From Muribaculaceae bacterium (GTDB lineage: Bacteria > Bacteroidota > Bacteroidia > Bacteroidales > Muribaculaceae), in the NCBI GenBank assembly GCA_017964485.1, contig JAGCRW010000064.1, positions 1-57,998 on the forward strand: a stretch of DNA of 57,998 nt. Reading direction: 5' to 3'. Every line of letters begins with the position of its first letter. Position 1 is the first letter of the stretch. This document shows, piece after piece, positions 1-57,998 of this stretch. The position numbers and the translations under genes were made by a program. The notes under the pieces were generated by a model. That model was not told the origin of the DNA, ran no database searches, and saw only the letters and a program-made list of their open reading frames with translations.

Positions 1-2
1 AG

Positions 3-467
3 GCCTACAAAGAGGCTATTGATGCCTACAAATTGTCGCTTCGTCATAATCCTAACGATGATGACACACGCTACAACCTGAGAATGGCACAACTAAAGCT
101 GCAAGAACAACAACAGCAGCAACAGGACCAGAACAAGCAAGACCAGAATCAAGACCAAGATCAGAATCAGCAAAACCAAGATCAGCAAAATCAGAATCAA
201 GACCAGCAGGATAAGGACAAGCAGAACCAAGATAAACAGAATCAAGACCAGCAGAATCAAGGTCAAGACAAGGCTCAAGAGAACCCTGCCGAACAAAAGC
301 AACAGCCGGGCAAGCAGCAAGACGCCTATATCAAGATGGATGAGCGCAATATGCAGCAAGTGCTCAAGGCTATGCAAGATAAAGAGGATGCTGTTCAAAA
401 AAAGATTAACAATGCTGGTAGTGGTCAAGAACGCCGCGAACGACAGTCAAGCCGCAATAAGTGGTAA
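3..467 (+). CDS. batC: BatC-like TPR protein, 3' part only
   Basis: The reading frame is open from the first bases of the window, so the N-terminus lies outside it. The visible part begins with the end of a tetratricopeptide repeat (AYKEAIDAYKLSLRHNP, then DDTRYNL). A run of about 70 residues made almost only of Q, N, D and K follows, and then a short charged C-terminus. BatC proteins of Bacteroidetes combine TPRs with a low-complexity tail and are encoded with BatA, BatB, BatD and BatE. That is the context here, since batD and batE follow directly. The Bat proteins have been linked to stress or oxygen tolerance and to envelope function; the exact role is not settled. An apparent start at 33 is a TTG inside the TPR and is not the real start. 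Confidence 0.8.
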   Translation, partial: AYKEAIDAYKLSLRHNPNDDDTRYNLRMAQLKLQEQQQQQQDQNKQDQNQDQDQNQQNQDQQNQNQDQQDKDKQNQDKQNQDQQNQGQDKAQENPAEQKQQPGKQQDAYIKMDERNMQQVLKAMQDKEDAVQKKINNAGSGQERRERQSSRNKW

Positions 468-497
468 TGCTTGAATCAACTATTAAGAAATACAAGA

Positions 498-2348
498 ATG
501 ATAAAGATAAGACACATAATATCACTCACTCTATTATTGGCAACGCTGGCTGCGCACGCTGCTACGTTCCGTGTGCAGGCGCCAACGAGAGTGGAGGTGG
601 GTGGAAAGTTCAGGGTTGAGTATGTGCTTGAGGGCGCTGAGGGCATCAACCCTTCGTTTCCACAACTTGATGGTGCAACTCTGCTCTATGGGCCTTCGGT
701 TTCAACCAGCATGAGCATGACGTCAATAAATGGTCAGACCTCGACCAACTACTCACAAGTGTTCACCATGCTCTATGAAGCGGTAACCCCTGGCAAGCAC
801 ACCCTCGCTCCAGCCACCATCACTGCCGATGGCAGGAAGCTTACCACACGCTCTACGACCATCGAGATTGTGCCTGCGAGCGGCAATGGCAGTCCATCGG
901 CGCAATATCCCAATCATCAGCCGCAACCCTATCAGCCGCAGCCGAACAATGATCCCGACTTCACCAACCCGATGAATCAGACTGCTGGCTCAAACGTTGA
1001 TGCCAATGATTTCTTCGTGAAAGTCTCCATGTCAAAAGATGTGGTCTATGAACAAGAAGCGGTGGTGTGTCTTATCAAACTCTTCACACGCTATAATGTA
1101 TCGAAATTCCACTGCACCCAGCAGCCCACGTTCAACGGTTTCCTAATTGAGGAGCTGCCAGTTGATAATAATAGCAGACCGCAGGTTGAGACTGTAAACG
1201 GCAAGCAATATTATACGGCAGTGCTCAAGAAGTGCATCCTCTATCCGCAGCAGTCGGGCAAGCTGACCATTACCTCGGGAAACTATGATGTGCAGCTCGT
1301 GCAGTTTGACGTTTATAGCACTCCTATGGGGCAGATTTCCAATCCTGTGCCCATCGACATCCAGGTAAAGAGTAATTCGGCAAGCGTCAACATAAAGCCG
1401 CTGCCTGAGCCCAAACCCGCCAACTTCAGTGGTGCCGTGGGAGAGTTTACCGCAACATCGAAGATTTATCCTCACAGTTTCAAGACCTATGCCCCCGCTA
1501 CCTATAGTATTATCGTGAGTGGCACTGGCAACCTCAAATACATACAAAATCCTGTGGTGGTGTTGCCTCGAGAGTTTGATACTTACGACCCACAGAGTAA
1601 AGTGAATCTCAGTCCCGATGGCAACAACATGAGCGGAGATGTGACATTTGAATATCCATTCATCCCTCAGCACATAGGAGATTTTGAGATTCCTGACACC
1701 TATTTTGTCTATTTCAACACCACTACCCAACAATACGACAGCATTAAGGTCAACGGCTGTAAACTCAAAGTGGAGAAAGGCGAGGGAAAGCCTTCAGACC
1801 ACTACAAGTTACGCAATATGGACATACGTCCTATCAGTACCGACGAGATGACGCTGAGCAAGGGACAAAACTTCTTTGTCACAAAGTGGTGGTATTGGCT
1901 CATCTTTGCTGCTGCCCTGGCGCTTGCTTTTGCTGGATTAGCATTTTACCGCAAAATTGAGAAGACGCATGCCGACACTAGCCTAATGCGCACACGCCGA
2001 GCAAGCAAAGTGGCACAACGTCGACTCAAGAAGGCTCAGGAGTGCCTCAACAATCATGACAGCAATGGCTTCTACACCGAGATGCTTACGGCACTATGGG
2101 GCTACCTCAGCGACAAGCTCACCATCCCAGTATCTGAACTCAGCAAGGACAACATTGCAATGGAGATGGAGAAGTTTGGCTTCCCTCAAGAGCATATCGA
2201 CGACACAATGTCGATGCTCGAGACCTGTGAGTTTGCTCAGTACGCCCCATCTCTTGATGAGGGTGATATGCCTGCCGTCTATGATAAATGCGCGCAGCTT
2301 ATTGACCAATTAGAAAAGACAAAACGCCGTAAAACCCCGACCACATGA
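498..2348 (+). CDS. batD: BatD family protein
   Basis: This is a 616-residue protein. The start was chosen at the ATG at 498 because it gives a clean signal peptide (MIKIRHIISLTLLLATLAAHA); an upstream TTG at 471 in the same frame adds nine polar residues. After the signal come beta-rich repeats typical of BatD (oxygen-tolerance family), with a Pro/Gln/Asn-rich linker near residues 135-150. One transmembrane helix lies at about 463-485 (WWYWLIFAAALALAFAGLAFY), followed by a cytoplasmic alpha-helical tail of about 125 residues. Family members are inner-membrane proteins with a large periplasmic part. The gene lies just after batC, and its stop overlaps the batE start (ATGA), which indicates translational coupling. 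Confidence 0.9.
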   Translation: MIKIRHIISLTLLLATLAAHAATFRVQAPTRVEVGGKFRVEYVLEGAEGINPSFPQLDGATLLYGPSVSTSMSMTSINGQTSTNYSQVFTMLYEAVTPGKHTLAPATITADGRKLTTRSTTIEIVPASGNGSPSAQYPNHQPQPYQPQPNNDPDFTNPMNQTAGSNVDANDFFVKVSMSKDVVYEQEAVVCLIKLFTRYNVSKFHCTQQPTFNGFLIEELPVDNNSRPQVETVNGKQYYTAVLKKCILYPQQSGKLTITSGNYDVQLVQFDVYSTPMGQISNPVPIDIQVKSNSASVNIKPLPEPKPANFSGAVGEFTATSKIYPHSFKTYAPATYSIIVSGTGNLKYIQNPVVVLPREFDTYDPQSKVNLSPDGNNMSGDVTFEYPFIPQHIGDFEIPDTYFVYFNTTTQQYDSIKVNGCKLKVEKGEGKPSDHYKLRNMDIRPISTDEMTLSKGQNFFVTKWWYWLIFAAALALAFAGLAFYRKIEKTHADTSLMRTRRASKVAQRRLKKAQECLNNHDSNGFYTEMLTALWGYLSDKLTIPVSELSKDNIAMEMEKFGFPQEHIDDTMSMLETCEFAQYAPSLDEGDMPAVYDKCAQLIDQLEKTKRRKTPTT

Positions 2349-3115
2349 AACATCGATTAATAATATTCCTTACTCTCGCGCTTTTGGCTGTGACAGCACT
2401 TGCCAACGGAATAGACTTCATAGACCAGGGCAACAAGGCTTATGACCAGAAACAGTTTAAGAAAGCCGCAGAGATGTATGAGCGCGCCTTGCGCGATGGC
2501 GAGTCCTCACAGTTGCGCTACAACTTGGGCAATGCCTATTATCGTCTAAACGACCGGGCCCACGCCGTTCTCAACTACGAGCGCGCTCTCAAACTTGACC
2601 CTAGTAATGGTGACGCACGCTTCAACCTGAAGTTCGTCAACGAGAAGTCGAAAATCAACGAGACTAGTGGTTCAAACTATTTCTCTGAACTGCTCTCTGG
2701 TTGGGTGGGACATCTGTCAAGCAACACATGGGCGATGATAGGTTTGGCGCTCTTTGTGCTCATGCTCGCTGGCATCGCTTGCTACCGCATTGCCCGTAGT
2801 GTAGCGTTGCAGAAGACGGGGTTCTTCGGTGCTATAGTGCTGGGAGTGTTGGCGCTGCTGGCGTTGGCAAGCTCTTTTTACATGTATCATCACACCACTA
2901 AGACTATTTACGCTATTGTGATGACCGATAAGGCTCCCGCCAACAAGTCGCCACGTGAAGGTGAGAAAGAGGAGTTCAATCTCCCTAGCGGCACCAAGGT
3001 GCAGATTGTCGATTCAATAGACAACAAAAACTCCAACGGTGGCGTGTGGTACATGATAGAAACCGCAGCCAACAAAACCGGTTGGATGAAGAAGGCAGAT
3101 ATCGAAAAAATTTAG
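2345..3115 (+). CDS. batE: BatE, TPR and SH3-like membrane protein
   Basis: This is a 256-residue protein. A signal peptide covers residues 1-20, and two TPR-like units follow at about 25-95 (KAYDQKQFKKAAEMYERAL; NLGNAYYRLNDRAHAVLNYERAL). Two transmembrane helices lie at about 128-148 and 160-181. The C-terminal 70 residues (PSGTKVQIVDS, GVWYMIE, GWMKKADIEKI) resemble a bacterial SH3 domain. This order matches BatE of Bacteroidetes. The start codon overlaps the batD stop by four bases. It is the last gene of the Bat operon; the next gene starts 15 nt downstream and may be cotranscribed. Confidence 0.88.
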   Translation: MKHRLIIFLTLALLAVTALANGIDFIDQGNKAYDQKQFKKAAEMYERALRDGESSQLRYNLGNAYYRLNDRAHAVLNYERALKLDPSNGDARFNLKFVNEKSKINETSGSNYFSELLSGWVGHLSSNTWAMIGLALFVLMLAGIACYRIARSVALQKTGFFGAIVLGVLALLALASSFYMYHHTTKTIYAIVMTDKAPANKSPREGEKEEFNLPSGTKVQIVDSIDNKNSNGGVWYMIETAANKTGWMKKADIEKI

Positions 3116-3130
3116 TTCACAGTTCAAGTT

Positions 3131-3829
3131 ATGGAAGCATTACAGCAATTTGACGCGAGCATTTTCACAACCATCAATAGTTGGCACGCACTATATTTCG
3201 ACAACTTCATGGCGTTGGTGACAGTAGTTGCCACCTGGCTCCCTATGATACTGATGCTGCTCTTTATGCTTTATAGAAAAAAAGGGTGGCGTAAGATGCT
3301 GGCGATATTGCTGGCTGTGGGAGTGGTGATCCTTATTGCCGACCAGGTGTCGGCAAGCATCATCAAACCTCTGGTGGGTAGGTTGAGGCCATCACGTAAT
3401 CCCGATCTGCAATCCACGATTCATCTCGTGAACGGATATCGTGGCGGAATGTTCGGATTTGTCTCCAGTCATGCTGCCAACTGCTTCGGTATAGCACTTT
3501 TCCTGGCATTCTTGTTCAAGAATAGAGCCTTTACTTGGTTGATGATTGCTTGGGCATCGCTCATGTGCTACAGTCGCATCTACTTGGGTGTGCACTATCC
3601 TGGCGACATCGTGTGCGGAGCAATTCTTGGAGTGACTGCTGCGGCAATTGTCTATTACTTAATGAAGTGGCTAGGGAAGAAGAAACCAGAGTGGTTTGAC
3701 ATCTCATTTACCCCAGGTGAGGCACGACAAATGATTTATGCGGCTTTTGCCAACGTCATCCTCCTCGCGCTCTTAGCGGTAATAATGACAATATTTTTCA
3801 AAAATAACGCGATTTTCTTTCTGAATTAA
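3131..3829 (+). CDS. PAP2 family membrane phosphatase
   Basis: This 232-residue polytopic membrane protein has the three PAP2 (phosphatidic acid phosphatase type 2) motifs. They are K-x6-RP at about residues 79-87 (KPLVGRLRP), SSHAAN at about 112 in place of the usual PSGH, and SR-x5-H-x3-D at about 148-159 (SRIYLGVHYPGD). The His and Asp/Arg residues for catalysis are present. Relatives hydrolyse lipid phosphates such as undecaprenyl diphosphate or lipid A phosphates on the periplasmic side; the substrate cannot be told from sequence. It lies 15 nt after batE. Confidence 0.88.
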   Translation: MEALQQFDASIFTTINSWHALYFDNFMALVTVVATWLPMILMLLFMLYRKKGWRKMLAILLAVGVVILIADQVSASIIKPLVGRLRPSRNPDLQSTIHLVNGYRGGMFGFVSSHAANCFGIALFLAFLFKNRAFTWLMIAWASLMCYSRIYLGVHYPGDIVCGAILGVTAAAIVYYLMKWLGKKKPEWFDISFTPGEARQMIYAAFANVILLALLAVIMTIFFKNNAIFFLN

Positions 3830-3883
3830 AATATAATCACTATCTTTACACAAGTTTTTCTAAATCATAAAATTATAACCATC

Positions 3884-4156
3884 ATGCCAAAGACCATTAC
3901 ATTTAATGAGCTCAGACGCATCAAGGCCAGTCTGCCTGAGGGCTCCACACACGTGATTGCCGAGAAATTGAACCTCAGTGTTCAAACAGTGAGAAACTAC
4001 TTTGGCGGGTCAAACTATGACTTCGGCATACACATGGGAGTTCACATCGAGCCAGGCCCCGACGGGGGCATCGTTGTCCTTGACGATCCAACAATCCTCG
4101 ATATGGCACTCGACATCCTTGACAAGCAAAAAACTAAGCTAAAGGAACAAGTCTAG
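3884..4156 (+). CDS. Small HTH DNA-binding protein
   Basis: This is a 90-residue protein. A helix-turn-helix is visible in the first 45 residues (IAEKLNLSVQTVRNYFGG), followed by an acidic Gly/Pro-rich strand region (IEPGPDGGIVVLDD) and a C-terminal helix. It belongs to a type of short DNA-binding protein widespread in Bacteroidales and usually annotated only as DNA-binding. The HTH suggests a transcription regulator or nucleoid protein; targets are unknown. It is a single gene with its own upstream gap, and a strong hairpin follows 26 nt after the stop. Confidence 0.75.
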   Translation: MPKTITFNELRRIKASLPEGSTHVIAEKLNLSVQTVRNYFGGSNYDFGIHMGVHIEPGPDGGIVVLDDPTILDMALDILDKQKTKLKEQV

Positions 4157-4182
4157 CACCCACTGGAAATGCCAGTAAAACG

Positions 4183-4226
4183 ACATGGAATCCCCACCAC
4201 AACGAGTGAAGATTCCATGTTTTTTT
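4183..4226 (+). terminator. Hairpin terminator, copy 1 of a repeated pair
   Basis: A perfect 10-bp stem (acatggaatc / gattccatgt) with an 18-nt loop is followed by seven T on the plus strand. It lies between the convergent ends of the HTH gene (stop at 4156) and the dockerin gene (3' end at 4258). The stem and 16 of 18 loop bases recur in the same orientation at 16311-16350. Confidence 0.8.
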
Positions 4227-4257
4227 CTCCTAAGTTGGCCTAATGACCAATTAGCAT

Positions 4258-5445
4258 TTATTTCGAGCCAAGTAGTACGTTATAAACCATTGTAACATCG
4301 CTCGAGGTAATGACTCCATCGCCATCCTGATCACCGTTGACAAGTGAGCTAGCGTCGTTGTTAAGCAACCAGTTGTAGAGCGCAGTGACATCGGCAGCAG
4401 TTACGGTGCCATCGCCATCAACGTCGCCAACCATGGGAGTATCGCCACTTGCTACAATCTCAACATAGATGTCCTTGGTGATGTCTTCAAATGCTAAGTC
4501 CTCGGCAACGACCTCGCCATTGAGCGTCAGGGTGTAAATCTTGGTATAGTCCACATTCTCAAAGGCAAATTCCTCGCCAGCAGCAACAGTCTTAGTGAGA
4601 GGCTCTTCACCACCACTCAGAACCAACTCGCCTCCAGCACCAGTGACCTTGCCCTTAACATCATTAGTGTAGTAATTCAAAGTGAAAGCAGGCAGCTTAT
4701 TAGGCTCAAAATACATGCCCACATCAACGCCCATCATTTGAGCTGCAACTAACAGCCAACAATTATAGTAGAACACAACATCGCTAAAAATAAAATAATT
4801 TACTGTGTGATAGGTGGTTGATACCTCGGTTTCGGCAGCTGTGGTGTTATAAGAGAAGAACACTGAATCAGGAATAAAAATGTCAAGGCCAACCTTAAAT
4901 ATATTGCCAGTATATTCAAATGGTTTAGTGGGATTAAAATTGGAGTGAATTACTTGAGCCTCTTCTCCTTCAGGAGCCGTAAGGCTAATCTCTGTCATGG
5001 GGCCATATAATTCATCTTCGGCATAAGATGCTTTAGCTGCAGTATATCCTCCAGAAGTGTAGGAGTCGTCAGCAGGATTCACATCGTTCTTGATATAAGC
5101 GGCCAAAAAAAGATTATCAGCACTTACTTCACCGTTACGACCTGGAATTTTTTCGCCACCACAAGCAATAGAAGTGACTTTGGCGCCAACAGGAACATTT
5201 TCCATGTCTCCAGGGGTAATCATGCACTCAACAAAGAAATTATTTATCTTAGCATGGTAGACTTTATTATTATATGTAAGATCCATTGCTGAATACACGT
5301 TCATTGGGTCGCAGCCCTCCGAACTTTTCGACATTGAGAACTCATTGGTAGAGTTTGTGGTTTGATTCACAGTACTTGTGAAATCCCCTGCTGTTGCCAC
5401 AAGAGCAACGGCAGCAACAATAATAAAAGCAATTTTTTTCTTCAT
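4258..5445 (-). CDS. Secreted protein with C-terminal dockerin-like repeats
   Basis: This is a 395-residue protein with a signal peptide (MKKKIAFIIVAAVALVATAG). The middle, about residues 30-290, is not recognised. A short Gly/Glu-rich beta region near 265-335 (VTGAGGELVLSGGEEPLTKTVAAG is split here for length: VTGAGGELVLSGG, then EEPLTKTVAAG) resembles a bacterial repeat domain. The last 58 residues hold two EF-hand-like dockerin type I repeats (GDVDGDGTVTAADV and GDQDGDGVITSSDV), each with Asp residues spaced for calcium. There is no T9SS-type C-terminal domain. Dockerins normally bind cohesins; none is visible in the window, so the partner is unknown. It is probably cotranscribed with the phosphoesterase just upstream (50-nt gap). 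Confidence 0.72.
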   Translation of the reverse strand: MKKKIAFIIVAAVALVATAGDFTSTVNQTTNSTNEFSMSKSSEGCDPMNVYSAMDLTYNNKVYHAKINNFFVECMITPGDMENVPVGAKVTSIACGGEKIPGRNGEVSADNLFLAAYIKNDVNPADDSYTSGGYTAAKASYAEDELYGPMTEISLTAPEGEEAQVIHSNFNPTKPFEYTGNIFKVGLDIFIPDSVFFSYNTTAAETEVSTTYHTVNYFIFSDVVFYYNCWLLVAAQMMGVDVGMYFEPNKLPAFTLNYYTNDVKGKVTGAGGELVLSGGEEPLTKTVAAGEEFAFENVDYTKIYTLTLNGEVVAEDLAFEDITKDIYVEIVASGDTPMVGDVDGDGTVTAADVTALYNWLLNNDASSLVNGDQDGDGVITSSDVTMVYNVLLGSK

Positions 5446-5495
5446 AATTATTATGTAAATATTGGTGATATTTCGTGTGAATTAGTGAATAAGCA

Positions 5496-6749
5496 CTAGA
5501 AGTTAAACAGAATTTGTTCGCGCAGAGTGCCGTCCACTTTCCGTTTTGAGCCAATACGCACAATCTGGTGCTCATGGGTAGTAAAGTTGATATTATTGGC
5601 ATTGATAGTGTAACTGTCCTCGCCAGTATCAGTCTTTATCAAATCGTTATAATCTCTACCGCCGTTTCCGCGACCCCCGTATGCAATAATGCTCATCAAC
5701 TGATGTGGATGCCAGCTAAGATACTCCACCACATCAAAGTGAATGTGTCCGCCAAAGTGAGCTATAAAATTATTATGGGGTCCATCAAAATTAGTTGTGA
5801 CATTAATCTTCTGCAGTTGATATCCTCCATAAAAAGTTGTGTCTGACAGATTCTCTCCTGTCATATAAGCCTCCACAATGCTTGGCACCAAATCGGCATC
5901 TCCTAGGCCGAAATAGTTGTAAGTGTCGGGAAATGTGTAAGCGGTAATTGAAACAAACTCATTTATATAATCATCGTCACGAGGATTACTTCGGGCATTT
6001 CCAAATCCGTTATGAGTCAATATTATAACTCCGTCCTTATCTCCGCTGTCCTCTAGTACGCCAATGAGCCAATCAATCTGCTTTTGAGAGAATATAACGC
6101 TATTCTTCATGAAATTTCCCACAGTTTCAATCTCGTAAAGGTCGAGCCCTATGACACGGATAGTGCAACCGTTCTGTGTCACGTCGGCATAGAAATAGTT
6201 GGATATTGAGTCTTCGCCAAAGTTTACCTCTCCATTAGGATAGAGTCTATCCAAAACCTGCTCACGGAAACCTCGTTGCCCCAGAGCATTGGCAGTTGTG
6301 CCCACATCCCACGAGTCGTGGTTGCCAGGGATAATAAACACGGGTTTCTCGCTTGCCAGCACCTCCTGCATCATCAGTTCGGTGGGCAAGAAGTCGCCTG
6401 TGAGAATCATGAAGCTATAGGTTGGATCACTGTTGAGTATCTCGAGAGCTGGCCGGAGCGTCACATCCACACTGTGCGTGTCGCTGATGTGCAAAAAACT
6501 CATGCGACGGTCATTGCTAGCATCGTGCCCTAGCATGTGATTATAGATGCAAGTGATGTCGTAAGCGGTAATGTCTCCATCACCATTCACGTCGCAAGTG
6601 GCAGCAAATGTCATGTCGCCATCAAGCAAATAGCTATAAATGGCACTCACGTCTCCACAGTTCACATAGTTGTCGCGATTCACATCTTGAACTATTTGGG
6701 CACTCAATACCAATGGTGACAACAATGCTAATAACAACCATTTTTTCAT
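5496..6749 (-). CDS. Secreted metallophosphoesterase with N-terminal dockerin-like repeats
   Basis: This is a 417-residue protein. A signal peptide at 1-17 is followed directly by two dockerin-like calcium repeats at about 20-73 (DVNRDNYVNCGDVS; DVNGDGDITAYDI). A calcineurin-like phosphoesterase domain then carries the standard metal ligands: D90-x-H92 (SDTH), GD119 (LTGDF), GNHD at 142-145, a later His (LTHNG) and GGHIH. The enzyme should hydrolyse a phosphoester outside the cytoplasm; the substrate is unknown. The dockerin unit is at the N-terminus here, but at the C-terminus in the neighbour 4258-5445 and in the CotH protein at 50.8 kb. No T9SS C-terminal signal is present. Confidence 0.82.
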   Translation of the reverse strand: MKKWLLLALLSPLVLSAQIVQDVNRDNYVNCGDVSAIYSYLLDGDMTFAATCDVNGDGDITAYDITCIYNHMLGHDASNDRRMSFLHISDTHSVDVTLRPALEILNSDPTYSFMILTGDFLPTELMMQEVLASEKPVFIIPGNHDSWDVGTTANALGQRGFREQVLDRLYPNGEVNFGEDSISNYFYADVTQNGCTIRVIGLDLYEIETVGNFMKNSVIFSQKQIDWLIGVLEDSGDKDGVIILTHNGFGNARSNPRDDDYINEFVSITAYTFPDTYNYFGLGDADLVPSIVEAYMTGENLSDTTFYGGYQLQKINVTTNFDGPHNNFIAHFGGHIHFDVVEYLSWHPHQLMSIIAYGGRGNGGRDYNDLIKTDTGEDSYTINANNINFTTHEHQIVRIGSKRKVDGTLREQILFNF

Positions 6750-6766
6750 AACAAACCTATATATAT

Positions 6767-6810
6767 TATAAGGTGGTAACTCATTAATGCTAATGGGCCA
6801 CCACCTTATA
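6767..6810 (-). terminator. Hairpin downstream of the T9SS-cargo gene
   Basis: A perfect 11-bp stem (tataaggtggt / accaccttata) has a 22-nt loop. It starts 8 nt beyond the stop of the gene ending at 6819 and just before the start of the phosphoesterase gene. The T-tract is poor, so termination may be partial. Confidence 0.55.
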
Positions 6811-6818
6811 GTTGAATT

Positions 6819-8852
6819 TTACTTAACAACCACTTTCTTGTTGCCAACGATGTAGATACCACGGCTCAACCCAACGGTTGCTTCGCTTTCAATAACACCA
6901 CGCTTGAGCAATACGCCCTGCATGTTGTAGACATTAACTATGTCGCTTGCATTGTCAACGATAAGTGTTCTGATGGCTGTAGGAGCATCGGGCATGCGTA
7001 GAGCATAGCCAATGTAGTTTTGAAATTCGTAGTCGTAGTCTTTAGGAGCAATGCCACTGGTAGTATGCCATGCCTCCTTGATGTTGATGGCGCAGCGCAA
7101 TTGGTAGCGATGACCATTTTCTAAAGTGTTACTAGTTGCACCCCATGTGTGGTCTATAGTTAAGCTCTGGCCCTGAACGCCATTGCTGGGTTCGTAAGCA
7201 CGAAGAGCGCCATCTGCGGCATTCCACCATCCTGTAACGTCAACCACTTGGTTAACCTTTGGAGCAAAGGTTCCAGTCAAGTTCAGTGTCTCAATGGTGT
7301 AGGGCACTGTTGCTGTGCCAGCTTCTGGCGCGACAGTTACGGTGAGCACTGGATTAAGCTCGATATCGCTAAGAGTGCCAACAAGAGTCTTGCCCTTAAT
7401 CATTTGTTTATTATAGATTTCTGCAAACACCTCATCATCGGCAGCAACCTTTATCCAGTTGCCATTGCCGTCAGTAACGAAGGCGTAGTTGGCAACATCG
7501 GCATAATCAACCACAGCGAGATCATCGCTCACCTTGTATTCTACTCCATTCTCTCCGCTAGCAAGAATCTCGGCAAGTGGTGTGCCCTGATCCTCAATTT
7601 CAAACAAAGCACATTGCATTGGTGAATAAGCTTCGTTGCCCGAAACAATCTCACCACTGGCTACTTCGTCCCAGAAACCTACCACGCCATCTCTTATGCC
7701 AAGCTTATAGATAGTGGGTCTAGTTCCATAATTATAAGGATTCTTAAAGAAACCTATGTTATTGCCCACAGGAAGCCAATCTGGCACTAAGCCTGCTCCA
7801 TAACCAGAAGTATGAGTGGCGGCAGTAAAATTATCATGACCGTGACGGCCATAGCCACTATAGAGCACATTGCTGTTAGTTATACCACTCACGGTTATTG
7901 AAGCTGAGCTGATAGTTTGCATTAACCCAAATAGGCCACCAGTAGCAGTGGCCGATGCTACCGATTTTACAATAGGAGCTGATGAAGAATCATAATAAGG
8001 TTCAAGCATATTGCTAGCAGCATCGAGTGTAGCGCTCTCAATAATAACTGGCAGTCCAGCGGGAATCACATTGCCTTGTGGAATTTCCTCAAGAGTGGCA
8101 AGACCACCAGCCTCACTGGGGAGAGCTGTAACTTTATACACTTTCACTGCACTTCCACTTGGCACCTTGTAACTGAACGCCGCTCTCAACGAAGTATAAT
8201 ATTTTCCATTCATGGTAAAATTCTCAACAGGGGCTGCAGCAAAATAGTTGCTCTCCAAGTCTATAGGCTCAATATACCATTGGTAAGCTGGATCAGTAGC
8301 CGTTTTCGACAGCGAGAGCATGCTGTTCTCGTCACCAATGTAGCGCGTTTGGTTGATAGTAGCGTTTTGAATTGACTTGTTGAGTGTTACCTTTGCGGTA
8401 TAGATTCCACTGCCAGTAGAGGTCTCTTCAAGTGTGGCGGGCAGGCCATCAAGGACATAAGCCCCGGCATTACTGCCCACATAGGCACAATAGGAGATGT
8501 ATTTTAATCCTACACCCTGTGCGATAATGTCAAAATTCTTGGTTGAATTTGATTGCTTCTCAAGATATAACACAGAACCTGGATCGGTAAATACAGCATT
8601 TGGTGTTACTGTATTGATGTCCTTGCGAAGATAAGTTCCCACGCGACCCATTGCTGCCTCTCCGCCATCTTCGGCAAGGCTTGATGCTGAGCCCACAATC
8701 GTTTGAGCATCGATAGAGTCATATACCAATGTCAATCGTTCATCAGGGGCATTAACATTGCGAATGCGGTAAAAACCATTGTTAATTGCAGCCTGAGAGG
8801 CAAATGGTACTGCTGTGACAAGCAGTAAAAGAATAAGAAATGATTTTTTCAT
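6819..8852 (-). CDS. Secreted paralog A with T9SS sorting domain
   Basis: This is a 677-residue protein. The start was set at the ATG at 8852 (MKKSFLILLLLVTAVPFASQA, a signal peptide) because the in-frame codon two residues upstream is TTG. Residues about 20-450 match the neighbouring gene 9103-11250 closely (for example GFYRIRNVNA and SLAEDGGEAAMGRVGTYL). The YRIxNV start is also shared with the giant gene at 11.3-16.1 kb. The C-terminus (VYNMQGVLLKRG, then GIYIVGNKKVVVK) is a typical type A T9SS sorting domain, so the protein is probably exported by the Por system and held at the surface. No catalytic motif was recognised. Confidence 0.78.
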   Translation of the reverse strand: MKKSFLILLLLVTAVPFASQAAINNGFYRIRNVNAPDERLTLVYDSIDAQTIVGSASSLAEDGGEAAMGRVGTYLRKDINTVTPNAVFTDPGSVLYLEKQSNSTKNFDIIAQGVGLKYISYCAYVGSNAGAYVLDGLPATLEETSTGSGIYTAKVTLNKSIQNATINQTRYIGDENSMLSLSKTATDPAYQWYIEPIDLESNYFAAAPVENFTMNGKYYTSLRAAFSYKVPSGSAVKVYKVTALPSEAGGLATLEEIPQGNVIPAGLPVIIESATLDAASNMLEPYYDSSSAPIVKSVASATATGGLFGLMQTISSASITVSGITNSNVLYSGYGRHGHDNFTAATHTSGYGAGLVPDWLPVGNNIGFFKNPYNYGTRPTIYKLGIRDGVVGFWDEVASGEIVSGNEAYSPMQCALFEIEDQGTPLAEILASGENGVEYKVSDDLAVVDYADVANYAFVTDGNGNWIKVAADDEVFAEIYNKQMIKGKTLVGTLSDIELNPVLTVTVAPEAGTATVPYTIETLNLTGTFAPKVNQVVDVTGWWNAADGALRAYEPSNGVQGQSLTIDHTWGATSNTLENGHRYQLRCAINIKEAWHTTSGIAPKDYDYEFQNYIGYALRMPDAPTAIRTLIVDNASDIVNVYNMQGVLLKRGVIESEATVGLSRGIYIVGNKKVVVK

Positions 8853-9040
8853 GTGCAAAATATTTATTAGTTTTTAATTGTTACGAAAAATATAGTATAG
8901 AAAATCAATAGTTCTTAAATAGAAATACATTTTAACCCACAAAGTTATAAATAATTATTGAAAAAACGAAATATCAACAAAAAAATGAACTAAAAATGGA
9001 AAAAATGAGACTTCAAATCCATAGCGCAGTAAAAAACAAT

Positions 9041-9070
9041 CGAGCCTAGAGAGCAATCTCTCTAAGCTCG
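9041..9070 (-). terminator. Rho-independent terminator
   Basis: A 13-bp stem with one mismatch (cgagcctagagag / ctctctaagctcg) and a 4-nt loop lies 33 nt beyond the stop at 9103. Read leftward it is followed by ATTGTTTTTT, a U-tract. It should end the transcript of the 9103-11250 gene. Confidence 0.82.
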
Positions 9071-9102
9071 AACTGTTCTTCATTATCTAGCGCAGGGCGC
9101 TA

Positions 9103-11250
9103 TTATTTAATTACTTTACTAGTCGTGCGAGTACCATTATCATAAGTAGTTACTACAATGTTCACGCCCTTAAATGGCTCTGCACTCTCAATCCCAATAG
9201 TGTTATAATACTTCACACTAACTATTTGAGCATCGACATCAAGGTTCTGAACACCTGTAACAACAGGAGTACTAAATGGATAAACCACATACTCATCGCT
9301 TACGCCACCGTCAATGTAAGGCAAAACATTAAGGCTAGCAGATGAGGGCTCTGCCTTCTTAACAACTGCGTCAAACTCATAGGCAGTACCTGAATCGAAT
9401 TTGGTGTCACTAGGCAACAATGATGGGTCAATCATAAAGCCGCCCTTAAGATAAACGGTATTGTAATAGGTGTCGGGGTTGTTAATATAGAACTTGTTGT
9501 CACCGCCATAGATTGCGCCAACAATGTGAATGACTTCTTGAGGCTTAGGCTTAACAAAGAAATAGGTTTTACCATTGGTGCCTGTCTGGGTTCCAATGAA
9601 ACTGGCTGGGCAATAACTATTGGGGGCCCAATTAGTAGACATGCCTTTTTTATCAATATCGTCATCAACAACCTTCATCTCGGGGTTAACACGATTAAGG
9701 AGTTTGCCCTTCTTTACGTGGATATATCTCTCTTTAAAATCTGAAGGGTCGGCAAGTCCTGTAATAGCCACCCAATTGCTCTGATCATAAGAATCATTAT
9801 AATCGTAATACCTGCTCATGCCATCAATAGCACCATTGGGCTTTTCGTCGGGTTTACTGAACCTACCATAATCCTTTGCATAAAGTGTGTTACCAACAAC
9901 TATTGCACCATAAAGATAATGATCTTCAACTTCGGTTACATCATAAATAACGCCGTCTGCACCATTCTCAGCAATATAAGCAAGATCCTTTTCTGCTGGG
10001 AACAACTGGCACTGAACGGGAGAATAAGCCTCATTGCCAGAAATGATTTCATCGCTTGCAACTTGATCCCAGAAACCTACTGCTCCTCCTTTTATGCCAA
10101 ATCTATATATTACAGGTCTTACACCATAATTATACTTATTCTTAAAGAAACCTATATTGTTTCCTTGAGGTAGCCAATCTGGAACAAGGCCCTCGCCATA
10201 GCCTGAAGTATGTGGTGATTCACTGTAACCATCATGACCATGGCGACCATAACCATTATAAAGCACATTACTGTCGGCCAAACCTGTTACTCCAATCGAC
10301 GATGAGGAAATTGTTTGTCTCATTCCAAATAAACCACCTGTTGCCTTTGCTGATGCTACCGACTTCACAATTGGTGCTGTATTAGCATTATATATAGGTT
10401 CCAGCATATTATCCGAGAAATCGTGTTTTGAACTCTCTATAACAACAGGGAATCCTGCTAGTATAACATTGCCTTGTGGTATCTCCTCAAGAGTGGCTAA
10501 ACCTCCTGCCACGGCAGGAAGATCTGTAACCTTATATACTTTCACAGCGCTACCACCAGGAACCTTGTAAGAGAAAGCTGTCCTTAATGTAGTATAATAG
10601 TTATTATTCATTAAAAACTCTTCAACAGGAGCAGCTGCAAAATAGTTATTCTCTAAGTTAATGGGTTCAATATACCATTGGCAACCTAGGTCAGTAGCTG
10701 TTTTCGACAGTGAAAGCGTGCTGTTTTCATCGCCAAAATAACGTGTTTGATTTATTGTGTATCCTGCAACTGATTTATTCAAAGTTACTTTTGCTGTGTA
10801 TTTGCTACTACCATTAGAGGTCTCGGTAATAGTTGCAGGTAATCCACTTAAAATATAAGCACCTGCACTGGTGCCAACATAGACGCAATAGGAGATGTAT
10901 TTTAATCCCACACCCTGGGCGATAATGTCGAAATTGTTATTAGAAGATGATTGCTTCTCAAGATATAACACTGAACCAGGGTCAGTAAACACGTCATTTG
11001 GTGTAATAATCTTTATATCGTAATCAAGATAGGTTCCTACACGCCCCATTGCTGCCTCGCCGTCATCTTCTGCAAGGCTTGAAGCCGTTCCTACTATTTT
11101 TTGAGCATTAATGCTATCATACACGACACTCAGGTATTCATTGTCAGCATTAACATTACGAATACGATAGAATCCACTTCCATTAAGTTGCGCGAAACTT
11201 AAGATAGAAATGCTAAAAAGCAACGAAAAAACAATAATTATTTTTTTCAT
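9103..11250 (-). CDS. Secreted paralog B with variant C-terminal signal
   Basis: This is a 715-residue protein with a signal peptide (MKKIIIVFSLLFSISILSFAQ). Its first 440 or so residues are very close to paralog A (6819-8852). The C-terminal third is unrelated to A and contains a separate beta-rich module. The final residues (VKYYNTIGIESAEPF, then GVNIVVTTYDNGT and TSKVIK) closely match the end of the giant gene upstream, not the end of paralog A. This looks like another form of T9SS C-terminal domain. No enzyme motif was recognised. The start lies 81 nt after the end of the giant gene, with a strong hairpin between them. Confidence 0.75.
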   Translation of the reverse strand: MKKIIIVFSLLFSISILSFAQLNGSGFYRIRNVNADNEYLSVVYDSINAQKIVGTASSLAEDDGEAAMGRVGTYLDYDIKIITPNDVFTDPGSVLYLEKQSSSNNNFDIIAQGVGLKYISYCVYVGTSAGAYILSGLPATITETSNGSSKYTAKVTLNKSVAGYTINQTRYFGDENSTLSLSKTATDLGCQWYIEPINLENNYFAAAPVEEFLMNNNYYTTLRTAFSYKVPGGSAVKVYKVTDLPAVAGGLATLEEIPQGNVILAGFPVVIESSKHDFSDNMLEPIYNANTAPIVKSVASAKATGGLFGMRQTISSSSIGVTGLADSNVLYNGYGRHGHDGYSESPHTSGYGEGLVPDWLPQGNNIGFFKNKYNYGVRPVIYRFGIKGGAVGFWDQVASDEIISGNEAYSPVQCQLFPAEKDLAYIAENGADGVIYDVTEVEDHYLYGAIVVGNTLYAKDYGRFSKPDEKPNGAIDGMSRYYDYNDSYDQSNWVAITGLADPSDFKERYIHVKKGKLLNRVNPEMKVVDDDIDKKGMSTNWAPNSYCPASFIGTQTGTNGKTYFFVKPKPQEVIHIVGAIYGGDNKFYINNPDTYYNTVYLKGGFMIDPSLLPSDTKFDSGTAYEFDAVVKKAEPSSASLNVLPYIDGGVSDEYVVYPFSTPVVTGVQNLDVDAQIVSVKYYNTIGIESAEPFKGVNIVVTTYDNGTRTTSKVIK

Positions 11251-11279
11251 AAATCACACTCTTAAAAAGTGATTATAAT

Positions 11280-11314
11280 AACAAGGGTAGGCTAGTATAA
11301 TGCCTACCCTTGTT
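11280..11314 (-). terminator. Strong hairpin after the giant repeat gene
   Basis: A perfect 13-bp stem (aacaagggtaggc / gcctacccttgtt) with a 9-nt loop lies 18 nt beyond the stop at 11332. There is no long U-tract in the leftward direction, but the stem is very stable. It lies upstream of the paralog B start at 11250, so paralog B depends on read-through or on an unrecognised promoter. Confidence 0.72.
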
Positions 11315-11331
11315 GTTAGTGATAGACTTAA

Positions 11332-14300
11332 TTATTTGATAGCCTTAGTCGTGGCTTGTGAGCCATCGGTAAAGGTCGTCACAATAATATTCACACCCTC
11401 GAATGGAGTTTCGCTTTCAATACCAAGAGCATTGTAGTAACGTATTGACTTCACTTCTTTAGTAGTAGAAACATTATTAACAGCAGTGAATGTGTCATCC
11501 TCATATTCGAAGATATAGCCAGGAGCGTCACCATCTTTACCAGCATCGAAATCAGTATCATAAATAAAATCTGTCAATCCAGTCTCAGTCTCCTTGTCAT
11601 AACCTAACAGATAAGCATTATTGCCCTCAAGAGTGCTGACATTGCTCTTCCAGAAGCCAAGACCATTCATGTCAAGACCACCATTGGGGTTTTCTTTCTG
11701 TCCAAGTTTTAGGTAAGAGTTCTCCATGCCACTTGGAACATCATCGCCAAGGAATGAGCCTACAAGCTTGTTGTCATCTGTTGGTTGAGAGATTGTCCTA
11801 AGTGCAGGAGCACCACTTGTGCTGGTGCGACCTAACTTTTCATTAAGCAAATCTTGAACAAATTGTGCCATTTGAGAGAGCTCACTGGTCTCCACGGCTG
11901 GATGCTCAGGCTTTCCTGTTGGACGAAGAACAATCTCACCGTCAGAATCCGACCTAAGAACTACTGGAGTAGCAGCTGGAATAGTAGTTCCGCCTACTGG
12001 CTCCAATTTGGCAAGATAGTAAGCTATTGTAGTGCCGTCTTTCTTAGTGAAAGATTTTCTTTCAGTCTCTGAAATAGTATAAGCCGCAGCATTGGTAGTC
12101 TCAATCTTAGCCTCAAAATCAAGATAGGTAGTAGTATAGTTATAGGTGTCCCCTGTTGGTTTACCTTCTTTATCATAGCTTTCTTGCTCAAACTTAGTAT
12201 TTGCTACGAATGGCATATAAGTGGTCTCATCATAGTTAGGATCCTGCTCGTCGAATGGCTCGAGAATCCACTTGCCTGCGTCATCGTTGGCAAGGTTATT
12301 CTTGTTGTCAAAGCCGAATGATCCGTCGGCATCTTGACGCAGAGCGTAAGTCTCACCATAGTCTATGCGATCTATGCTGTTGAGAATAAGATTTCCGAGT
12401 GTTGGTGAAAGACCTACACCACCCGTATTGCCGTTACCGTCAACAAAGTAGCTCTGGATATATGGCTTAGCATTCTCTTTGAGCTTATCCCACATCTCAT
12501 CGGGATCATCGAGATATTGAGCTGTGCGCCATGCGATGTTGTAAAGCTTACCCATAGTGGTAGAAGGACCTGCTTGCTGTTCCATAGTCTGGAGTTTAGC
12601 CACGAGCTGCTCTTTGCTCTTGCCCATCAGGCTGAGCATATCAAGAGCCATGTCGCAGTACTCTTTAAGGTCAGGTATACTAACCTCGAGCATATAAGCG
12701 TCCTTGCCATCACTTGTGAGAGTGGGCTCTACATAGAGATTCAAGTCAACGCTCTCGAGCAAGGTCTGTACCATTGGTTCAACGAGACCAGCATACTGCT
12801 GATAGTTAGGATCTTCATTGAGTTTCTCGGTAACCACGTCACTTGCGGTGGCTGCTACCACTGCGAGCACGTCGTTAATCATTGTCATGTAGTCGCCCAC
12901 GTCAACACCTTGCGAGCGCAGCATCTCCAATGGCAGAGTTTTGGTGTTATTGGTCTCACCAGTGCCGATGTAGATTACTGTACCGGCAGCGGTCTTGGCC
13001 TCGGTGGCGCTTGCGTCAGGTGTGGCGGCGAACTTGCCAGTAACATTCACATACTTGCCATCGGCGCCCTTGATGCGGTAGTAACCACTAAATGGCTCAG
13101 CCTTGATAGCGTCGGCAAAGCCCCACCAGTAATGCTGGTCGGTAAGAGTAACCTCACCTTCACTGAAGTCGCCAAATCCGAAGGTTCCATCGGCATCGTC
13201 ACGCAGATAATAAGTGTGACCCTCATATAGGCGGTCGATGTTGTTGCGAACCATCGCAGCTAGAGTGCTGTTGGTGCCATGGGTGTCGAGATAGTCAAGA
13301 ACCTGTTCAACAGCCCAGTCACGCATTGTGTGACCACCATTGTGTTGCGAAGTATAGTTAGGATATTTCTTTTCCCACTCGGTAACAATACTGTCGGGAA
13401 CGGTTGGGAGTGTCACATAGGCATAGTAAGCGTCGGTCTCGCCAGGAACGAGTTTCACACGCATATAAGCGTTCTCGTGAATAAACGATTCCATAGCTTC
13501 TTTAGCTCTAGTAACATTCTCAGGAGATGATGGGTTAGGTGACTGTGTGCCTATAAGTCTGTCTATAAGGGCCTTGCCAAGCTCGATGGCATGATCCACA
13601 TAACTCTGGATGTTACGTCCATCGCCTACGAGATTAGTAACCTTCATTGAGCCGTCCTCAAGCATGCCGTCAATTGTAACAGCGATAGGAGTGGCCTCGG
13701 CCTCAGTAGCACTTGGAGTAGCATAGTAAGGACCTACAACCTCAACATACTTGCCTGTAGCTACGTTGCAAATCTTGTAGAAGTCGCTCTCTACTGGTTG
13801 GTCTTCCTCCTCAAGGTCGATGCCCCATTGGATAGACTTGTCGGTAGAGCTGAAATTTTCGGCATCAACATAACCAAAGGTCCGGTTGCTGTCCTCTTTC
13901 AGATAGTAGGTGTGACCTTGGATAATGCCAGGATCATTGATAAGATTATTAATGAGTTGTGCAAGAGTGCCATCGGTGTTATGGTTAGCAAGATAGTTCT
14001 GGACCACTTGAACACCATAGTCCCAAGCTGCCTCCTTAGTGTCGGCTGTGATTATGCCATGGGTGGACATCTCGTGATATACATCGTAAGGAATCTCGGG
14101 TATGGTTGCAATAGCATATACATAGTTGGTGCCAGTCACTGGCTTAACGCGCATGTAAGCAGCAGCGCGAACGAAGTCTTCCATGTACTTCTTAGCCTTT
14201 TCAATGTTTGCTGGACTTGACATGCCATTGAGCACATCGGCGATAGCCACCTTGCCAAGCTTGATGGCTTTCTCAACATAGCTCTGAATGTCGGCTTGCT

Positions 14301-16077
14301 CACCGTTCTTAGCAACAGCGCTCATATTGGTAACTTTGTAGCTGCCATCATCGAGTTTGCCATTGTAAGTAATATGGATCTCGGTAGCGCCAGCCTCATT
14401 GGTGTTGGGTCGAGCATAATACTTGCTGAGCACTTGCACATAGTCGCCAGTCTCAACATTGCGCACCTTGTAGGTTCCTGAAGTGAGGTTGTCTTCCTCA
14501 ACGTCCTTAACATCAAAGCCCCACATGTAGTCTTTGTTGGTCTTAATATCATTGAAATTGTCAACAATAACCTCTGAGTTTATATTCCAACCTTCACCCT
14601 CAGCAAATTTAGGATAGTAATCAAAAGTGCCATTGCTCTCAGCTCCCAGATAATAGGTCACACCTGGACGAATCATATCAATATTGGCAAGAATATAACT
14701 GGAAAGGGTGTTGTCAGTTCCACTAATTCCAGGCAATTCACCATGCAAATATTTCTTCACATAATTTACACCATATTCCCAAGCAGCCTTCTCAGTTTGC
14801 TCGGTGATAGCACCGTGTTGCGCCATCTGATATATTACCTCTCCTGGTATGTGAGGGATCGTAGCATAAGCATAAACTGCATCTTCTACGTCTTCAACAT
14901 CTTTAACAGGTTTGATGCACATGAAGGCATTTCTATTAACAAAATTCTCCAGTGTGTCCTGAGCTATTACAATGTTATCTGGATCGGCATTGCCGTCGAG
15001 AACATTAGAGATTGCCACCTTACCAATGAAAATGGCCTTCTGAACATAGTTATAGATATCGATGTCATTATTGTTTGGATCTTTACCCTGTAAGTTGATG
15101 ATCTTCTGTCCGCCATTGGCTTTTCCATCAAACGTGATGCGGATATCGCTAGCTTGTTCCTCGCTACCATCAGGAGTTGCGTAATACCTGCCCTGAATGC
15201 GCACCCATCTATCTTTACCGCCATCTTCACCGCCAAGATTGTGAATCTTGTAAGTACCATCCTGAACATTGTCGGTATTCACCTTTGGAATAAGCTTCCA
15301 ATATGAGTGTTCGTTGTTGCTCTTAAGAGTGGCAGTATTGACCGTAGTCTCGTAAGTTTCTTCATCTTTGATGTTTTCTCCAGTTTCAATATAACCGAAC
15401 GAACCATCAGTATCTTCTGTCAGCATATAGGTGCACCCCTCATGAATATACTGAAGGTTGTTGAGAATTTTAGCAGTTAAACCAGTGTCGGTTCCACCTT
15501 TACTAAGATAGCTGACAACTAAATCCTTGCACCATTGCCACATGTCGCCTTCATAATTTTCGGGAATCTTAACCTTTTGTTCCCAAACATCAACGATGTC
15601 TTTGGGAATGTAGGGCAGTACTGCAATAGCATGATAGGTGTCGGCCTTGCCGTCAACAGGCATTATGCGCATAAATGCATACTGTTCAGCAAGTTCATGC
15701 ATGCGATTGATGGCCATTTGAACATGCTCCTCCGAAGAGTTCGCTAAAACCTTACGAAGCTCTGCCTCGGCCAATTTCAGGGCCTTGGGAATGTAGTCAT
15801 AAACCTCAACTGGTGTGTTCTCAGCACCGTAGTTTGAGGCTAACGAGTTCACTTTGTATGTGCCGTCACTGAGTTTCTTCTCGATGCCAACAGTGATATA
15901 GCTGGCAGCGCTTTGAGAAGTAACGAGTTGGGCATCATACTTGCCGGTGACCTTGATGTAATTATTGCCACCAACATTCTGAATGCGATAAACACCCGTC
16001 TGTGGAGCTTGTGCATAGGTTGAGAAACCTAGCAATGCCACAACGAGCATCAGCACGATTGTAATCGTTTTTCTCAT
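11332..16077 (-). CDS. Giant secreted protein with five repeats
   Basis: This is a 1581-residue protein with a signal peptide (MRKTITIVLMLVVALLGFSTYAQ). Five repeat units begin near residues 25, 272, 531, 762 and 995, each about 230-260 residues. Each opens with a strand motif of the form G-x-Y-R/K-I/V-x-N (GVYRIQNVGGNNY, GTYKIHNLGGEDG, GTYKVRNVETGDY, DFYKICNVATGKY, GYYRIKGADGKY). A helical stretch of about 100 residues follows (AYMRVKPV, IPEIPYDV, AAWDYGVQ), and units close with a motif such as GHTYYLKEDSNRTFGY. Residues about 1230-1500 are non-repetitive. The end (IRYYNALGIESETPF, GVNIIVTTFTDGS, TTKAIK) matches paralog B and is probably a T9SS-type signal. No catalytic motif was recognised; an adhesin or ligand-binding surface protein is the likeliest role. 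Confidence 0.75.
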   Translation of the reverse strand: MRKTITIVLMLVVALLGFSTYAQAPQTGVYRIQNVGGNNYIKVTGKYDAQLVTSQSAASYITVGIEKKLSDGTYKVNSLASNYGAENTPVEVYDYIPKALKLAEAELRKVLANSSEEHVQMAINRMHELAEQYAFMRIMPVDGKADTYHAIAVLPYIPKDIVDVWEQKVKIPENYEGDMWQWCKDLVVSYLSKGGTDTGLTAKILNNLQYIHEGCTYMLTEDTDGSFGYIETGENIKDEETYETTVNTATLKSNNEHSYWKLIPKVNTDNVQDGTYKIHNLGGEDGGKDRWVRIQGRYYATPDGSEEQASDIRITFDGKANGGQKIINLQGKDPNNNDIDIYNYVQKAIFIGKVAISNVLDGNADPDNIVIAQDTLENFVNRNAFMCIKPVKDVEDVEDAVYAYATIPHIPGEVIYQMAQHGAITEQTEKAAWEYGVNYVKKYLHGELPGISGTDNTLSSYILANIDMIRPGVTYYLGAESNGTFDYYPKFAEGEGWNINSEVIVDNFNDIKTNKDYMWGFDVKDVEEDNLTSGTYKVRNVETGDYVQVLSKYYARPNTNEAGATEIHITYNGKLDDGSYKVTNMSAVAKNGEQADIQSYVEKAIKLGKVAIADVLNGMSSPANIEKAKKYMEDFVRAAAYMRVKPVTGTNYVYAIATIPEIPYDVYHEMSTHGIITADTKEAAWDYGVQVVQNYLANHNTDGTLAQLINNLINDPGIIQGHTYYLKEDSNRTFGYVDAENFSSTDKSIQWGIDLEEEDQPVESDFYKICNVATGKYVEVVGPYYATPSATEAEATPIAVTIDGMLEDGSMKVTNLVGDGRNIQSYVDHAIELGKALIDRLIGTQSPNPSSPENVTRAKEAMESFIHENAYMRVKLVPGETDAYYAYVTLPTVPDSIVTEWEKKYPNYTSQHNGGHTMRDWAVEQVLDYLDTHGTNSTLAAMVRNNIDRLYEGHTYYLRDDADGTFGFGDFSEGEVTLTDQHYWWGFADAIKAEPFSGYYRIKGADGKYVNVTGKFAATPDASATEAKTAAGTVIYIGTGETNNTKTLPLEMLRSQGVDVGDYMTMINDVLAVVAATASDVVTEKLNEDPNYQQYAGLVEPMVQTLLESVDLNLYVEPTLTSDGKDAYMLEVSIPDLKEYCDMALDMLSLMGKSKEQLVAKLQTMEQQAGPSTTMGKLYNIAWRTAQYLDDPDEMWDKLKENAKPYIQSYFVDGNGNTGGVGLSPTLGNLILNSIDRIDYGETYALRQDADGSFGFDNKNNLANDDAGKWILEPFDEQDPNYDETTYMPFVANTKFEQESYDKEGKPTGDTYNYTTTYLDFEAKIETTNAAAYTISETERKSFTKKDGTTIAYYLAKLEPVGGTTIPAATPVVLRSDSDGEIVLRPTGKPEHPAVETSELSQMAQFVQDLLNEKLGRTSTSGAPALRTISQPTDDNKLVGSFLGDDVPSGMENSYLKLGQKENPNGGLDMNGLGFWKSNVSTLEGNNAYLLGYDKETETGLTDFIYDTDFDAGKDGDAPGYIFEYEDDTFTAVNNVSTTKEVKSIRYYNALGIESETPFEGVNIIVTTFTDGSQATTKAIK

Positions 16078-16191
16078 AAATTCAGTAAATTAGTTATTAA
16101 TGTTAATAGTTTTTTTCAAATTTGTTATAAAATGTGACACCATCGAGCTCCCCTCATAATGTCTATACAAATTATAATAGTTTTCAACTTG

Positions 16192-16223
16192 CAAAAATAC
16201 GAAATTTATTTGTATTGACCAAA
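16192..16223 (-). promoter_or_regulatory. Bacteroidetes-type promoter for the giant gene
   Basis: Read leftward, TTTG (16223-16220) is followed after exactly 20 nt by TATTTTTG (16199-16192). This matches the -33 TTTG and -7 TAnnTTTG consensus. It predicts a transcript start near 16185 and an untranslated leader of about 108 nt before the ATG at 16077. Confidence 0.7.
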
Positions 16224-16310
16224 TTATTACTATAATTAATGTGTAAAAACTTTTTTGTGTTTTTCTCATATTTCGCCATAGTCCAGTGCTTCACTATACT
16301 GCGCAGTGAA

Positions 16311-16350
16311 ATATGGAATCCCCACCAAAACAAGTGAAGATTCCATGTTT
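16311..16350 (+). terminator. Hairpin terminator, copy 2 of a repeated pair
   Basis: The stem atatggaatc / gattccatgt with an 18-nt loop is followed by TTTTT-A on the plus strand. It lies just beyond the 3' end of tex (16370). It is near-identical to 4183-4226 and in the same orientation, so the two copies bracket the 12-kb block of secreted proteins. Confidence 0.65.
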
Positions 16351-16369
16351 TTAGTAATTCTAAAGGATA

Positions 16370-18508
16370 TTACGGTTGTTGCACGCCTTTCATCGACAGC
16401 GCTATGCGCTTGCGCTCAAGGTCAACGCTTACCACCCGCACTCGCACGTGCTGGTTGAGTTTAACCGCCTTGGCAGGGTTGTCAATTCGTTTGTCGCTGA
16501 GTTGAGAAACGTGGACTAGGCCCTCTTTGTGAACGCCTATATCAACGAAGGCGCCAAACTGTGTGACGTTGGTCACGATTCCTGGCAGCTCCATGCCTGG
16601 TTTGAGGTCAGTGATTTCGTGCACGCTTTCGTCAAACTCCATCGCCTTAACCTCGCTGCGTGGGTCGCGACCAGGTTTCTCAAGCTCTTTCATAATGTCA
16701 ATCAAGGTCAGCTCTCCCACATCGTGCGATATGTACCGCTTGATGTCGATGAGGTTACGCTTTTCTTTGTCTTTGATAAGCTCAGCGACGGTGCAGTTGC
16801 AGTCGCGTGCCATCTTAGTGACAAGTGCGTAGCGCTCGGGGTGAACGGCGCTGTTGTCGAGAGGGTTGTCGCTCTCAGGCACACGCAGGAAGCCAGCTGC
16901 CTGAGTGAAGGTCTTGGGACCGAGTTTTGGTACCTTGAGCAGCTCCTCACGTGAGTGGAAATCGCCGTTCTCGGCACGGTAGTTCACGATGTTCTGCGCC
17001 AATGTGGGGCCAAGTCCCGAAACGTAGGTCAGTAGCTCTTTGCTAGCGGTGTTGAGGTTCACACCCACGCTGTTGACGCAGCTCTCTACGGTGTAGTTGA
17101 GCGCCTCTTTGAGTTTAGTTTGGTCCACATCGTGCTGATATTGACCCACACCAATCGACTTGGGATCTATTTTCACCAATTCAGCGAGCGGGTCGAGCAG
17201 TCGGCGACCTATCGACACAGCGCCACGCACGGTAACATCCTTATCGGGGAACTCATCGCGGGCAATCTTGCTTGCGCTATAGATAGATGCGCCGTTCTCA
17301 CTCACGACAAACACGTTGATGTCGCGGCGATAGCGTATGCGTTTCAAGAATTTCTCGGTCTCGCGGCTGGCAGTGCCGTTGCCAAGAGCGATGGCGTCAA
17401 TCTTGTAGGTCTCGACAAGGTTGTGAATCTTCTTGGTAGAGCCCTCGATGTCGTAGTTGGGCGCGGTGGGATAAATAACATCGTTGTGCAGCAGATTGCC
17501 GTTTTCATCGAGACACACCACCTTGCAACCGGTGCGGAAACCTGGGTCAACGGCGAGGATGCGCTTGTGTCCCAACGGCGGAGCAAAGAGCAGCTGGCGC
17601 ACATTCTGGGCAAACATCTCAATTGCCTCGGTATCGGCACGCTCCTTGGAGAGAGCGGCAAACTCATTCTCAATCGACGGCTTGATGAGGCGGTCGAAGC
17701 TGTCTTCGGCGGCCTCTTCTACCAGCTGTGATGTCTCGCCTTTACCGCGCACCACGATGCGGCACACGTTATCGACGGCACGGTCGTTATTGATATCAAT
17801 GCTCACCTTGAGGAAACCTTCCTTCTCGCCACGGCGAATGGCAAGCAGCTGGTGAGATGAGATGTGCTTTAGGGGTTTGGAGAATTCATAGTAGAACTCA
17901 TAGTTGCGGCCTTCTATTTCCTTGCCTTTTACCACGCTGCAGTTGAGGATAGCATCGTAGCGGAATGAGCGACGCACACTGTTTCGCACCGCCTGATTCT
18001 CGTTCACCCACTCGGCGATTATGTCGAGAGCGCCGTCAATTGCATCATCGGCATTGGGCACCTTGTCGCCATCGACAAATTTTGAAGCCATTTGGTTCAC
18101 ATCGCCACCCTTTTGCGCCATAATCATCTTGGCGAGCGGTTCTAAACCTTTCTCACGCGCCACTTGGGCACGGGTGCGGCGTTTGGGCTTGTAGGGCAGG
18201 TAGATGTCCTCAAGTTCTGTAGCGTCCCAGCAGTTGAGGATGCGGTTTGAGAGCTCATCTGTAAGTTGTTCTTGCGCTTCAATGGTTTTCAGAATCGTTG
18301 ACTTGCGCTTCTGGAGCTCATCGTAGTAAGCCATGCGTGCGTCAATCGACTGGATTTGTGTCTCGTCGAGGTTTCCAGTCTGCTCCTTGCGGTAGCGGCT
18401 GATAAAAGGAATTGAGTTGTCATCCCGCAACAGGCTCACCGTGTTAGAGACCTTATTCAGCGGCAAGTCAAGTTCCTGTGATATTAAGGTGGAAATTTTA
18501 TCGGCCAT
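16370..18508 (-). CDS. tex: Tex family RNA-binding transcription accessory protein
   Basis: This 712-residue protein has the standard Tex layout. An N-terminal helical region (NSIPFISRYRKEQTGNLDE) is followed by an RNase H-like YqgF domain at about 320-450 (ILAVDPGFRTGCKVV, IALGNGTASRETE). Helix-hairpin-helix motifs lie near 490-560 (LNTASKELLTYVSGLG; LLKVPKLGPKTFTQAAGF), and a C-terminal S1 RNA-binding domain lies at about 640-708 (VTQFGAFVDIGVHKEGLVHVSQ). Tex binds nucleic acid and affects transcription in several bacteria. Length and motif order are normal. It appears to be a single transcription unit. Confidence 0.96.
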   Translation of the reverse strand: MADKISTLISQELDLPLNKVSNTVSLLRDDNSIPFISRYRKEQTGNLDETQIQSIDARMAYYDELQKRKSTILKTIEAQEQLTDELSNRILNCWDATELEDIYLPYKPKRRTRAQVAREKGLEPLAKMIMAQKGGDVNQMASKFVDGDKVPNADDAIDGALDIIAEWVNENQAVRNSVRRSFRYDAILNCSVVKGKEIEGRNYEFYYEFSKPLKHISSHQLLAIRRGEKEGFLKVSIDINNDRAVDNVCRIVVRGKGETSQLVEEAAEDSFDRLIKPSIENEFAALSKERADTEAIEMFAQNVRQLLFAPPLGHKRILAVDPGFRTGCKVVCLDENGNLLHNDVIYPTAPNYDIEGSTKKIHNLVETYKIDAIALGNGTASRETEKFLKRIRYRRDINVFVVSENGASIYSASKIARDEFPDKDVTVRGAVSIGRRLLDPLAELVKIDPKSIGVGQYQHDVDQTKLKEALNYTVESCVNSVGVNLNTASKELLTYVSGLGPTLAQNIVNYRAENGDFHSREELLKVPKLGPKTFTQAAGFLRVPESDNPLDNSAVHPERYALVTKMARDCNCTVAELIKDKEKRNLIDIKRYISHDVGELTLIDIMKELEKPGRDPRSEVKAMEFDESVHEITDLKPGMELPGIVTNVTQFGAFVDIGVHKEGLVHVSQLSDKRIDNPAKAVKLNQHVRVRVVSVDLERKRIALSMKGVQQP

Positions 18509-18510
18509 AT

Positions 18511-18598
18511 TAGTTGTCAGTTTCAGTTATCGGTTATTAGACCTTTGTGATTATTAGTTAACACTTAAAACTTAACACTTATCACTTAATTCTTAATT
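18511..18598. repeat. Degenerate short-period intergenic repeats
   Basis: The gap before tex holds two kinds of degenerate repeat. At 18511-18540 are copies of a CAGTTATCAGTT-like unit (TAGTTGTCAGTTTCAGTTAT). At 18553-18598 are copies of a TTAACACTTA-like unit. The first kind recurs at both ends of the glycosyltransferase gene (29774-29808 and 31047-31081). Confidence 0.5.
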
Positions 18599-19848
18599 CT
18601 TTTCCCAGTTTCATCCACGATGCATTCGCCTCGTTTCTTGAGGGTGATGAGGGTTATTTCAGGATAAGCCGTCCCCAGTCGTGCGGGCATGCCTACCATG
18701 CCAATGCCTATGTTGACGTATAATTTGTGGTCACCTTCGGTATAAAGTCCGCCCCAGAACTCATTATTAAAGTAGGCTGGCGAGAATTTGTGGCCAAAGA
18801 GAGTGATCATGCACTGCATGGCATGTGTGTGCCCGGCCAGCATCAGGTCGACTTTGTCGCACAAGCGCAGCATTGTTACACGCTTTTGGTAAGCACGCTC
18901 GAGTATCCACTCGTCGGGACTATGCTGCAGCAACACGACGAACTGATTACTGATGTTATATTCCTCGTAGGCATTATCGAGGTTGCCATACTTTGGAAAT
19001 GGCCAGCCATAGAAGTTGTTGGTTCCCACCACGGCTATCTCGCTTGAGTCGCGAGTGAGAATAAAGTGGTCGTTTATGAGCAATTTCCACCCCATTTCCT
19101 TCTGCAGGTTGATGAGTGCCTGGCGGTCGGCAATACTGTCTTTCTTAGTGGGCCAGTCGAAGTAGTGCGCCTCATCGTGATTTCCAAGAACCGATACCAC
19201 GCCATCAGGAGCATGAAGAGTAGAAAGAATCTTTTTATAGGGCAACGCCTCGTCGGTGCGACGACTCACGAGGTCGCCCGTGAAACAAATCATGTCGGGT
19301 TTCAGTGCATTTATACTGTCAACGCACTCCTGAATGAACTTTGTCTCGCCATTGTAGGTTCCCAGATGCGTGTCGCTGAACTGGACTATGCGGTATCCGT
19401 CAAATTCCTCGGGTAGGTTCTCAAACTCCATTTCCACACGCTCCACTTTCACTTGATAGGGAGTGAAAAACAATCCCGACAACATGAAAATGAAGACCAG
19501 TACACCAATGATGGGTGAAATAATGGCTCCAATCTTGCGCGTGCGCTTGCTGCTTCGTTTGAGATGCGTAGGCACCCACATCGCCGCCGCCAAGTAGCGT
19601 GGCACATAAAAGGTATAGTAAAGGTAGAGCATCCACATGACCGCGATAAAAGTGTTGTTGTCGCATGTGCGGCGGGGAATAGAAATCGCCACTACCATCA
19701 TTGCCAGCAACACCAGCGAGAGTACGGCATGAGCGCCACTCTTAAGCCGTGGCCACTTCTTGTCACGCCTTAACTTGCGGAACAGCCACAAGTCAAGAGC
19801 AAAGTTCACAACAAGCAGTGTGATAAGCGGGAACCATTGAATAGTCAT
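18586..19848 (-). CDS. Membrane-anchored metallophosphoesterase
   Basis: This is a 420-residue protein. About four transmembrane helices occupy residues 1-135, followed by a calcineurin-like phosphoesterase domain. Metal-binding motifs are all visible: SDTHLG, TGDLVSR, GNHDEAH, LLQHSPDE and AGHTHAMQ. This layout matches the YkuE/YaeI-like group, some of which act on lipid-linked substrates such as UDP-diacylglucosamine. The substrate here is not determined. Its start is 85 nt downstream of the end of the acyltransferase gene, which is transcribed in the same direction. Confidence 0.86.
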   Translation of the reverse strand: MTIQWFPLITLLVVNFALDLWLFRKLRRDKKWPRLKSGAHAVLSLVLLAMMVVAISIPRRTCDNNTFIAVMWMLYLYYTFYVPRYLAAAMWVPTHLKRSSKRTRKIGAIISPIIGVLVFIFMLSGLFFTPYQVKVERVEMEFENLPEEFDGYRIVQFSDTHLGTYNGETKFIQECVDSINALKPDMICFTGDLVSRRTDEALPYKKILSTLHAPDGVVSVLGNHDEAHYFDWPTKKDSIADRQALINLQKEMGWKLLINDHFILTRDSSEIAVVGTNNFYGWPFPKYGNLDNAYEEYNISNQFVVLLQHSPDEWILERAYQKRVTMLRLCDKVDLMLAGHTHAMQCMITLFGHKFSPAYFNNEFWGGLYTEGDHKLYVNIGIGMVGMPARLGTAYPEITLITLKKRGECIVDETGKRIKN

Positions 19849-19875
19849 GATTATTTCAAACTTAAGAGTTCACAA

Positions 19876-19901
19876 TTGTAGGGACAAGGTGTGCCTTGTC
19901 C
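19876..19901. repeat. REP-like palindrome
   Basis: The sequence TTGTAGGGACAAGG, tgtg, CCTTGTCC contains an 8-bp perfect stem with a 4-nt loop, preceded by TTGTAG. It lies between two genes on the same strand. From general knowledge, GTAGGGAC-plus-palindrome elements occur as dispersed repeats in many bacterial genomes; only one copy is visible here. Confidence 0.35.
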
Positions 19902-19933
19902 GTTTTGCATTGCATTATCTAGGCGCACCCCAA

Positions 19934-21112
19934 TTATCCCACTGCCTCTATGTGATTAGTGAGTGGGTTGCTGTACATCTGCAGCATGTATTTGAACATA
20001 TAGTTTCGGTCGCTGTCGCTAACGGGGATGTCGGTTATCTTGTCGAGTTGATCGTTTAGATAGTCGTTGAAAATCTTTGCCTCCTCGGTAGTGTAGTGCT
20101 CAGCAAAGTCTTTGTTCTCAAACAGCATGTCATGAGCCATGTAGTTGGTCTTGAAAATCTTGTAGTTGGCATGAATCTCATGGTCAATGATGTTGCAGAT
20201 GCGCTGAACGGTGAGCAGACGGTCGAGGTCGGCGGGTATGCGGTCAAGTTTGTCGTTGATGCATGGAGCAAACGAATAATGAATCTCTCCCTTAAACTCG
20301 GCGATACCGGTCTTCATGCTGATGAGGTCGTCTTCCTGAGTCTTCTTGAAGTTGGGGTTCTTGCTCTTTAGCAGATACTCACGGGCTTTGAGTCGGTCGT
20401 TGGGGTCATACTCATAGGAGAGTGCTATTGGAGCGATATTGAGCTCCTTGAGGCTCTCTACAAATGGCACGTCACGGTTGCCGTAGGTGAGCATCTTGAT
20501 TAAGCTCTCCTGTGTGCGGTCGTTGCTGTCTTTGCAGCGACCCTCACGCTGGGCAATCCATATAGAGCCTTTCTTCTCTTTAAGCACAAAGTGCATATAG
20601 GCCGAAAGTTGGAGGGCTGCTGCCATGGTTTGCAGGCGTCCCAAGTTGCGCTTCACGATAAAGCACTTGTTGAGGCGTACCAACTGGGTAATCCAATTGT
20701 ATATCAGCAGGTTGTTGCCGATGGCGATCTCACAGGAATCCATGCCGTTCTCGAGCATGAGATAACTAAGCAGCGCTGAATCAAGAACGATGTCGCGGTG
20801 GTTGGTTATGAAAGTGTTTGGCACGTCCTTCACCAGATTCTCGAGGCCGCTTGCGGTGAGACCTTTTGAAGTCTTGGCTAGCAAGCCGTCGATGAACGGT
20901 TTCATAACCTTAGTTTGCAAATCATGTTTTGAGTTCAAGCTCAACAGCAGGATTTTGAATTGCGTGTAGTTGTACTGTGGCATAACAATCTGCGCAATCT
21001 GCTTGAACATGGGTTCATTTACCAGAATCGACATCTCATTGTGGAAATCCTTGTCCTGAATAGGGCAAATGTCGGCATATTCACTGGGGATTAAAATATT
21101 CTCATTTTCCAT
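19934..21112 (-). CDS. Glycerol-3-phosphate/lysophosphatidate-type acyltransferase
   Basis: This is a 392-residue protein. The start was set at the ATG at 21112 (MENENILIPSEYAD) rather than an upstream in-frame codon, because a promoter-like TAATTTTG (minus strand, 21165-21158) lies between them. The acyltransferase motifs are visible: NHRDIVLD (the H-x4-D catalytic pair) near residue 120 and IWIAQREGRCKDSNDRTQ, a variant of the glycerol-binding block. No transmembrane helix is obvious. Relatives transfer fatty acids to glycerol phosphate lipids during membrane lipid synthesis. The exact acceptor cannot be read from the sequence. Confidence 0.82.
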   Translation of the reverse strand: MENENILIPSEYADICPIQDKDFHNEMSILVNEPMFKQIAQIVMPQYNYTQFKILLLSLNSKHDLQTKVMKPFIDGLLAKTSKGLTASGLENLVKDVPNTFITNHRDIVLDSALLSYLMLENGMDSCEIAIGNNLLIYNWITQLVRLNKCFIVKRNLGRLQTMAAALQLSAYMHFVLKEKKGSIWIAQREGRCKDSNDRTQESLIKMLTYGNRDVPFVESLKELNIAPIALSYEYDPNDRLKAREYLLKSKNPNFKKTQEDDLISMKTGIAEFKGEIHYSFAPCINDKLDRIPADLDRLLTVQRICNIIDHEIHANYKIFKTNYMAHDMLFENKDFAEHYTTEEAKIFNDYLNDQLDKITDIPVSDSDRNYMFKYMLQMYSNPLTNHIEAVG

Positions 21113-21223
21113 AAAATAATACAGGTTTGAATTGAACAATCTTTTTTTTATCAAGTCCCAAAATTACAAAAAATATTTCAAACTGAATATATTTTGGGGC
21201 GAAAAACCTTGATGCCTGAAAAC

Positions 21224-21658
21224 TTACTTCAAATCTTCGGGAGTGATGTCAAATGTGGCGATTTCTTCGTCGTTGGCTTTATTGACGTATTTTACAGTGA
21301 TAGTAGCGCCTTTCTCCTTCATGGTTACATCGCCTGGTTTGGTGCTGTTTTTGAATAGTTTGATAAACTCTGGTGCCTTATGTTCCACAATTGCTTCGGC
21401 GTAGTCTTCTTCGGGCTGGTCATCGGGCACATCAACCTTCTTGACAATTGTCATAGTGTTGCTTTTGGCATCGTAGGTGTAAATGGCGTCGGCATCGGCA
21501 TGCTCGTCTTGCGCTGCCTGTGATAGTTCTGTTGATTCGGTGGCCACAGAATCTTGTGTTGATACAGACTTGTCGCTGGCGCTCGATCCTCCTTCGGTTT
21601 TACAACCAGCAACCAAAATTGCTAATAATGCAATGGCTAATAATGATAACTTTTTCAT
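21224..21658 (-). CDS. Small lipoprotein of unknown function
   Basis: This is a 144-residue protein with a lipoprotein signal ending at a lipobox (LVAGC, Cys19). A Ser/Thr/Glu-rich linker leads to a small domain (YTYDAKSNTMTIVKKVDVPD, ATITVKYVNKANDEEIATFD) that looks beta-rich. No family was recognised. It lies 17 nt downstream of prmC in the reading direction reversed (prmC ends at 21676, upstream of this gene start at 21658), so the two may share a transcript. Confidence 0.7.
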   Translation of the reverse strand: MKKLSLLAIALLAILVAGCKTEGGSSASDKSVSTQDSVATESTELSQAAQDEHADADAIYTYDAKSNTMTIVKKVDVPDDQPEEDYAEAIVEHKAPEFIKLFKNSTKPGDVTMKEKGATITVKYVNKANDEEIATFDITPEDLK

Positions 21659-21675
21659 ATTGACGTGATTAAGTG

Positions 21676-22530
21676 TTAGTAATTATCTTTCTTAATGGCG
21701 GTCACAAAGCGGACGTTGCCGTTAAAGTCGTTGTAAATCTGAATGTTGCTCAGCCCGGTGCGTTGCAGGGTCTCGCCAACGAGGTTGCCCATAGCGCGGT
21801 TGATTTCGAGGTAGAGGCGTCCTCCGTTTTTCAAGGCTCGGCTGGCATAGGCTGCGATAGGGCGGTAGAAGAGCATTGGGTCGCCATCAGGCACGAATAG
21901 CGCGCTGTGAGGTTCGTAATCAAGCACGTTGGGTGCCATGGCCGCCTTCTCTTGCTCAGTGATGTAGGGCGGATTGCTCACGATGATGTCCCACGCCTCG
22001 CTTGGGGCGCGGCATGCGAGGATATCTTGCTCAATGAATTTTACTTGAGTTTTTAGTTCATCGGCATTTCGTTGTGCCACTTCGAGAGCAGCAAGGCTGA
22101 TGTCGGTGGCGGTGACTCGGGCAAACTTCAGCGCTCTTGCCAGCGAGATGGCAATGCATCCGCTGCCGGTGCCGATGTCGAGGACATCAAGGTCGCTGCC
22201 TGGGTTCTCATCGACAATCATATCAACCAGCTGCTCGGTCTCGGGGCGGGGGATAAGCACTGCTGGAGTGACAGCAAAGCTGTGGCCATGAAAACGTGCT
22301 TTGCCCAGAATGTACTGTAATGGCTCGTAGCGCTTTAGTCGATCTATGATATTAGCGAGGCGTCTGTCGAAGAATTCGGGTAATTGCTCGTTCTCTCGCA
22401 TTACAATATCCACTGGTTGCCACAATAGAACGTCCTCAAAGATTACTCTCGTCATGCCCTCAATCTCGCGGCTGTCGTAGTATGCATTGAGCTCGCTGCG
22501 TAATAACAAAATTGCTTCTCGTGTTGTCAT
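21676..22530 (-). CDS. prmC: PrmC, release factor glutamine methyltransferase
   Basis: This is a 284-residue protein. The start is the ATG at 22530 (MTTREAILLLRSELNAYYD). A longer frame reaching 22704 would overlap the divergent lysA start and adds a non-conserved hydrophobic stretch. The class I methyltransferase core shows the SAM-binding GTGSGCIA and the catalytic NPPY (VSNPPYITEQE). PrmC methylates the glutamine of the GGQ motif in peptide-chain release factors RF1 and RF2 using SAM in the cytoplasm. It is divergent from lysA, with 136 nt between the two starts. Confidence 0.95.
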   Translation of the reverse strand: MTTREAILLLRSELNAYYDSREIEGMTRVIFEDVLLWQPVDIVMRENEQLPEFFDRRLANIIDRLKRYEPLQYILGKARFHGHSFAVTPAVLIPRPETEQLVDMIVDENPGSDLDVLDIGTGSGCIAISLARALKFARVTATDISLAALEVAQRNADELKTQVKFIEQDILACRAPSEAWDIIVSNPPYITEQEKAAMAPNVLDYEPHSALFVPDGDPMLFYRPIAAYASRALKNGGRLYLEINRAMGNLVGETLQRTGLSNIQIYNDFNGNVRFVTAIKKDNY

Positions 22531-22597
22531 TTTTGTTTGTTTTAGCTCACGAAAGTATAAAAAATATTCAAAATATGAGCAAAAATTCGTGAGAAAA

Positions 22598-22628
22598 ATT
22601 GTTATTTGAAGAATTGTGTTTAACTTTG
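22598..22628 (+). promoter_or_regulatory. Promoter of lysA
   Basis: ATTG at 22598-22601 and TAACTTTG at 22621-22628 are spaced by 19 nt, close to the Bacteroidetes TTTG / TAnnTTTG consensus. The predicted start of transcription lies about 30 nt before the ATG at 22667. Confidence 0.6.
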
Positions 22629-22666
22629 CAAAAATATCACAAGAAACACAAAACAAAAAATACAAG

Positions 22667-23812
22667 ATGAGACTCCCTATTGATATGTTTAAGAACTTGC
22701 GCACCCCATTCTACTGCTACGACCTGCCGTTGCTGCGCAATACGCTAAAGGTCATCAATGATGAGATTGATGGCTTTCCATTTATCGTTCACTATGCTCT
22801 TAAGGCGAATGCTAACCCAGTGATACTTAATGAAATCGTAAAGGCTGGGATGGGCGCAGACTTGGTTAGCGGCAACGAAGTGCTGGCAGCGCTTGACGCA
22901 GGGTTCAGCGCAAGCAAGATGGCATATGCTGGAGTAGGGAAGACCGATTGGGAGATTGAGGCAGGCATCGATAACGATATTTTTTGCTTTAACGTAGAGA
23001 GCGTGCCCGAGATGGAAGTCATAAACGAGATTGCCGCTCGTAAAGGCAAGATGGCGGGCATCGCCATTCGCGTGAACCCAAACATCGATGCTCATACTCA
23101 CCGCTATATCACCACTGGTACCACCGACAACAAATTTGGTGTTGATATACCTGTGCTGGATGAAGTGGTTGAAAAAGCTATGAGTTTGTCGAATATCCAC
23201 TTGCGCGGACTGCATTTCCACATAGGCTCTCAGATTACTACACTTGAGCCGTTCAGAATGCTTTGTGAGAAGGCAAACGAACTTATTGACCATTATGAGA
23301 AACTTGGCATACACTTCGAGATGATAGACGTGGGTGGAGGTTTGGGAGTGGACTATGAGAATCCCTTAGAGAATCCTATTGCTCCGTTCAAAGAGTTCTT
23401 TAATGTGTTCAAGCAATGTCTCAAACTGCGTGATGGACAAAAAGTTCACTTCGAACTAGGCCGCTCGATAGTGGCGCAATGTGGCGCGTTGATATCTAGG
23501 GTAGTGTATGTGAAAGAGAACTCAATTAAGAAGTTTGTGATTCTTGATGCTGGTATGACCGACCTTATTCGACCCGCGCTTTACAGTGCTCATCACAAGA
23601 TAGTAAACCTTTCTTCTCAAGAGTGTGGCGTTGAGACTTATGATGTGGTTGGCCCTATTTGCGAGTCGAGCGACGTGTTTAGTTGCGACGAAAAGTTGCC
23701 GATTACCCGTCGAGGCGACTTTGTTGCTATTCTCACAGCAGGCGCTTACGGAGAGTCAATGGCAAGCCGCTACAACATGCGCTACCTGCCTCATTGTCAT
23801 TTCATTGATTGA
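22667..23812 (+). CDS. lysA: Diaminopimelate decarboxylase
   Basis: This is a 381-residue protein. The start is set at 22667 (MRLPIDMFKN), downstream of the promoter; the frame extends upstream but only into the promoter. The PLP lysine lies in HYALKANANP (K46). Other fold III decarboxylase motifs are HFHIGSQ, DVGGGLGVDY, the phosphate-binding region and the active-site CESSD (GPICESSDVF), with a late GAYGESMAS. The enzyme decarboxylates meso-diaminopimelate to lysine. Carboxynorspermidine decarboxylase is a related alternative, but the CESSD and GAYG motifs favour LysA. Confidence 0.93.
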   Translation: MRLPIDMFKNLRTPFYCYDLPLLRNTLKVINDEIDGFPFIVHYALKANANPVILNEIVKAGMGADLVSGNEVLAALDAGFSASKMAYAGVGKTDWEIEAGIDNDIFCFNVESVPEMEVINEIAARKGKMAGIAIRVNPNIDAHTHRYITTGTTDNKFGVDIPVLDEVVEKAMSLSNIHLRGLHFHIGSQITTLEPFRMLCEKANELIDHYEKLGIHFEMIDVGGGLGVDYENPLENPIAPFKEFFNVFKQCLKLRDGQKVHFELGRSIVAQCGALISRVVYVKENSIKKFVILDAGMTDLIRPALYSAHHKIVNLSSQECGVETYDVVGPICESSDVFSCDEKLPITRRGDFVAILTAGAYGESMASRYNMRYLPHCHFID

Positions 23813-23856
23813 TGGTATCCTAGAGTAGTTCGTTTAAAAAACGTAGCAAAATGAAT

Positions 23857-23885
23857 AAAATGAGACTCATTTCGGGTCTCATTTT
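23857..23885. terminator. Bidirectional terminator
   Basis: A perfect 10-bp stem (aaaatgagac / gtctcatttt) with a 9-nt loop lies between the convergent ends of lysA (23812) and the gene ending at 23886. A-rich and T-rich flanks suit both directions. Confidence 0.82.
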
Positions 23886-24188
23886 TTATTCTATCGTCTC
23901 AACAAGGAATGATACAGGCCTGAAACCGTCATTGCAGGATATCATGGCGCTATGGGGATTTTTCATCCATCCGTCGTAGAAATCTCCTCCGCCCTCGGCG
24001 AGTTCCTTAACCCAGGGTAGGAGTGTCTCCCAAGCACTGTCGCACATTCCTTCGGGTTGTTGGCAATTCTCAACGATGAACGACCTGCCTAACGTCATAT
24101 CACAAGCGTGCTCGATGGGGTTCTCATATTTCTCCATCAGGTCGCTATAGCACGTCATGCGCATAACAGTTATCTTGATTTTCTTCAT
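23886..24188 (-). CDS. TIGR04076-like small protein
   Basis: This is a 100-residue protein. The pattern MKKIKITVMRMTCYSDLMEKY, then GRSFIVENCQQPEGMCDSAW, W at mid-length, and ISCNDGFRPVSFLVETIE at the end fits the TIGR04076 family of short conserved proteins of unknown function. (The first block is shown in two parts: MKKIKITV and RMTCYSDLMEKY.) It has no signal peptide or membrane segment. It has its own promoter (24206-24213) divergent from the next gene. Confidence 0.75.
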   Translation of the reverse strand: MKKIKITVMRMTCYSDLMEKYENPIEHACDMTLGRSFIVENCQQPEGMCDSAWETLLPWVKELAEGGGDFYDGWMKNPHSAMISCNDGFRPVSFLVETIE

Positions 24189-24201
24189 AGTTTTGATGTT
24201 T

Positions 24202-24213
24202 TGCGCAAAGATA
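24202..24213 (-). promoter_or_regulatory. Minus-strand -7 element, one of a divergent pair
   Basis: Read leftward the 12-mer TATCTTTGCGCA contains the TAnnTTTG -7 element. It lies 14 nt before the start codon at 24188. The same 12-mer occurs in the opposite orientation at 24258-24269. A clear -33 element was not found. Confidence 0.5.
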
Positions 24214-24257
24214 AGACTTTTTTGTGAAGAAAATGATGAAGATTGTGAGAAAAGTGA

Positions 24258-24269
24258 TATCTTTGCGCA
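24258..24269 (+). promoter_or_regulatory. Plus-strand -7 element, one of a divergent pair
   Basis: TATCTTTGCGCA contains TAnnTTTG and ends 2 nt before the ATG at 24272. This implies a very short or nearly absent 5' leader if it is the real promoter. It is the inverted copy of 24202-24213. Confidence 0.45.
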
Positions 24270-24271
24270 TT

Positions 24272-24871
24272 ATGAGAAATATATTATTAATATTAGTTTT
24301 GGCGTCAGGGCTTTCCTGCTATGCTCAGGATGTTGACACTTTGGAGTATTTCGACCCTAATGAGGTGCTGGTTGTTGGGGAAGATGTTGAGGAGGCTAAC
24401 CGACTGGCGGCGTGCCAGGTGGTGGCGGGAGTGTGGCAGTATGATAAACCATACGTACATGCCGATGGTGCCTCAGTGATGGGAAAACTGGGCAAACCTA
24501 TAGCCAAGAGCAAAATCAAGAAAGGCCTTGACAAGGCCTATAAAAAGATGAAAATAAAGAAGCGCTGGAGCACGTTCACGCTCACAGAAGATGGAGAGTG
24601 GACGATGAAGGTGCTTGGTCTCTCTTTCGGCGGAAGTTACACTTATGATGTTGAACAGCAGGAACTCACACTCAAGTGGCATGGCATTCCGCTAAAGTCG
24701 CACACTCACCGCGACGACAAGAAACTTTATATCGCATTTGATATGGACCGCCTGTTGGTCGTACTCAGTTTTATGAGTGGCATCAGCAGCAGCGAGACGC
24801 TTAAATCACTCTCGTTTCTAAGCCAAAATTTCCGCAACGTAACTGTGGGGTTTGAGATGAAAAGGAAGTGA
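24272..24871 (+). CDS. DUF4923-like secreted protein
   Basis: This is a 199-residue protein. The start is the ATG at 24272 (MRNILLILVLASGLSCYAQ, a signal peptide); an upstream in-frame ATG at 24224 would put a promoter inside the gene. The motifs VAGVWQYDKPYV, KIKKGLDKAYKKMKIKK and FGGSYTYDVEQQELTLKWHG match the DUF4923 type of lipocalin-like Bacteroidales protein. It is probably periplasmic or surface-located; the function is unknown. The end lies 44 nt from the convergent ccsA 3' end. Confidence 0.7.
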   Translation: MRNILLILVLASGLSCYAQDVDTLEYFDPNEVLVVGEDVEEANRLAACQVVAGVWQYDKPYVHADGASVMGKLGKPIAKSKIKKGLDKAYKKMKIKKRWSTFTLTEDGEWTMKVLGLSFGGSYTYDVEQQELTLKWHGIPLKSHTHRDDKKLYIAFDMDRLLVVLSFMSGISSSETLKSLSFLSQNFRNVTVGFEMKRK

Positions 24872-24914
24872 TAAAAGTAGAAAGCACAAAGTATGATAAA
24901 TAAGCATTATCTCC

Positions 24915-25700
24915 CTATGCGCTATAGGTATGAACGCTTGTGGCTTGAGCGCTTGGGAGGTAATTGATTCCCCACCAGCACACTTGTAGCAGCACAAATG
25001 CTACAATTAACATGGCGAGAGCTACGTGTTTACGATGGCGAGGCATTAGACGATAGTGCACATACACGAGATAGGCCAGCCATGTAATTGCAGCCCAAGT
25101 CTCCTTAGGATCCCATGACCAATAGTGTCCCCATGCCTCTTTGGCCCACAATGCGCCAAATAGCATGCCAAATGTGAGGAAAGCCAGCCCGGCATATACT
25201 AAGTTGTCGGTAATATCATATTCTTGGTCGGTGGGCTCTGTCCGCTTGAAAAACAGTAAGTAAAGAGCCATGACCGTTGATGCTCCTAGCAATGCGTAGG
25301 CCATCATATAGACTATCACGTGAGGCGCAAACCATGGGCTCTGCAACGCTGGCATGAGCGTCTTGGAATGAATCTCGGGTTTGAATATGTTTATTGCAAT
25401 GAACACGACTGCCATAAGAGTTGAGAAGGACAATATCCACTTATAGCGCCAGCGGCCATACACAATAATGCCGGCTAGTGGCAGGAATAGTGAATACCAT
25501 AGTCGTGTTTCGCCCATTGTGCGCAGCGGTGGCCTTTCGAGTGAAACCCACATTGCAATAATAAAGCCAAAGAATACGAGCAAGCCCGCTACAGTTGCTC
25601 CGTAGGCTATCGACTTCTTGTCTTTCCAGGCGCCCCATGCACCTATTGTCCACATCACTACCGACGCCAAGCCGAAATATATAAAACTATTCCAGGTCAT
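24915..25700 (-). CDS. ccsA: Cytochrome c biogenesis protein CcsA/ResC
   Basis: This is a 261-residue protein with about eight transmembrane helices. The start is the ATG at 25700 (MTWNSFIYFGLASVV), which overlaps the resB stop by four bases. The tryptophan-rich heme-handling motif WGHYWSWDPKETWA is clear, and conserved His residues lie in the flanking segments. With ResB, it forms the System II heme lyase that moves heme across the membrane and attaches it to CxxCH sites. It is next to nrfHA, whose products together carry nine heme sites. Confidence 0.93.
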   Translation of the reverse strand: MTWNSFIYFGLASVVMWTIGAWGAWKDKKSIAYGATVAGLLVFFGFIIAMWVSLERPPLRTMGETRLWYSLFLPLAGIIVYGRWRYKWILSFSTLMAVVFIAINIFKPEIHSKTLMPALQSPWFAPHVIVYMMAYALLGASTVMALYLLFFKRTEPTDQEYDITDNLVYAGLAFLTFGMLFGALWAKEAWGHYWSWDPKETWAAITWLAYLVYVHYRLMPRHRKHVALAMLIVAFVLLQVCWWGINYLPSAQATSVHTYSA

Positions 25701-26578
25701 AATTCTCTCCTCCTTCTTGCACCAATAATGAATAAGCTTGCTGCTCCAGCAATCATCATAAAGATGCCTGTATAAACTACAGGCAACCAAGGGTCACGCA
25801 CCAGTTCAAAGATGCTCACTTGACTGTTTGGTCCCATATTCGTGTCGTAGCCATACTGGTAAATTTTGTAGCCATCAACCTTTACTGGTTTGTTGACATC
25901 GACAGTTGTGGCAAAGTTTTTGCCGTTTTGGGTGTAAATGTTTATGTTAGAAGCGAAGCGCTTTGGAGAGCCGTCATCATAAGTCTCCATGATAAATTTG
26001 TTAAGCTCTATAGCAATGGGCAATTCCCTTATCTCGTTGTTGGCTGTTAATGCTCTCCACTCAGGTTCTCCAACTGTGGTTATCATCTTGAGGCGCTGCA
26101 TGTCGGCATTGCCAATCGTGGCTGCGATCAGGGCGATGAAGAGTCCCAGATGGTTGAGCAAAAATGGTATGTCGCGACGCCACTTGAAATGCAAAATGTG
26201 ATTGATGATGATTACTCCTAAGATGACGGTAATGTAAACATAGGTCAGCACCATTGGCCAAAACGACAGCATATTGTTAAACCAGGTGCCATCAGTGGTC
26301 TGTTTGGTGAGTCCCATGATTAAAGTGAGAATTATGGCATATATCATCGCAGGCACTGTAGCCTTGTAGGTGCCAAGAAAGTGCAGCACAACAAATTTTC
26401 TTCCTATCATATAGATGGCAATGATTATTGCAATAAACACTGCCAGCATTATGGCGTTGGCAGGCCAGGTCAAAGCATCCCAGTTGACGGGCCCAGCACT
26501 TAGTTGTAGCATGAACCCTGCCGCGACAATGCCACCGCCTACCATGAATCCGTCAAGGAGAGTCAATGATTTGTTCAT
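25697..26578 (-). CDS. resB: ResB/Ccs1-like cytochrome c biogenesis protein
   Basis: This is a 293-residue membrane protein. It has four to five N-terminal transmembrane helices, a periplasmic region at about 165-255 (VNKPVKVDGYKIYQYGYD, a ResB hallmark) and a final helix (GIFMMIAGAASLFIIGA). It is shorter than typical ResB, as usual for the Bacteroidetes form beside nrfHA. It works with CcsA in heme ligation to apocytochrome c. Its stop overlaps the ccsA start. A hairpin separates it from nrfA. Confidence 0.87.
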   Translation of the reverse strand: MNKSLTLLDGFMVGGGIVAAGFMLQLSAGPVNWDALTWPANAIMLAVFIAIIIAIYMIGRKFVVLHFLGTYKATVPAMIYAIILTLIMGLTKQTTDGTWFNNMLSFWPMVLTYVYITVILGVIIINHILHFKWRRDIPFLLNHLGLFIALIAATIGNADMQRLKMITTVGEPEWRALTANNEIRELPIAIELNKFIMETYDDGSPKRFASNINIYTQNGKNFATTVDVNKPVKVDGYKIYQYGYDTNMGPNSQVSIFELVRDPWLPVVYTGIFMMIAGAASLFIIGARRRREL

Positions 26579-26596
26579 TTATGATAGTTTGAAAAA

Positions 26597-26625
26597 TTAA
26601 GACAGGCATTTATAGCCTGCCTTAA
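26597..26625 (-). terminator. Hairpin between nrfA and resB
   Basis: An 11-bp stem with one mismatch (ttaagacaggc / gcctgccttaa) has a 7-nt loop and, read leftward, ends in TTAATTTTTC. It lies 21 nt after the nrfA stop and 18 nt before resB. It may end nrfHA transcripts or reduce read-through into resB-ccsA. Confidence 0.65.
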
Positions 26626-26646
26626 TTGTATGTCTTTTTCGGAAAT

Positions 26647-28182
26647 TTAAATCTCGATTCGTTTGTTCTTCTTGGCTGTTTCAATCCATTTTGGAACGAT
26701 CTGCTGCAAGAAATTCTGCTTCTTTGCTCTGAGGCTTGCCATGTCAAGGCCAATGTAGGCCTGCGCTTTGGCTTTGGTGCTGATGTCAGGCATAGGCACA
26801 TCGCCGATGTAGCCATGCTTGGCGAGAATCTTGCTGATGAGCAGTCGTGCTTGTAACGCATAGTCCACACTGTGTGAGAGCAGTCGTGTCACTTCTTGTG
26901 GGGCATGGAAGGTGGCACCATGACTTGCTATGGCATAGTCCCATCGCCACTGACTCTTGCGAATCAGGTCTTGAACGGGCTTCATTTCGGCGTCGGTAGC
27001 TCCTTTTTCGAAAGCGAATTTCGCTTCGATATGGGCAGCGGCCAGTTCTTTCTCAGCGCGGTTTCTCACCTCGGTGCATTTTGCCTGGCGCTCATAGACG
27101 TTCTGTTTGAGTGTCTCGGCATCCTTGCGGTGACAAATCTGGCAGGTGCGGTCGATGTTAGCCAATGGTGACATAATGTGGTGGTCGGTGAATTTTACAC
27201 CACCTTGCTGCATGTAAGGCATATGACAATCGGCACATGAAACGCCTCTCTGTCCGTGAATTCCTTGCAATGCAATCTCATATCCAGGGTGCTGTGCCTT
27301 GAGAATTGGGGTCTTTGACAAAGGGTGAATATAGTCGTAAAAGCCAATAGAGTCATAATAGTGCTCTGCATCCTCGCATGTCATGCCGAAGTCTTGTGGG
27401 AACATCAGGTAGTTGGCCTTTCCTGGATTTTTAGGGTCATCGGGCTTGATGAAGTAATACTCAGTGTGGCATTGAGCGCACACTAATGAGCGCATCTCCT
27501 CGTGAGTGGCTTTGTTCACGTCCTTACCGGCGCGTGTCCATGCCTCATAGAGTGCGGGACGCGCAGGTCGCAAATCCATAGTGCGCGCATCATGGCAGTC
27601 GCTGCAACCAACAGTGTTAACAATCTGGTCGCCGAGTCCACTCCACTTGCCTGCATAGGCGTAATAGTTGGTGGGATCAAATACCGACTTGCTGCCACTC
27701 AATTCTCGCATCATGCGTGGTACATCGGGCCCCTTGCAGGTCCAGCATGTTGCAGGCTGCATATCCTCATCGCCGTCGATGCCTGGGTTACCGGTGCGTA
27801 GAATTTTTCTTAAGTCCTCAATACAGTGCTTGTGACCACGTGGGGTGTTGTAGTCGCGTGAGAAAGCATATCCTGCCCATAGAATCACCATTTCAGGTCT
27901 TTGCTCAAGCACGTCAACCTCGTTAGAACTGTTGTATTCAGACTTAAAGGTGGTGTCTTCGGTCATCGCCCATGTCTCGTACTCACGAGGATAATCGGCC
28001 TTGAATTTCTCGTTTTGGGCAATGATTGAATCGGTGAATTCTGTGCGTTTGTTGTTGAACACGCTTGCAACTTCGGCCCTTCGCTGCATTAGCGAAGATA
28101 CCAGCAGTCCCAACAGGAACACAACAATCATCGACCCTCCAAAGAGTGCCCATCCTTGCCATTTTTTTAGTTTCTTTGCCAT
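26647..28182 (-). CDS. nrfA: Cytochrome c552 nitrite reductase, ammonia-forming
   Basis: This 511-residue pentaheme cytochrome has an N-terminal signal-anchor (GWALFGGSMIVVFLLGLLVS). Heme sites are CWTCK at 146-150, the lysine-ligated active-site heme, and CxxCH at 193 (CSDCH), 235 (CAQCH), 316 (CADCH) and 347 (CQICH). All five and their spacing are normal for NrfA. It reduces nitrite to ammonia in the periplasm with six electrons. Its partner NrfH is encoded just upstream (63-nt gap), and the resB-ccsA heme-attachment genes lie just downstream. Confidence 0.97.
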   Translation of the reverse strand: MAKKLKKWQGWALFGGSMIVVFLLGLLVSSLMQRRAEVASVFNNKRTEFTDSIIAQNEKFKADYPREYETWAMTEDTTFKSEYNSSNEVDVLEQRPEMVILWAGYAFSRDYNTPRGHKHCIEDLRKILRTGNPGIDGDEDMQPATCWTCKGPDVPRMMRELSGSKSVFDPTNYYAYAGKWSGLGDQIVNTVGCSDCHDARTMDLRPARPALYEAWTRAGKDVNKATHEEMRSLVCAQCHTEYYFIKPDDPKNPGKANYLMFPQDFGMTCEDAEHYYDSIGFYDYIHPLSKTPILKAQHPGYEIALQGIHGQRGVSCADCHMPYMQQGGVKFTDHHIMSPLANIDRTCQICHRKDAETLKQNVYERQAKCTEVRNRAEKELAAAHIEAKFAFEKGATDAEMKPVQDLIRKSQWRWDYAIASHGATFHAPQEVTRLLSHSVDYALQARLLISKILAKHGYIGDVPMPDISTKAKAQAYIGLDMASLRAKKQNFLQQIVPKWIETAKKNKRIEI

Positions 28183-28245
28183 AGATATGTTGTTTTTTAT
28201 TTGTTGTCTATTGTATATTATATATTGAATTCTGCAATTATCTGA

Positions 28246-28851
28246 TTATTGCTTTTTTAATTGCAACCATTCGGGTACGGGACTTGGCGGCAGCGGCACT
28301 TGAGTCTCAGCGCCAGGAGTAGACATGAGTGAGTTCATGCCACCGTGAGGCACGTTGCGGTGACAATCCCAGCATGCTTTGCCCTCGCCTTTTTTTGCCA
28401 TCATGTAGTCGATACGTCCTGTCTTAACAAACTCTTGATTAAGCTGGGTATGGCAGCGTATGCAGTTATTCATTATAACTTGTGCGCTGGCATCCTCGGC
28501 CATAATGGCTTGTCGCTCGCTGTTGGACACGAAATATGCCACGTGCTTCAAACCATCGGTAGCTTTAAAGGCATATTTCTTGAAGAAGTTGTCGTGCGGC
28601 ACATGGCAGTCGTTGCAGGTGGCGTCACGAAAGTGGCTCGAGTTGCTCCAAGTAGCATAGTATGGTGACATGATGTGACAGTTTACACACGCACTTGAGT
28701 CATTGCCAAGATAGGTGTGAGCCCTAAGCAGGTAGCCAAATAGTCCACCCAGTCCCACAATCAAACCAGCAATAACAACTAGTCCTATCTTTTGTGAATA
28801 GGACAACTTGCTGCATGCATTTGTGTACCACTGTTTTATCTTTTTAAACAT
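28246..28851 (-). CDS. nrfH: Cytochrome c nitrite reductase small subunit
   Basis: This is a 201-residue NapC/NirT-family protein. The start is the ATG at 28851 (MFKKIKQWYTNAC), because an alternative in-frame codon at 28887 falls inside the -7 promoter element. One N-terminal membrane anchor (IGLVVIAGLIVGLGGLFGYL) is followed by four CxxCH sites: CVNCH, CNDCH, CIRCH and CWDCH. NrfH oxidises menaquinol and passes electrons to NrfA; menA for menaquinone lies at 44.8-45.7 kb. The C-terminus is Pro-rich. Confidence 0.95.
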   Translation of the reverse strand: MFKKIKQWYTNACSKLSYSQKIGLVVIAGLIVGLGGLFGYLLRAHTYLGNDSSACVNCHIMSPYYATWSNSSHFRDATCNDCHVPHDNFFKKYAFKATDGLKHVAYFVSNSERQAIMAEDASAQVIMNNCIRCHTQLNQEFVKTGRIDYMMAKKGEGKACWDCHRNVPHGGMNSLMSTPGAETQVPLPPSPVPEWLQLKKQ

Positions 28852-28884
28852 AGAATGTGATTCTGGGCTGTTAATGGTTTTTTG

Positions 28885-28916
28885 CAAAGATATAATAAAT
28901 TAGGGTATAATGCAAA
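28885..28916 (-). promoter_or_regulatory. Promoter of nrfHA
   Basis: Read leftward, TTTG (28916-28913) and TATCTTTG (28892-28885) are separated by exactly 20 nt, a full match to the Bacteroidetes consensus. The expected transcript start is near 28878, about 27 nt before the nrfH ATG. Confidence 0.78.
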
Positions 28917-28972
28917 AGAAACTTTCAAATGTTAATGTTGTTTAACAAATGCGTGTCTTATGTGGTCTGTTT

Positions 28973-29668
28973 TTATTTCTTGCCATAGAACATGTCCACA
29001 AAATCGTTGGCTTCCTCCTCGGTGAAATTGCCTGTGATTTCAACTTTTCCTCCATTAATTTGACAATTTACTATAGGATAAGATATAACCTTGTCTTTAA
29101 AAACAATAGCAAGTGCATTCCCAATATTATCGGATGTTAATTTTGAGAATTGTTTGCCACCTTCTTTGTCTAAAGTAATGAATATCGCAAACCCATTATA
29201 ATTGTTGTCTGTTACCTTAGCTTCAATAATTGACTCGCCTGTCATGGCAGGTTTACCCAAGGTGTCGGTCTTTAGAGCTATAAGCTCATATATGTTGTCA
29301 AACGGTTTTTGAGTCCACATTAGTTTGAGGTCAGATGGCAGGATTTCGGGACCATATTTGGCAATAATGGCGTTGATTGCTGCGGTGTCGCTTTTCTGGG
29401 CTGCGCATACGGCAGGCCCATTATAATTACCTTTACTAATGTTTTGAAATAAAGTCGGATTCCCGGCGGCTTCGCATAAGTTGGAGATGTCTTGAGCAAT
29501 ATCTGGATACTTATAGGTCTCATAAAAACCTATTTGCGCTACTGCTTTCTTGTCGATTGGGCCTCGTGAGTCTTTTTGGTCATTTTTGCATGAAGACATG
29601 CCTCCCACACAGGCTGCGACTGCTAAAATTAGAATTACATAGAGATTTTTTTCTTTGAATAGTTTCAT
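28973..29668 (-). CDS. Lipoprotein with a SecD P1-head-like domain
   Basis: This is a 231-residue protein. The start is the ATG at 29668 (MKLFKEKNLYVILILAV), and the lipoprotein signal ends near MSSC. The C-terminal 110 residues (MTGESIIEAKV, ITLDKEGGKQFSKLTSDN, IGNALAIVFKDKVISYP, then GGKVEITGNFTEEEANDF) follow the pattern of the SecD/SecDF first periplasmic (P1) head domain. The SecD transmembrane part is absent. In SecD the P1 head helps pull proteins across; what a free lipidated copy does is unknown. The N-terminal 110 residues were not recognised. It has its own -7 element. Confidence 0.7.
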   Translation of the reverse strand: MKLFKEKNLYVILILAVAACVGGMSSCKNDQKDSRGPIDKKAVAQIGFYETYKYPDIAQDISNLCEAAGNPTLFQNISKGNYNGPAVCAAQKSDTAAINAIIAKYGPEILPSDLKLMWTQKPFDNIYELIALKTDTLGKPAMTGESIIEAKVTDNNYNGFAIFITLDKEGGKQFSKLTSDNIGNALAIVFKDKVISYPIVNCQINGGKVEITGNFTEEEANDFVDMFYGKK

Positions 29669-29704
29669 AATAGTTGATTCTAATTGTTTGTCATCAATAG
29701 ATTG

Positions 29705-29712
29705 CAAAGATA
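29705..29712 (-). promoter_or_regulatory. -7 element for the SecD-head lipoprotein
   Basis: Read leftward this is TATCTTTG followed by CAAT, the same core as the nrfHA promoter. It lies 36 nt before the ATG at 29668. No clear -33 TTTG was found at the expected distance. Confidence 0.5.
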
Positions 29713-29773
29713 ATCAATATTTTTAAATAACGGCGGTTTTGTTTTTAAAAAATGGTTGCATAGTGAAAACTAA

Positions 29774-29808
29774 AAAACTGGCAAGTGATACCTGATAACT
29801 GACAACTT
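29774..29808. repeat. Left inverted repeat flanking the GT2 gene
   Basis: This 35-nt element (AAAACTGGCAAGTGATACC, then TGATAACTGACAACTT) is the inverted copy of 31047-31081, with 29 of 35 positions matching. Its short period (about 11 nt, GATAACT-like) resembles the degenerate repeats at 18511-18540. Confidence 0.6.
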
Positions 29809-29813
29809 TTTAC

Positions 29814-29821
29814 TACCTTTG
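29814..29821 (+). promoter_or_regulatory. -7 element for the GT2 gene
   Basis: TACCTTTG matches TAnnTTTG and lies 43 nt before the ATG at 29865. The -33 region is not a clear match. Confidence 0.45.
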
Positions 29822-29864
29822 TGGCGATTTTTATGAAACTATTGCAATTAGGATAAACGAGGTT

Positions 29865-31049
29865 ATGTCTTTCTCACTTGAAATACATTATATTATATGG
29901 TCGCTGCTTGGGGTGGCGTTGTTGCTGTCACTGGTATGGGTGGTGTGGTATAACCGCCGCAGTATGAAGCTACTGAAGTTTATGAAGGTGGAGGAGCGCA
30001 CCCGTCGCTATCTTTATCCAGAAGACCTGCCATCGGTGTCGATTCTTGTGTTTGCCAACGATGATGAGTCGTGGCTCAACAAGTTCTTGCCCACGCTGAT
30101 GCAACAGAAATATCCATCATCTTTTGAGGTGATAGTGCTTGACGATGCGTCGGTCGATGGCACTAAAGACCTTGTTGGCGAGATGATGGCCTATTACGAC
30201 CACCTGAAGATTGTGACTGTTCCCGACCAGACTCGATCGCTATCTCGCAAGAAACTCGCGGTGATGCTTGGCATCAAGGCGGCAGAGCATGACGTGATTC
30301 TAACTACTAATGCCAACTGTCAGGTCCGCAGCGACCGCTGGCTCATGGCACTGATGCGCAACTTCGGCCCAGGCATTGATGTGGTGCTGGGATACTCGCA
30401 TTTTGCTCATAGCGAAGATCGTAGATTTGGCAAGAGCTACCGTATCTTCGACGACATGACGACTTCGATGCAATGGCTGCTGAGCGCCATCAACGGCAAG
30501 CCTTATCGTGGTACAAGCGACAACCTTGCCTACCGCAAGGAATTATTCTACAAGAACAAAGGTTTCTCAAATTCTCTCGATATGAAGTGGGGTGATGATG
30601 ACGTGTTTGTCAGCGAGATAGCCACTGCAAATAATACGCGTCTGGAGATTCTGCCTGCTAGTTTCATGTCGGCTTATTACGATGACCTGCCTCACGCTTT
30701 CAGTGTGCTTAAGTCGCGTCGCGACTTCACATCGCATTTTGTGAAGTATAAGTCTCAGTTCCGCATGCATGCATTCATGTCGCTGCTTTATTATTTGAGA
30801 TTGGCGGCAATCGTTGGAGCCATTGTTTTGGCTTACACCAACATAGCGGTGATAGTGATGGCGGCATTGATACTGCTGCTGACATGGCTGCCGTCGATGC
30901 TCGTGACCTTCAGGAACTGTTATCTCCTTAATCTGCCGCTATTGTTCTTCTCAACTCCAGCGCTCGTACTATTGAGACCAATTGTCAACTGCTATTACAA
31001 GATTAAGGGGCTGTTTACCAAGAAGAATAATTACACATCAATTATGTAG
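29865..31049 (+). CDS. Membrane glycosyltransferase, family 2
   Basis: This is a 394-residue protein. An N-terminal membrane helix (HYIIWSLLGVALLLSLVWV) leads to a GT-A domain starting near residue 58 (SVSILVFANDDESW). The motifs EVIVLDDASVDGTKDLV and TTNANCQV are visible, as are GDDDVFVSE (acidic cluster) and KSRRDFTSHF in the QxxRW-like position. Two or three membrane helices close the protein. This type adds sugars to surface polysaccharide or lipid carriers; donor and acceptor are unknown. The stop codon lies inside an inverted repeat whose mate is upstream of the gene. Confidence 0.88.
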   Translation: MSFSLEIHYIIWSLLGVALLLSLVWVVWYNRRSMKLLKFMKVEERTRRYLYPEDLPSVSILVFANDDESWLNKFLPTLMQQKYPSSFEVIVLDDASVDGTKDLVGEMMAYYDHLKIVTVPDQTRSLSRKKLAVMLGIKAAEHDVILTTNANCQVRSDRWLMALMRNFGPGIDVVLGYSHFAHSEDRRFGKSYRIFDDMTTSMQWLLSAINGKPYRGTSDNLAYRKELFYKNKGFSNSLDMKWGDDDVFVSEIATANNTRLEILPASFMSAYYDDLPHAFSVLKSRRDFTSHFVKYKSQFRMHAFMSLLYYLRLAAIVGAIVLAYTNIAVIVMAALILLLTWLPSMLVTFRNCYLLNLPLLFFSTPALVLLRPIVNCYYKIKGLFTKKNNYTSIM

Positions 31050-31081
31050 TTATCAGTTTTCAGTTATCAGTTACCAGTTTT
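31047..31081. repeat. Right inverted repeat flanking the GT2 gene
   Basis: The element begins at the GT2 stop codon (TAGTTATCAGTTTTCAGTTA, then TCAGTTACCAGTTTT). It pairs with 29774-29808 in inverted orientation. Confidence 0.6.
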
Positions 31082-31111
31082 TTCATTTCTAGTAATTTGT
31101 TATAATCGTTC

Positions 31112-32113
31112 ATGATTAAGACACTCACTTCTTGGCGGGGTATTTTTGCTGTTTGCATTGTGTGTTTTCACTTTGCAATGCACGCTTTTGACCAGATGAC
31201 TTACGCTGGAGTGACGTTCTTTTTCATGCTGAGCGGTTTTTTGGTGACCTATAGGCACAGCGAGATTGCATCGGTAAAGCAGTTCTACTGGCGACGGTTG
31301 AAGCGCATTTTCCCTTTGCACTGGATTGCGTTGGTGGGAATGATTATCGTTGACTTGACGTTGATGCACAAGTTCCACTATGGTTGGGACTTGCCGCTAC
31401 ATGTGGCGCTGCTACAGTCGTGGGTTCCCAGTGAGGCGGTGTTCTACAACTACAGTATCCACTCATGGTTCCTGAGCTCGCTGTTGTTTTGTGTGCTTGT
31501 CACCCCGTTGTTGCTCAAGTTCTTCAACCGTGTGGGAGGAAAGGTTGCATGGGGTGTTGCGCTTGCAGGTTGTGGGGTAATTGCTGTAATAAACCTTGTG
31601 GCTAGCGAACAGTGGCATAGCTATCTTTATGTGTGTCCTGCTACCCGTTTGGTCGATTATGCTTTAGGAATGATGCTTGGCGCGACGCTGCGAGAGCGAA
31701 TAATGCCTAGCTCGATTACTATGGCCCGCGCTACTGTTAACGAACTAGTGCCATTGGCAGTGTTGGCGTTATTTATTGCTCTGCATGCCAGTGGCAGTGC
31801 TTTAGCAGAGCGCCTAGAACATTCCGTGCTGTGGTGGCTGCCGGTGTCGATGCTAATTGTGATGTGCACCATCCTCAACACTCACGAAGGCGTAGTGGGC
31901 AAGGTGCTCACAATAAAGCCGCTGTTATGGCTCGGGAAATTGAGTTTTGAAATATACATCTTGCAGAAACTTGTCAACAACCTGTTCTGCTACGTCGTTG
32001 CGCCCCTGTTCGGCCATTTCGGCATTATGATTTACGACTACAGCTTTGTCTGCACCTTGCCTTTGTTGCTTCTTACTGCATGGGTTGTGAATAGAATTAT
32101 GAGTAGGGTATAA
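31112..32113 (+). CDS. Acyltransferase family 3 membrane protein
   Basis: This is a 333-residue protein with about ten transmembrane helices. The N-terminal pattern SWRGIFAVCIVCFHFAMHAF contains the conserved R and H of the OafA/YrhL (acyltransferase 3) family. It is followed by FFFMLSGFLVTYRH and WRRLKRIFPLHW, also typical. Relatives move acetyl or other acyl groups onto surface sugars. Adjacency to the GT2 gene (62-nt gap) fits glycan modification. There is no C-terminal SGNH domain. Confidence 0.87.
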   Translation: MIKTLTSWRGIFAVCIVCFHFAMHAFDQMTYAGVTFFFMLSGFLVTYRHSEIASVKQFYWRRLKRIFPLHWIALVGMIIVDLTLMHKFHYGWDLPLHVALLQSWVPSEAVFYNYSIHSWFLSSLLFCVLVTPLLLKFFNRVGGKVAWGVALAGCGVIAVINLVASEQWHSYLYVCPATRLVDYALGMMLGATLRERIMPSSITMARATVNELVPLAVLALFIALHASGSALAERLEHSVLWWLPVSMLIVMCTILNTHEGVVGKVLTIKPLLWLGKLSFEIYILQKLVNNLFCYVVAPLFGHFGIMIYDYSFVCTLPLLLLTAWVVNRIMSRV

Positions 32114-32171
32114 ATGCTCAAAAAGCGCAAAAATTGCAATAAGAGCGTAAAAACTGCGTTATTAAAGGTAA

Positions 32172-32915
32172 ATGAGTATTCACAATTACCGACATATTGC
32201 TTTTTTTGCTCTGCTACTGATGTTCTTAACTGCTGTGGCTCAGGATAATGATAAAATCTTGAACCGCCAGTATGCTGACATGAAACGCATCCATTATGGT
32301 TTTTCGGTGGGTTGTAATTTCCAGGACCTGCTGATTACCAACAATGGCTACGTGAGCGAGGACGGGCAGTCATGGTTTGCCGATATTCCCAATCATTCTC
32401 CTGGCTTCTGTGTGAATGTGCTTGCCGACTTGCGATTGTCGGAGCATTTTAACCTGAGGCTGTCGCCAGGTATGTACTTCGGCAACAAGGTGGTGAAGTA
32501 TTTCAATGCCACTCCACCCGAAGATGCCTTGGAGCCAAATATTTTCAAGCAGAGCCAGAACGTAAAAGCCACATACATCGTGGTACCTCTCGACTTGAAG
32601 ATTTCGACAAAGCGTTATCACAACATCCGCCCCTATTTTACCACTGGTGTCACTGGTCTCTACGACTTGAGCAAGGAGCGTCCTGAGCAGCTGCGTCTCA
32701 AGGACTTTGACGTGATGCTCACTGTGGGCATGGGCTGTGATTTTTACCTGCCGTTCTTCAAGTTGTGTCCTGAGGTTAAGTTCTGCTTCGGCCTGAGAAA
32801 TCTGCTCGAAACAAACCGTCCCGACCTTCAGGACAACCCCGCTATGGAGGTGTTCACCAAGAGCGTGAGCAAAATAAAGAACAACATGGTGGTTGTGACA
32901 TTTTATTTTGAATAA
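32172..32915 (+). CDS. porT: PorT, outer-membrane T9SS protein
   Basis: This is a 247-residue protein with a signal peptide (about 1-23, ending LTAVAQ). The beta-barrel pattern matches PorT/SprT: RIHYGFSVGCN, HSPGFCVNVLADLRLSEHFN, KATYIVVPLDLKIS, NIRPYFTTGVTGLYDL, DFYLPFFKLCPEVKFCFG, and the final MVVVTFYFE. PorT is needed for protein export by the T9SS. It starts the T9SS cluster; porP follows 8 nt downstream. In Porphyromonas gingivalis, porT is not next to porP-N, so the linkage here is notable. Confidence 0.9.
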   Translation: MSIHNYRHIAFFALLLMFLTAVAQDNDKILNRQYADMKRIHYGFSVGCNFQDLLITNNGYVSEDGQSWFADIPNHSPGFCVNVLADLRLSEHFNLRLSPGMYFGNKVVKYFNATPPEDALEPNIFKQSQNVKATYIVVPLDLKISTKRYHNIRPYFTTGVTGLYDLSKERPEQLRLKDFDVMLTVGMGCDFYLPFFKLCPEVKFCFGLRNLLETNRPDLQDNPAMEVFTKSVSKIKNNMVVVTFYFE

Positions 32916-32923
32916 AAAAGTTT

Positions 32924-33904
32924 ATGCGACGATATATAAAGACATTGCTATTCTCGATCACGCTGCTGCTTGCCGCTAATGGTTTTAAGGCAGCGGCGCA
33001 AATCGACGCGCAGTTCACTCAGTATTGGGCTGTGCCGTCGTATTACAATCCCAGCTCGATAGGCAATGTCGATTATATTCATATCACTGCTGGCAGCAAG
33101 CTACAGTGGATAGGCGTGAAACACGCTCCTATGGATTTCTTGGCTATGGCCGACATGCCGTTTAAGTTCCTCAATAAGCGTTGGGGCACTGGTCTGCTGG
33201 CTCAACAGGAGAACGTGGGACTTTTCAGTACACAGACCATCGCTGCCCAGATTGCATGGAAAAAGAAGATGCTTGGTGGCACTCTGAGTGTGGGAGCTCA
33301 GGTGGGCCTCATTAACCAGACGTTCAAGGGCGACTCGATTAGAGTTCCCGAGAATGACCAGTATCACACCAGTGCCGACGATGCAATCCCCAAGGGCGTG
33401 GTCAACGGCAAGGCGCTTGACGTGGCTGCTGGCGTGACGTTCACCCACAAGTGGTTCTGGGTTGCCCTCTCAGGCACTCACCTCACGTCTCCAACTATCG
33501 ATATGAAAGCTGGCGAAAACGAAGAGGATTTGTATCAGTTTGAAACTGGCCGCAACTTTTATTTGATGGCAGGTAGCAATATTCCTATTAAAAATACGTT
33601 AATTGAAATACAGCCGTCGATAATGGTGAAGACCGACACAAAGTTCTGGCAGTATGAGGCAACAGCACGTTTCCGCTACAACAAGTTCATCTCGGCGGGT
33701 GTCGCTTATAGGCACAAAGATGCCGTGTGTGCTATGTTTGGCGCCGAGTTCAAGAACGTGTTTGTGGGCTATGCCTACGACTTCCCCATATCGGCAATGA
33801 ACAAGGCCACTCACGGCAGCCATGAGCTGTTTTTGAATTATAACGTGAAGCTCAACTTGGGCGAGGTAAACAAAAACAAGCATAAGAGCATCCGCATCAT
33901 GTGA
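32924..33904 (+). CDS. porP: PorP/SprF family T9SS membrane protein
   Basis: This is a 326-residue protein with a signal peptide (ending KAAAQ). The start motif AQFTQYWAVPSYYNPSSIG and later WKKKMLGGTLSVGAQVGLINQTF are typical of PorP/SprF outer-membrane proteins. The pattern of alternating strands suggests a beta-barrel. It occurs upstream of porK-L-M-N in Bacteroidetes and is required for secretion or surface attachment. It lies 41 nt before the porK/gldK gene. Confidence 0.93.
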   Translation: MRRYIKTLLFSITLLLAANGFKAAAQIDAQFTQYWAVPSYYNPSSIGNVDYIHITAGSKLQWIGVKHAPMDFLAMADMPFKFLNKRWGTGLLAQQENVGLFSTQTIAAQIAWKKKMLGGTLSVGAQVGLINQTFKGDSIRVPENDQYHTSADDAIPKGVVNGKALDVAAGVTFTHKWFWVALSGTHLTSPTIDMKAGENEEDLYQFETGRNFYLMAGSNIPIKNTLIEIQPSIMVKTDTKFWQYEATARFRYNKFISAGVAYRHKDAVCAMFGAEFKNVFVGYAYDFPISAMNKATHGSHELFLNYNVKLNLGEVNKNKHKSIRIM

Positions 33905-33945
33905 TGCTCGACAAGAAATTGATAAACAACACATATTAAGTATAT

Positions 33946-35394
33946 ATGAAAAAGTTATTGATTTTTTTCTTTACGATAGTAGTGCTGGCATCTTGCAGCG
34001 GAGTTCGTAAGTCTATCAACAGCGGTGGCGGTGAGGTCACTGGTGTTGGAGCTGTAACTTTTAGTGAGCCCACCCCCTACGGCATGGTGCTCATCGACTG
34101 TGGCTCAATGAAGGAAGGTCCCGCTATGCGCGACTCACTGTGGGGCATCGACTCTACAGCACGTGGCGTGAGCGTTGACGCCTTCTGGATGGACGAGAAC
34201 GAGGTCACCAACAGCAAATACAAGCAATTTGTGTATTGGGTTCGCGACTCTATCATCCGCGAGCGTCTGGCCGATCCAGCCTACGGAGGCAACGAAGAGT
34301 TTAAAATCGAGGAGGACAAAGAGGGTAACCCTATCAAGCCTCACCTCAATTGGAGCCGCAACATCCCCTGGAAGAACCCCAGCGAGGACGAGGAGCGCGC
34401 CATTGAGAGTGTTTACCGCACTAACCCCATCACAGGCAAGAAGGAGCTTGATCCCCGTCAGATGAACTACCGCTATGAGGTATATAACCTGACCGAGGCT
34501 GCCAAGCGTCGCAACCGCTTTGACCCGACTACCCGCGACTATAACACCGACCACGCAGTGCCCACCACCAATCCCACTATCAGTAAGGACACCGCATTCG
34601 TTGATGACGATGGCCGCATCATCCGCCAAACTATCACTCGTCCGTTGCAGAGTGAGTTTGATTTCGTAAACACATATATAGTAAATATATTCCCTGATAC
34701 CACTTGCTGGATTAATGACTTTGAGAACAGTTACAATGAGCCTTACGTGCGCATGTATTTCGCCAATGGCAACTTCAACAGCCACCCCGTGGTTGGCGTG
34801 AGCTGGGAACAGGCTAATGCCTTCTGCCACTGGCGTACCGAATTCCTCAAGAAGTCGCTTGGCAAGGAAGGTGTATATATCGAGCCATTCCGCCTGCCTA
34901 CAGAGGCCGAGTGGGAGTATGCCGCTCGTGCCGGCAAGAACGAGAACATCTATCCGTGGGACGGCAATATGCCGCTTACCGAGGATGAAGGATGCTTCTA
35001 TGCCAACTTCAAGCCTAACGAAGGTAACTATGTGCGAGACGGAAGCATCATAACGTCGCCTGTCGGAACTTATGAGCCCAACGACAACGGACTCTTTGAC
35101 ATGGCAGGTAATGTGAGTGAGTGGACTTCGACGAGCTACACCGAGAGTATCGACCGCATGACCAACGACCTCAACCCCGAGTACCGCTACAACGTGGCCA
35201 AGGAAGACCCTTACAAGATGTCGCGTAAGATTGTGCGTGGCGGCTCGTGGAAAGACGTGGCCCACAACATCCGAAGCGATATACGCATGTGGGAATATCA
35301 GAACGAGCAACGCTCCTACATTGGCTTCCGTTGCGTGCGTACCAAGGTGGGATATGTGAAGTCGAAACGCAAAAACAACTGCTGCAACGACTAA
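33946..35394 (+). CDS. gldK: PorK/GldK T9SS ring lipoprotein
   Basis: This is a 482-residue protein. A lipoprotein signal ends at VLASC (Cys17). The rest is a formylglycine-generating-enzyme/sulfatase-modifying-factor fold: YGMVLIDCGSMKEGP, FWMDENEVTNSKYKQFV, HPVVGVSWEQANAFCHW, RLPTEAEWEYAARAG, GLFDMAGNVSEWTS, VRGGSWKD and IGFRCVRT. A long insert sits at about 120-270. PorK/GldK forms the periplasmic ring with PorN/GldN on the outer-membrane side of the T9SS. It is not expected to be a sulfatase activator. Confidence 0.96.
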   Translation: MKKLLIFFFTIVVLASCSGVRKSINSGGGEVTGVGAVTFSEPTPYGMVLIDCGSMKEGPAMRDSLWGIDSTARGVSVDAFWMDENEVTNSKYKQFVYWVRDSIIRERLADPAYGGNEEFKIEEDKEGNPIKPHLNWSRNIPWKNPSEDEERAIESVYRTNPITGKKELDPRQMNYRYEVYNLTEAAKRRNRFDPTTRDYNTDHAVPTTNPTISKDTAFVDDDGRIIRQTITRPLQSEFDFVNTYIVNIFPDTTCWINDFENSYNEPYVRMYFANGNFNSHPVVGVSWEQANAFCHWRTEFLKKSLGKEGVYIEPFRLPTEAEWEYAARAGKNENIYPWDGNMPLTEDEGCFYANFKPNEGNYVRDGSIITSPVGTYEPNDNGLFDMAGNVSEWTSTSYTESIDRMTNDLNPEYRYNVAKEDPYKMSRKIVRGGSWKDVAHNIRSDIRMWEYQNEQRSYIGFRCVRTKVGYVKSKRKNNCCND

Positions 35395-35431
35395 AACTTA
35401 ACGACAATAACACACATAACATAGCAATAAT

Positions 35432-36574
35432 ATGGCTACTGACAAGCAAACTACAAAAATGCAGCGCAAGAGGAAAAGGCAGATGATAACCCAGCGCTTT
35501 TTCAACTTCGCTTATAGTATTGGTGCGGCTATCGTTATCTGGGGTGCACTGTTCAAAATCCTGCACCTCCCTATGGGTAACTTGCTTTTGACGATTGGTA
35601 TGGGTACCGAGGTGCTGATGTTTATCATTACAGCATTTGAGCGTCCCGAGAAAGAATATCACTGGGAAGATGTGTTCCCCATCCTCGATAGTGGCGACCC
35701 TGATGACCGTCCCGACTTTGAAGGCGGATTAGGAGGAGTAGGCGGCAACATTACCATCAACGGCGACATTAGTGGTGCCGAGGGTGGAGAGATAGCCATT
35801 GCAGCACCTCCTGCACAACCACAATCGCCAGGGACTGTAATCACAGTCGGCGATTTGCCAGGTGACGGTTCGCCCGCTGTAGTGGCAAGTCCTGAGGTTG
35901 CCGAGGCTATCGCCACAATGACACAAGAAGAGGTGAAAGCCGTGATGGGCTTGCCTCAAGGCCTACAGCTCACCGACGAGGAAACTCAGTCGCTTAGCGA
36001 GAGCATTGCCCGCATGAACGCTGCCAGCGACCAACTCTCGAAGATGGCAGAGCTTACCGAGGCAACTCAGCAGTATCTGAGCCAGATGGCAACTATCAGC
36101 GAGCAGATGCAGCGCCTAGGCGAGACTACTACCGCTCTCAACGAGGTGCAGCAGCAGCTTCTCGGCAGCTATGAGGCTATCACCAGCAACAGTCAGAATA
36201 TCTCTCAAAACACCACTGGCTATGTAGAGCAGATGGAGGCCCTTAACCGCAATGTTACTGGCCTGAACACCATCTATGAGATACAGCTCAAGAGCATCTC
36301 TTCGCAGCTCGACAGCATTGACCGCGTGAACAGCGGCTTGAAGGACATCCGCGACATGTATGAGAAGTCAGCAGCCGAGAGCGCGCGCTATTGCGACGAG
36401 ACCGAGAAGATGGCTCACTACATGAAACAGCTCAATTCGGTATATGAGAAGATGATCAACGCCATGACGGTGAATATGTATCAGCCAATGCCAGGCGGCA
36501 TGCCAGCTATGCCCGTCAATATGCCACAGCCCGACAACACTAACGGCACGATGGCCAACAACAATGTAGAATAA
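35432..36574 (+). CDS. gldL: PorL/GldL T9SS inner-membrane motor subunit
   Basis: This is a 380-residue protein. Two closely spaced transmembrane helices lie at about residues 25-70 (IGAAIVIWGALFKILHLPMG and LLLTIGMGTEVLMFIITAFE). The conserved Glu in the second helix is present. A Gly/Pro-rich linker and a long coiled-coil region (about 175-345) follow, and the tail is Met/Pro-rich. GldL and GldM form the proton-driven motor that powers export. The protein is on the long side for the family because of its coiled coil and tail. Confidence 0.95.
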   Translation: MATDKQTTKMQRKRKRQMITQRFFNFAYSIGAAIVIWGALFKILHLPMGNLLLTIGMGTEVLMFIITAFERPEKEYHWEDVFPILDSGDPDDRPDFEGGLGGVGGNITINGDISGAEGGEIAIAAPPAQPQSPGTVITVGDLPGDGSPAVVASPEVAEAIATMTQEEVKAVMGLPQGLQLTDEETQSLSESIARMNAASDQLSKMAELTEATQQYLSQMATISEQMQRLGETTTALNEVQQQLLGSYEAITSNSQNISQNTTGYVEQMEALNRNVTGLNTIYEIQLKSISSQLDSIDRVNSGLKDIRDMYEKSAAESARYCDETEKMAHYMKQLNSVYEKMINAMTVNMYQPMPGGMPAMPVNMPQPDNTNGTMANNNVE

Positions 36575-36589
36575 TATAGTTTTTAGCAA

Positions 36590-38167
36590 ATGGCTACTGG
36601 AAAAAATCAGTCACTGGCGAAGATGTCGCCACGCCAAAAGATGATAAACCTTATGTATATCGTCTTGACGGCCATGCTTGCGCTTAATGTGTCGAATGAT
36701 GTGCTCAACGGCTTCAGCCAAGTGGAAGAGGGCTTGAAGCGCTCTAACCGCACCATCACCGCGCGCAACATGCAGATAATGGCTCAACTCCAGGCTTTTT
36801 ATAACGAAGACCAAGAACACGGTCTGCCACTGATGAATTCGGGCAACGATGTGAGAAATGTCACCGACAGCTTATATGACTACATCGAAGAACTGAAAGT
36901 GATGATTGTCAAAGAGGCCGATGGCCCCGGAGCTGACGTGGACCACATCAAGAACCGCGACAACCTTGATGCAGCAACTATTGTTATGCTCTCGCAAGAT
37001 ACCAAGCGAGGCACCGACCTGCGAATGCGCATCAACCGTTTCAAGAGCTACATCTTAAAATATGTAGATGATCCCGAAAAGATGCGCAACATTGAGCAGG
37101 CACTCACTACCGAGCCTTTCAAGGGCAATGCCGACATCAGCAACGAGAAGACGTGGGAAGAGACGATGTTTGATAATATGCCAACCGTGGCAGCCATCTC
37201 GCTGCTTAGCAAACTTCAGAACGATGTGCGCTATGCTGAGGGTGAGGTGCTCAACCACCTGCTCAAGCTCACCAATGTTGAAGACCTCAGTGACCTGAAG
37301 GTGAACTGGGTGGATGCCTTTGTGATTCCTCAGTCAAGAGTGGTGATGCGCGGTTCGAAGTACCAGTCGCAGATTGTGCTTGCCGCTATCGACTCAACAC
37401 AGCGACCAGTGGTTTATGTCAACGGCACACGATTGAGCAACAACAAAGGCCTATATGAGGTCACTACCAGCCATTCGGGTAATTTCGACTACTCTGGTTA
37501 CATCGAGGTGGTGGGACAAGATGGCCAGCTCATCAAGCGTGACTTCAAGTCGAGCTATACCGTTATCGACCCAATCGCCACCGTGAGCGCCACCATGATG
37601 AACGTGTTCTATGCTGGTATCGACAACCCGGTATCTATCTCGGTGCCTGGTGTTGGTAATGGCACGGTAAGCGCCACAATGACCAATGGCACTCTCACCA
37701 AGAGTGGCGACGGATGGATAGCACGCCCCTCACAAGTGGGTGTGAACTGCGAGATTTCGGTATCGGTAGAAATTGACGGAGTGAGGACTAATGTGGGAAC
37801 ATCCACATTCAAAGCCCGTAAACTGCCTGACCCAACCGCCTATATCAATCTTGGTCAAGACAACCGCTACAAGGGCGGAAAACCGCTGGCTAAGGGAACC
37901 CTGCTCGGCGTGAGCGGACTGCATGCCGCCATCGACGATGGTCTGCTCGACATAGAGTTTACAGTTGTGAGCTTCGAGACCTTGACCTTCGGTTCAATGG
38001 GTGAGGCGATTCCCGAGGTGTCGCAAGGCAGCCAGTTCTCTGAGCGCCAAAAGACCAGTTTCCGCCGCATGAAGCGAGGCACACGATTCTTCATCACTCG
38101 CATCCGCGCAACAGGTCCCGATGGTGTGACACGTGAGATTTCACCAATGGAAGTGGTTGTGAACTAA
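36590..38167 (+). CDS. gldM: PorM/GldM T9SS motor subunit
   Basis: This is a 525-residue protein. The N-terminus KMSPRQKMINLMYIVLTAML and ALNVSNDVLNGF is the single inner-membrane helix and its family signature. The rest is the periplasmic shaft of helical and beta domains (D1-D4), ending with FFITRIRATGPDGVTREISP. GldM reaches from the GldL motor towards the GldK/GldN ring. It starts 15 nt after gldL. Confidence 0.97.
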   Translation: MATGKNQSLAKMSPRQKMINLMYIVLTAMLALNVSNDVLNGFSQVEEGLKRSNRTITARNMQIMAQLQAFYNEDQEHGLPLMNSGNDVRNVTDSLYDYIEELKVMIVKEADGPGADVDHIKNRDNLDAATIVMLSQDTKRGTDLRMRINRFKSYILKYVDDPEKMRNIEQALTTEPFKGNADISNEKTWEETMFDNMPTVAAISLLSKLQNDVRYAEGEVLNHLLKLTNVEDLSDLKVNWVDAFVIPQSRVVMRGSKYQSQIVLAAIDSTQRPVVYVNGTRLSNNKGLYEVTTSHSGNFDYSGYIEVVGQDGQLIKRDFKSSYTVIDPIATVSATMMNVFYAGIDNPVSISVPGVGNGTVSATMTNGTLTKSGDGWIARPSQVGVNCEISVSVEIDGVRTNVGTSTFKARKLPDPTAYINLGQDNRYKGGKPLAKGTLLGVSGLHAAIDDGLLDIEFTVVSFETLTFGSMGEAIPEVSQGSQFSERQKTSFRRMKRGTRFFITRIRATGPDGVTREISPMEVVVN

Positions 38168-38227
38168 TTTATCAAGAGCATTTTTAGGACAATTAATATA
38201 CTTTTGTTTAATCTTAAACTTATAATA

Positions 38228-39367
38228 ATGAAGTATCTTAAATATATAGTGCTGGGACTGATTGTTGCTTTTGCGACTGCTGGAGCCACAGCTCAAGTAG
38301 TGAAGAAGAACGATGGTGACCGTCGTGACAAAAAGGACGAGAGCGCGGTGAAGGTCTCTGACCGCCAGCAGGCTTTCTATGAGCAGCGCGAGCCCAGCGA
38401 GGCCGACCTGCAATGGTCAAAAGTAGTGTATCGCATATTGGATCTCACCAAAGGCAAGAATCCCGCCCTCTATTATCCAGAGGAGCCTAACGAGGACGGC
38501 CAGAGTATGTTCTTCATCATCATGCGCCTGCTTGCTAACAACCAGATCAGCGCCTACGAGTATCTTGATGGACGCGAGATGTTCACCGACGAGTACAAGA
38601 TTAAGGTGGCCGAGTTGTTCGACCGTTTCCATGTGCTCTATAGCGAGGCAAAGGGTAGCACTGAGAAGAACCCCAAGTATGCCATTGAGGATGCCGATAT
38701 CCCTGGCAACGAGATTTTGAGTTACTACATCATTGAGAAGTGGGAGTTTGACACCCGCACCAACGCAATGCGCTGTCGTGTAGATGCCATTTGCCCAGTG
38801 CTCCACCGCGAGGATGGCTATGGCGGCGAGCCCATCAAGTTCCCTATGTTCTGGGTAAAACTCAACGATATCAGGCCATACATTGCCCAGCAGTATATCT
38901 TCACCGATGATGACAACAACCTCACTCGCTACAACCTCGACGACTTCTTCAAGCTCAATATGTATACTGGCGACATCTACAAGGTTAAAAACCTGCGCAA
39001 CCAATCGCTAATGCAGCTCTATCCCGAGCCTGAAGCGCTCAAGCACGCTCAAGACTCAATCGAGGAGCGTCTGCATCGCTTTGACAAGAACCTGTGGGCA
39101 CCAACACGTGAGGAACTCCAAGCGATGGCCGAAGCAAAGTGTAAACTTGAGGCAGAGCAAAGAGGCGAGACCCTTGAGGAAGGTGAGAGCGAAGGCGCTA
39201 CTGTCAAGGAAGAAAAGAAGGACTCTGGTAAGAGCGTGAAGACCAAGCGTGGCAGTAGCAATGACAGCAAAGACAACAAGAAAAAGACCACCAAGAAGAA
39301 AGTCCAAAAAGCCAAACAGAGCAGCAACCAAGGCGCAGGCCGCTCAGTGCGCAACCGCAAACGCTAG
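38228..39367 (+). CDS. gldN: PorN/GldN T9SS ring protein with Lys-rich tail
   Basis: This is a 379-residue protein. The start is the ATG at 38228 (MKYLKYIVLGLIVAFATAGA, a signal peptide); an upstream in-frame codon at 38204 lies in the intergenic region. The core matches GldN: SDLQWSKVVYRILDL-like (here ADLQWSKVVYRILDL), YYPEEPNEDGQSMF, YYIIEKWEFDTRT and MYTGDIYKVKNLRNQSLM. The last 90 residues or so are an extra low-complexity region rich in Lys, Ser and Glu (KKDSGKSVKTKRGSSNDSKD). It is the last gene of the T9SS operon. Confidence 0.94.
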   Translation: MKYLKYIVLGLIVAFATAGATAQVVKKNDGDRRDKKDESAVKVSDRQQAFYEQREPSEADLQWSKVVYRILDLTKGKNPALYYPEEPNEDGQSMFFIIMRLLANNQISAYEYLDGREMFTDEYKIKVAELFDRFHVLYSEAKGSTEKNPKYAIEDADIPGNEILSYYIIEKWEFDTRTNAMRCRVDAICPVLHREDGYGGEPIKFPMFWVKLNDIRPYIAQQYIFTDDDNNLTRYNLDDFFKLNMYTGDIYKVKNLRNQSLMQLYPEPEALKHAQDSIEERLHRFDKNLWAPTREELQAMAEAKCKLEAEQRGETLEEGESEGATVKEEKKDSGKSVKTKRGSSNDSKDNKKKTTKKKVQKAKQSSNQGAGRSVRNRKR

Positions 39368-39399
39368 TTTGGATTAAGGGTTTTCTGTAATCAATATCA

Positions 39400-39430
39400 C
39401 ATGCACACATTAATGTGTGCATGTTTTTTT
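39400..39430 (+). terminator. Terminator of the T9SS operon
   Basis: A 24-nt perfect palindrome (catgcacacatt / aatgtgtgcatg) at 39400-39423 is followed by a run of T. It starts 33 nt after the gldN stop. Confidence 0.87.
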
Positions 39431-39513
39431 ATGTGGTTTATACTCGATTTGATATAATTTGGTCCAAGAGAACATATGGATAGATTTGTTTTGCTGGCCA
39501 TTGATAGTCAGTA

Positions 39514-39582
39514 TGTTGCGATTTTTCTGCGAAAAAAGTTGTCGAAATTTTTGAATTTTTTTTGCCTCGATAATATATTTTG
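39514..39582 (+). promoter_or_regulatory. Repeated AT-rich promoter element, copy E1
   Basis: The 49-nt core at 39514-39562 (with TTTTTCTGCG, AAAAAAGTTGTCGAAA and TTTTTGAATTTTTTT) matches copy E2 (39918-39966) at 46 of 49 positions. TTTG at 39550-39553 is followed after 20 nt by TATATTTTG at 39574-39582, which fits the promoter layout. It lies upstream of the gene starting at 39628. Confidence 0.6.
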
Positions 39583-39627
39583 TATATCGAAAAAAAATTG
39601 TTTCACTTTTTAAAATCATACAGTATT

Positions 39628-39915
39628 ATGCCAATGCCATTCCGACTAAGAAACAACACAAAGATTACTGAAATGCCTAAACCTGAAAAGTTCATTGATG
39701 AGCCATTAGATGAAGTCCTTTCTCAGCTTGAGAACGAGTATAGGTTCCATTTATTGAAAGATGTTCAAGGTGTGAGTTGTTATCGACTGATTACAATGAA
39801 AAAACATTGTCACATATTAGAAATGATTGCTCACGTGCCTGAATGCACCGACAAATGGATTGTAGTTGATGCTTTTCCGCTTCGCGAAGAGAATACCGAA
39901 GATGTTGATTGTTAG
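39628..39915 (+). CDS. Unknown 95-residue protein
   Basis: The start is the ATG at 39628 (MPMPFRLRNNTKITEMPKP); the upstream part of the frame runs through the promoter element. The sequence is an ordinary mixed alpha/beta protein (EPLDEVLSQLENEYRFHLL, VSCYRLITMKKH) with no signal peptide, membrane segment or recognised motif. It has its own E1 promoter and is followed by E2. It has no recognised family, but codon use is coherent. Confidence 0.6.
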   Translation: MPMPFRLRNNTKITEMPKPEKFIDEPLDEVLSQLENEYRFHLLKDVQGVSCYRLITMKKHCHILEMIAHVPECTDKWIVVDAFPLREENTEDVDC

Positions 39916-39917
39916 TG

Positions 39918-39989
39918 TATTGCAATTTTTCTGCAAAAAAAGTTGTCGAAATTTTTGAATTTTTTTGACATTCTATCTATTTATATTAG
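39918..39989 (+). promoter_or_regulatory. Repeated AT-rich promoter element, copy E2
   Basis: The 49-nt core (39918-39966) is the near-identical second copy of E1, 404 nt downstream. It is followed by TATATTAG at 39982-39989. The -33/-7 spacing is less regular than in the other copies (TTTG at 39954-39957, 24 nt away). It lies upstream of the 55-codon gene at 40020. Confidence 0.55.
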
Positions 39990-40019
39990 TGAAAAGTATA
40001 ACTTAAAAAAATATCGACA

Positions 40020-40187
40020 ATGAAGACAATGACAACCATCCGTACAAGTTCCTCTACTCTGTTCCAAGTAATGCGCAGCTACCTTAGCCACAAGCGTGTT
40101 ACAAAATCGACCAACTTCAGTGATGACATCTATAGCATCACCATCTACGATCTTGATAGTGAGCAGACCGACAAGTTGCTCGCATAA
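40020..40187 (+). CDS. Small protein of 55 residues
   Basis: An ATG-to-TAA frame of 55 codons starts with MKTMTTIRTSSSTLFQVM, contains SHKRVTKSTNFSDDIYSI and ends TDKLLA. It lies directly behind promoter element E2 (31 nt from TATATTAG). It has ordinary codon use and a typical soluble, mixed-charge composition, and is probably a real small gene. Function is unknown. It is followed by a hairpin at 40242-40265. Confidence 0.6.
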   Translation: MKTMTTIRTSSSTLFQVMRSYLSHKRVTKSTNFSDDIYSITIYDLDSEQTDKLLA

Positions 40188-40241
40188 CTCACACGCCGCA
40201 TGCACTTCTTGCCTGCCTCGCAATCCGTCGCTGCATAGCCC

Positions 40242-40265
40242 AGAATCGGTCAAAAGACCGATTCT
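40242..40265. terminator. Perfect hairpin without T-tract
   Basis: A 10-bp perfect stem (agaatcggtc / gaccgattct) has an AAAA loop. The downstream sequence is gctcaaaaaaat, so there is no U-tract in either direction. It lies between the 55-codon gene and the next gene and may stabilise the transcript or end it inefficiently. Confidence 0.5.
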
Positions 40266-40292
40266 GCTCAAAAAAATAATTCAAAACCAGTG

Positions 40293-40320
40293 GAATTTTG
40301 CCTGATTTTTATTATATTTG
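40293..40320 (+). promoter_or_regulatory. Promoter-like element before the 255-residue gene
   Basis: GAATTTTGCC and TATATTTG (40313-40320) give a TAnnTTTG element 40 nt before the ATG at 40361. The segment resembles the downstream part of E1 (GAATTTTTTTTGCC, TATATTTTG). A -33 TTTG at 20 nt is not present. Confidence 0.45.
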
Positions 40321-40360
40321 CAAAACTAAAGAATAATAAACCAATAAAACAAAAACTACC

Positions 40361-41128
40361 ATGGGAGATTTTGTTGATTTTTATTTGACGCCCACAAAAA
40401 AAGAAGAAATGGTGCGTCTGGTTGACTATGTGACCGAAGCCACACGAAAACACAGTCTTGAGTTATTAGGTGAGGATATTACCATCAAGGATTACGATTA
40501 TTTTGACCCATATGGTTTTAAGGTTCTTGAAACTTTTTTCCACTGGCGGGATCACACTTCTAATAAGAAGCATCTTGACATTGATGCTCTTGAGAACGAT
40601 ATAGCTACCCATTTTCCTGATGTGGAATTCACCAGCGAAATGGTCATCAACAACAATACTCTTTACCATGCAATTGGCTGCAATGGGAAATGGGAGAAAC
40701 TGAAGGAGCCAATGGATTTATATGTGTTCTTCGACAATGAAGAGCAGTTAAACTTGATAGCCAGCAACCGCGACACCTTTGCCTCAATTGATGGTTTTGA
40801 TGAAGATGTGACAGATAACAAAACCGAGTGTTTTGTGAAATTCGGATTCGGAAATTTGCCAGAGACAAAGTTCAAAAATGCGCTTGAGGCTATCATTGCC
40901 ACGATTGGGCAACTATTGCCTGGAAGTGAGTTGCCATGCATTATGACGAAGTGGTATGACCAAGGTGATTCTTTTTCTGAAAAAGCAACCATAAAGGACG
41001 GCAAAGCGGAGTGGCAGGAAATCACTAGTGATGAATATGTTAACCAACTCCAGCCAATAGTTGAACGCGATGAGGAGTATTATGAAATAATAATGAAACG
41101 AGATTATATAAACGTTTTGTTCAAATAA
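40361..41128 (+). CDS. Unknown 255-residue cytoplasmic protein
   Basis: This protein has no signal peptide or membrane segment. It has alpha/beta composition, with TPTKKEEMVRLVDYVTEATR at the start, then YDYFDPYGFKVLETFFHWRD and KHLDIDALENDIATHFPDVE. Acidic residues are abundant. No family was recognised. The next gene, a deoxynucleotidase-like HAD protein, starts 15 nt downstream, so the two form an operon. Confidence 0.6.
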   Translation: MGDFVDFYLTPTKKEEMVRLVDYVTEATRKHSLELLGEDITIKDYDYFDPYGFKVLETFFHWRDHTSNKKHLDIDALENDIATHFPDVEFTSEMVINNNTLYHAIGCNGKWEKLKEPMDLYVFFDNEEQLNLIASNRDTFASIDGFDEDVTDNKTECFVKFGFGNLPETKFKNALEAIIATIGQLLPGSELPCIMTKWYDQGDSFSEKATIKDGKAEWQEITSDEYVNQLQPIVERDEEYYEIIMKRDYINVLFK

Positions 41129-41143
41129 TTTAATACGACAACT

Positions 41144-41635
41144 ATGACCAAGATGATTATTTATGTCGATATGGACAATGTCCTCGTAGATTTTCAAAGC
41201 GGGCTTAACCGAGTGCCCGAGGAGATTAAAAAGCAGTATGCCGACGACGGAAACGGCAAGTGCATTTACGATGAGATTCCAGGACTTTTCGCACTAATGG
41301 ATCCCATGCCTGGTGCCATTGAGGCTATGCAGGAACTGAGCAAGCATTTCGACCTATACATCCTCTCCACTGCACCGTGGCTAAACCCCAGCGCATGGAG
41401 CGACAAAGTGGAGTGGGTGCAACGCTACTTTGGTGCTGGTAAGGACTCTATCTTCTATAAGCGCCTCATTATCTCCCACCACAAGGACTTAAACCATGGA
41501 AACTATCTGATTGATGACCGTTGGAAGAATGGCGCTAGTCATTTCAAAGGTGAGTGGATTGAGTTCGGTTCGTCGCAGTACCCCGATTGGCCAACTGTGG
41601 TCAAGTATCTGCTTAATAAGATACCAAAGCCCTAA
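41144..41635 (+). CDS. 5'(3')-deoxyribonucleotidase-like HAD protein
   Basis: This is a 163-residue protein. The N-terminal DMDNVLVDF is the HAD catalytic motif (D-x-D). LSTAPWLNPSAWSDKVEWVQ and LIDDRWKNGASHF supply the other HAD motifs in the arrangement seen in the NT5C/deoxyribonucleotidase-type family. It should remove phosphate from a (deoxy)nucleoside monophosphate. It is probably cotranscribed with the unknown gene 15 nt upstream. Confidence 0.82.
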   Translation: MTKMIIYVDMDNVLVDFQSGLNRVPEEIKKQYADDGNGKCIYDEIPGLFALMDPMPGAIEAMQELSKHFDLYILSTAPWLNPSAWSDKVEWVQRYFGAGKDSIFYKRLIISHHKDLNHGNYLIDDRWKNGASHFKGEWIEFGSSQYPDWPTVVKYLLNKIPKP

Positions 41636-41690
41636 AAAGTTTCTGTGAAATTTGAATTTTTGAACAAAAATTGCTATATTAATGAGTGTA
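41636..41690 (+). promoter_or_regulatory. AT-rich promoter element, copy E3
   Basis: TTTG at 41651-41654 and TATATTAATG starting at 41675 are spaced by exactly 20 nt. The flank TTTCTGTGAAATTTGAATTT shares the GAATTTTTGAA part of E1/E2. It begins right after the stop of the HAD gene and precedes the gene at 41704. Confidence 0.55.
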
Positions 41691-41703
41691 AAAAATAATA
41701 ATT

Positions 41704-42177
41704 ATGAGAATTCCAATGCCTTATGACTGTTTAAAGAAACCGTACGATCAACTCAATGCCGATGAGCTTGACATCCTGTCACGTTACATAAACTCATGGT
41801 ACGTTGATAATTGCGATTCAATTTTGAAGGAACCACCTTTCAAAGGATGGCTTGAGGAGCGTAGAGACGTTGATACTGTAATCCGCGCTTTCATGAAAGA
41901 TTATAGTATGCCTGACGAGAATCTTGAGCCAGTAAAGGCCATGTTCCTCCAAATGGTAGATGAGAAACAATTTGTCAGGAAAATCGACAAATGGTATTTT
42001 GATAATGCTGCTATTGGGCATGAGAATATGCGTTTTTCATTTTTCAACCATAAAGAGGCGCCAGTTGAGGCTGTCGATGCTATGATGAATGAGTTGGGGT
42101 TTAAAGAAGACCTCCGCGAAAAAGCCGCTGATTTGTTGTGGCGATGCTTCAGAGAGGATTTTGAGATGTGGTGCTGA
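41704..42177 (+). CDS. Unknown 157-residue protein
   Basis: This is a soluble, mostly alpha-helical, acidic protein (YDQLNADELDILSRYINSW, LEPVKAMFLQMVDEKQFV, KEDLREKAADLLWRCF). It has no signal peptide, membrane segment or recognised domain. It is preceded by its own E3 element and followed by E4, so it is probably transcribed alone. Confidence 0.6.
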   Translation: MRIPMPYDCLKKPYDQLNADELDILSRYINSWYVDNCDSILKEPPFKGWLEERRDVDTVIRAFMKDYSMPDENLEPVKAMFLQMVDEKQFVRKIDKWYFDNAAIGHENMRFSFFNHKEAPVEAVDAMMNELGFKEDLREKAADLLWRCFREDFEMWC

Positions 42178-42185
42178 CAATAGCC

Positions 42186-42258
42186 GAAATCAGTTTTTCT
42201 TGCATAAAAAAACAGGCTGAAAAATTTGCATTTTTCAAAGAAAATTAGTATATTAGTG
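42186..42258 (+). promoter_or_regulatory. AT-rich promoter element, copy E4
   Basis: TTTG at 42225-42228 and TATATTAG at 42249-42256 are spaced by exactly 20 nt. The preceding TTTTTCTTGCATAAAAAA resembles the TTTTTCTGCAAAAAAA part of E2. It lies upstream of the gene at 42281. Confidence 0.55.
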
Positions 42259-42280
42259 GAGTGTATTAATAATTTATATT

Positions 42281-43204
42281 ATGATGAAGGAAAAGATTAC
42301 GAATTTAGACATCAATTTTTTAGACGAAGAACTAGAGGAATGCTTGTGCGACCCTCCATTTTTTGAGAGGCCCGAGGAGCCCATCACTGAGATTGACTCA
42401 TTTGTGCATGGACATTTCGCGCTTGGCGATAGGGTGTATTATATACGCCCTTATAATATGTATAAGATTAAGTGTGGCACTATCAAGCAGTTCATTTGGA
42501 AAGAAGATAAAGGTTTATTCCCTTATTATAAGATAGTGCTTGACAATGGAGACGTGGTGGAGGATCATGAGCTATTCCACACTCTGGCCGAGGCTCGCGC
42601 TGAAGTGATTGAAGATCTCAAATGCTCTTTAATTAACAGCCGCAACTTCCTTGTTGGCTTGCAGCGTGAGATTGCCATCAACGAGCGACGACTTGCTACG
42701 CTTCAGAGCTATGATGAGAAGATAAAAGAACAGAAAATAATTAACGCAATGAAACAAGAAGAAAAACAGAACCTTGAGACCTTGCCACAGGTGAGTGGTC
42801 AAAGGCCAGTTAAACTGCTAATGTCGCTATATCTTGGCGATGACCTGCCCATCAGTGACAACAGCGGATGGGGCTATGGTAAGGATGATGCTGTGGTTAT
42901 TGCCACCGAGAATCCGATGGAAGGAGTTGGCTTCGAGTACCAATTTGTTGAGCAGCGTGCCCAGCTAGAGGTGCTTGAACTTGATGAACTGCATCCAGAG
43001 AAGAACCACTATTTCGAGAGTTTTCGCCGTCTGCGTCAAAGCATTAAGATAATTGGCGATGTGCACTATGATATCATTGAAGCCGAGGTCACAGTGACCG
43101 ATGACGATGACAACGAGACAAAATACCGCACACAGTGCTGGTTTAACGTGGATAAACTCTTTGAAGGCTATTCAAAGATTAGTGAAAAATACAAGAAGGA
43201 CTGA
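42281..43204 (+). CDS. Unknown 307-residue protein with a coiled coil
   Basis: The N-terminus is acidic (NFLDEELEECLCDPPFFERP). A small beta domain at about 45-105 (FALGDRVYYIRPY, GTIKQFIWKEDKGLFPYYKI, VLDNGDVVEDHELF) looks like an SH3- or Tudor-type fold. A helical coiled-coil region lies at about 108-165 (NFLVGLQREIAINERRLATL), and a second beta-rich C-terminal part follows. No family was recognised, and there is no signal or membrane segment. Only E4 links it to its neighbours. Confidence 0.6.
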   Translation: MMKEKITNLDINFLDEELEECLCDPPFFERPEEPITEIDSFVHGHFALGDRVYYIRPYNMYKIKCGTIKQFIWKEDKGLFPYYKIVLDNGDVVEDHELFHTLAEARAEVIEDLKCSLINSRNFLVGLQREIAINERRLATLQSYDEKIKEQKIINAMKQEEKQNLETLPQVSGQRPVKLLMSLYLGDDLPISDNSGWGYGKDDAVVIATENPMEGVGFEYQFVEQRAQLEVLELDELHPEKNHYFESFRRLRQSIKIIGDVHYDIIEAEVTVTDDDDNETKYRTQCWFNVDKLFEGYSKISEKYKKD

Positions 43205-43324
43205 CCGAGGCTGCTAAAAAACAATTGGAGCCATTAGCTCTGAAAAAAAGTGAGTGTTTTTTACTATCTGATTCCCTTTGTTACTTTTTTTGACCTGAAG
43301 ACGCTTTATTGTCAAAATAATGCG

Positions 43325-43332
43325 TAAATTTG
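43325..43332 (+). promoter_or_regulatory. -7 element for the LRR gene
   Basis: TAAATTTG matches TAnnTTTG and lies 35 nt before the ATG at 43368. No clear -33 element was found at the expected distance. Confidence 0.45.
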
Positions 43333-43367
43333 TAGGCTTTCATTAACCTAATAAACTAATTAGCATT

Positions 43368-44720
43368 ATGAGACGAGGATTAATTAGCATAGTAGTTGCG
43401 CTCACAACGCTTGTGGCGATGGCGCAAGTGGAGTTTATACAGAATGGCTTAAAATATACCGCCCTTGACGATAATAGCGTGAAGGTACGTAAGATAGATG
43501 ATAACCATTTGCCTAAAGGCAAGCTCGTTATTCCTACCTATGTAACACATGATGGCGTCACCTACACTGTTACAACATTAGGTGGCTGGGCATTTTTCGG
43601 ATGTGAGGATATCACAGAGGTGGAGTTGCCCGCCACCTTGACAAAGATTGACATTTGGGCATTTTGCAACTGCAAGAAACTCAAGGGAATCGATATCCCC
43701 TCCAGCGTGAAGGAGATTGGCTACAGCGCATTTGAGAACTGCGAGAGTTTCACGTCTTTCACCTTTCCTGAGGGTATAGAGCTGGTGTCTGACCGACTTC
43801 TGCAGGAGTGCTACAATCTCACCGAGGTGAATTTGCCCGAAGGTGTTGTAAAAATTGATGACTGTGCTTTCAGCGACTGCAAATCGCTTGAGAGCATCAC
43901 GCTGCCACAGTCGGTGAAGTATATAGACAACAGTGCCTTTGCTTATTGCAATAACCTGAAACACATCAGTCTGCCTAAGGGACTGAAAAAATTAGGCCGC
44001 AATGTGTTCTCAAGCTGCGTTTCTCTTGTCGAGATTGAATTGCCCGAGGGTATTACCGAAATCGGCGATAATGTCTTCAACAACTGTCGCGCTCTTGAGC
44101 AGGTTACCTTGCCAGCGTCGCTCAGTTGGCTGAAAAGCAACCCGTTCTCATCGTGTGGCGCATTGAAGGAGTATAAGGTGGCAGAAGGCAGTGAGTACTT
44201 CGCCGTGCAAGATGGCATACTTTTCTCTAAAGACATGACTCGCCTCATTGCTTGCCCCATAAGCAAAGATTTGGGCGACTACATCGTGCCGGCTACCGTT
44301 AAGGAGATTGCCTCAGATGCTTTCTACGGATGCAGCAGGCTCACTAGCATCACTATGTCTGATGTCACCGATATTGGTGACAACGCTTTCAATGGTTGCC
44401 ACAACCTTGTCACTGTAGATTTCGGTTCAAAGCTCGAGACTTTGGGCAAAGCCGCTTTCTATAGCAATTCAAAGATTGAGAACATAGTCCTGCCCGACTC
44501 GTTCAAGCACATGGATATGATAAACTTTGAATTCTGCGGCAATCTCAAGACTGTGAGCTTGAGTGAGGAACTGAGCAAGCGTGAGCAAGACTTTAACAAT
44601 CTGTCGTTTAACTTTAACTCCAGCGACCTGCGATTTATCATCCGCATGCCCGACGGCACTACCAAGACTCTGAAGCACGAAGAAATCAACGACATGAAGA
44701 AATACTTCAGGGAAAAATAA
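43368..44720 (+). CDS. BspA-like leucine-rich repeat protein
   Basis: This is a 450-residue protein with a signal peptide (MRRGLISIVVALTTLVAMAQ). From about residue 60 to 400 there are repeated LRR_5 units (WAFFGCEDITEVELPATLTK, AFENCESFTSFTFPEGIE, AFSDCKSLESITLPQSVK, AFAYCNNLKHISLPKGLK and more). BspA-type repeats often mediate adhesion or binding at the cell surface. No T9SS-like C-terminal domain or lipobox is visible, so its attachment to the cell is unclear. Confidence 0.88.
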   Translation: MRRGLISIVVALTTLVAMAQVEFIQNGLKYTALDDNSVKVRKIDDNHLPKGKLVIPTYVTHDGVTYTVTTLGGWAFFGCEDITEVELPATLTKIDIWAFCNCKKLKGIDIPSSVKEIGYSAFENCESFTSFTFPEGIELVSDRLLQECYNLTEVNLPEGVVKIDDCAFSDCKSLESITLPQSVKYIDNSAFAYCNNLKHISLPKGLKKLGRNVFSSCVSLVEIELPEGITEIGDNVFNNCRALEQVTLPASLSWLKSNPFSSCGALKEYKVAEGSEYFAVQDGILFSKDMTRLIACPISKDLGDYIVPATVKEIASDAFYGCSRLTSITMSDVTDIGDNAFNGCHNLVTVDFGSKLETLGKAAFYSNSKIENIVLPDSFKHMDMINFEFCGNLKTVSLSEELSKREQDFNNLSFNFNSSDLRFIIRMPDGTTKTLKHEEINDMKKYFREK

Positions 44721-44792
44721 TTCATTAATGCACCCAGTGTTTCTTAGACGAATAAAGCGACAAGAAGCGATTTGGTTTTGATATAATACAAC

Positions 44793-44820
44793 AAAAGCAC
44801 CATTCATCAGTGGTGCTTTT
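44793..44820. terminator. Bidirectional terminator
   Basis: A perfect 10-bp stem (aaaagcacca / tggtgctttt) with an 8-nt loop lies between the convergent LRR gene (ends 44720) and menA (ends 44843). The A/T flanks suit both directions. Confidence 0.82.
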
Positions 44821-44842
44821 GTGTATTGTTGTTTTGCTGCGT

Positions 44843-45739
44843 TTAAATCACAAATGCCAGCAACATGATAATTGTGAAGAGGAGCATGTTGAGGGCGGTG
44901 AGGCCGAGCAAGGGGTTGAGCTTGGCGCCTCGGCGGTGGTTGAGCATTGCCCATATCACTACATGGAAGATGAGATAGAGTGCAGGTGCCAGGAATGTCC
45001 ACTTGGGCAGCATCATCTTGTCGCCGAAATATACAATCACCCAAAGCGGAGAGAGCATGGCAATCGCCATAAAACCGTTGAACAAATAGGCTGTAGAAGC
45101 CATTTGGCGTCCAAAAATCACCACGGCGGTGTTCTTGCCCGCCTCGGCATCGTCTTCCATGTCACGGTAGTTGTTCACAAGCAGCACGTTCACTCCCATA
45201 AAGCCTATCGTCATTGAGGCTAGTACCGCGAGGGCATCGATGGTGTGGGCAATGACATAATAGCTGGCAATGACAGGCACCAGGCCGTAGAAAATGAATA
45301 CGGTGAGTTCGCCCAGACCATGATAGGATAGGGGATATGGCCCAGCGCTGTAGGCAAGCACAAATATTGCCACAAGCACTCCCACAGGGATGATTTTCCA
45401 TCCGCCGTAAGGGATGAGGCAGCATCCTATCGCGCATGCCACGGCAAGAGTCAGATAGGTGACATTGCGCAGGGTTTTAGGCTTGATGTCACCCTCGGTA
45501 ACGCCTCGTCGAGGTCCCACACGCCCTTTCTTGTCGGAGCCTTTCTTGTAGTCGTAGTATTCGTTGGCGAAATTTGACGCAATCTGTGCCAGCAAAGCAA
45601 ATACTAAACACAGTATCGCAGGCGCCCATTCAAATCGCCCTTGCCATGCCGTGATGCCTATTGCCATTAGCACGCCGCTTATCGACACTGGCAGGGTGCG
45701 CAGGCGCATCGCCTCGAGCCAAATCTTCAACTGTTTCAT
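44843..45739 (-). CDS. menA: 1,4-dihydroxy-2-naphthoate polyprenyltransferase
   Basis: This 298-residue UbiA-family protein has eight to nine transmembrane helices. The prenyl-diphosphate motif NFANEYYDYKKGSDKKGR and the second acidic motif NNYRDMEDDAEAGK are clear, as is the start MRLRTLPVS. It joins the naphthoate ring to the prenyl chain in menaquinone synthesis. Menaquinol is the electron donor for NrfH at 28 kb. It lies 1 nt downstream of the upstream lipoprotein gene and is probably cotranscribed with it. Confidence 0.94.
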   Translation of the reverse strand: MKQLKIWLEAMRLRTLPVSISGVLMAIGITAWQGRFEWAPAILCLVFALLAQIASNFANEYYDYKKGSDKKGRVGPRRGVTEGDIKPKTLRNVTYLTLAVACAIGCCLIPYGGWKIIPVGVLVAIFVLAYSAGPYPLSYHGLGELTVFIFYGLVPVIASYYVIAHTIDALAVLASMTIGFMGVNVLLVNNYRDMEDDAEAGKNTAVVIFGRQMASTAYLFNGFMAIAMLSPLWVIVYFGDKMMLPKWTFLAPALYLIFHVVIWAMLNHRRGAKLNPLLGLTALNMLLFTIIMLLAFVI

Positions 45740-45740
45740 T

Positions 45741-46250
45741 TTATTTGTTTCGGGAAGTTATGCTTGCAAGCACCCAAGCTTTGGGTACCAGCACCTTCAT
45801 TTTCATATATACTTCAGGATAAATGGCAAATGTGGCCGCCTCTGAGATGTCATCAAACCCCTTGGCGATAACGCAGTAAGTCTTGTTTTGTGCCACATAC
45901 ACCACATAGGCTGGCAGTTTTTCTTGCTCGCGCAGGCGGTCGCGGCAACTTATCGCGTTGAACTTCTGCTGGAACTCGGCAACCACCACACCATACTTCT
46001 TGGCAATGTCGGCTTTGTCGTCGGTGACATTGAAATTTAGATGTAAAAGTCTTATGCTGTCTCCGTCAACCACATAGTTGTTTTTAGTGCGGCGAGCCAA
46101 GTCTAGTTGATATTGCTCTCCGCGCTCGCCTGTGCGGTTCAGCTCAATGGTCTTATCATAACTCTCACGATAGTTCTTCTCGTTAGTATGACACGACCAC
46201 AAAGCCGCAGCTAGAGCCACTAACAGTAAGATATTACATAACTTATTCAT
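45741..46250 (-). CDS. Lipoprotein with a SPOR-like segment
   Basis: This is a 169-residue protein with a lipoprotein signal (MNKLCNILLLVALAAALWSC, Cys20). The C-terminal part (YGVVVAEFQQKFNAISCRDR, then YVVYVAQNKTYCVIAKGF) resembles a SPOR-type peptidoglycan-binding fold, weakly. The function is unknown. It lies between a YfcE-type phosphoesterase and menA on the same strand. Confidence 0.65.
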   Translation of the reverse strand: MNKLCNILLLVALAAALWSCHTNEKNYRESYDKTIELNRTGERGEQYQLDLARRTKNNYVVDGDSIRLLHLNFNVTDDKADIAKKYGVVVAEFQQKFNAISCRDRLREQEKLPAYVVYVAQNKTYCVIAKGFDDISEAATFAIYPEVYMKMKVLVPKAWVLASITSRNK

Positions 46251-46275
46251 ATTATTCTATTTTATGCAATTAAAA

Positions 46276-46803
46276 CTATTCCACCACTCGACCTTTGGGG
46301 TTGTCACGGTCATCGGCGAGTTCTATGATTTGGCAACCGGTGATGTTTCCGTTGTCGAGGGTTAGGCGGATGAGGGTGCGCACTTTTTGCCATCCTTGAC
46401 GGCCAGCAGCGCCTGGATTGATGGTGAGAACGCCGAGGCTTCGGTCGGGTATGACTTTAAGGATATGGCTGTGTCCGCACACGAAGATTTTAGGCTGCAC
46501 GAGGTCTAGTCGCGACTTAATGCCTGGGGCGTAGCGCCCTGGATAGCCGCCAATGTGTGTCATCATCACCTTCACGCCCTCGGTGATGAAGATTTCGGTC
46601 TCCTGGAAACGTCGCCGTAACTCACCGCCGTCGGCGTTGCCATAGACGGCACGCACCTGTGGCCCAATCGCCGCAATCATGTCGATGAGCGTCTCGTTGC
46701 CGATGTCGCCTGCGTGCCAAATCTCGTCGCAGTCGGCAAAATGCTCAGCATACCTGTCATCCCAGTAACAGTGAGTGTCGCTTATGATGCCTATGGTCTT
46801 CAT
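46276..46803 (-). CDS. YfcE/MJ0936 family phosphodiesterase
   Basis: This is a 175-residue cytoplasmic metallophosphoesterase. The metal motifs are SDTHCYW, HAGDIG, VYGNADG, MTHIGGYPG and CGHSHILK. The typical GNCD/GNHD is GNAD here. Length and compact fold match the YfcE/MJ0936 family of phosphodiesterases acting on small substrates. The substrate is unknown. It lies in a same-strand run with ribE and the lipoprotein gene. Confidence 0.85.
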   Translation of the reverse strand: MKTIGIISDTHCYWDDRYAEHFADCDEIWHAGDIGNETLIDMIAAIGPQVRAVYGNADGGELRRRFQETEIFITEGVKVMMTHIGGYPGRYAPGIKSRLDLVQPKIFVCGHSHILKVIPDRSLGVLTINPGAAGRQGWQKVRTLIRLTLDNGNITGCQIIELADDRDNPKGRVVE

Positions 46804-46843
46804 GTTAAGTTATATCGCTTCGCTAGTTTACCGTTTTGCTTGT

Positions 46844-47452
46844 TTAATCATTAAACTCCATTAGTCTGGCGAGGTATTTCCCTATGATGTCAAACTCTAG
46901 ATTCACTACTGTGCCCTTCACGATGTTGTGAAAGTTGGTGAGTTCGTGTGTGTAGGGGATGATGGCGACCTCAAAGCTGTCGCGCTCGCTGTTGCAAACC
47001 GTGAGGCTGGTTCCATTGACTGTGATGCTGCCCTTCTCTACAGTGACATAACCCTTTCGTGCCATAGCGGGATCAACCTCATAGTGGAATGTGTAGTACC
47101 AGCTTCCGTCAGCCTCGCATACGCTGGTGCAAGTTGCGGTCTGGTCCACGTGTCCCTGCACGATATGTCCATCAAGACGGCCATTCATGAGCATACTGCG
47201 CTCCACATTCACCTCGTCGCCCACCTTGAGCAGTCCTAGGTTGCTGCGGTCGAGTGTCTCCTGTATGGCTGTGACGGTGTAGGTGCCATCTCCTGGTAGC
47301 TTTACCACGGTGAGACAAACACCATTGTGTGACACGCTTTGGTCTATTTTTAACTCATCCACAAAGCTGCATGTGAGAGTGATGTGGAGATTGCCTTCTT
47401 CTTTGTTGAGTGCCACCACACGGGCAGCCTCTTCTACTATGCCTGAAAACAT
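46844..47452 (-). CDS. ribE: Riboflavin synthase alpha subunit
   Basis: This is a 202-residue protein. The start is the ATG at 47452 (MFSGIVEEAARVVALNKE), the universal N-terminus of the family; the frame extends five codons upstream. Two repeated lumazine-binding halves are visible (SVSHNGVCLTVV with ERSMLMNGRLDGHIVQGHVD, and GSITVNGTSLTV with TVVNLEFDIIGKYLARL). It converts two 6,7-dimethyl-8-ribityllumazine molecules to riboflavin. It lies 61 nt after the PorE-like gene on the same strand. Confidence 0.96.
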   Translation of the reverse strand: MFSGIVEEAARVVALNKEEGNLHITLTCSFVDELKIDQSVSHNGVCLTVVKLPGDGTYTVTAIQETLDRSNLGLLKVGDEVNVERSMLMNGRLDGHIVQGHVDQTATCTSVCEADGSWYYTFHYEVDPAMARKGYVTVEKGSITVNGTSLTVCNSERDSFEVAIIPYTHELTNFHNIVKGTVVNLEFDIIGKYLARLMEFND

Positions 47453-47512
47453 GTTTTTAAGTGTCAAGTGTTAAGCCAAAGGCTTTGATTACGATTAATG
47501 GTCCCCGTAAGC

Positions 47513-49906
47513 TTAAGGTTTCTTTGTAGCTGAGGCGGAGCCAGGTTTCTTGGTGCTAGAGTTTGTTCCAGAGTTTCCTCTGGTAGTGCCGCTGCCGCCT
47601 CTAGAACCGCTACCTGTGCTGCCACTTGAACTAGAACCAGATCCACCACTTGGTAGTATGCCACCTTCAAGTTTTGGCTTGTTCTTGCCATTCTCGCCGT
47701 TGTATTTGCCTAAGGGGTCAGGATCATCCTTTTTGCCTTCGGCGAGGGCTTTTTCACGTTCTTTTTCCTCTATCATCTTCATCTCGGTCTCTTTCTCTTG
47801 TCTCAACCTGGTGATTTCCTCGGGTGACATGTCCTTAGTGTCAACACCATCAAGGAGATCCTTTTTCGCAAAATCACCCTTGCCTTCTTCACCTTCCTCG
47901 CCAGGTTGGGTTATGGAGCTGTCAAAGGTTCGGTAGTAATTGGTGGTGAGTACTTGGAACTCGGTGCGTCGGTTAATTTGGTCGGCAGCCGCACGGTCTT
48001 CTTTTGAGAGTTCCATGACAAAGGCCTCATGCAGAGTGTCGCCCTCGTTGAACTGTGGATAGAGGCGGGCGATACGTTTTGTGACAATCTTTGGTTGCGA
48101 CCTGCCATAACCATGATACTGTAGACGGGCGCTGTCGATTCCTGCTGCGATGAGGTAATCTACCACACTCTTTGCGCGTCGGTCGCTGAGCTTGAGGTTA
48201 TACTCGTCGCCACCAACGCGGTCAGTGTGGGCACCCATCTCGATGGTGATGTAGGGGTTATCGTTGAGTACCTGCACCATTGAGTCGAGGGCAGTCTTCG
48301 ACTCGGGGCGCAAGGTAGCTTTGTTATAGTCGTAGAAAATGTTCTCGATTACCTGCGGCTTGTCCATGGCGGCGAGGATGAAATCGACATTATATTCGGC
48401 ATCCTCCTCTTCAATGTCGCTAGTGAACTGCTGACGGCCGTTGAGGTAGCCATTGGCGCCGGCAAGCATCACATAGCTCACACCGCGCTGCAAGTCAAAG
48501 CGGAACGTACCATCAGGCTTGGCGACAGCCTTCTGGTTGCTGCCGTCGTTGCCCACGATGCGGATGATGGCGTTTGGCACCGGTTCCTCATCCTTGTCGA
48601 GCACATATCCCGAAATCCACACCTTGAGGTCGGGTTTCTCGAAGCTGAAGATGTGGTCATAGCCGCGAGCGTCCTTGCGGTTGCTAGAAAAGTATCCTTT
48701 CTCGCCCTCGGCTTCAAAGGTGATGCCAAAGTCATCGCCGCTGCTGTTCATGGGCGAGCCCATATTCTCAATGAACCACTTACCCGAGGGTTGGAGCCTT
48801 GCCTTGAACAAGTCAAGGCCTCCAAAGCCGGCATGGCCATTGCTAGAGAAGTAGAGCGTGCTGTCGTCGCGCACATAGGGGAAGCGTTCGTCGCCAGGAG
48901 TGTTGATTTGGTCACCGAGGTTCTCGAGTGTGCCGTGGCCGTCGCTAATCATAACACGCCAAATGTCCTTGCCGCCTTGTCCTCCAGGCATATCGCTAGA
49001 GAAGTAGAGCCATCTGCCGTCTTTGCTTACTGCGGGGTCATCGTAGGCCGAGAGAGTGTCGGCGGTAATCTCAAACTTTGCCGCGCCAGTCCATTTCGCT
49101 TCGCTGCGACTTGCCTTATAGATTTCCACGCTGGTGCCTGAATCGGTCTTGCGTAGCGCTTTGGCGAAAAACATCGTCTGGCCGTCGGGAGTGAAGGCAG
49201 TGATGCCCTCGTCAAATTCGGTATTCAGTTCACCATCTACAGGTTCGGGATTGCTCCATTTGCCCTTGTCGTCTTTCTTCGAGAAGAACACGTCGCAGTT
49301 CTTGGCGCCAGTAATTTCGCTTTTTGTTGTGCCCATTGCCTTCTCGCGAGAAGAGGTGAAATAAAGCACATCACATTTGCTGTCTAGGAACATGGGGCAG
49401 AAGTCGGCACGGCGCGAGTTAAATAGGCGGGCGTTCTTCACGATGTAGCGCGAACCCTCGTCACGCATTTTTGGTGCCATTTGGCTGCCGCGAATTCCTT
49501 CTTTTGCCAGCCAGTTGTTAGGAGCTGTGTCGAGATAGGCCTTGTAACTCTTCTCGGCAAGAGAATACTGACCTTCCATCTGTTGGGCTTGACCCAAGTA
49601 GAATGGGATAAGGCTATCCTCCCACTCATAGCGCTGGGCATTTTGATAGGAAGCTGCGGCACGTGCACTCTGGTTCAGATGGCGGTAGCACTCACCGAGC
49701 ATAAATGCCACCTCGCCGCGCAGGTATCGGTCTTCCTTGCGACGCAGTTTGTTGTAAATCTTTCGGTAAGTCTCGGCAGCAGCATAATACTCGCCACGTT
49801 CATATTTCTCATCGGCATCTTTCATCTTGACAGTCTTACATGAGGTGATTTGCACCGCTGTAGACAGCATGAAAGCTGCTAATATTATGTATAGAATCTT
49901 TTTCAT
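47513..49906 (-). CDS. porE: PorE-like T9SS protein (TPR, propeller, OmpA)
   Basis: This is a 797-residue protein with a lipoprotein-like signal (LSTAVQITSC). Domains in order are: TPRs at about 25-130 (GECYRHLNQSARAAASY), a PD40/WD40-type propeller at about 165-430 (LYFTSSREKAMG, WLYFSSDMPGGQGGKDIW), and a carboxypeptidase-regulatory-like domain at about 432-510 (ISGYVLDKDEEPVPNAI). A C-terminal OmpA peptidoglycan-binding domain follows at about 530-690 (IFYDYNKATLRPES, GAHTDRVGGDEYNLKLSDRR). This order matches PorE of the T9SS. The tail of about 100 residues is charged and then Gly/Ser/Thr-rich. It is unlinked to the main por cluster, 8 kb away. Confidence 0.85.
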   Translation of the reverse strand: MKKILYIILAAFMLSTAVQITSCKTVKMKDADEKYERGEYYAAAETYRKIYNKLRRKEDRYLRGEVAFMLGECYRHLNQSARAAASYQNAQRYEWEDSLIPFYLGQAQQMEGQYSLAEKSYKAYLDTAPNNWLAKEGIRGSQMAPKMRDEGSRYIVKNARLFNSRRADFCPMFLDSKCDVLYFTSSREKAMGTTKSEITGAKNCDVFFSKKDDKGKWSNPEPVDGELNTEFDEGITAFTPDGQTMFFAKALRKTDSGTSVEIYKASRSEAKWTGAAKFEITADTLSAYDDPAVSKDGRWLYFSSDMPGGQGGKDIWRVMISDGHGTLENLGDQINTPGDERFPYVRDDSTLYFSSNGHAGFGGLDLFKARLQPSGKWFIENMGSPMNSSGDDFGITFEAEGEKGYFSSNRKDARGYDHIFSFEKPDLKVWISGYVLDKDEEPVPNAIIRIVGNDGSNQKAVAKPDGTFRFDLQRGVSYVMLAGANGYLNGRQQFTSDIEEEDAEYNVDFILAAMDKPQVIENIFYDYNKATLRPESKTALDSMVQVLNDNPYITIEMGAHTDRVGGDEYNLKLSDRRAKSVVDYLIAAGIDSARLQYHGYGRSQPKIVTKRIARLYPQFNEGDTLHEAFVMELSKEDRAAADQINRRTEFQVLTTNYYRTFDSSITQPGEEGEEGKGDFAKKDLLDGVDTKDMSPEEITRLRQEKETEMKMIEEKEREKALAEGKKDDPDPLGKYNGENGKNKPKLEGGILPSGGSGSSSSGSTGSGSRGGSGTTRGNSGTNSSTKKPGSASATKKP

Positions 49907-50049
49907 ATTGATGTTATATATCTACAATAAAAACGCAAGCCCCCTGCCCTTTATTGCACGCGCGTATTATAATGTACTTTTTTAGTTAGATATAATAAAC
50001 TTAATAAGAAAAATCACGTCTAAGAGAATAAATAATAAATCATTTTTTT

Positions 50050-50739
50050 ATGAAAACCTTCAAGAATACTCTTTTGCTGCTGACGATGGCTGTGTTGCCA
50101 GCGTTTTGTTTTGCACAACCTGAAATTTGCAAAGTGACATTTACTGGTAAACAGCCCACAATCAAGGACTTCGCTCGTGCCTATTGCTCGCAGTTTGAAA
50201 ACGACAGTTATGAGCGTGATGCACTTGCTGAATTTAAAAAGGGCAACTCTAATGTGAGGACTGCTGGCGGTTGTATAGACTGCGTGGTAGATACCAAGAA
50301 CGGATATGTGAGTTACACTACCACAAATATTGATGGCGATTCCGAGACTATGGAGATGTGCTATTGGAACTGCGACAACAAGAACGAGAAAATCGTTGCT
50401 GTGAATCGCATAAGCACAGCAATGGGCTTTGATGAGAGTTTCCTCACGTTCTACCGCTACAATGTGAAAACTAAGACTATGAGGCTCATAGAGGCGCCCT
50501 TTGACCGCGATCCTGATGCCATCGACCTCATTGACCAGGAAAAGGCCGATAAGGCGACTGTTGATATGGTGCTTAACTCCCGTAACGAAGACTCCAACAA
50601 GTATCAGCCTAGTTTCCGCTTACCCTGCACTGGCAAGGATATTACTTATCGTATGGCCGACCAGAATGCTATTCCCAAGGAATTTCAAAAAGAGTGCAAA
50701 CTAATCTGGGACGGCAACGGTTTCTGCCCTCTTGAATAA
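50050..50739 (+). CDS. Unknown secreted protein
   Basis: This is a 229-residue protein with a signal peptide (MKTFKNTLLLLTMAVLPAFC, then FAQ). The mature part has pairs of Cys residues (GGCIDCVVDT, CYWNCDN) and late Cys, so disulfides are possible. There is no lipobox in the usual place, no T9SS domain and no recognised family. It is a single gene with a convergent neighbour and a hairpin after it. Confidence 0.65.
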   Translation: MKTFKNTLLLLTMAVLPAFCFAQPEICKVTFTGKQPTIKDFARAYCSQFENDSYERDALAEFKKGNSNVRTAGGCIDCVVDTKNGYVSYTTTNIDGDSETMEMCYWNCDNKNEKIVAVNRISTAMGFDESFLTFYRYNVKTKTMRLIEAPFDRDPDAIDLIDQEKADKATVDMVLNSRNEDSNKYQPSFRLPCTGKDITYRMADQNAIPKEFQKECKLIWDGNGFCPLE

Positions 50740-50764
50740 GATAAAGTATAAAGCACAATCAAAA

Positions 50765-50794
50765 AAAGCGTCCTTCAAGTGAGAAAGACGCTTT
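50765..50794. terminator. Bidirectional terminator
   Basis: The stem aaagcgtc / gacgcttt has a 14-nt loop and lies between the stop at 50739 and the convergent 3' end at 50833. It is flanked by A-rich and T-rich sequence. Confidence 0.72.
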
Positions 50795-50832
50795 AATTTT
50801 ATGGTAAAAACCTATATTCGGTTTCCGAAATG

Positions 50833-52437
50833 TTAGTTCCCTAGCATAATGTTGTAGATGATGGTTATGTCGGTTGTTGTGATGTAACCATCGCCGTCAA
50901 TGTCGCTAGTTTCAATGAATGTTTCATCTCCATCGAGGATGTAGTTGTAGATGCATGTGATGTCGACAATTGTTACCTCACCGTCGCCGTTCACGTCGCC
51001 GAAGACAGTTGCATTAGGATCGAAGCCCAGTTGCTCATCCATCCATGCTAAGCGGTCATGAATCCAATCTTTGAGGTAGTCAACCTCTTGGTCAAAGTTC
51101 TGAGCGATGTAGTGGTTGGGCCACACATACTGTCCCCATCGTGGCCATGCTTGGCTGTTGCGGTCCATAGCACCTTGTGCAGTGAGCTGGGTTGCCATCG
51201 AGTCGATTGTCGCAATGATACGGTCTTCGCGCATGTTAGAGCGACGGCATTGTGCCCAGCGGCTCTTAAGCATGTCGACATAATAGGGATCTTTGTTGAG
51301 CTTATACCACCAGAAAGGCACTAGCTGAGTGTCACCGTTCCAGTTGAGCAGGTCGTTGTTCTGATATATCCAGTTGTTGGTGTACCAGCCATTGTAGTAA
51401 TCGCTGTTTCCGAAGGCGATATTGAAGTCCCAGAGCACCATCTTGAAGCGAGGGTCCTTGCTGTCGCGCAATTTGAAAATCTTAGAGCTTAGGCGATATC
51501 CGTCCACGTTGTGAGAGATTTCCTGAGCGATCTGGAAATCAACAAACGACATCACGTCCATGTACTGGCGGTAGCCAGTCTCAGGGTCGGTGTAATTGGA
51601 CGAAGCAAGCGCATCTTCCATCAGGTCAACCTGGCCAGTGATGTAGTTGTATTGGGCATCGGTCAAGTCCTCATATTCTGGTTCCTTAAACTGATAGTTG
51701 ATGTAACGGTTGTTAATCCACTGGCCGTTTTTGGTCATGGGATGATATTTCGAGGTGTAGGTGGGCTCATCGGTGCGGTCCACTTCGAGGAGATAGCCAC
51801 CAGTAAGTTCATCGCCATCGTCGCCTGGGTCATCAAGGTTCAGACGTTGCTTGCCTTTGGTTGGCAGCTCGCACATGATATAGATGCCGTAGTAGATGCC
51901 ATCGAGGTAGAGCTCGCAGTACTTGCCCATTGGGGTGTAGTACATCCAGGGGCGCTCAAGCTCAAAGATGAGCAGGTCGCGCATCATGCTCTTGTCGCTG
52001 TAGGGAGCGAGTAATGCCCAGTTGTTGTCCTTGCCCATGCCTAGGATTTTCACCTTCTGCTTTGTGCCGCCTTCCTCGAGAGGAGCGTTGAGCGGACGGA
52101 AAGAGTAGGGCTTCTTGTCGCTTGCGGTGAACGATGTGTTGCCGCGATACTTAAGGGCTACATATCCCTCGTAGTCAACCTTTTGGCCAGGATGTGCCAC
52201 TGTGTCGCTGTAGTTGAGATTGCCATCACCATTGTGGATAATTTTCATGCGAGCTGTGATGCGTTCATCGCGGTCGATAGTAGCGCCGTCAACCTCCATC
52301 CACACGATTGGTAGGTTGGTCTGTGTAAGTTGCACATTCTGATTGTCGGGCGGATAGTTAGGATTCCAACTCCACCCTTGTGCCTGCATTGCCTGCACAG
52401 CTAAAAATGTCATAAGGATAAGTAGAAGTCTTTTCAT
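50833..52437 (-). CDS. CotH-type secreted protein with C-terminal dockerin-like repeats
   Basis: This is a 534-residue protein with a signal peptide (MKRLLLILMTFLAVQAMQAQ). The central part is a CotH kinase-like domain: LKYRGNTSFTASDKKPY, NWALLAPYSDKSMMRDLL, LYLDGIYYGIYIMCELP, GGYLLEVDRTDEP and MVLWDFNIAFGNSDYY. CotH proteins are kinase-fold enzymes; secreted bacterial members may phosphorylate or bind proteins or glycans. The C-terminal 58 residues hold two calcium-type dockerin repeats (GDVNGDGEVTIVDI; SDIDGDGYITTTDI). No T9SS sorting domain is present. It lies 28 nt after ispG. Confidence 0.86.
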   Translation of the reverse strand: MKRLLLILMTFLAVQAMQAQGWSWNPNYPPDNQNVQLTQTNLPIVWMEVDGATIDRDERITARMKIIHNGDGNLNYSDTVAHPGQKVDYEGYVALKYRGNTSFTASDKKPYSFRPLNAPLEEGGTKQKVKILGMGKDNNWALLAPYSDKSMMRDLLIFELERPWMYYTPMGKYCELYLDGIYYGIYIMCELPTKGKQRLNLDDPGDDGDELTGGYLLEVDRTDEPTYTSKYHPMTKNGQWINNRYINYQFKEPEYEDLTDAQYNYITGQVDLMEDALASSNYTDPETGYRQYMDVMSFVDFQIAQEISHNVDGYRLSSKIFKLRDSKDPRFKMVLWDFNIAFGNSDYYNGWYTNNWIYQNNDLLNWNGDTQLVPFWWYKLNKDPYYVDMLKSRWAQCRRSNMREDRIIATIDSMATQLTAQGAMDRNSQAWPRWGQYVWPNHYIAQNFDQEVDYLKDWIHDRLAWMDEQLGFDPNATVFGDVNGDGEVTIVDITCIYNYILDGDETFIETSDIDGDGYITTTDITIIYNIMLGN

Positions 52438-52465
52438 TTTGAATGGTTTTAATTATTTTTATTTG

Positions 52466-54277
52466 TTATTTTTCAATCCAGTCACCGTTGGCTTTGATAA
52501 GGGCGATTAGGTGGGGGATGGCATCGGCTTCGGGAATGTTTTTCTCGATGCACTCTTTGCCCTTGTAAAGGCTGATGCGTCCCACGGCAGCGCCCACATA
52601 GCCATAGTCGGCGTCGGCCATCTCGCCTGGTCCGTTCACTACACATCCCATTACGCCAATCTTCAGGTGGGTGAGGTGGGCCGTGGCTTCCTGCACACGG
52701 TGTACGGTGGTTTGCAGGTCAAACATGGTTCTTCCGCAACTTGGGCAGGATATGAACTCGGTCTTTGTGGTGCGCAATCGAGCCGCTTGGAGGATGGCAA
52801 AAGCGTAGCCTATCACTTCATTCTGGTTCTCATAATCAGGTACCTCGAGCCAGATGCCATCGCCCAAGCCGTTGAGCAGCACAGCGCCAAGGTCAGCACC
52901 TGCCTTAACTTGCAGCCACTCGGAGTCGTTGTCGAGATAACCGTTGTGGAGGATAATAGGACAGCTGATACCTTCATCAATAAGGGAGTGAATAAGAGCC
53001 TGTTGGCAACCACTCACATTGACATTGTCGTGCGTGATGATTAACACCACATTGCCGCAGTCTTTAAGGAAGAGCAGTCTCTCCACAGGTGTGCTGGCAG
53101 GCACCTCGAGCCACTTGAGGGGTACAGTGATATCGTTGTCCCAGTTGTCGAGAGAGAATAGGGGAGATGTGTTGATTTCGCCTTGATAGACAGCTGTAGG
53201 AACAATGAAACGGTCGCCGTCGTTGAGGGCTCCTGTTTTGCTGAAGAAGAAGTCAGGACGGCGGTTGCCGGTTATCTCTTCTGGGCGGCATGAAGCTATT
53301 ACAATGGGTGTTTTGCCACCCACTATGCCATTTATGCTGTTGCCAACGCGTCGCTCGGGCATAAGTGGGTTGTAGCCCTTGCTGAATTGCCCCTTGATGA
53401 AGGGATGCCCCTCGCGGCTTGAGATATAATCAACTAGTTTGTTGGCAACTGGCACCTCGAGTTCGGGGTCTTCGCTAAGCGATACGCGAATGGTATCACC
53501 CAAGCCCTGACTCAAAAGTGCGCCAATGCCTACTGCACTCTTTATGCGTCCGTCCTCGCCAAAGCCAGCTTCAGTAACTCCCAGATGCAGAGGGAAATGC
53601 ATGTCTTCAGCATCCATGGCGGCTACTAAACGTCGTACCGCCTCGACCATAACAACCACATTGGAGGCTTTCATCGAAATCACCACGTCCATGAAATTCT
53701 GTTCCACAAAGACGCGCAGGTATTCCATAACGCTCTCCACCATGCCTGGGGCGGTGTTGCCGTAACGGCTCATGATGCGGTCGCTCAGCGAACCGTGGTT
53801 TACACCAAGCCTTACTGCTGTGCCATGATTGCGGCACAGGTCGATAAAGGGAACCAGCGAGTCGTGGATGCGCTGGAGTTCGGTTTGGTATTCCTCGTCG
53901 GTGTAGGTCAGGCTTTTAAATTGGCGCGCAGGATCAACAAAGTTGCCTGGGTTTATGCGCACCTTGTCGGTGACCTGGGCTGCCTCGAGAGCGGCGCGTG
54001 GGTTGAAATGGATGTCAGCAACTAGTGGAACCTGACAACCACGCTCACGCAACTGCTGGCGAATTATTCCCAAATTTTTTGCCTCACGCACGCCTTGCGT
54101 CGTTAGCCTCACATAGTGGGCTCCAGCGTCGGCAATGCGCAGGCATTGCTCCACGCTCGCCTCAATGTCGTTGGTTGAGGTGTTGGTCATTGACTGCACC
54201 CTGATAGGGAAGTCGCTGCCCAGCGGTGTGTTGCCTATATTTACTGTAACAGTCTTGCGACGATGATAATTAAACAT
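52466..54277 (-). CDS. ispG: 4-hydroxy-3-methylbut-2-enyl diphosphate synthase, long form
   Basis: This 603-residue protein has an N-terminal TIM-barrel part (VRVQSMTNTSTNDIEAS-like: here FPIRVQSMTNTSTNDIEA, then PLVADIHFNPRAALEAA and KVRINPGNF). A middle insert at about residues 280-500 is found in the long IspG form of Bacteroidetes and plants. The C-terminal 4Fe-4S domain carries the cysteines SCPSCGRTMFD and VMGCVVNGPGE. It makes HMBPP in the MEP isoprenoid pathway. The polyprenyl chain used by MenA derives from this pathway. Confidence 0.97.
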   Translation of the reverse strand: MFNYHRRKTVTVNIGNTPLGSDFPIRVQSMTNTSTNDIEASVEQCLRIADAGAHYVRLTTQGVREAKNLGIIRQQLRERGCQVPLVADIHFNPRAALEAAQVTDKVRINPGNFVDPARQFKSLTYTDEEYQTELQRIHDSLVPFIDLCRNHGTAVRLGVNHGSLSDRIMSRYGNTAPGMVESVMEYLRVFVEQNFMDVVISMKASNVVVMVEAVRRLVAAMDAEDMHFPLHLGVTEAGFGEDGRIKSAVGIGALLSQGLGDTIRVSLSEDPELEVPVANKLVDYISSREGHPFIKGQFSKGYNPLMPERRVGNSINGIVGGKTPIVIASCRPEEITGNRRPDFFFSKTGALNDGDRFIVPTAVYQGEINTSPLFSLDNWDNDITVPLKWLEVPASTPVERLLFLKDCGNVVLIITHDNVNVSGCQQALIHSLIDEGISCPIILHNGYLDNDSEWLQVKAGADLGAVLLNGLGDGIWLEVPDYENQNEVIGYAFAILQAARLRTTKTEFISCPSCGRTMFDLQTTVHRVQEATAHLTHLKIGVMGCVVNGPGEMADADYGYVGAAVGRISLYKGKECIEKNIPEADAIPHLIALIKANGDWIEK

Positions 54278-54342
54278 AGTTTAGTGTTCTGTATGATTTC
54301 GGAGGGAATAAACTTGGTGCTTTGCCCTTTGTGATTTTTACT

Positions 54343-54993
54343 TTATCCAAATAATCTCATCATCAGTGAGACGCAGATTAGGCCGTTGAGGAAGCCTGCT
54401 ATCACTTGGGGCAGAGTGTGGCGCTTAAGAAGCAAGCGAGCACTGCCTAGCAAGCCCGAAAGGAGAATGGCAAGGAGAATGTAGAACACCATCCACGGCC
54501 TGCTGATAATCTCTAGCTCCATGGCATCGATCTGCCAAAGTAGGGCAACAAGTCCTCCCATGCCAGCCATGTGAGCGCTGATTTTCCACCAGCAGTTGAC
54601 GATGGTCGAGATGAGGCATGTCAATGTTCCACCCACAAAGAACATCACCAGCCATTTGGGCTCGTGGGTATAGAGTGCATGAAATACCACGAAGGCACAG
54701 AATATAGTGCCAGTGATGTAAGGTATTAGTCGCTCTTTGCGGCTAATCATGCGTTTGTCTTTGATAATCTTTAAGTTGTGGAGCAAAGCGATGGTGATCA
54801 TCGGGAAGATGCAGGTGAGCGCAAAGACGATGAGCAAGAGTTTGAAGCGCGCACCAGTCACATCAAGGAGTTTCGGCGAGATGCTCAGCGCCATAACTGT
54901 GCTTATGGTGGGTGTGAGTAGCGGGCTGAGCATTGTGGAGATGAACTTCGCCACCTCGTCGAGGATTCTTATTCTTGTTATTCTTGAGACCAT
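54343..54993 (-). CDS. PAP2-like membrane protein
   Basis: This is a 216-residue protein with five to six transmembrane helices. A PAP2-type pattern is visible but incomplete: KDKRMISRKERLIPY near residue 78, KISAHMAGMGG near 136 (in the PSGH position) and SARLLLKRHTLPQVIAG near 182 (in the SRxxxxxHxxxD position, with the final Asp replaced). It could be a phosphatase with an altered active site or a non-enzymatic relative. It starts 12 nt after rpoN and is probably cotranscribed with it. Confidence 0.7.
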   Translation of the reverse strand: MVSRITRIRILDEVAKFISTMLSPLLTPTISTVMALSISPKLLDVTGARFKLLLIVFALTCIFPMITIALLHNLKIIKDKRMISRKERLIPYITGTIFCAFVVFHALYTHEPKWLVMFFVGGTLTCLISTIVNCWWKISAHMAGMGGLVALLWQIDAMELEIISRPWMVFYILLAILLSGLLGSARLLLKRHTLPQVIAGFLNGLICVSLMMRLFG

Positions 54994-55005
54994 TATAATG
55001 AAGAA

Positions 55006-56481
55006 TTATAAAGTTTTTCTCTGTCTTGCGACTGGAATGAGGAGGTTCTCGCGGTATTTTGCCACAGTGCGACGCTTGATGTTGTAGCCTCGCTCTTGCA
55101 GGATGTTGCAGAGCTTTTCATCGCTGAGAGGTTTCTTTTTGTCCTCGTTCTCAACGAGTTCCTTGATAATCTCCTTGATGGCAACCGATGAGGTCTCATT
55201 GTCGTCAAGGCTGTTGCCAAAGAAATATTTGAGGTCGAAGATGCCCCAGTTGGTATCAACATATTTGTTTTGGCGAGCTCGTGAGATGGTGGAAACGTCA
55301 TATCCAGTCATGTCGGCGATATCGTTGAGCACCAATGGTTTGAGAGTCATTGGGTCGCCGGTGATAAAAAACTCTTGCTGCTTGAGCATGATGGCCTTCA
55401 TGATGTTGTAGAGTTTCTCTTGACGCATCTTGAGCATTTCGATGAAACTGGTAGCCCGCTCATACTGTCGCTTGATGAGGATGTCGTTGTCGCTCTCGTT
55501 GGCAGAGGCTCGTTTTGCGATGCGCTGATACTCAATCTCGTAACTTTCAGATATTTGAAGTTCAGGAATGTCATTGACTAGAGTGAGCGTCAGTTTACCG
55601 TCTTCGTTAGAGATTACAAAGTCGGGTGTTATGTGTTGGGCGTTGCTCATGCGCTCGCCCGAGCTGAAGATATTTCCTGGGCGGGGATTGGTGCGCTTAA
55701 TAATTTTGTCGGCTTTGAGGAACGTGTCCTCGTCGATGTTTAGAGCATTGAGAATCTTGTCGTAGTGATGTCGCTCATATTCCTCGAAATGCTTGTCAAC
55801 AATGGCGTGAGCAATCTGCGCGATGTCGATGTTCTCGCCCTTCATATCCTCGATTTGCAGGAGGATGCATTCCCTAGTGCTGGTGGCGCCAATGCCTGCT
55901 GGTTCCAGATCTTGAATAATTTCGAGCACGTCTTGCACCTCTTGTGGTGTAACGAATTCGTTTTCCTTAGAAATGATATTGCCGCAGATGGAGGTGATAG
56001 GTCTGCGGAGCAGACCGTCATCGTCGATTTCGCCTATGATGTACTCGGCAATTAACAGCTGGCGCTCGTCAAGGTCGCGTTCACGGATTTGATTCATCAG
56101 AACCTCATACATTGATGCCTCGTTGATTACTGGTGGACGATATATGTCGGTATCGAAGTTCTGACGGCGTTTGGTTTGAATATAGCTTAAACCATCATCG
56201 TTGCGGTCGTAGTCGTCATCGTCGGCCTGGGTGAATGCGGTGTCGAATGGGTCATCATTATTTTGGTTATCCTCGCCGTCATTCTCGTAGTCATTGACGT
56301 TGCTGTCGGCTTCTTCGAGGGCTGGGTTGTCGTCAAGCTCCATTTCGATGCGGTCTTTTATCTCATCATCGTTCATCTCGATGAGTTGGCCCAGCATCAC
56401 CTGCATCTGCGACGCCTTTTGCTTTAGAACCATCTCTTGGCTCAGTTTCTGTATCTGTTGAAAATCGTTGGTCTCGTTCAT
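55006..56481 (-). CDS. rpoN: RNA polymerase sigma-54 factor
   Basis: This is a 491-residue protein. The Gln-rich N-terminal region I (QQIQKLSQEMVLKQKASQMQ) that binds activators is present, followed by an acidic linker at about 55-95. The core-binding region follows, and the C-terminal RpoN box (RRTVAKYRE) lies within IKRRTVAKYRENLLIPVARQ. Sigma-54 directs transcription from -24/-12 promoters and needs an AAA+ activator; no such activator is in the window. A consensus vegetative promoter precedes it. Confidence 0.97.
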   Translation of the reverse strand: MNETNDFQQIQKLSQEMVLKQKASQMQVMLGQLIEMNDDEIKDRIEMELDDNPALEEADSNVNDYENDGEDNQNNDDPFDTAFTQADDDDYDRNDDGLSYIQTKRRQNFDTDIYRPPVINEASMYEVLMNQIRERDLDERQLLIAEYIIGEIDDDGLLRRPITSICGNIISKENEFVTPQEVQDVLEIIQDLEPAGIGATSTRECILLQIEDMKGENIDIAQIAHAIVDKHFEEYERHHYDKILNALNIDEDTFLKADKIIKRTNPRPGNIFSSGERMSNAQHITPDFVISNEDGKLTLTLVNDIPELQISESYEIEYQRIAKRASANESDNDILIKRQYERATSFIEMLKMRQEKLYNIMKAIMLKQQEFFITGDPMTLKPLVLNDIADMTGYDVSTISRARQNKYVDTNWGIFDLKYFFGNSLDDNETSSVAIKEIIKELVENEDKKKPLSDEKLCNILQERGYNIKRRTVAKYRENLLIPVARQRKTL

Positions 56482-56507
56482 GATTTTGTTGTTTTCAATT
56501 CAGTTTA

Positions 56508-56538
56508 CAAAATTAGTGCAAGCCGAGAGAAAAACAAA
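56508..56538 (-). promoter_or_regulatory. Promoter of rpoN
   Basis: Read leftward, TTTG (56538-56535) and TAATTTTG (56515-56508) are spaced by 19 nt, a full match to the Bacteroidetes consensus. The start of transcription should lie about 20 nt before the ATG at 56481. Confidence 0.72.
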
Positions 56539-56583
56539 ATGAAAAGCAAAGATTTTCATTTTTATTTTGATAAAATGCTCGCA

Positions 56584-56663
56584 CTCGGAAGGCATTGTGC
56601 ATGTACAGCCATTTCTCGCATAACCGCATCTTTCCGAGGCGTCGCCTAATTTATCTTAAGATA
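56584..56663. repeat. Intergenic inverted-repeat segment between dusB and rpoN
   Basis: The 216-nt gap between rpoN and dusB holds an inverted pair ctcggaa (56584-56590) / ttccgag (56632-56638) around a GC-richer core, and a 12-nt palindrome tatcttaagata at 56652-56663. No gene is visible in it. It may be a dispersed intergenic repeat or an RNA structure. Confidence 0.35.
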
Positions 56664-56697
56664 GAGAAATTGGCCAACATTGGCATGAAAAAGAGCA

Positions 56698-57702
56698 TTA
56701 TTTCTCGATGGTTTCTTCTAAACTTGGAAAAATGTCATTCTCGATGTGGTCAAGGATGGCGGTAAGTTCGGCTTTGGTATTGGCTCGGAGCATGGCGATG
56801 CGCGTCTCGCGGAAATTGCGGATGCCCTTGAACAAAGGAGTAGCTGCAAGGTGGCGGCGAATGTGGAGGATGCCGCGGTATTCGTCGATGCGGTCGATAC
56901 TCTCATCAATCTGTCGTCGCAGCAGCGCCATCTTCTCGTGGCGGGTGATTTCGGGAATGGTGCCGTCGGCTAGATACTGCTTCATCTCGCGGAAGATCCA
57001 CGGTGCGCCAATCGAGGCGCGTCCCACCATGATGCCGTCGACGCCGTAGCGGTCATAGTATTCTGCTAATTTCTCTGCACTTGTAATGTCACCGTTGCCA
57101 ATTATGGGAATGGTCATGCGAGGGTTGTTCTTCACCTCGCCGATGAGTGTCCAATCGGCCTCGCCGTTGTACATTTGCGAACGTGTGCGACCATGAATCG
57201 TCAGGGCTTGTATGCCGCAATCTTGCAGTTGCTCAGCAAGCTCCACGATTATCTTGTTGTTGCAGTCCCAGCCTAAACGAGTCTTGACAGTAACAGGCAG
57301 ATTAACGGCCTTAACCACCTCGCGGGTGATTTCAAGCATCAGCGGACTATTGCGCAACATGCCTGCTCCTGCCCCTTTGTGAGCCACTTTTTTCACCGGG
57401 CAGCCAAAGTTGATGTCGAGGACTTCAGGTTTGGCTTGCTCAGCGATGCGGGCAGCTTCGACCATAGGTCCCACCTCACGGCCGTAGATTTGTATGGCTG
57501 CAGGTCGCTCGCCAGGGTTGATGACCATCTTGCGCAAGGTGCTGTCGATGTTGCGAATCACCGCGTCGGCGCTCACAAACTCGGTATAGACCATGTCGGC
57601 CCCCTGCTCACGACATATCTGCCTAAACGACACATCGGTTACGTCTTCCATTGGTGCCAGCATCACTGGGCGGGGACCTAAATCTATGCTTCCTATTTTC
57701 AT
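56698..57702 (-). CDS. dusB: tRNA-dihydrouridine synthase, DusB type
   Basis: This is a 334-residue protein. The start MKIGSIDLGPRPVMLAPMED is the canonical FMN-binding N-terminus. The catalytic Cys lies in DINFGCPVKKVAHKGAGAGM (about residue 99). TVKTRLGWD, ALTIHGRTRSQMY, IPIIGNGDI and DGIMVGRASIGAPW are further family motifs. It reduces uridine in tRNA to dihydrouridine with FMN and NADPH. Length and motif order are normal. It is preceded by a possible -7 element (TATTTTTG, minus strand, 57731-57724). Confidence 0.95.
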   Translation of the reverse strand: MKIGSIDLGPRPVMLAPMEDVTDVSFRQICREQGADMVYTEFVSADAVIRNIDSTLRKMVINPGERPAAIQIYGREVGPMVEAARIAEQAKPEVLDINFGCPVKKVAHKGAGAGMLRNSPLMLEITREVVKAVNLPVTVKTRLGWDCNNKIIVELAEQLQDCGIQALTIHGRTRSQMYNGEADWTLIGEVKNNPRMTIPIIGNGDITSAEKLAEYYDRYGVDGIMVGRASIGAPWIFREMKQYLADGTIPEITRHEKMALLRRQIDESIDRIDEYRGILHIRRHLAATPLFKGIRNFRETRIAMLRANTKAELTAILDHIENDIFPSLEETIEK

Positions 57703-57880
57703 TCTTAGTCAAATTTGAGACTACAAAAATACAACAAAAAACAATTAGTTTTGCCGATTTCATTATTTTTCCATTTTTTTGACAATGGCAGAGCGTAAAA
57801 AGTGCTTTTTCAGTGTGTTTCTTGGGCTTTGTGACACAACTGCAAGGTTGTCAGTTCCATTAGAGCGTGGTTTTTAGGGG

Positions 57881-57888
57881 TAATTTTG
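57881..57888 (+). promoter_or_regulatory. -7 element for the last gene
   Basis: TAATTTTG matches TAnnTTTG and lies 55 nt before the ATG at 57944. No good -33 element was found at the usual distance. Confidence 0.4.
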
Positions 57889-57943
57889 CGGTGTGAAATC
57901 AATTAACGGCTAATTTATAATCTATCAAAACACATTTATTATT

Positions 57944-57998
57944 ATGGAAACCAAACCCCGCACCCGAGTTTATAACGTGATTATCCTTGACAAGAGTG
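57944..57998 (+). CDS. Start of a gene, possibly a VWA-domain protein
   Basis: Only the first 18 codons are in the window (METKPRTRVYNVIILDKS). The hydrophobic strand NVIILDKS followed by the window end resembles the first strand and the D-x-S of a von Willebrand factor A MIDAS motif. This is a weak suggestion because the next residues are not visible. There is no signal peptide. Confidence 0.4.
   Translation, partial: METKPRTRVYNVIILDKS

Follow-up and report, generated by a model that had tools for sequence, protein, structure and literature searches.

The window (the whole 57,998-nt stretch of DNA analysed, from a Muribaculaceae bacterium) carries six plus-strand open reading frames (ORFs) between a terminator-like hairpin that follows porN and a BspA-type LRR gene (Table 1), and the ORF listing agrees with the preliminary description, which had placed six genes between the terminator of the T9SS operon and the LRR gene. 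The gldK, gldL and gldM genes, like porN, scored above cut-off, and a porN homologue was found in 98 of 101 congeneric genomes. In three relatives (G070, G030 and G079) the porN-LRR junction is present without the island. The block is inserted and made up of mostly small genes without known family in a gut-type bacterium, and several of them stand behind copies of one special promoter that is used in related species for the same shifting gene set, hinting at a shared, undescribed accessory system; no description of the array was found in the open literature searched.

Table 1. Genes and promoter-like features of the island and its flanks (positions in the window).
Feature	Position	Strand	Remarks
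porN/gldN	38228..39367	+	Left flank; closes the T9SS operon gldK-L-M-N; TIGR03523, 193 bits (cut-off 85.9)
Terminator-like hairpin	39399-39424		3' of porN
E1	39514..39583	+	A-tract, GTTG, TTTTTGAATTTTTTTT, TATATTTTG; promoter-like, before P1
P1	39628-39915	+	95 aa, no known family; from its ATG (a longer ORF from TTG at 39580 is also listed)
E2	39918..39991	+	Core as in E1; TATATTAGTG 24 nt after TTTG; before P2
P2	40020-40187	+	55 aa; 21 of the 101 congeneric genomes carry this small-protein family
Ordinary-looking promoter	40296..40320	+	TATATTTG box, before P3 and HAD; read from sequence; absent among matches to model R1 (see text)
P3	40361-41128	+	255 aa; no relative in 117 loci (see text)
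HAD	41144-41635	+	HAD-type 5'(3')-deoxyribonucleotidase (NT5C); PF06941, 59.5 bits (gathering score 24.8)
E3	41633..41696	+	TTTG-20-TATATTAATG, before P5
P5	41704-42177	+	157 aa, no known family; homologue in L112
E4	42205..42266	+	TTTG-20-TATATTAGTG, before P6; weakest copy
P6	42281-43204	+	307 aa; P6N (1-155) and P6C (156-307), separate genes in relatives
BspA-type LRR gene	43368..44720	+	Right flank; directly after porN in three island-less relatives

P1, P2, P3, P5 and P6 were compared with Pfam, NCBIfam and PHROGs and gave nothing near a cut-off or at E < 0.01, in keeping with the earlier statement that five of the six proteins lack a recognised family. The best PADLOC match among these five (P5, E = 0.0016, 15 bits) was too weak for use. 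A homologue of P1 (47%) was found in the sister genome G031 (locus L024), likewise behind a copy of the element described below, and the pN/pS of P1 (0.69) indicates weak constraint. P2 proteins of relatives are about 68-83 aa long and end in AA or AS, a tail that we take to be degron-like; P2 had no match in phages. The window copy of P2 is truncated, since an in-frame TAA lies at 40185-40187 and homologous codons continue to 40235. Because P1 is weakly constrained and P2 truncated, part of this copy of the island may be decaying. A search of 117 loci gave no P3 relative other than the window copies.

A P5 homologue (45%) was found in L112 (genome G061), a locus taken up for its match to the promoter model R1. 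Among the matches listed for 297 genomes of the family, P5 itself and two weak ones were seen, G061 possibly lying outside that sample, and the search of genome contigs gave no P5 relatives. P6N, perhaps an SH3-like or coiled-coil protein, had no match in viral contigs, and none was found for P6 in phages and plasmids. Values of pN/pS were 0.40 for P5, 0.34 for P6C, 0.37 for P6N and 0.19 for HAD, with synonymous sites near saturation in several pairs. The description of the HAD protein as deoxynucleotidase-like was upheld by its PF06941 match. A search for it in phages returned 72 records, and none was found in viral contigs; a KVP40-like Vibrio phage protein has the NT5C domain too and is 58.6% identical to it across 96% of the protein. 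Unlike the phage enzymes, the predicted enzyme of the window stands in a bacterial array beside familyless genes.

In its general form the promoter element consists of an A-tract with GTTG, TTTTTGAATTTTTTT containing TTTG at the usual -33 distance, and TATATTA at -7. E1 and E2, compared from 39514 and 39918, are identical at 46 of 49 positions, which reproduces the figure first given. The likeness exceeds chance: a 41-nt part of this core, with up to three mismatches allowed, occurs genome-wide only at E1 and E2, and E3 and E4 are the sole sites of the pattern TTTGNATTTTT-N(5-14)-TATATTARTG; within the window, exact matches to GAATTTTTGAA and TTTTTCTGCAAAAA were confined to E3 and E2, respectively. 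The spacing of 20 nt between TTTG and TATATT, as in primary-sigma promoters, holds for E1, E3 and E4 and fails for E2 (gap of 24 or 14). The -7 boxes (TATATTTT(G), TATATTAG, TATATTAA and TATATTAG, in order) all depart from the usual TAnnTTTG, as had been remarked, by one or two letters. The P3-HAD pair is without the element; the two genes are 15 nt apart and both follow the TATATTTG box.

Promoters of sigma-ABfr, the primary factor in Bacteroidota, are given in PMC7366714 as having TTTG near -33 and a -7 box TAnnTTTG. The elements resemble them in the -33 TTTG and in a TA-rich -7 box, and differ in that this box reads TATATTA or TATATTTTG and in that a conserved A-tract-GTTG-TTTTTGAATTTTTTT block is present, mainly before one gene set.

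For searches, model R1 was built from 13 sites of related species only, and model R2 from sites before the P2 family only. In the 2.73-Mb genome of origin R1 ranked E2 first (35.1 bits), E3 second (29.0 bits) and E1 third (26.2 bits), the next match scoring 14.8 bits; R2 placed E1 second (32.1 bits) and E3 third (20.1 bits), and its best match outside the island reached 14.8 bits. E4 is inseparable from background by model score, being fifth in the genome with R1 (14.4 bits, noise level) and twelfth with R2 (11.3 bits). A strand-checked reading of 12 own-genome matches outside the array gave two weak cases: C21 (R1, 13.7 bits) is followed by a member of the array's AAA family (46% identity), and C70 by a 62-aa protein whose counterpart behind a G014 site is 80% identical. 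Among five sites outside the genus, one in G258, of another genus, also precedes an AAA gene (39%).

Over the 101 congeneric genomes R1 gave 53 sites in 28 genomes. Array families (P2, P6N, small LRR, HAD, P1, P5, AAA ATPase and F5) lie downstream of 44 of the 52 sites examined, or 31 of 39 when the 13 used for R1 are set aside, and the remaining eight of the 52 have no recognised array family behind them; these site and locus counts are not independent, because many sites are orthologues and loci were picked by P6, R1 or P2 matches. With R2, sites in relatives were found before HAD, P1, LRR and P6N. Since the element is shared, rare genome-wide and linked to a gene set that recurs, it does not behave, at the scores tested, as just a common promoter before hundreds of unrelated genes. 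Likeness, computed with 39 of 59 sites, was 0.56 between elements of different families at one locus (27 pairs) and 0.54 between elements differing in both locus and family (550 pairs); this comparison gave no sign of gene conversion as a general process between the elements of a locus. As a structured RNA the leader motif gave no Rfam family, and its covariation was uninformative because the pairs are nearly invariant; as a leader peptide it was set aside, the frame being broken or shifted in some copies.

These searches bear on a simpler account, in which the elements are ordinary primary-sigma promoters in AT-rich gaps, their shared letters being the -33 and -7 boxes with A/T runs, and E1/E2 a recent local duplication. 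The TTTG near -33 fits sigma-ABfr (PMC7366714), the -7 boxes are off by one or two letters only, and E4 is at background. P2 is also often without the element, because no site above 14.9 bits was found with R1 in 11 further P2 loci of relatives (two own-genome stretches, searched along with them, gave none either). We nevertheless regard this account as unlikely: a model made from other species singles out E1-E3 in this genome, one made from a single other family singles out E1 and E3, and the genus-wide sites mostly precede the same families.

Arrays elsewhere comprise P2, P6N/P6C, small LRR, HAD, an AAA ATPase, a sigma-70 fragment and F5, with P1 and P5 rarer, and their gene content varies between species. 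The order (P6N)-P2-LRR-P2-AAA-HAD was found at six loci in six genomes of six species; an AAA gene, part of whose product may be a helix-turn-helix, lay within the fetched stretch at 20 of 25 P2-bearing loci. In a further Bacteroidales record (L116) a P2-like gene and P6N adjoin. This co-occurrence (six species, one order), together with the absence of the island from the site in near relatives, lends partial support to the earlier interpretation. A tyrosine recombinase of the general phage-integrase family lies beside two relatives' arrays, and defence-type genes (McrBC, ThsB-TIR, AbiLi, PDDEXK) beside several.

The arrays recall defence islands and integron cassette arrays in their accessory, reassorted genes and in the adjoining defence-type genes. 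They differ in that many cassettes here bring their own promoter and in that the recombinase is of the general phage-integrase family; no integron integrase was found among the window's island ORFs with Pfam, NCBIfam, PADLOC and PHROGs. The array AAA ATPase of one relative (L033) is nearest IetA models (108.7 bits in PADLOC, 104.5 bits in NCBIfam) but far under the NCBIfam IetA cut-off of 510, and the window's island is without an AAA gene. IetAS needs its protease partner IetS, which was not seen among those array neighbours that were named, a minority of all neighbours having been scanned.

We consider it probable that the six island genes represent a locally diverged form of an accessory array that recombines, recurs in this Bacteroidales genus and has its own promoter variant; the family-tied sites, the shared order and the island-less relatives argue for such an array over genes behind a generic promoter. 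Its families are assembled differently from species to species, and many copies stand behind their own copy of the promoter variant. The primary-sigma polymerase would start at the imperfect -7 box, and a common factor at the conserved upstream block may set the cassettes together.

The element could instead be mainly a recombination handle or a vestige of a common cassette origin, short homologous boxes permitting swaps and co-regulation being incidental. The differing gene content, the near-identity of E1 and E2, the fusion of P6N with P6C in the window, the broken copies and the tyrosine recombinase would fit; but elements of different families resemble each other barely more within a locus than between loci, and one order in six species counts against free shuffling, so that we find this doubtful too. 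Control by a separate sigma factor, with the genes as its regulon, was raised earlier as an alternative sigma factor. The unusual -7 box and the sigma-70-like proteins (120-125 aa) carried by some relatives' arrays speak for it. It is very improbable, as TTTG and the 20-nt spacing (in three of the four elements) are those of the primary factor (PMC7366714), one such protein scanned against Pfam shows region 2 above and region 1.2 below cut-off and nothing else, and none was found in the window's island.

In the genus-wide search, rpoD of G067 and of G092 is also preceded by R1 sites. Among 30 rpoD loci, four had a site (G092, G012, G063 and G033; 13.8-21.9 bits), and an ordinary TAnnTTTG box lay within 150 nt before rpoD in 28, in those four between element and gene. 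That the element drives rpoD was dropped, the sites being in few close relatives.

On the reading of a recombining array with its own promoter variant, the products may work jointly, stress or phage defence being the likeliest role. For the defence or stress role first mentioned as fitting this locus the signs are indirect, defence-type genes standing beside some relatives' arrays and none being found among the six window proteins with PADLOC; from the neighbours in other species it is plausible. A bolder version, which we offer as speculation, is that the AAA ATPase, P2 with its conserved degron-like tail, P6N, the small LRR protein, the phage-type deoxynucleotidase and the sigma-70 fragment might form a joint anti-phage or stress programme limiting DNA synthesis in rumen Bacteroidales, run through private copies of the promoter block.

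Should the set serve in defence or stress, the system has no name in the libraries searched (Pfam, NCBIfam, PADLOC and PHROGs). The promoter model offers a handle by which members may be found by control sequence and not by protein likeness, as the P5 homologue in G061, reached through its R1 site, exemplifies. Familyless genes of a common gut and rumen group are tied into one set by a shared control element and a conserved neighbourhood.

The island in the window comprises six genes on the + strand (P1, P2, P3, HAD, P5 and P6), flanked on the left by the T9SS operon, closed by porN/gldN (gldK, L, M and N each above the NCBIfam cut-offs), and on the right by a BspA-type LRR gene. As the preliminary description had it, five proteins without a recognised family accompany one deoxynucleotidase-like HAD protein: HAD was the sole island protein placed in a curated family (PF06941, NT5C), and for P1, P2, P3, P5 and P6 searches of Pfam, NCBIfam, PADLOC and PHROGs brought up nothing useful. 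The window copy of P2 contains an in-frame TAA, and P6 combines two parts (P6N and P6C) encoded by separate genes elsewhere. P3 and HAD are 15 nt apart, with an ordinary-looking TATATTTG box upstream of both. An inverted repeat downstream of P2 (see table) resembles those found after P2 at two loci of relatives (L024 and L026).

AT-rich, promoter-like elements (E1-E4) precede four of the genes. The identity claimed for E1 and E2 was reproduced (46 of 49 positions); the TTTG-20-TATATT pattern held for three of the four elements and failed for one. In the genome to which the window belongs (G000), near-exact forms were found nowhere outside the island. Two sequence models were scored against this genome. 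The training set of R1 was 13 sites preceding array genes of other species, the window contributing none; R2, trained on eleven sites from the P2 family in relatives, was a safeguard against simple inheritance of one gene's promoter. E1-E3 were the top three with both models. The next R1 site scored 14.8 bits, followed by E4 (150 of 2273 first-look candidates were scored, and weak sites may be missed); with R2 (150 of 2399 candidates scored) the best score outside the island elements was 14.8 bits, and E4 ranked twelfth. Geometry and position alone support E4 as a copy. Across 34 loci, R2 sites also lay upstream of HAD, P1, LRR and P6N genes.

Elements and other located features, with model scores in G000
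Feature	Position	Gene downstream	R1 (bits)	R2 (bits)
E1		P1	26.2	32.1
E2		P2	35.1	37.8
E3		P5	29.0	20.1
E4		P6	14.4	11.3
Inverted repeat AGAATCGGTC..GACCGATTCT	window 40242-40265			
R1 match	G000:C70:23505-23534	62-63-aa protein family		

Among 101 congeneric genomes, R1 at E <= 0.001 and with stricter filters gave 53 sites in 28 genomes; 52, in retrieved stretches or the window, were examined (the site on G091:C9 was left out). The search in relatives bore out the link to the gene set: 44 of the 52 lay upstream of P2, P6N (one broken), small LRR, HAD, P1, P5, AAA or F5 genes, and 8 had no array family gene downstream. Excluding the 13 sites that built R1, the fraction was 31/39. In L108, one of these eight, the gene downstream encodes a 63-aa protein, with an 80% identical relative behind a weak R1 match in G000; this family, seen in two species, is possibly a further member of the set. 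A second weak match in G000 precedes an AAA gene. At E <= 1e-4, 22 of 347 family genomes had sites, 17 of them within the genus; downstream of the five others were an AAA gene (G258), short reading frames with similar first residues (G338 and G360) and, in two, different genes. By contrast, R1 gave no site above 14.9 bits in 11 additional P2 loci from relatives or in two stretches of G000, six porN loci being scanned alongside.

P2, a small-protein family ending in AA or AS in the complete members seen, occurs in 21/101 genomes, and P6 relatives in 14/101 (G000 counted). The order P6N-P2-LRR-P2-AAA-HAD is common to L032, L033 and L035; it recurs with a short P6N (92 aa) in L100, a broken P6N in L097 and no P6N in L099, these six loci being from separate genomes. 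L030 has a different order. An AAA gene was present in the retrieved stretch at 20 of 25 P2 loci (duplicates L117-L120 excluded; some genomes contribute several). Contig C112 of G000 carries AAA, SprT-like and P2-like genes; in a further Bacteroidales record (RUG358, L116) P6N adjoins a gene called P2-like by eye and alignment. A P5 homologue (45%) was found in L112 (G061), a locus retrieved through its R1 match.

porN was present in 98/101 genomes, and the region 3' of it was read in six near relatives. The LRR gene follows after ~150-195 nt, with no island, in three (G070, G030 and G079); menA lies downstream in G050, one 124-aa gene and then menA in G076, and a series of other genes in G045. 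In the sister genome G031, P1, P2, P6N, P6C (with a stop) and F5 adjoin the LRR gene. The porN of G031 is on another contig, where the next gene was judged DUF2779-like by eye, so left-end synteny cannot be shown.

A leader motif, CCGAAACGCT(CAC)TTGAAGGGAGTAGG with small variants, stands upstream of genes that include LRR and HAD; the search of the loci gave 17 distinct copies, in L030-L033, L035, L097-L101, L105, L108, L114 and L189. No Rfam family was matched in L033. A different leader, CCTCGCGATG..GG..AATC, ends 9-14 nt ahead of eight start codons, of which seven are in L027 (both strands) and one is in L115. Sigma-70-like proteins of 120-125 aa are encoded near array genes in L030, L031, L033 and L097; the one scanned (L033) passed the cut-off for Sigma70_r2 and fell short of it for region 1.2. 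Two RpoD-like genes lie close together on one contig in 23/101 congeneric genomes, the second with 59-84% identity to the query.

Neighbours of relatives' arrays included a C5 methylase with AAA and PDDEXK_7 genes (L026), AbiLi-like and ThsB-TIR genes (L028), PDDEXK_4 genes (L030 and L031), and McrBC and a phage-integrase-family recombinase, above cut-off (L097); a recombinase in L099 is 69% identical to the latter. HAD is 58.6% identical to a KVP40-like Vibrio phage deoxyribonucleotidase. These neighbours and the phage likeness of HAD suggest defence and phage exchange but prove neither; a defence or stress role of the array is possible, on the doubtful side of even.

The best supported reading is that the island is an accessory array subject to recombination and equipped with its own variant promoter. 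Both TTTG and the spacing are ordinary for the primary sigma factor of Bacteroidota (PMC7366714), so this factor probably reads the element promoters; the conserved upstream block would give the genes common control via a factor.
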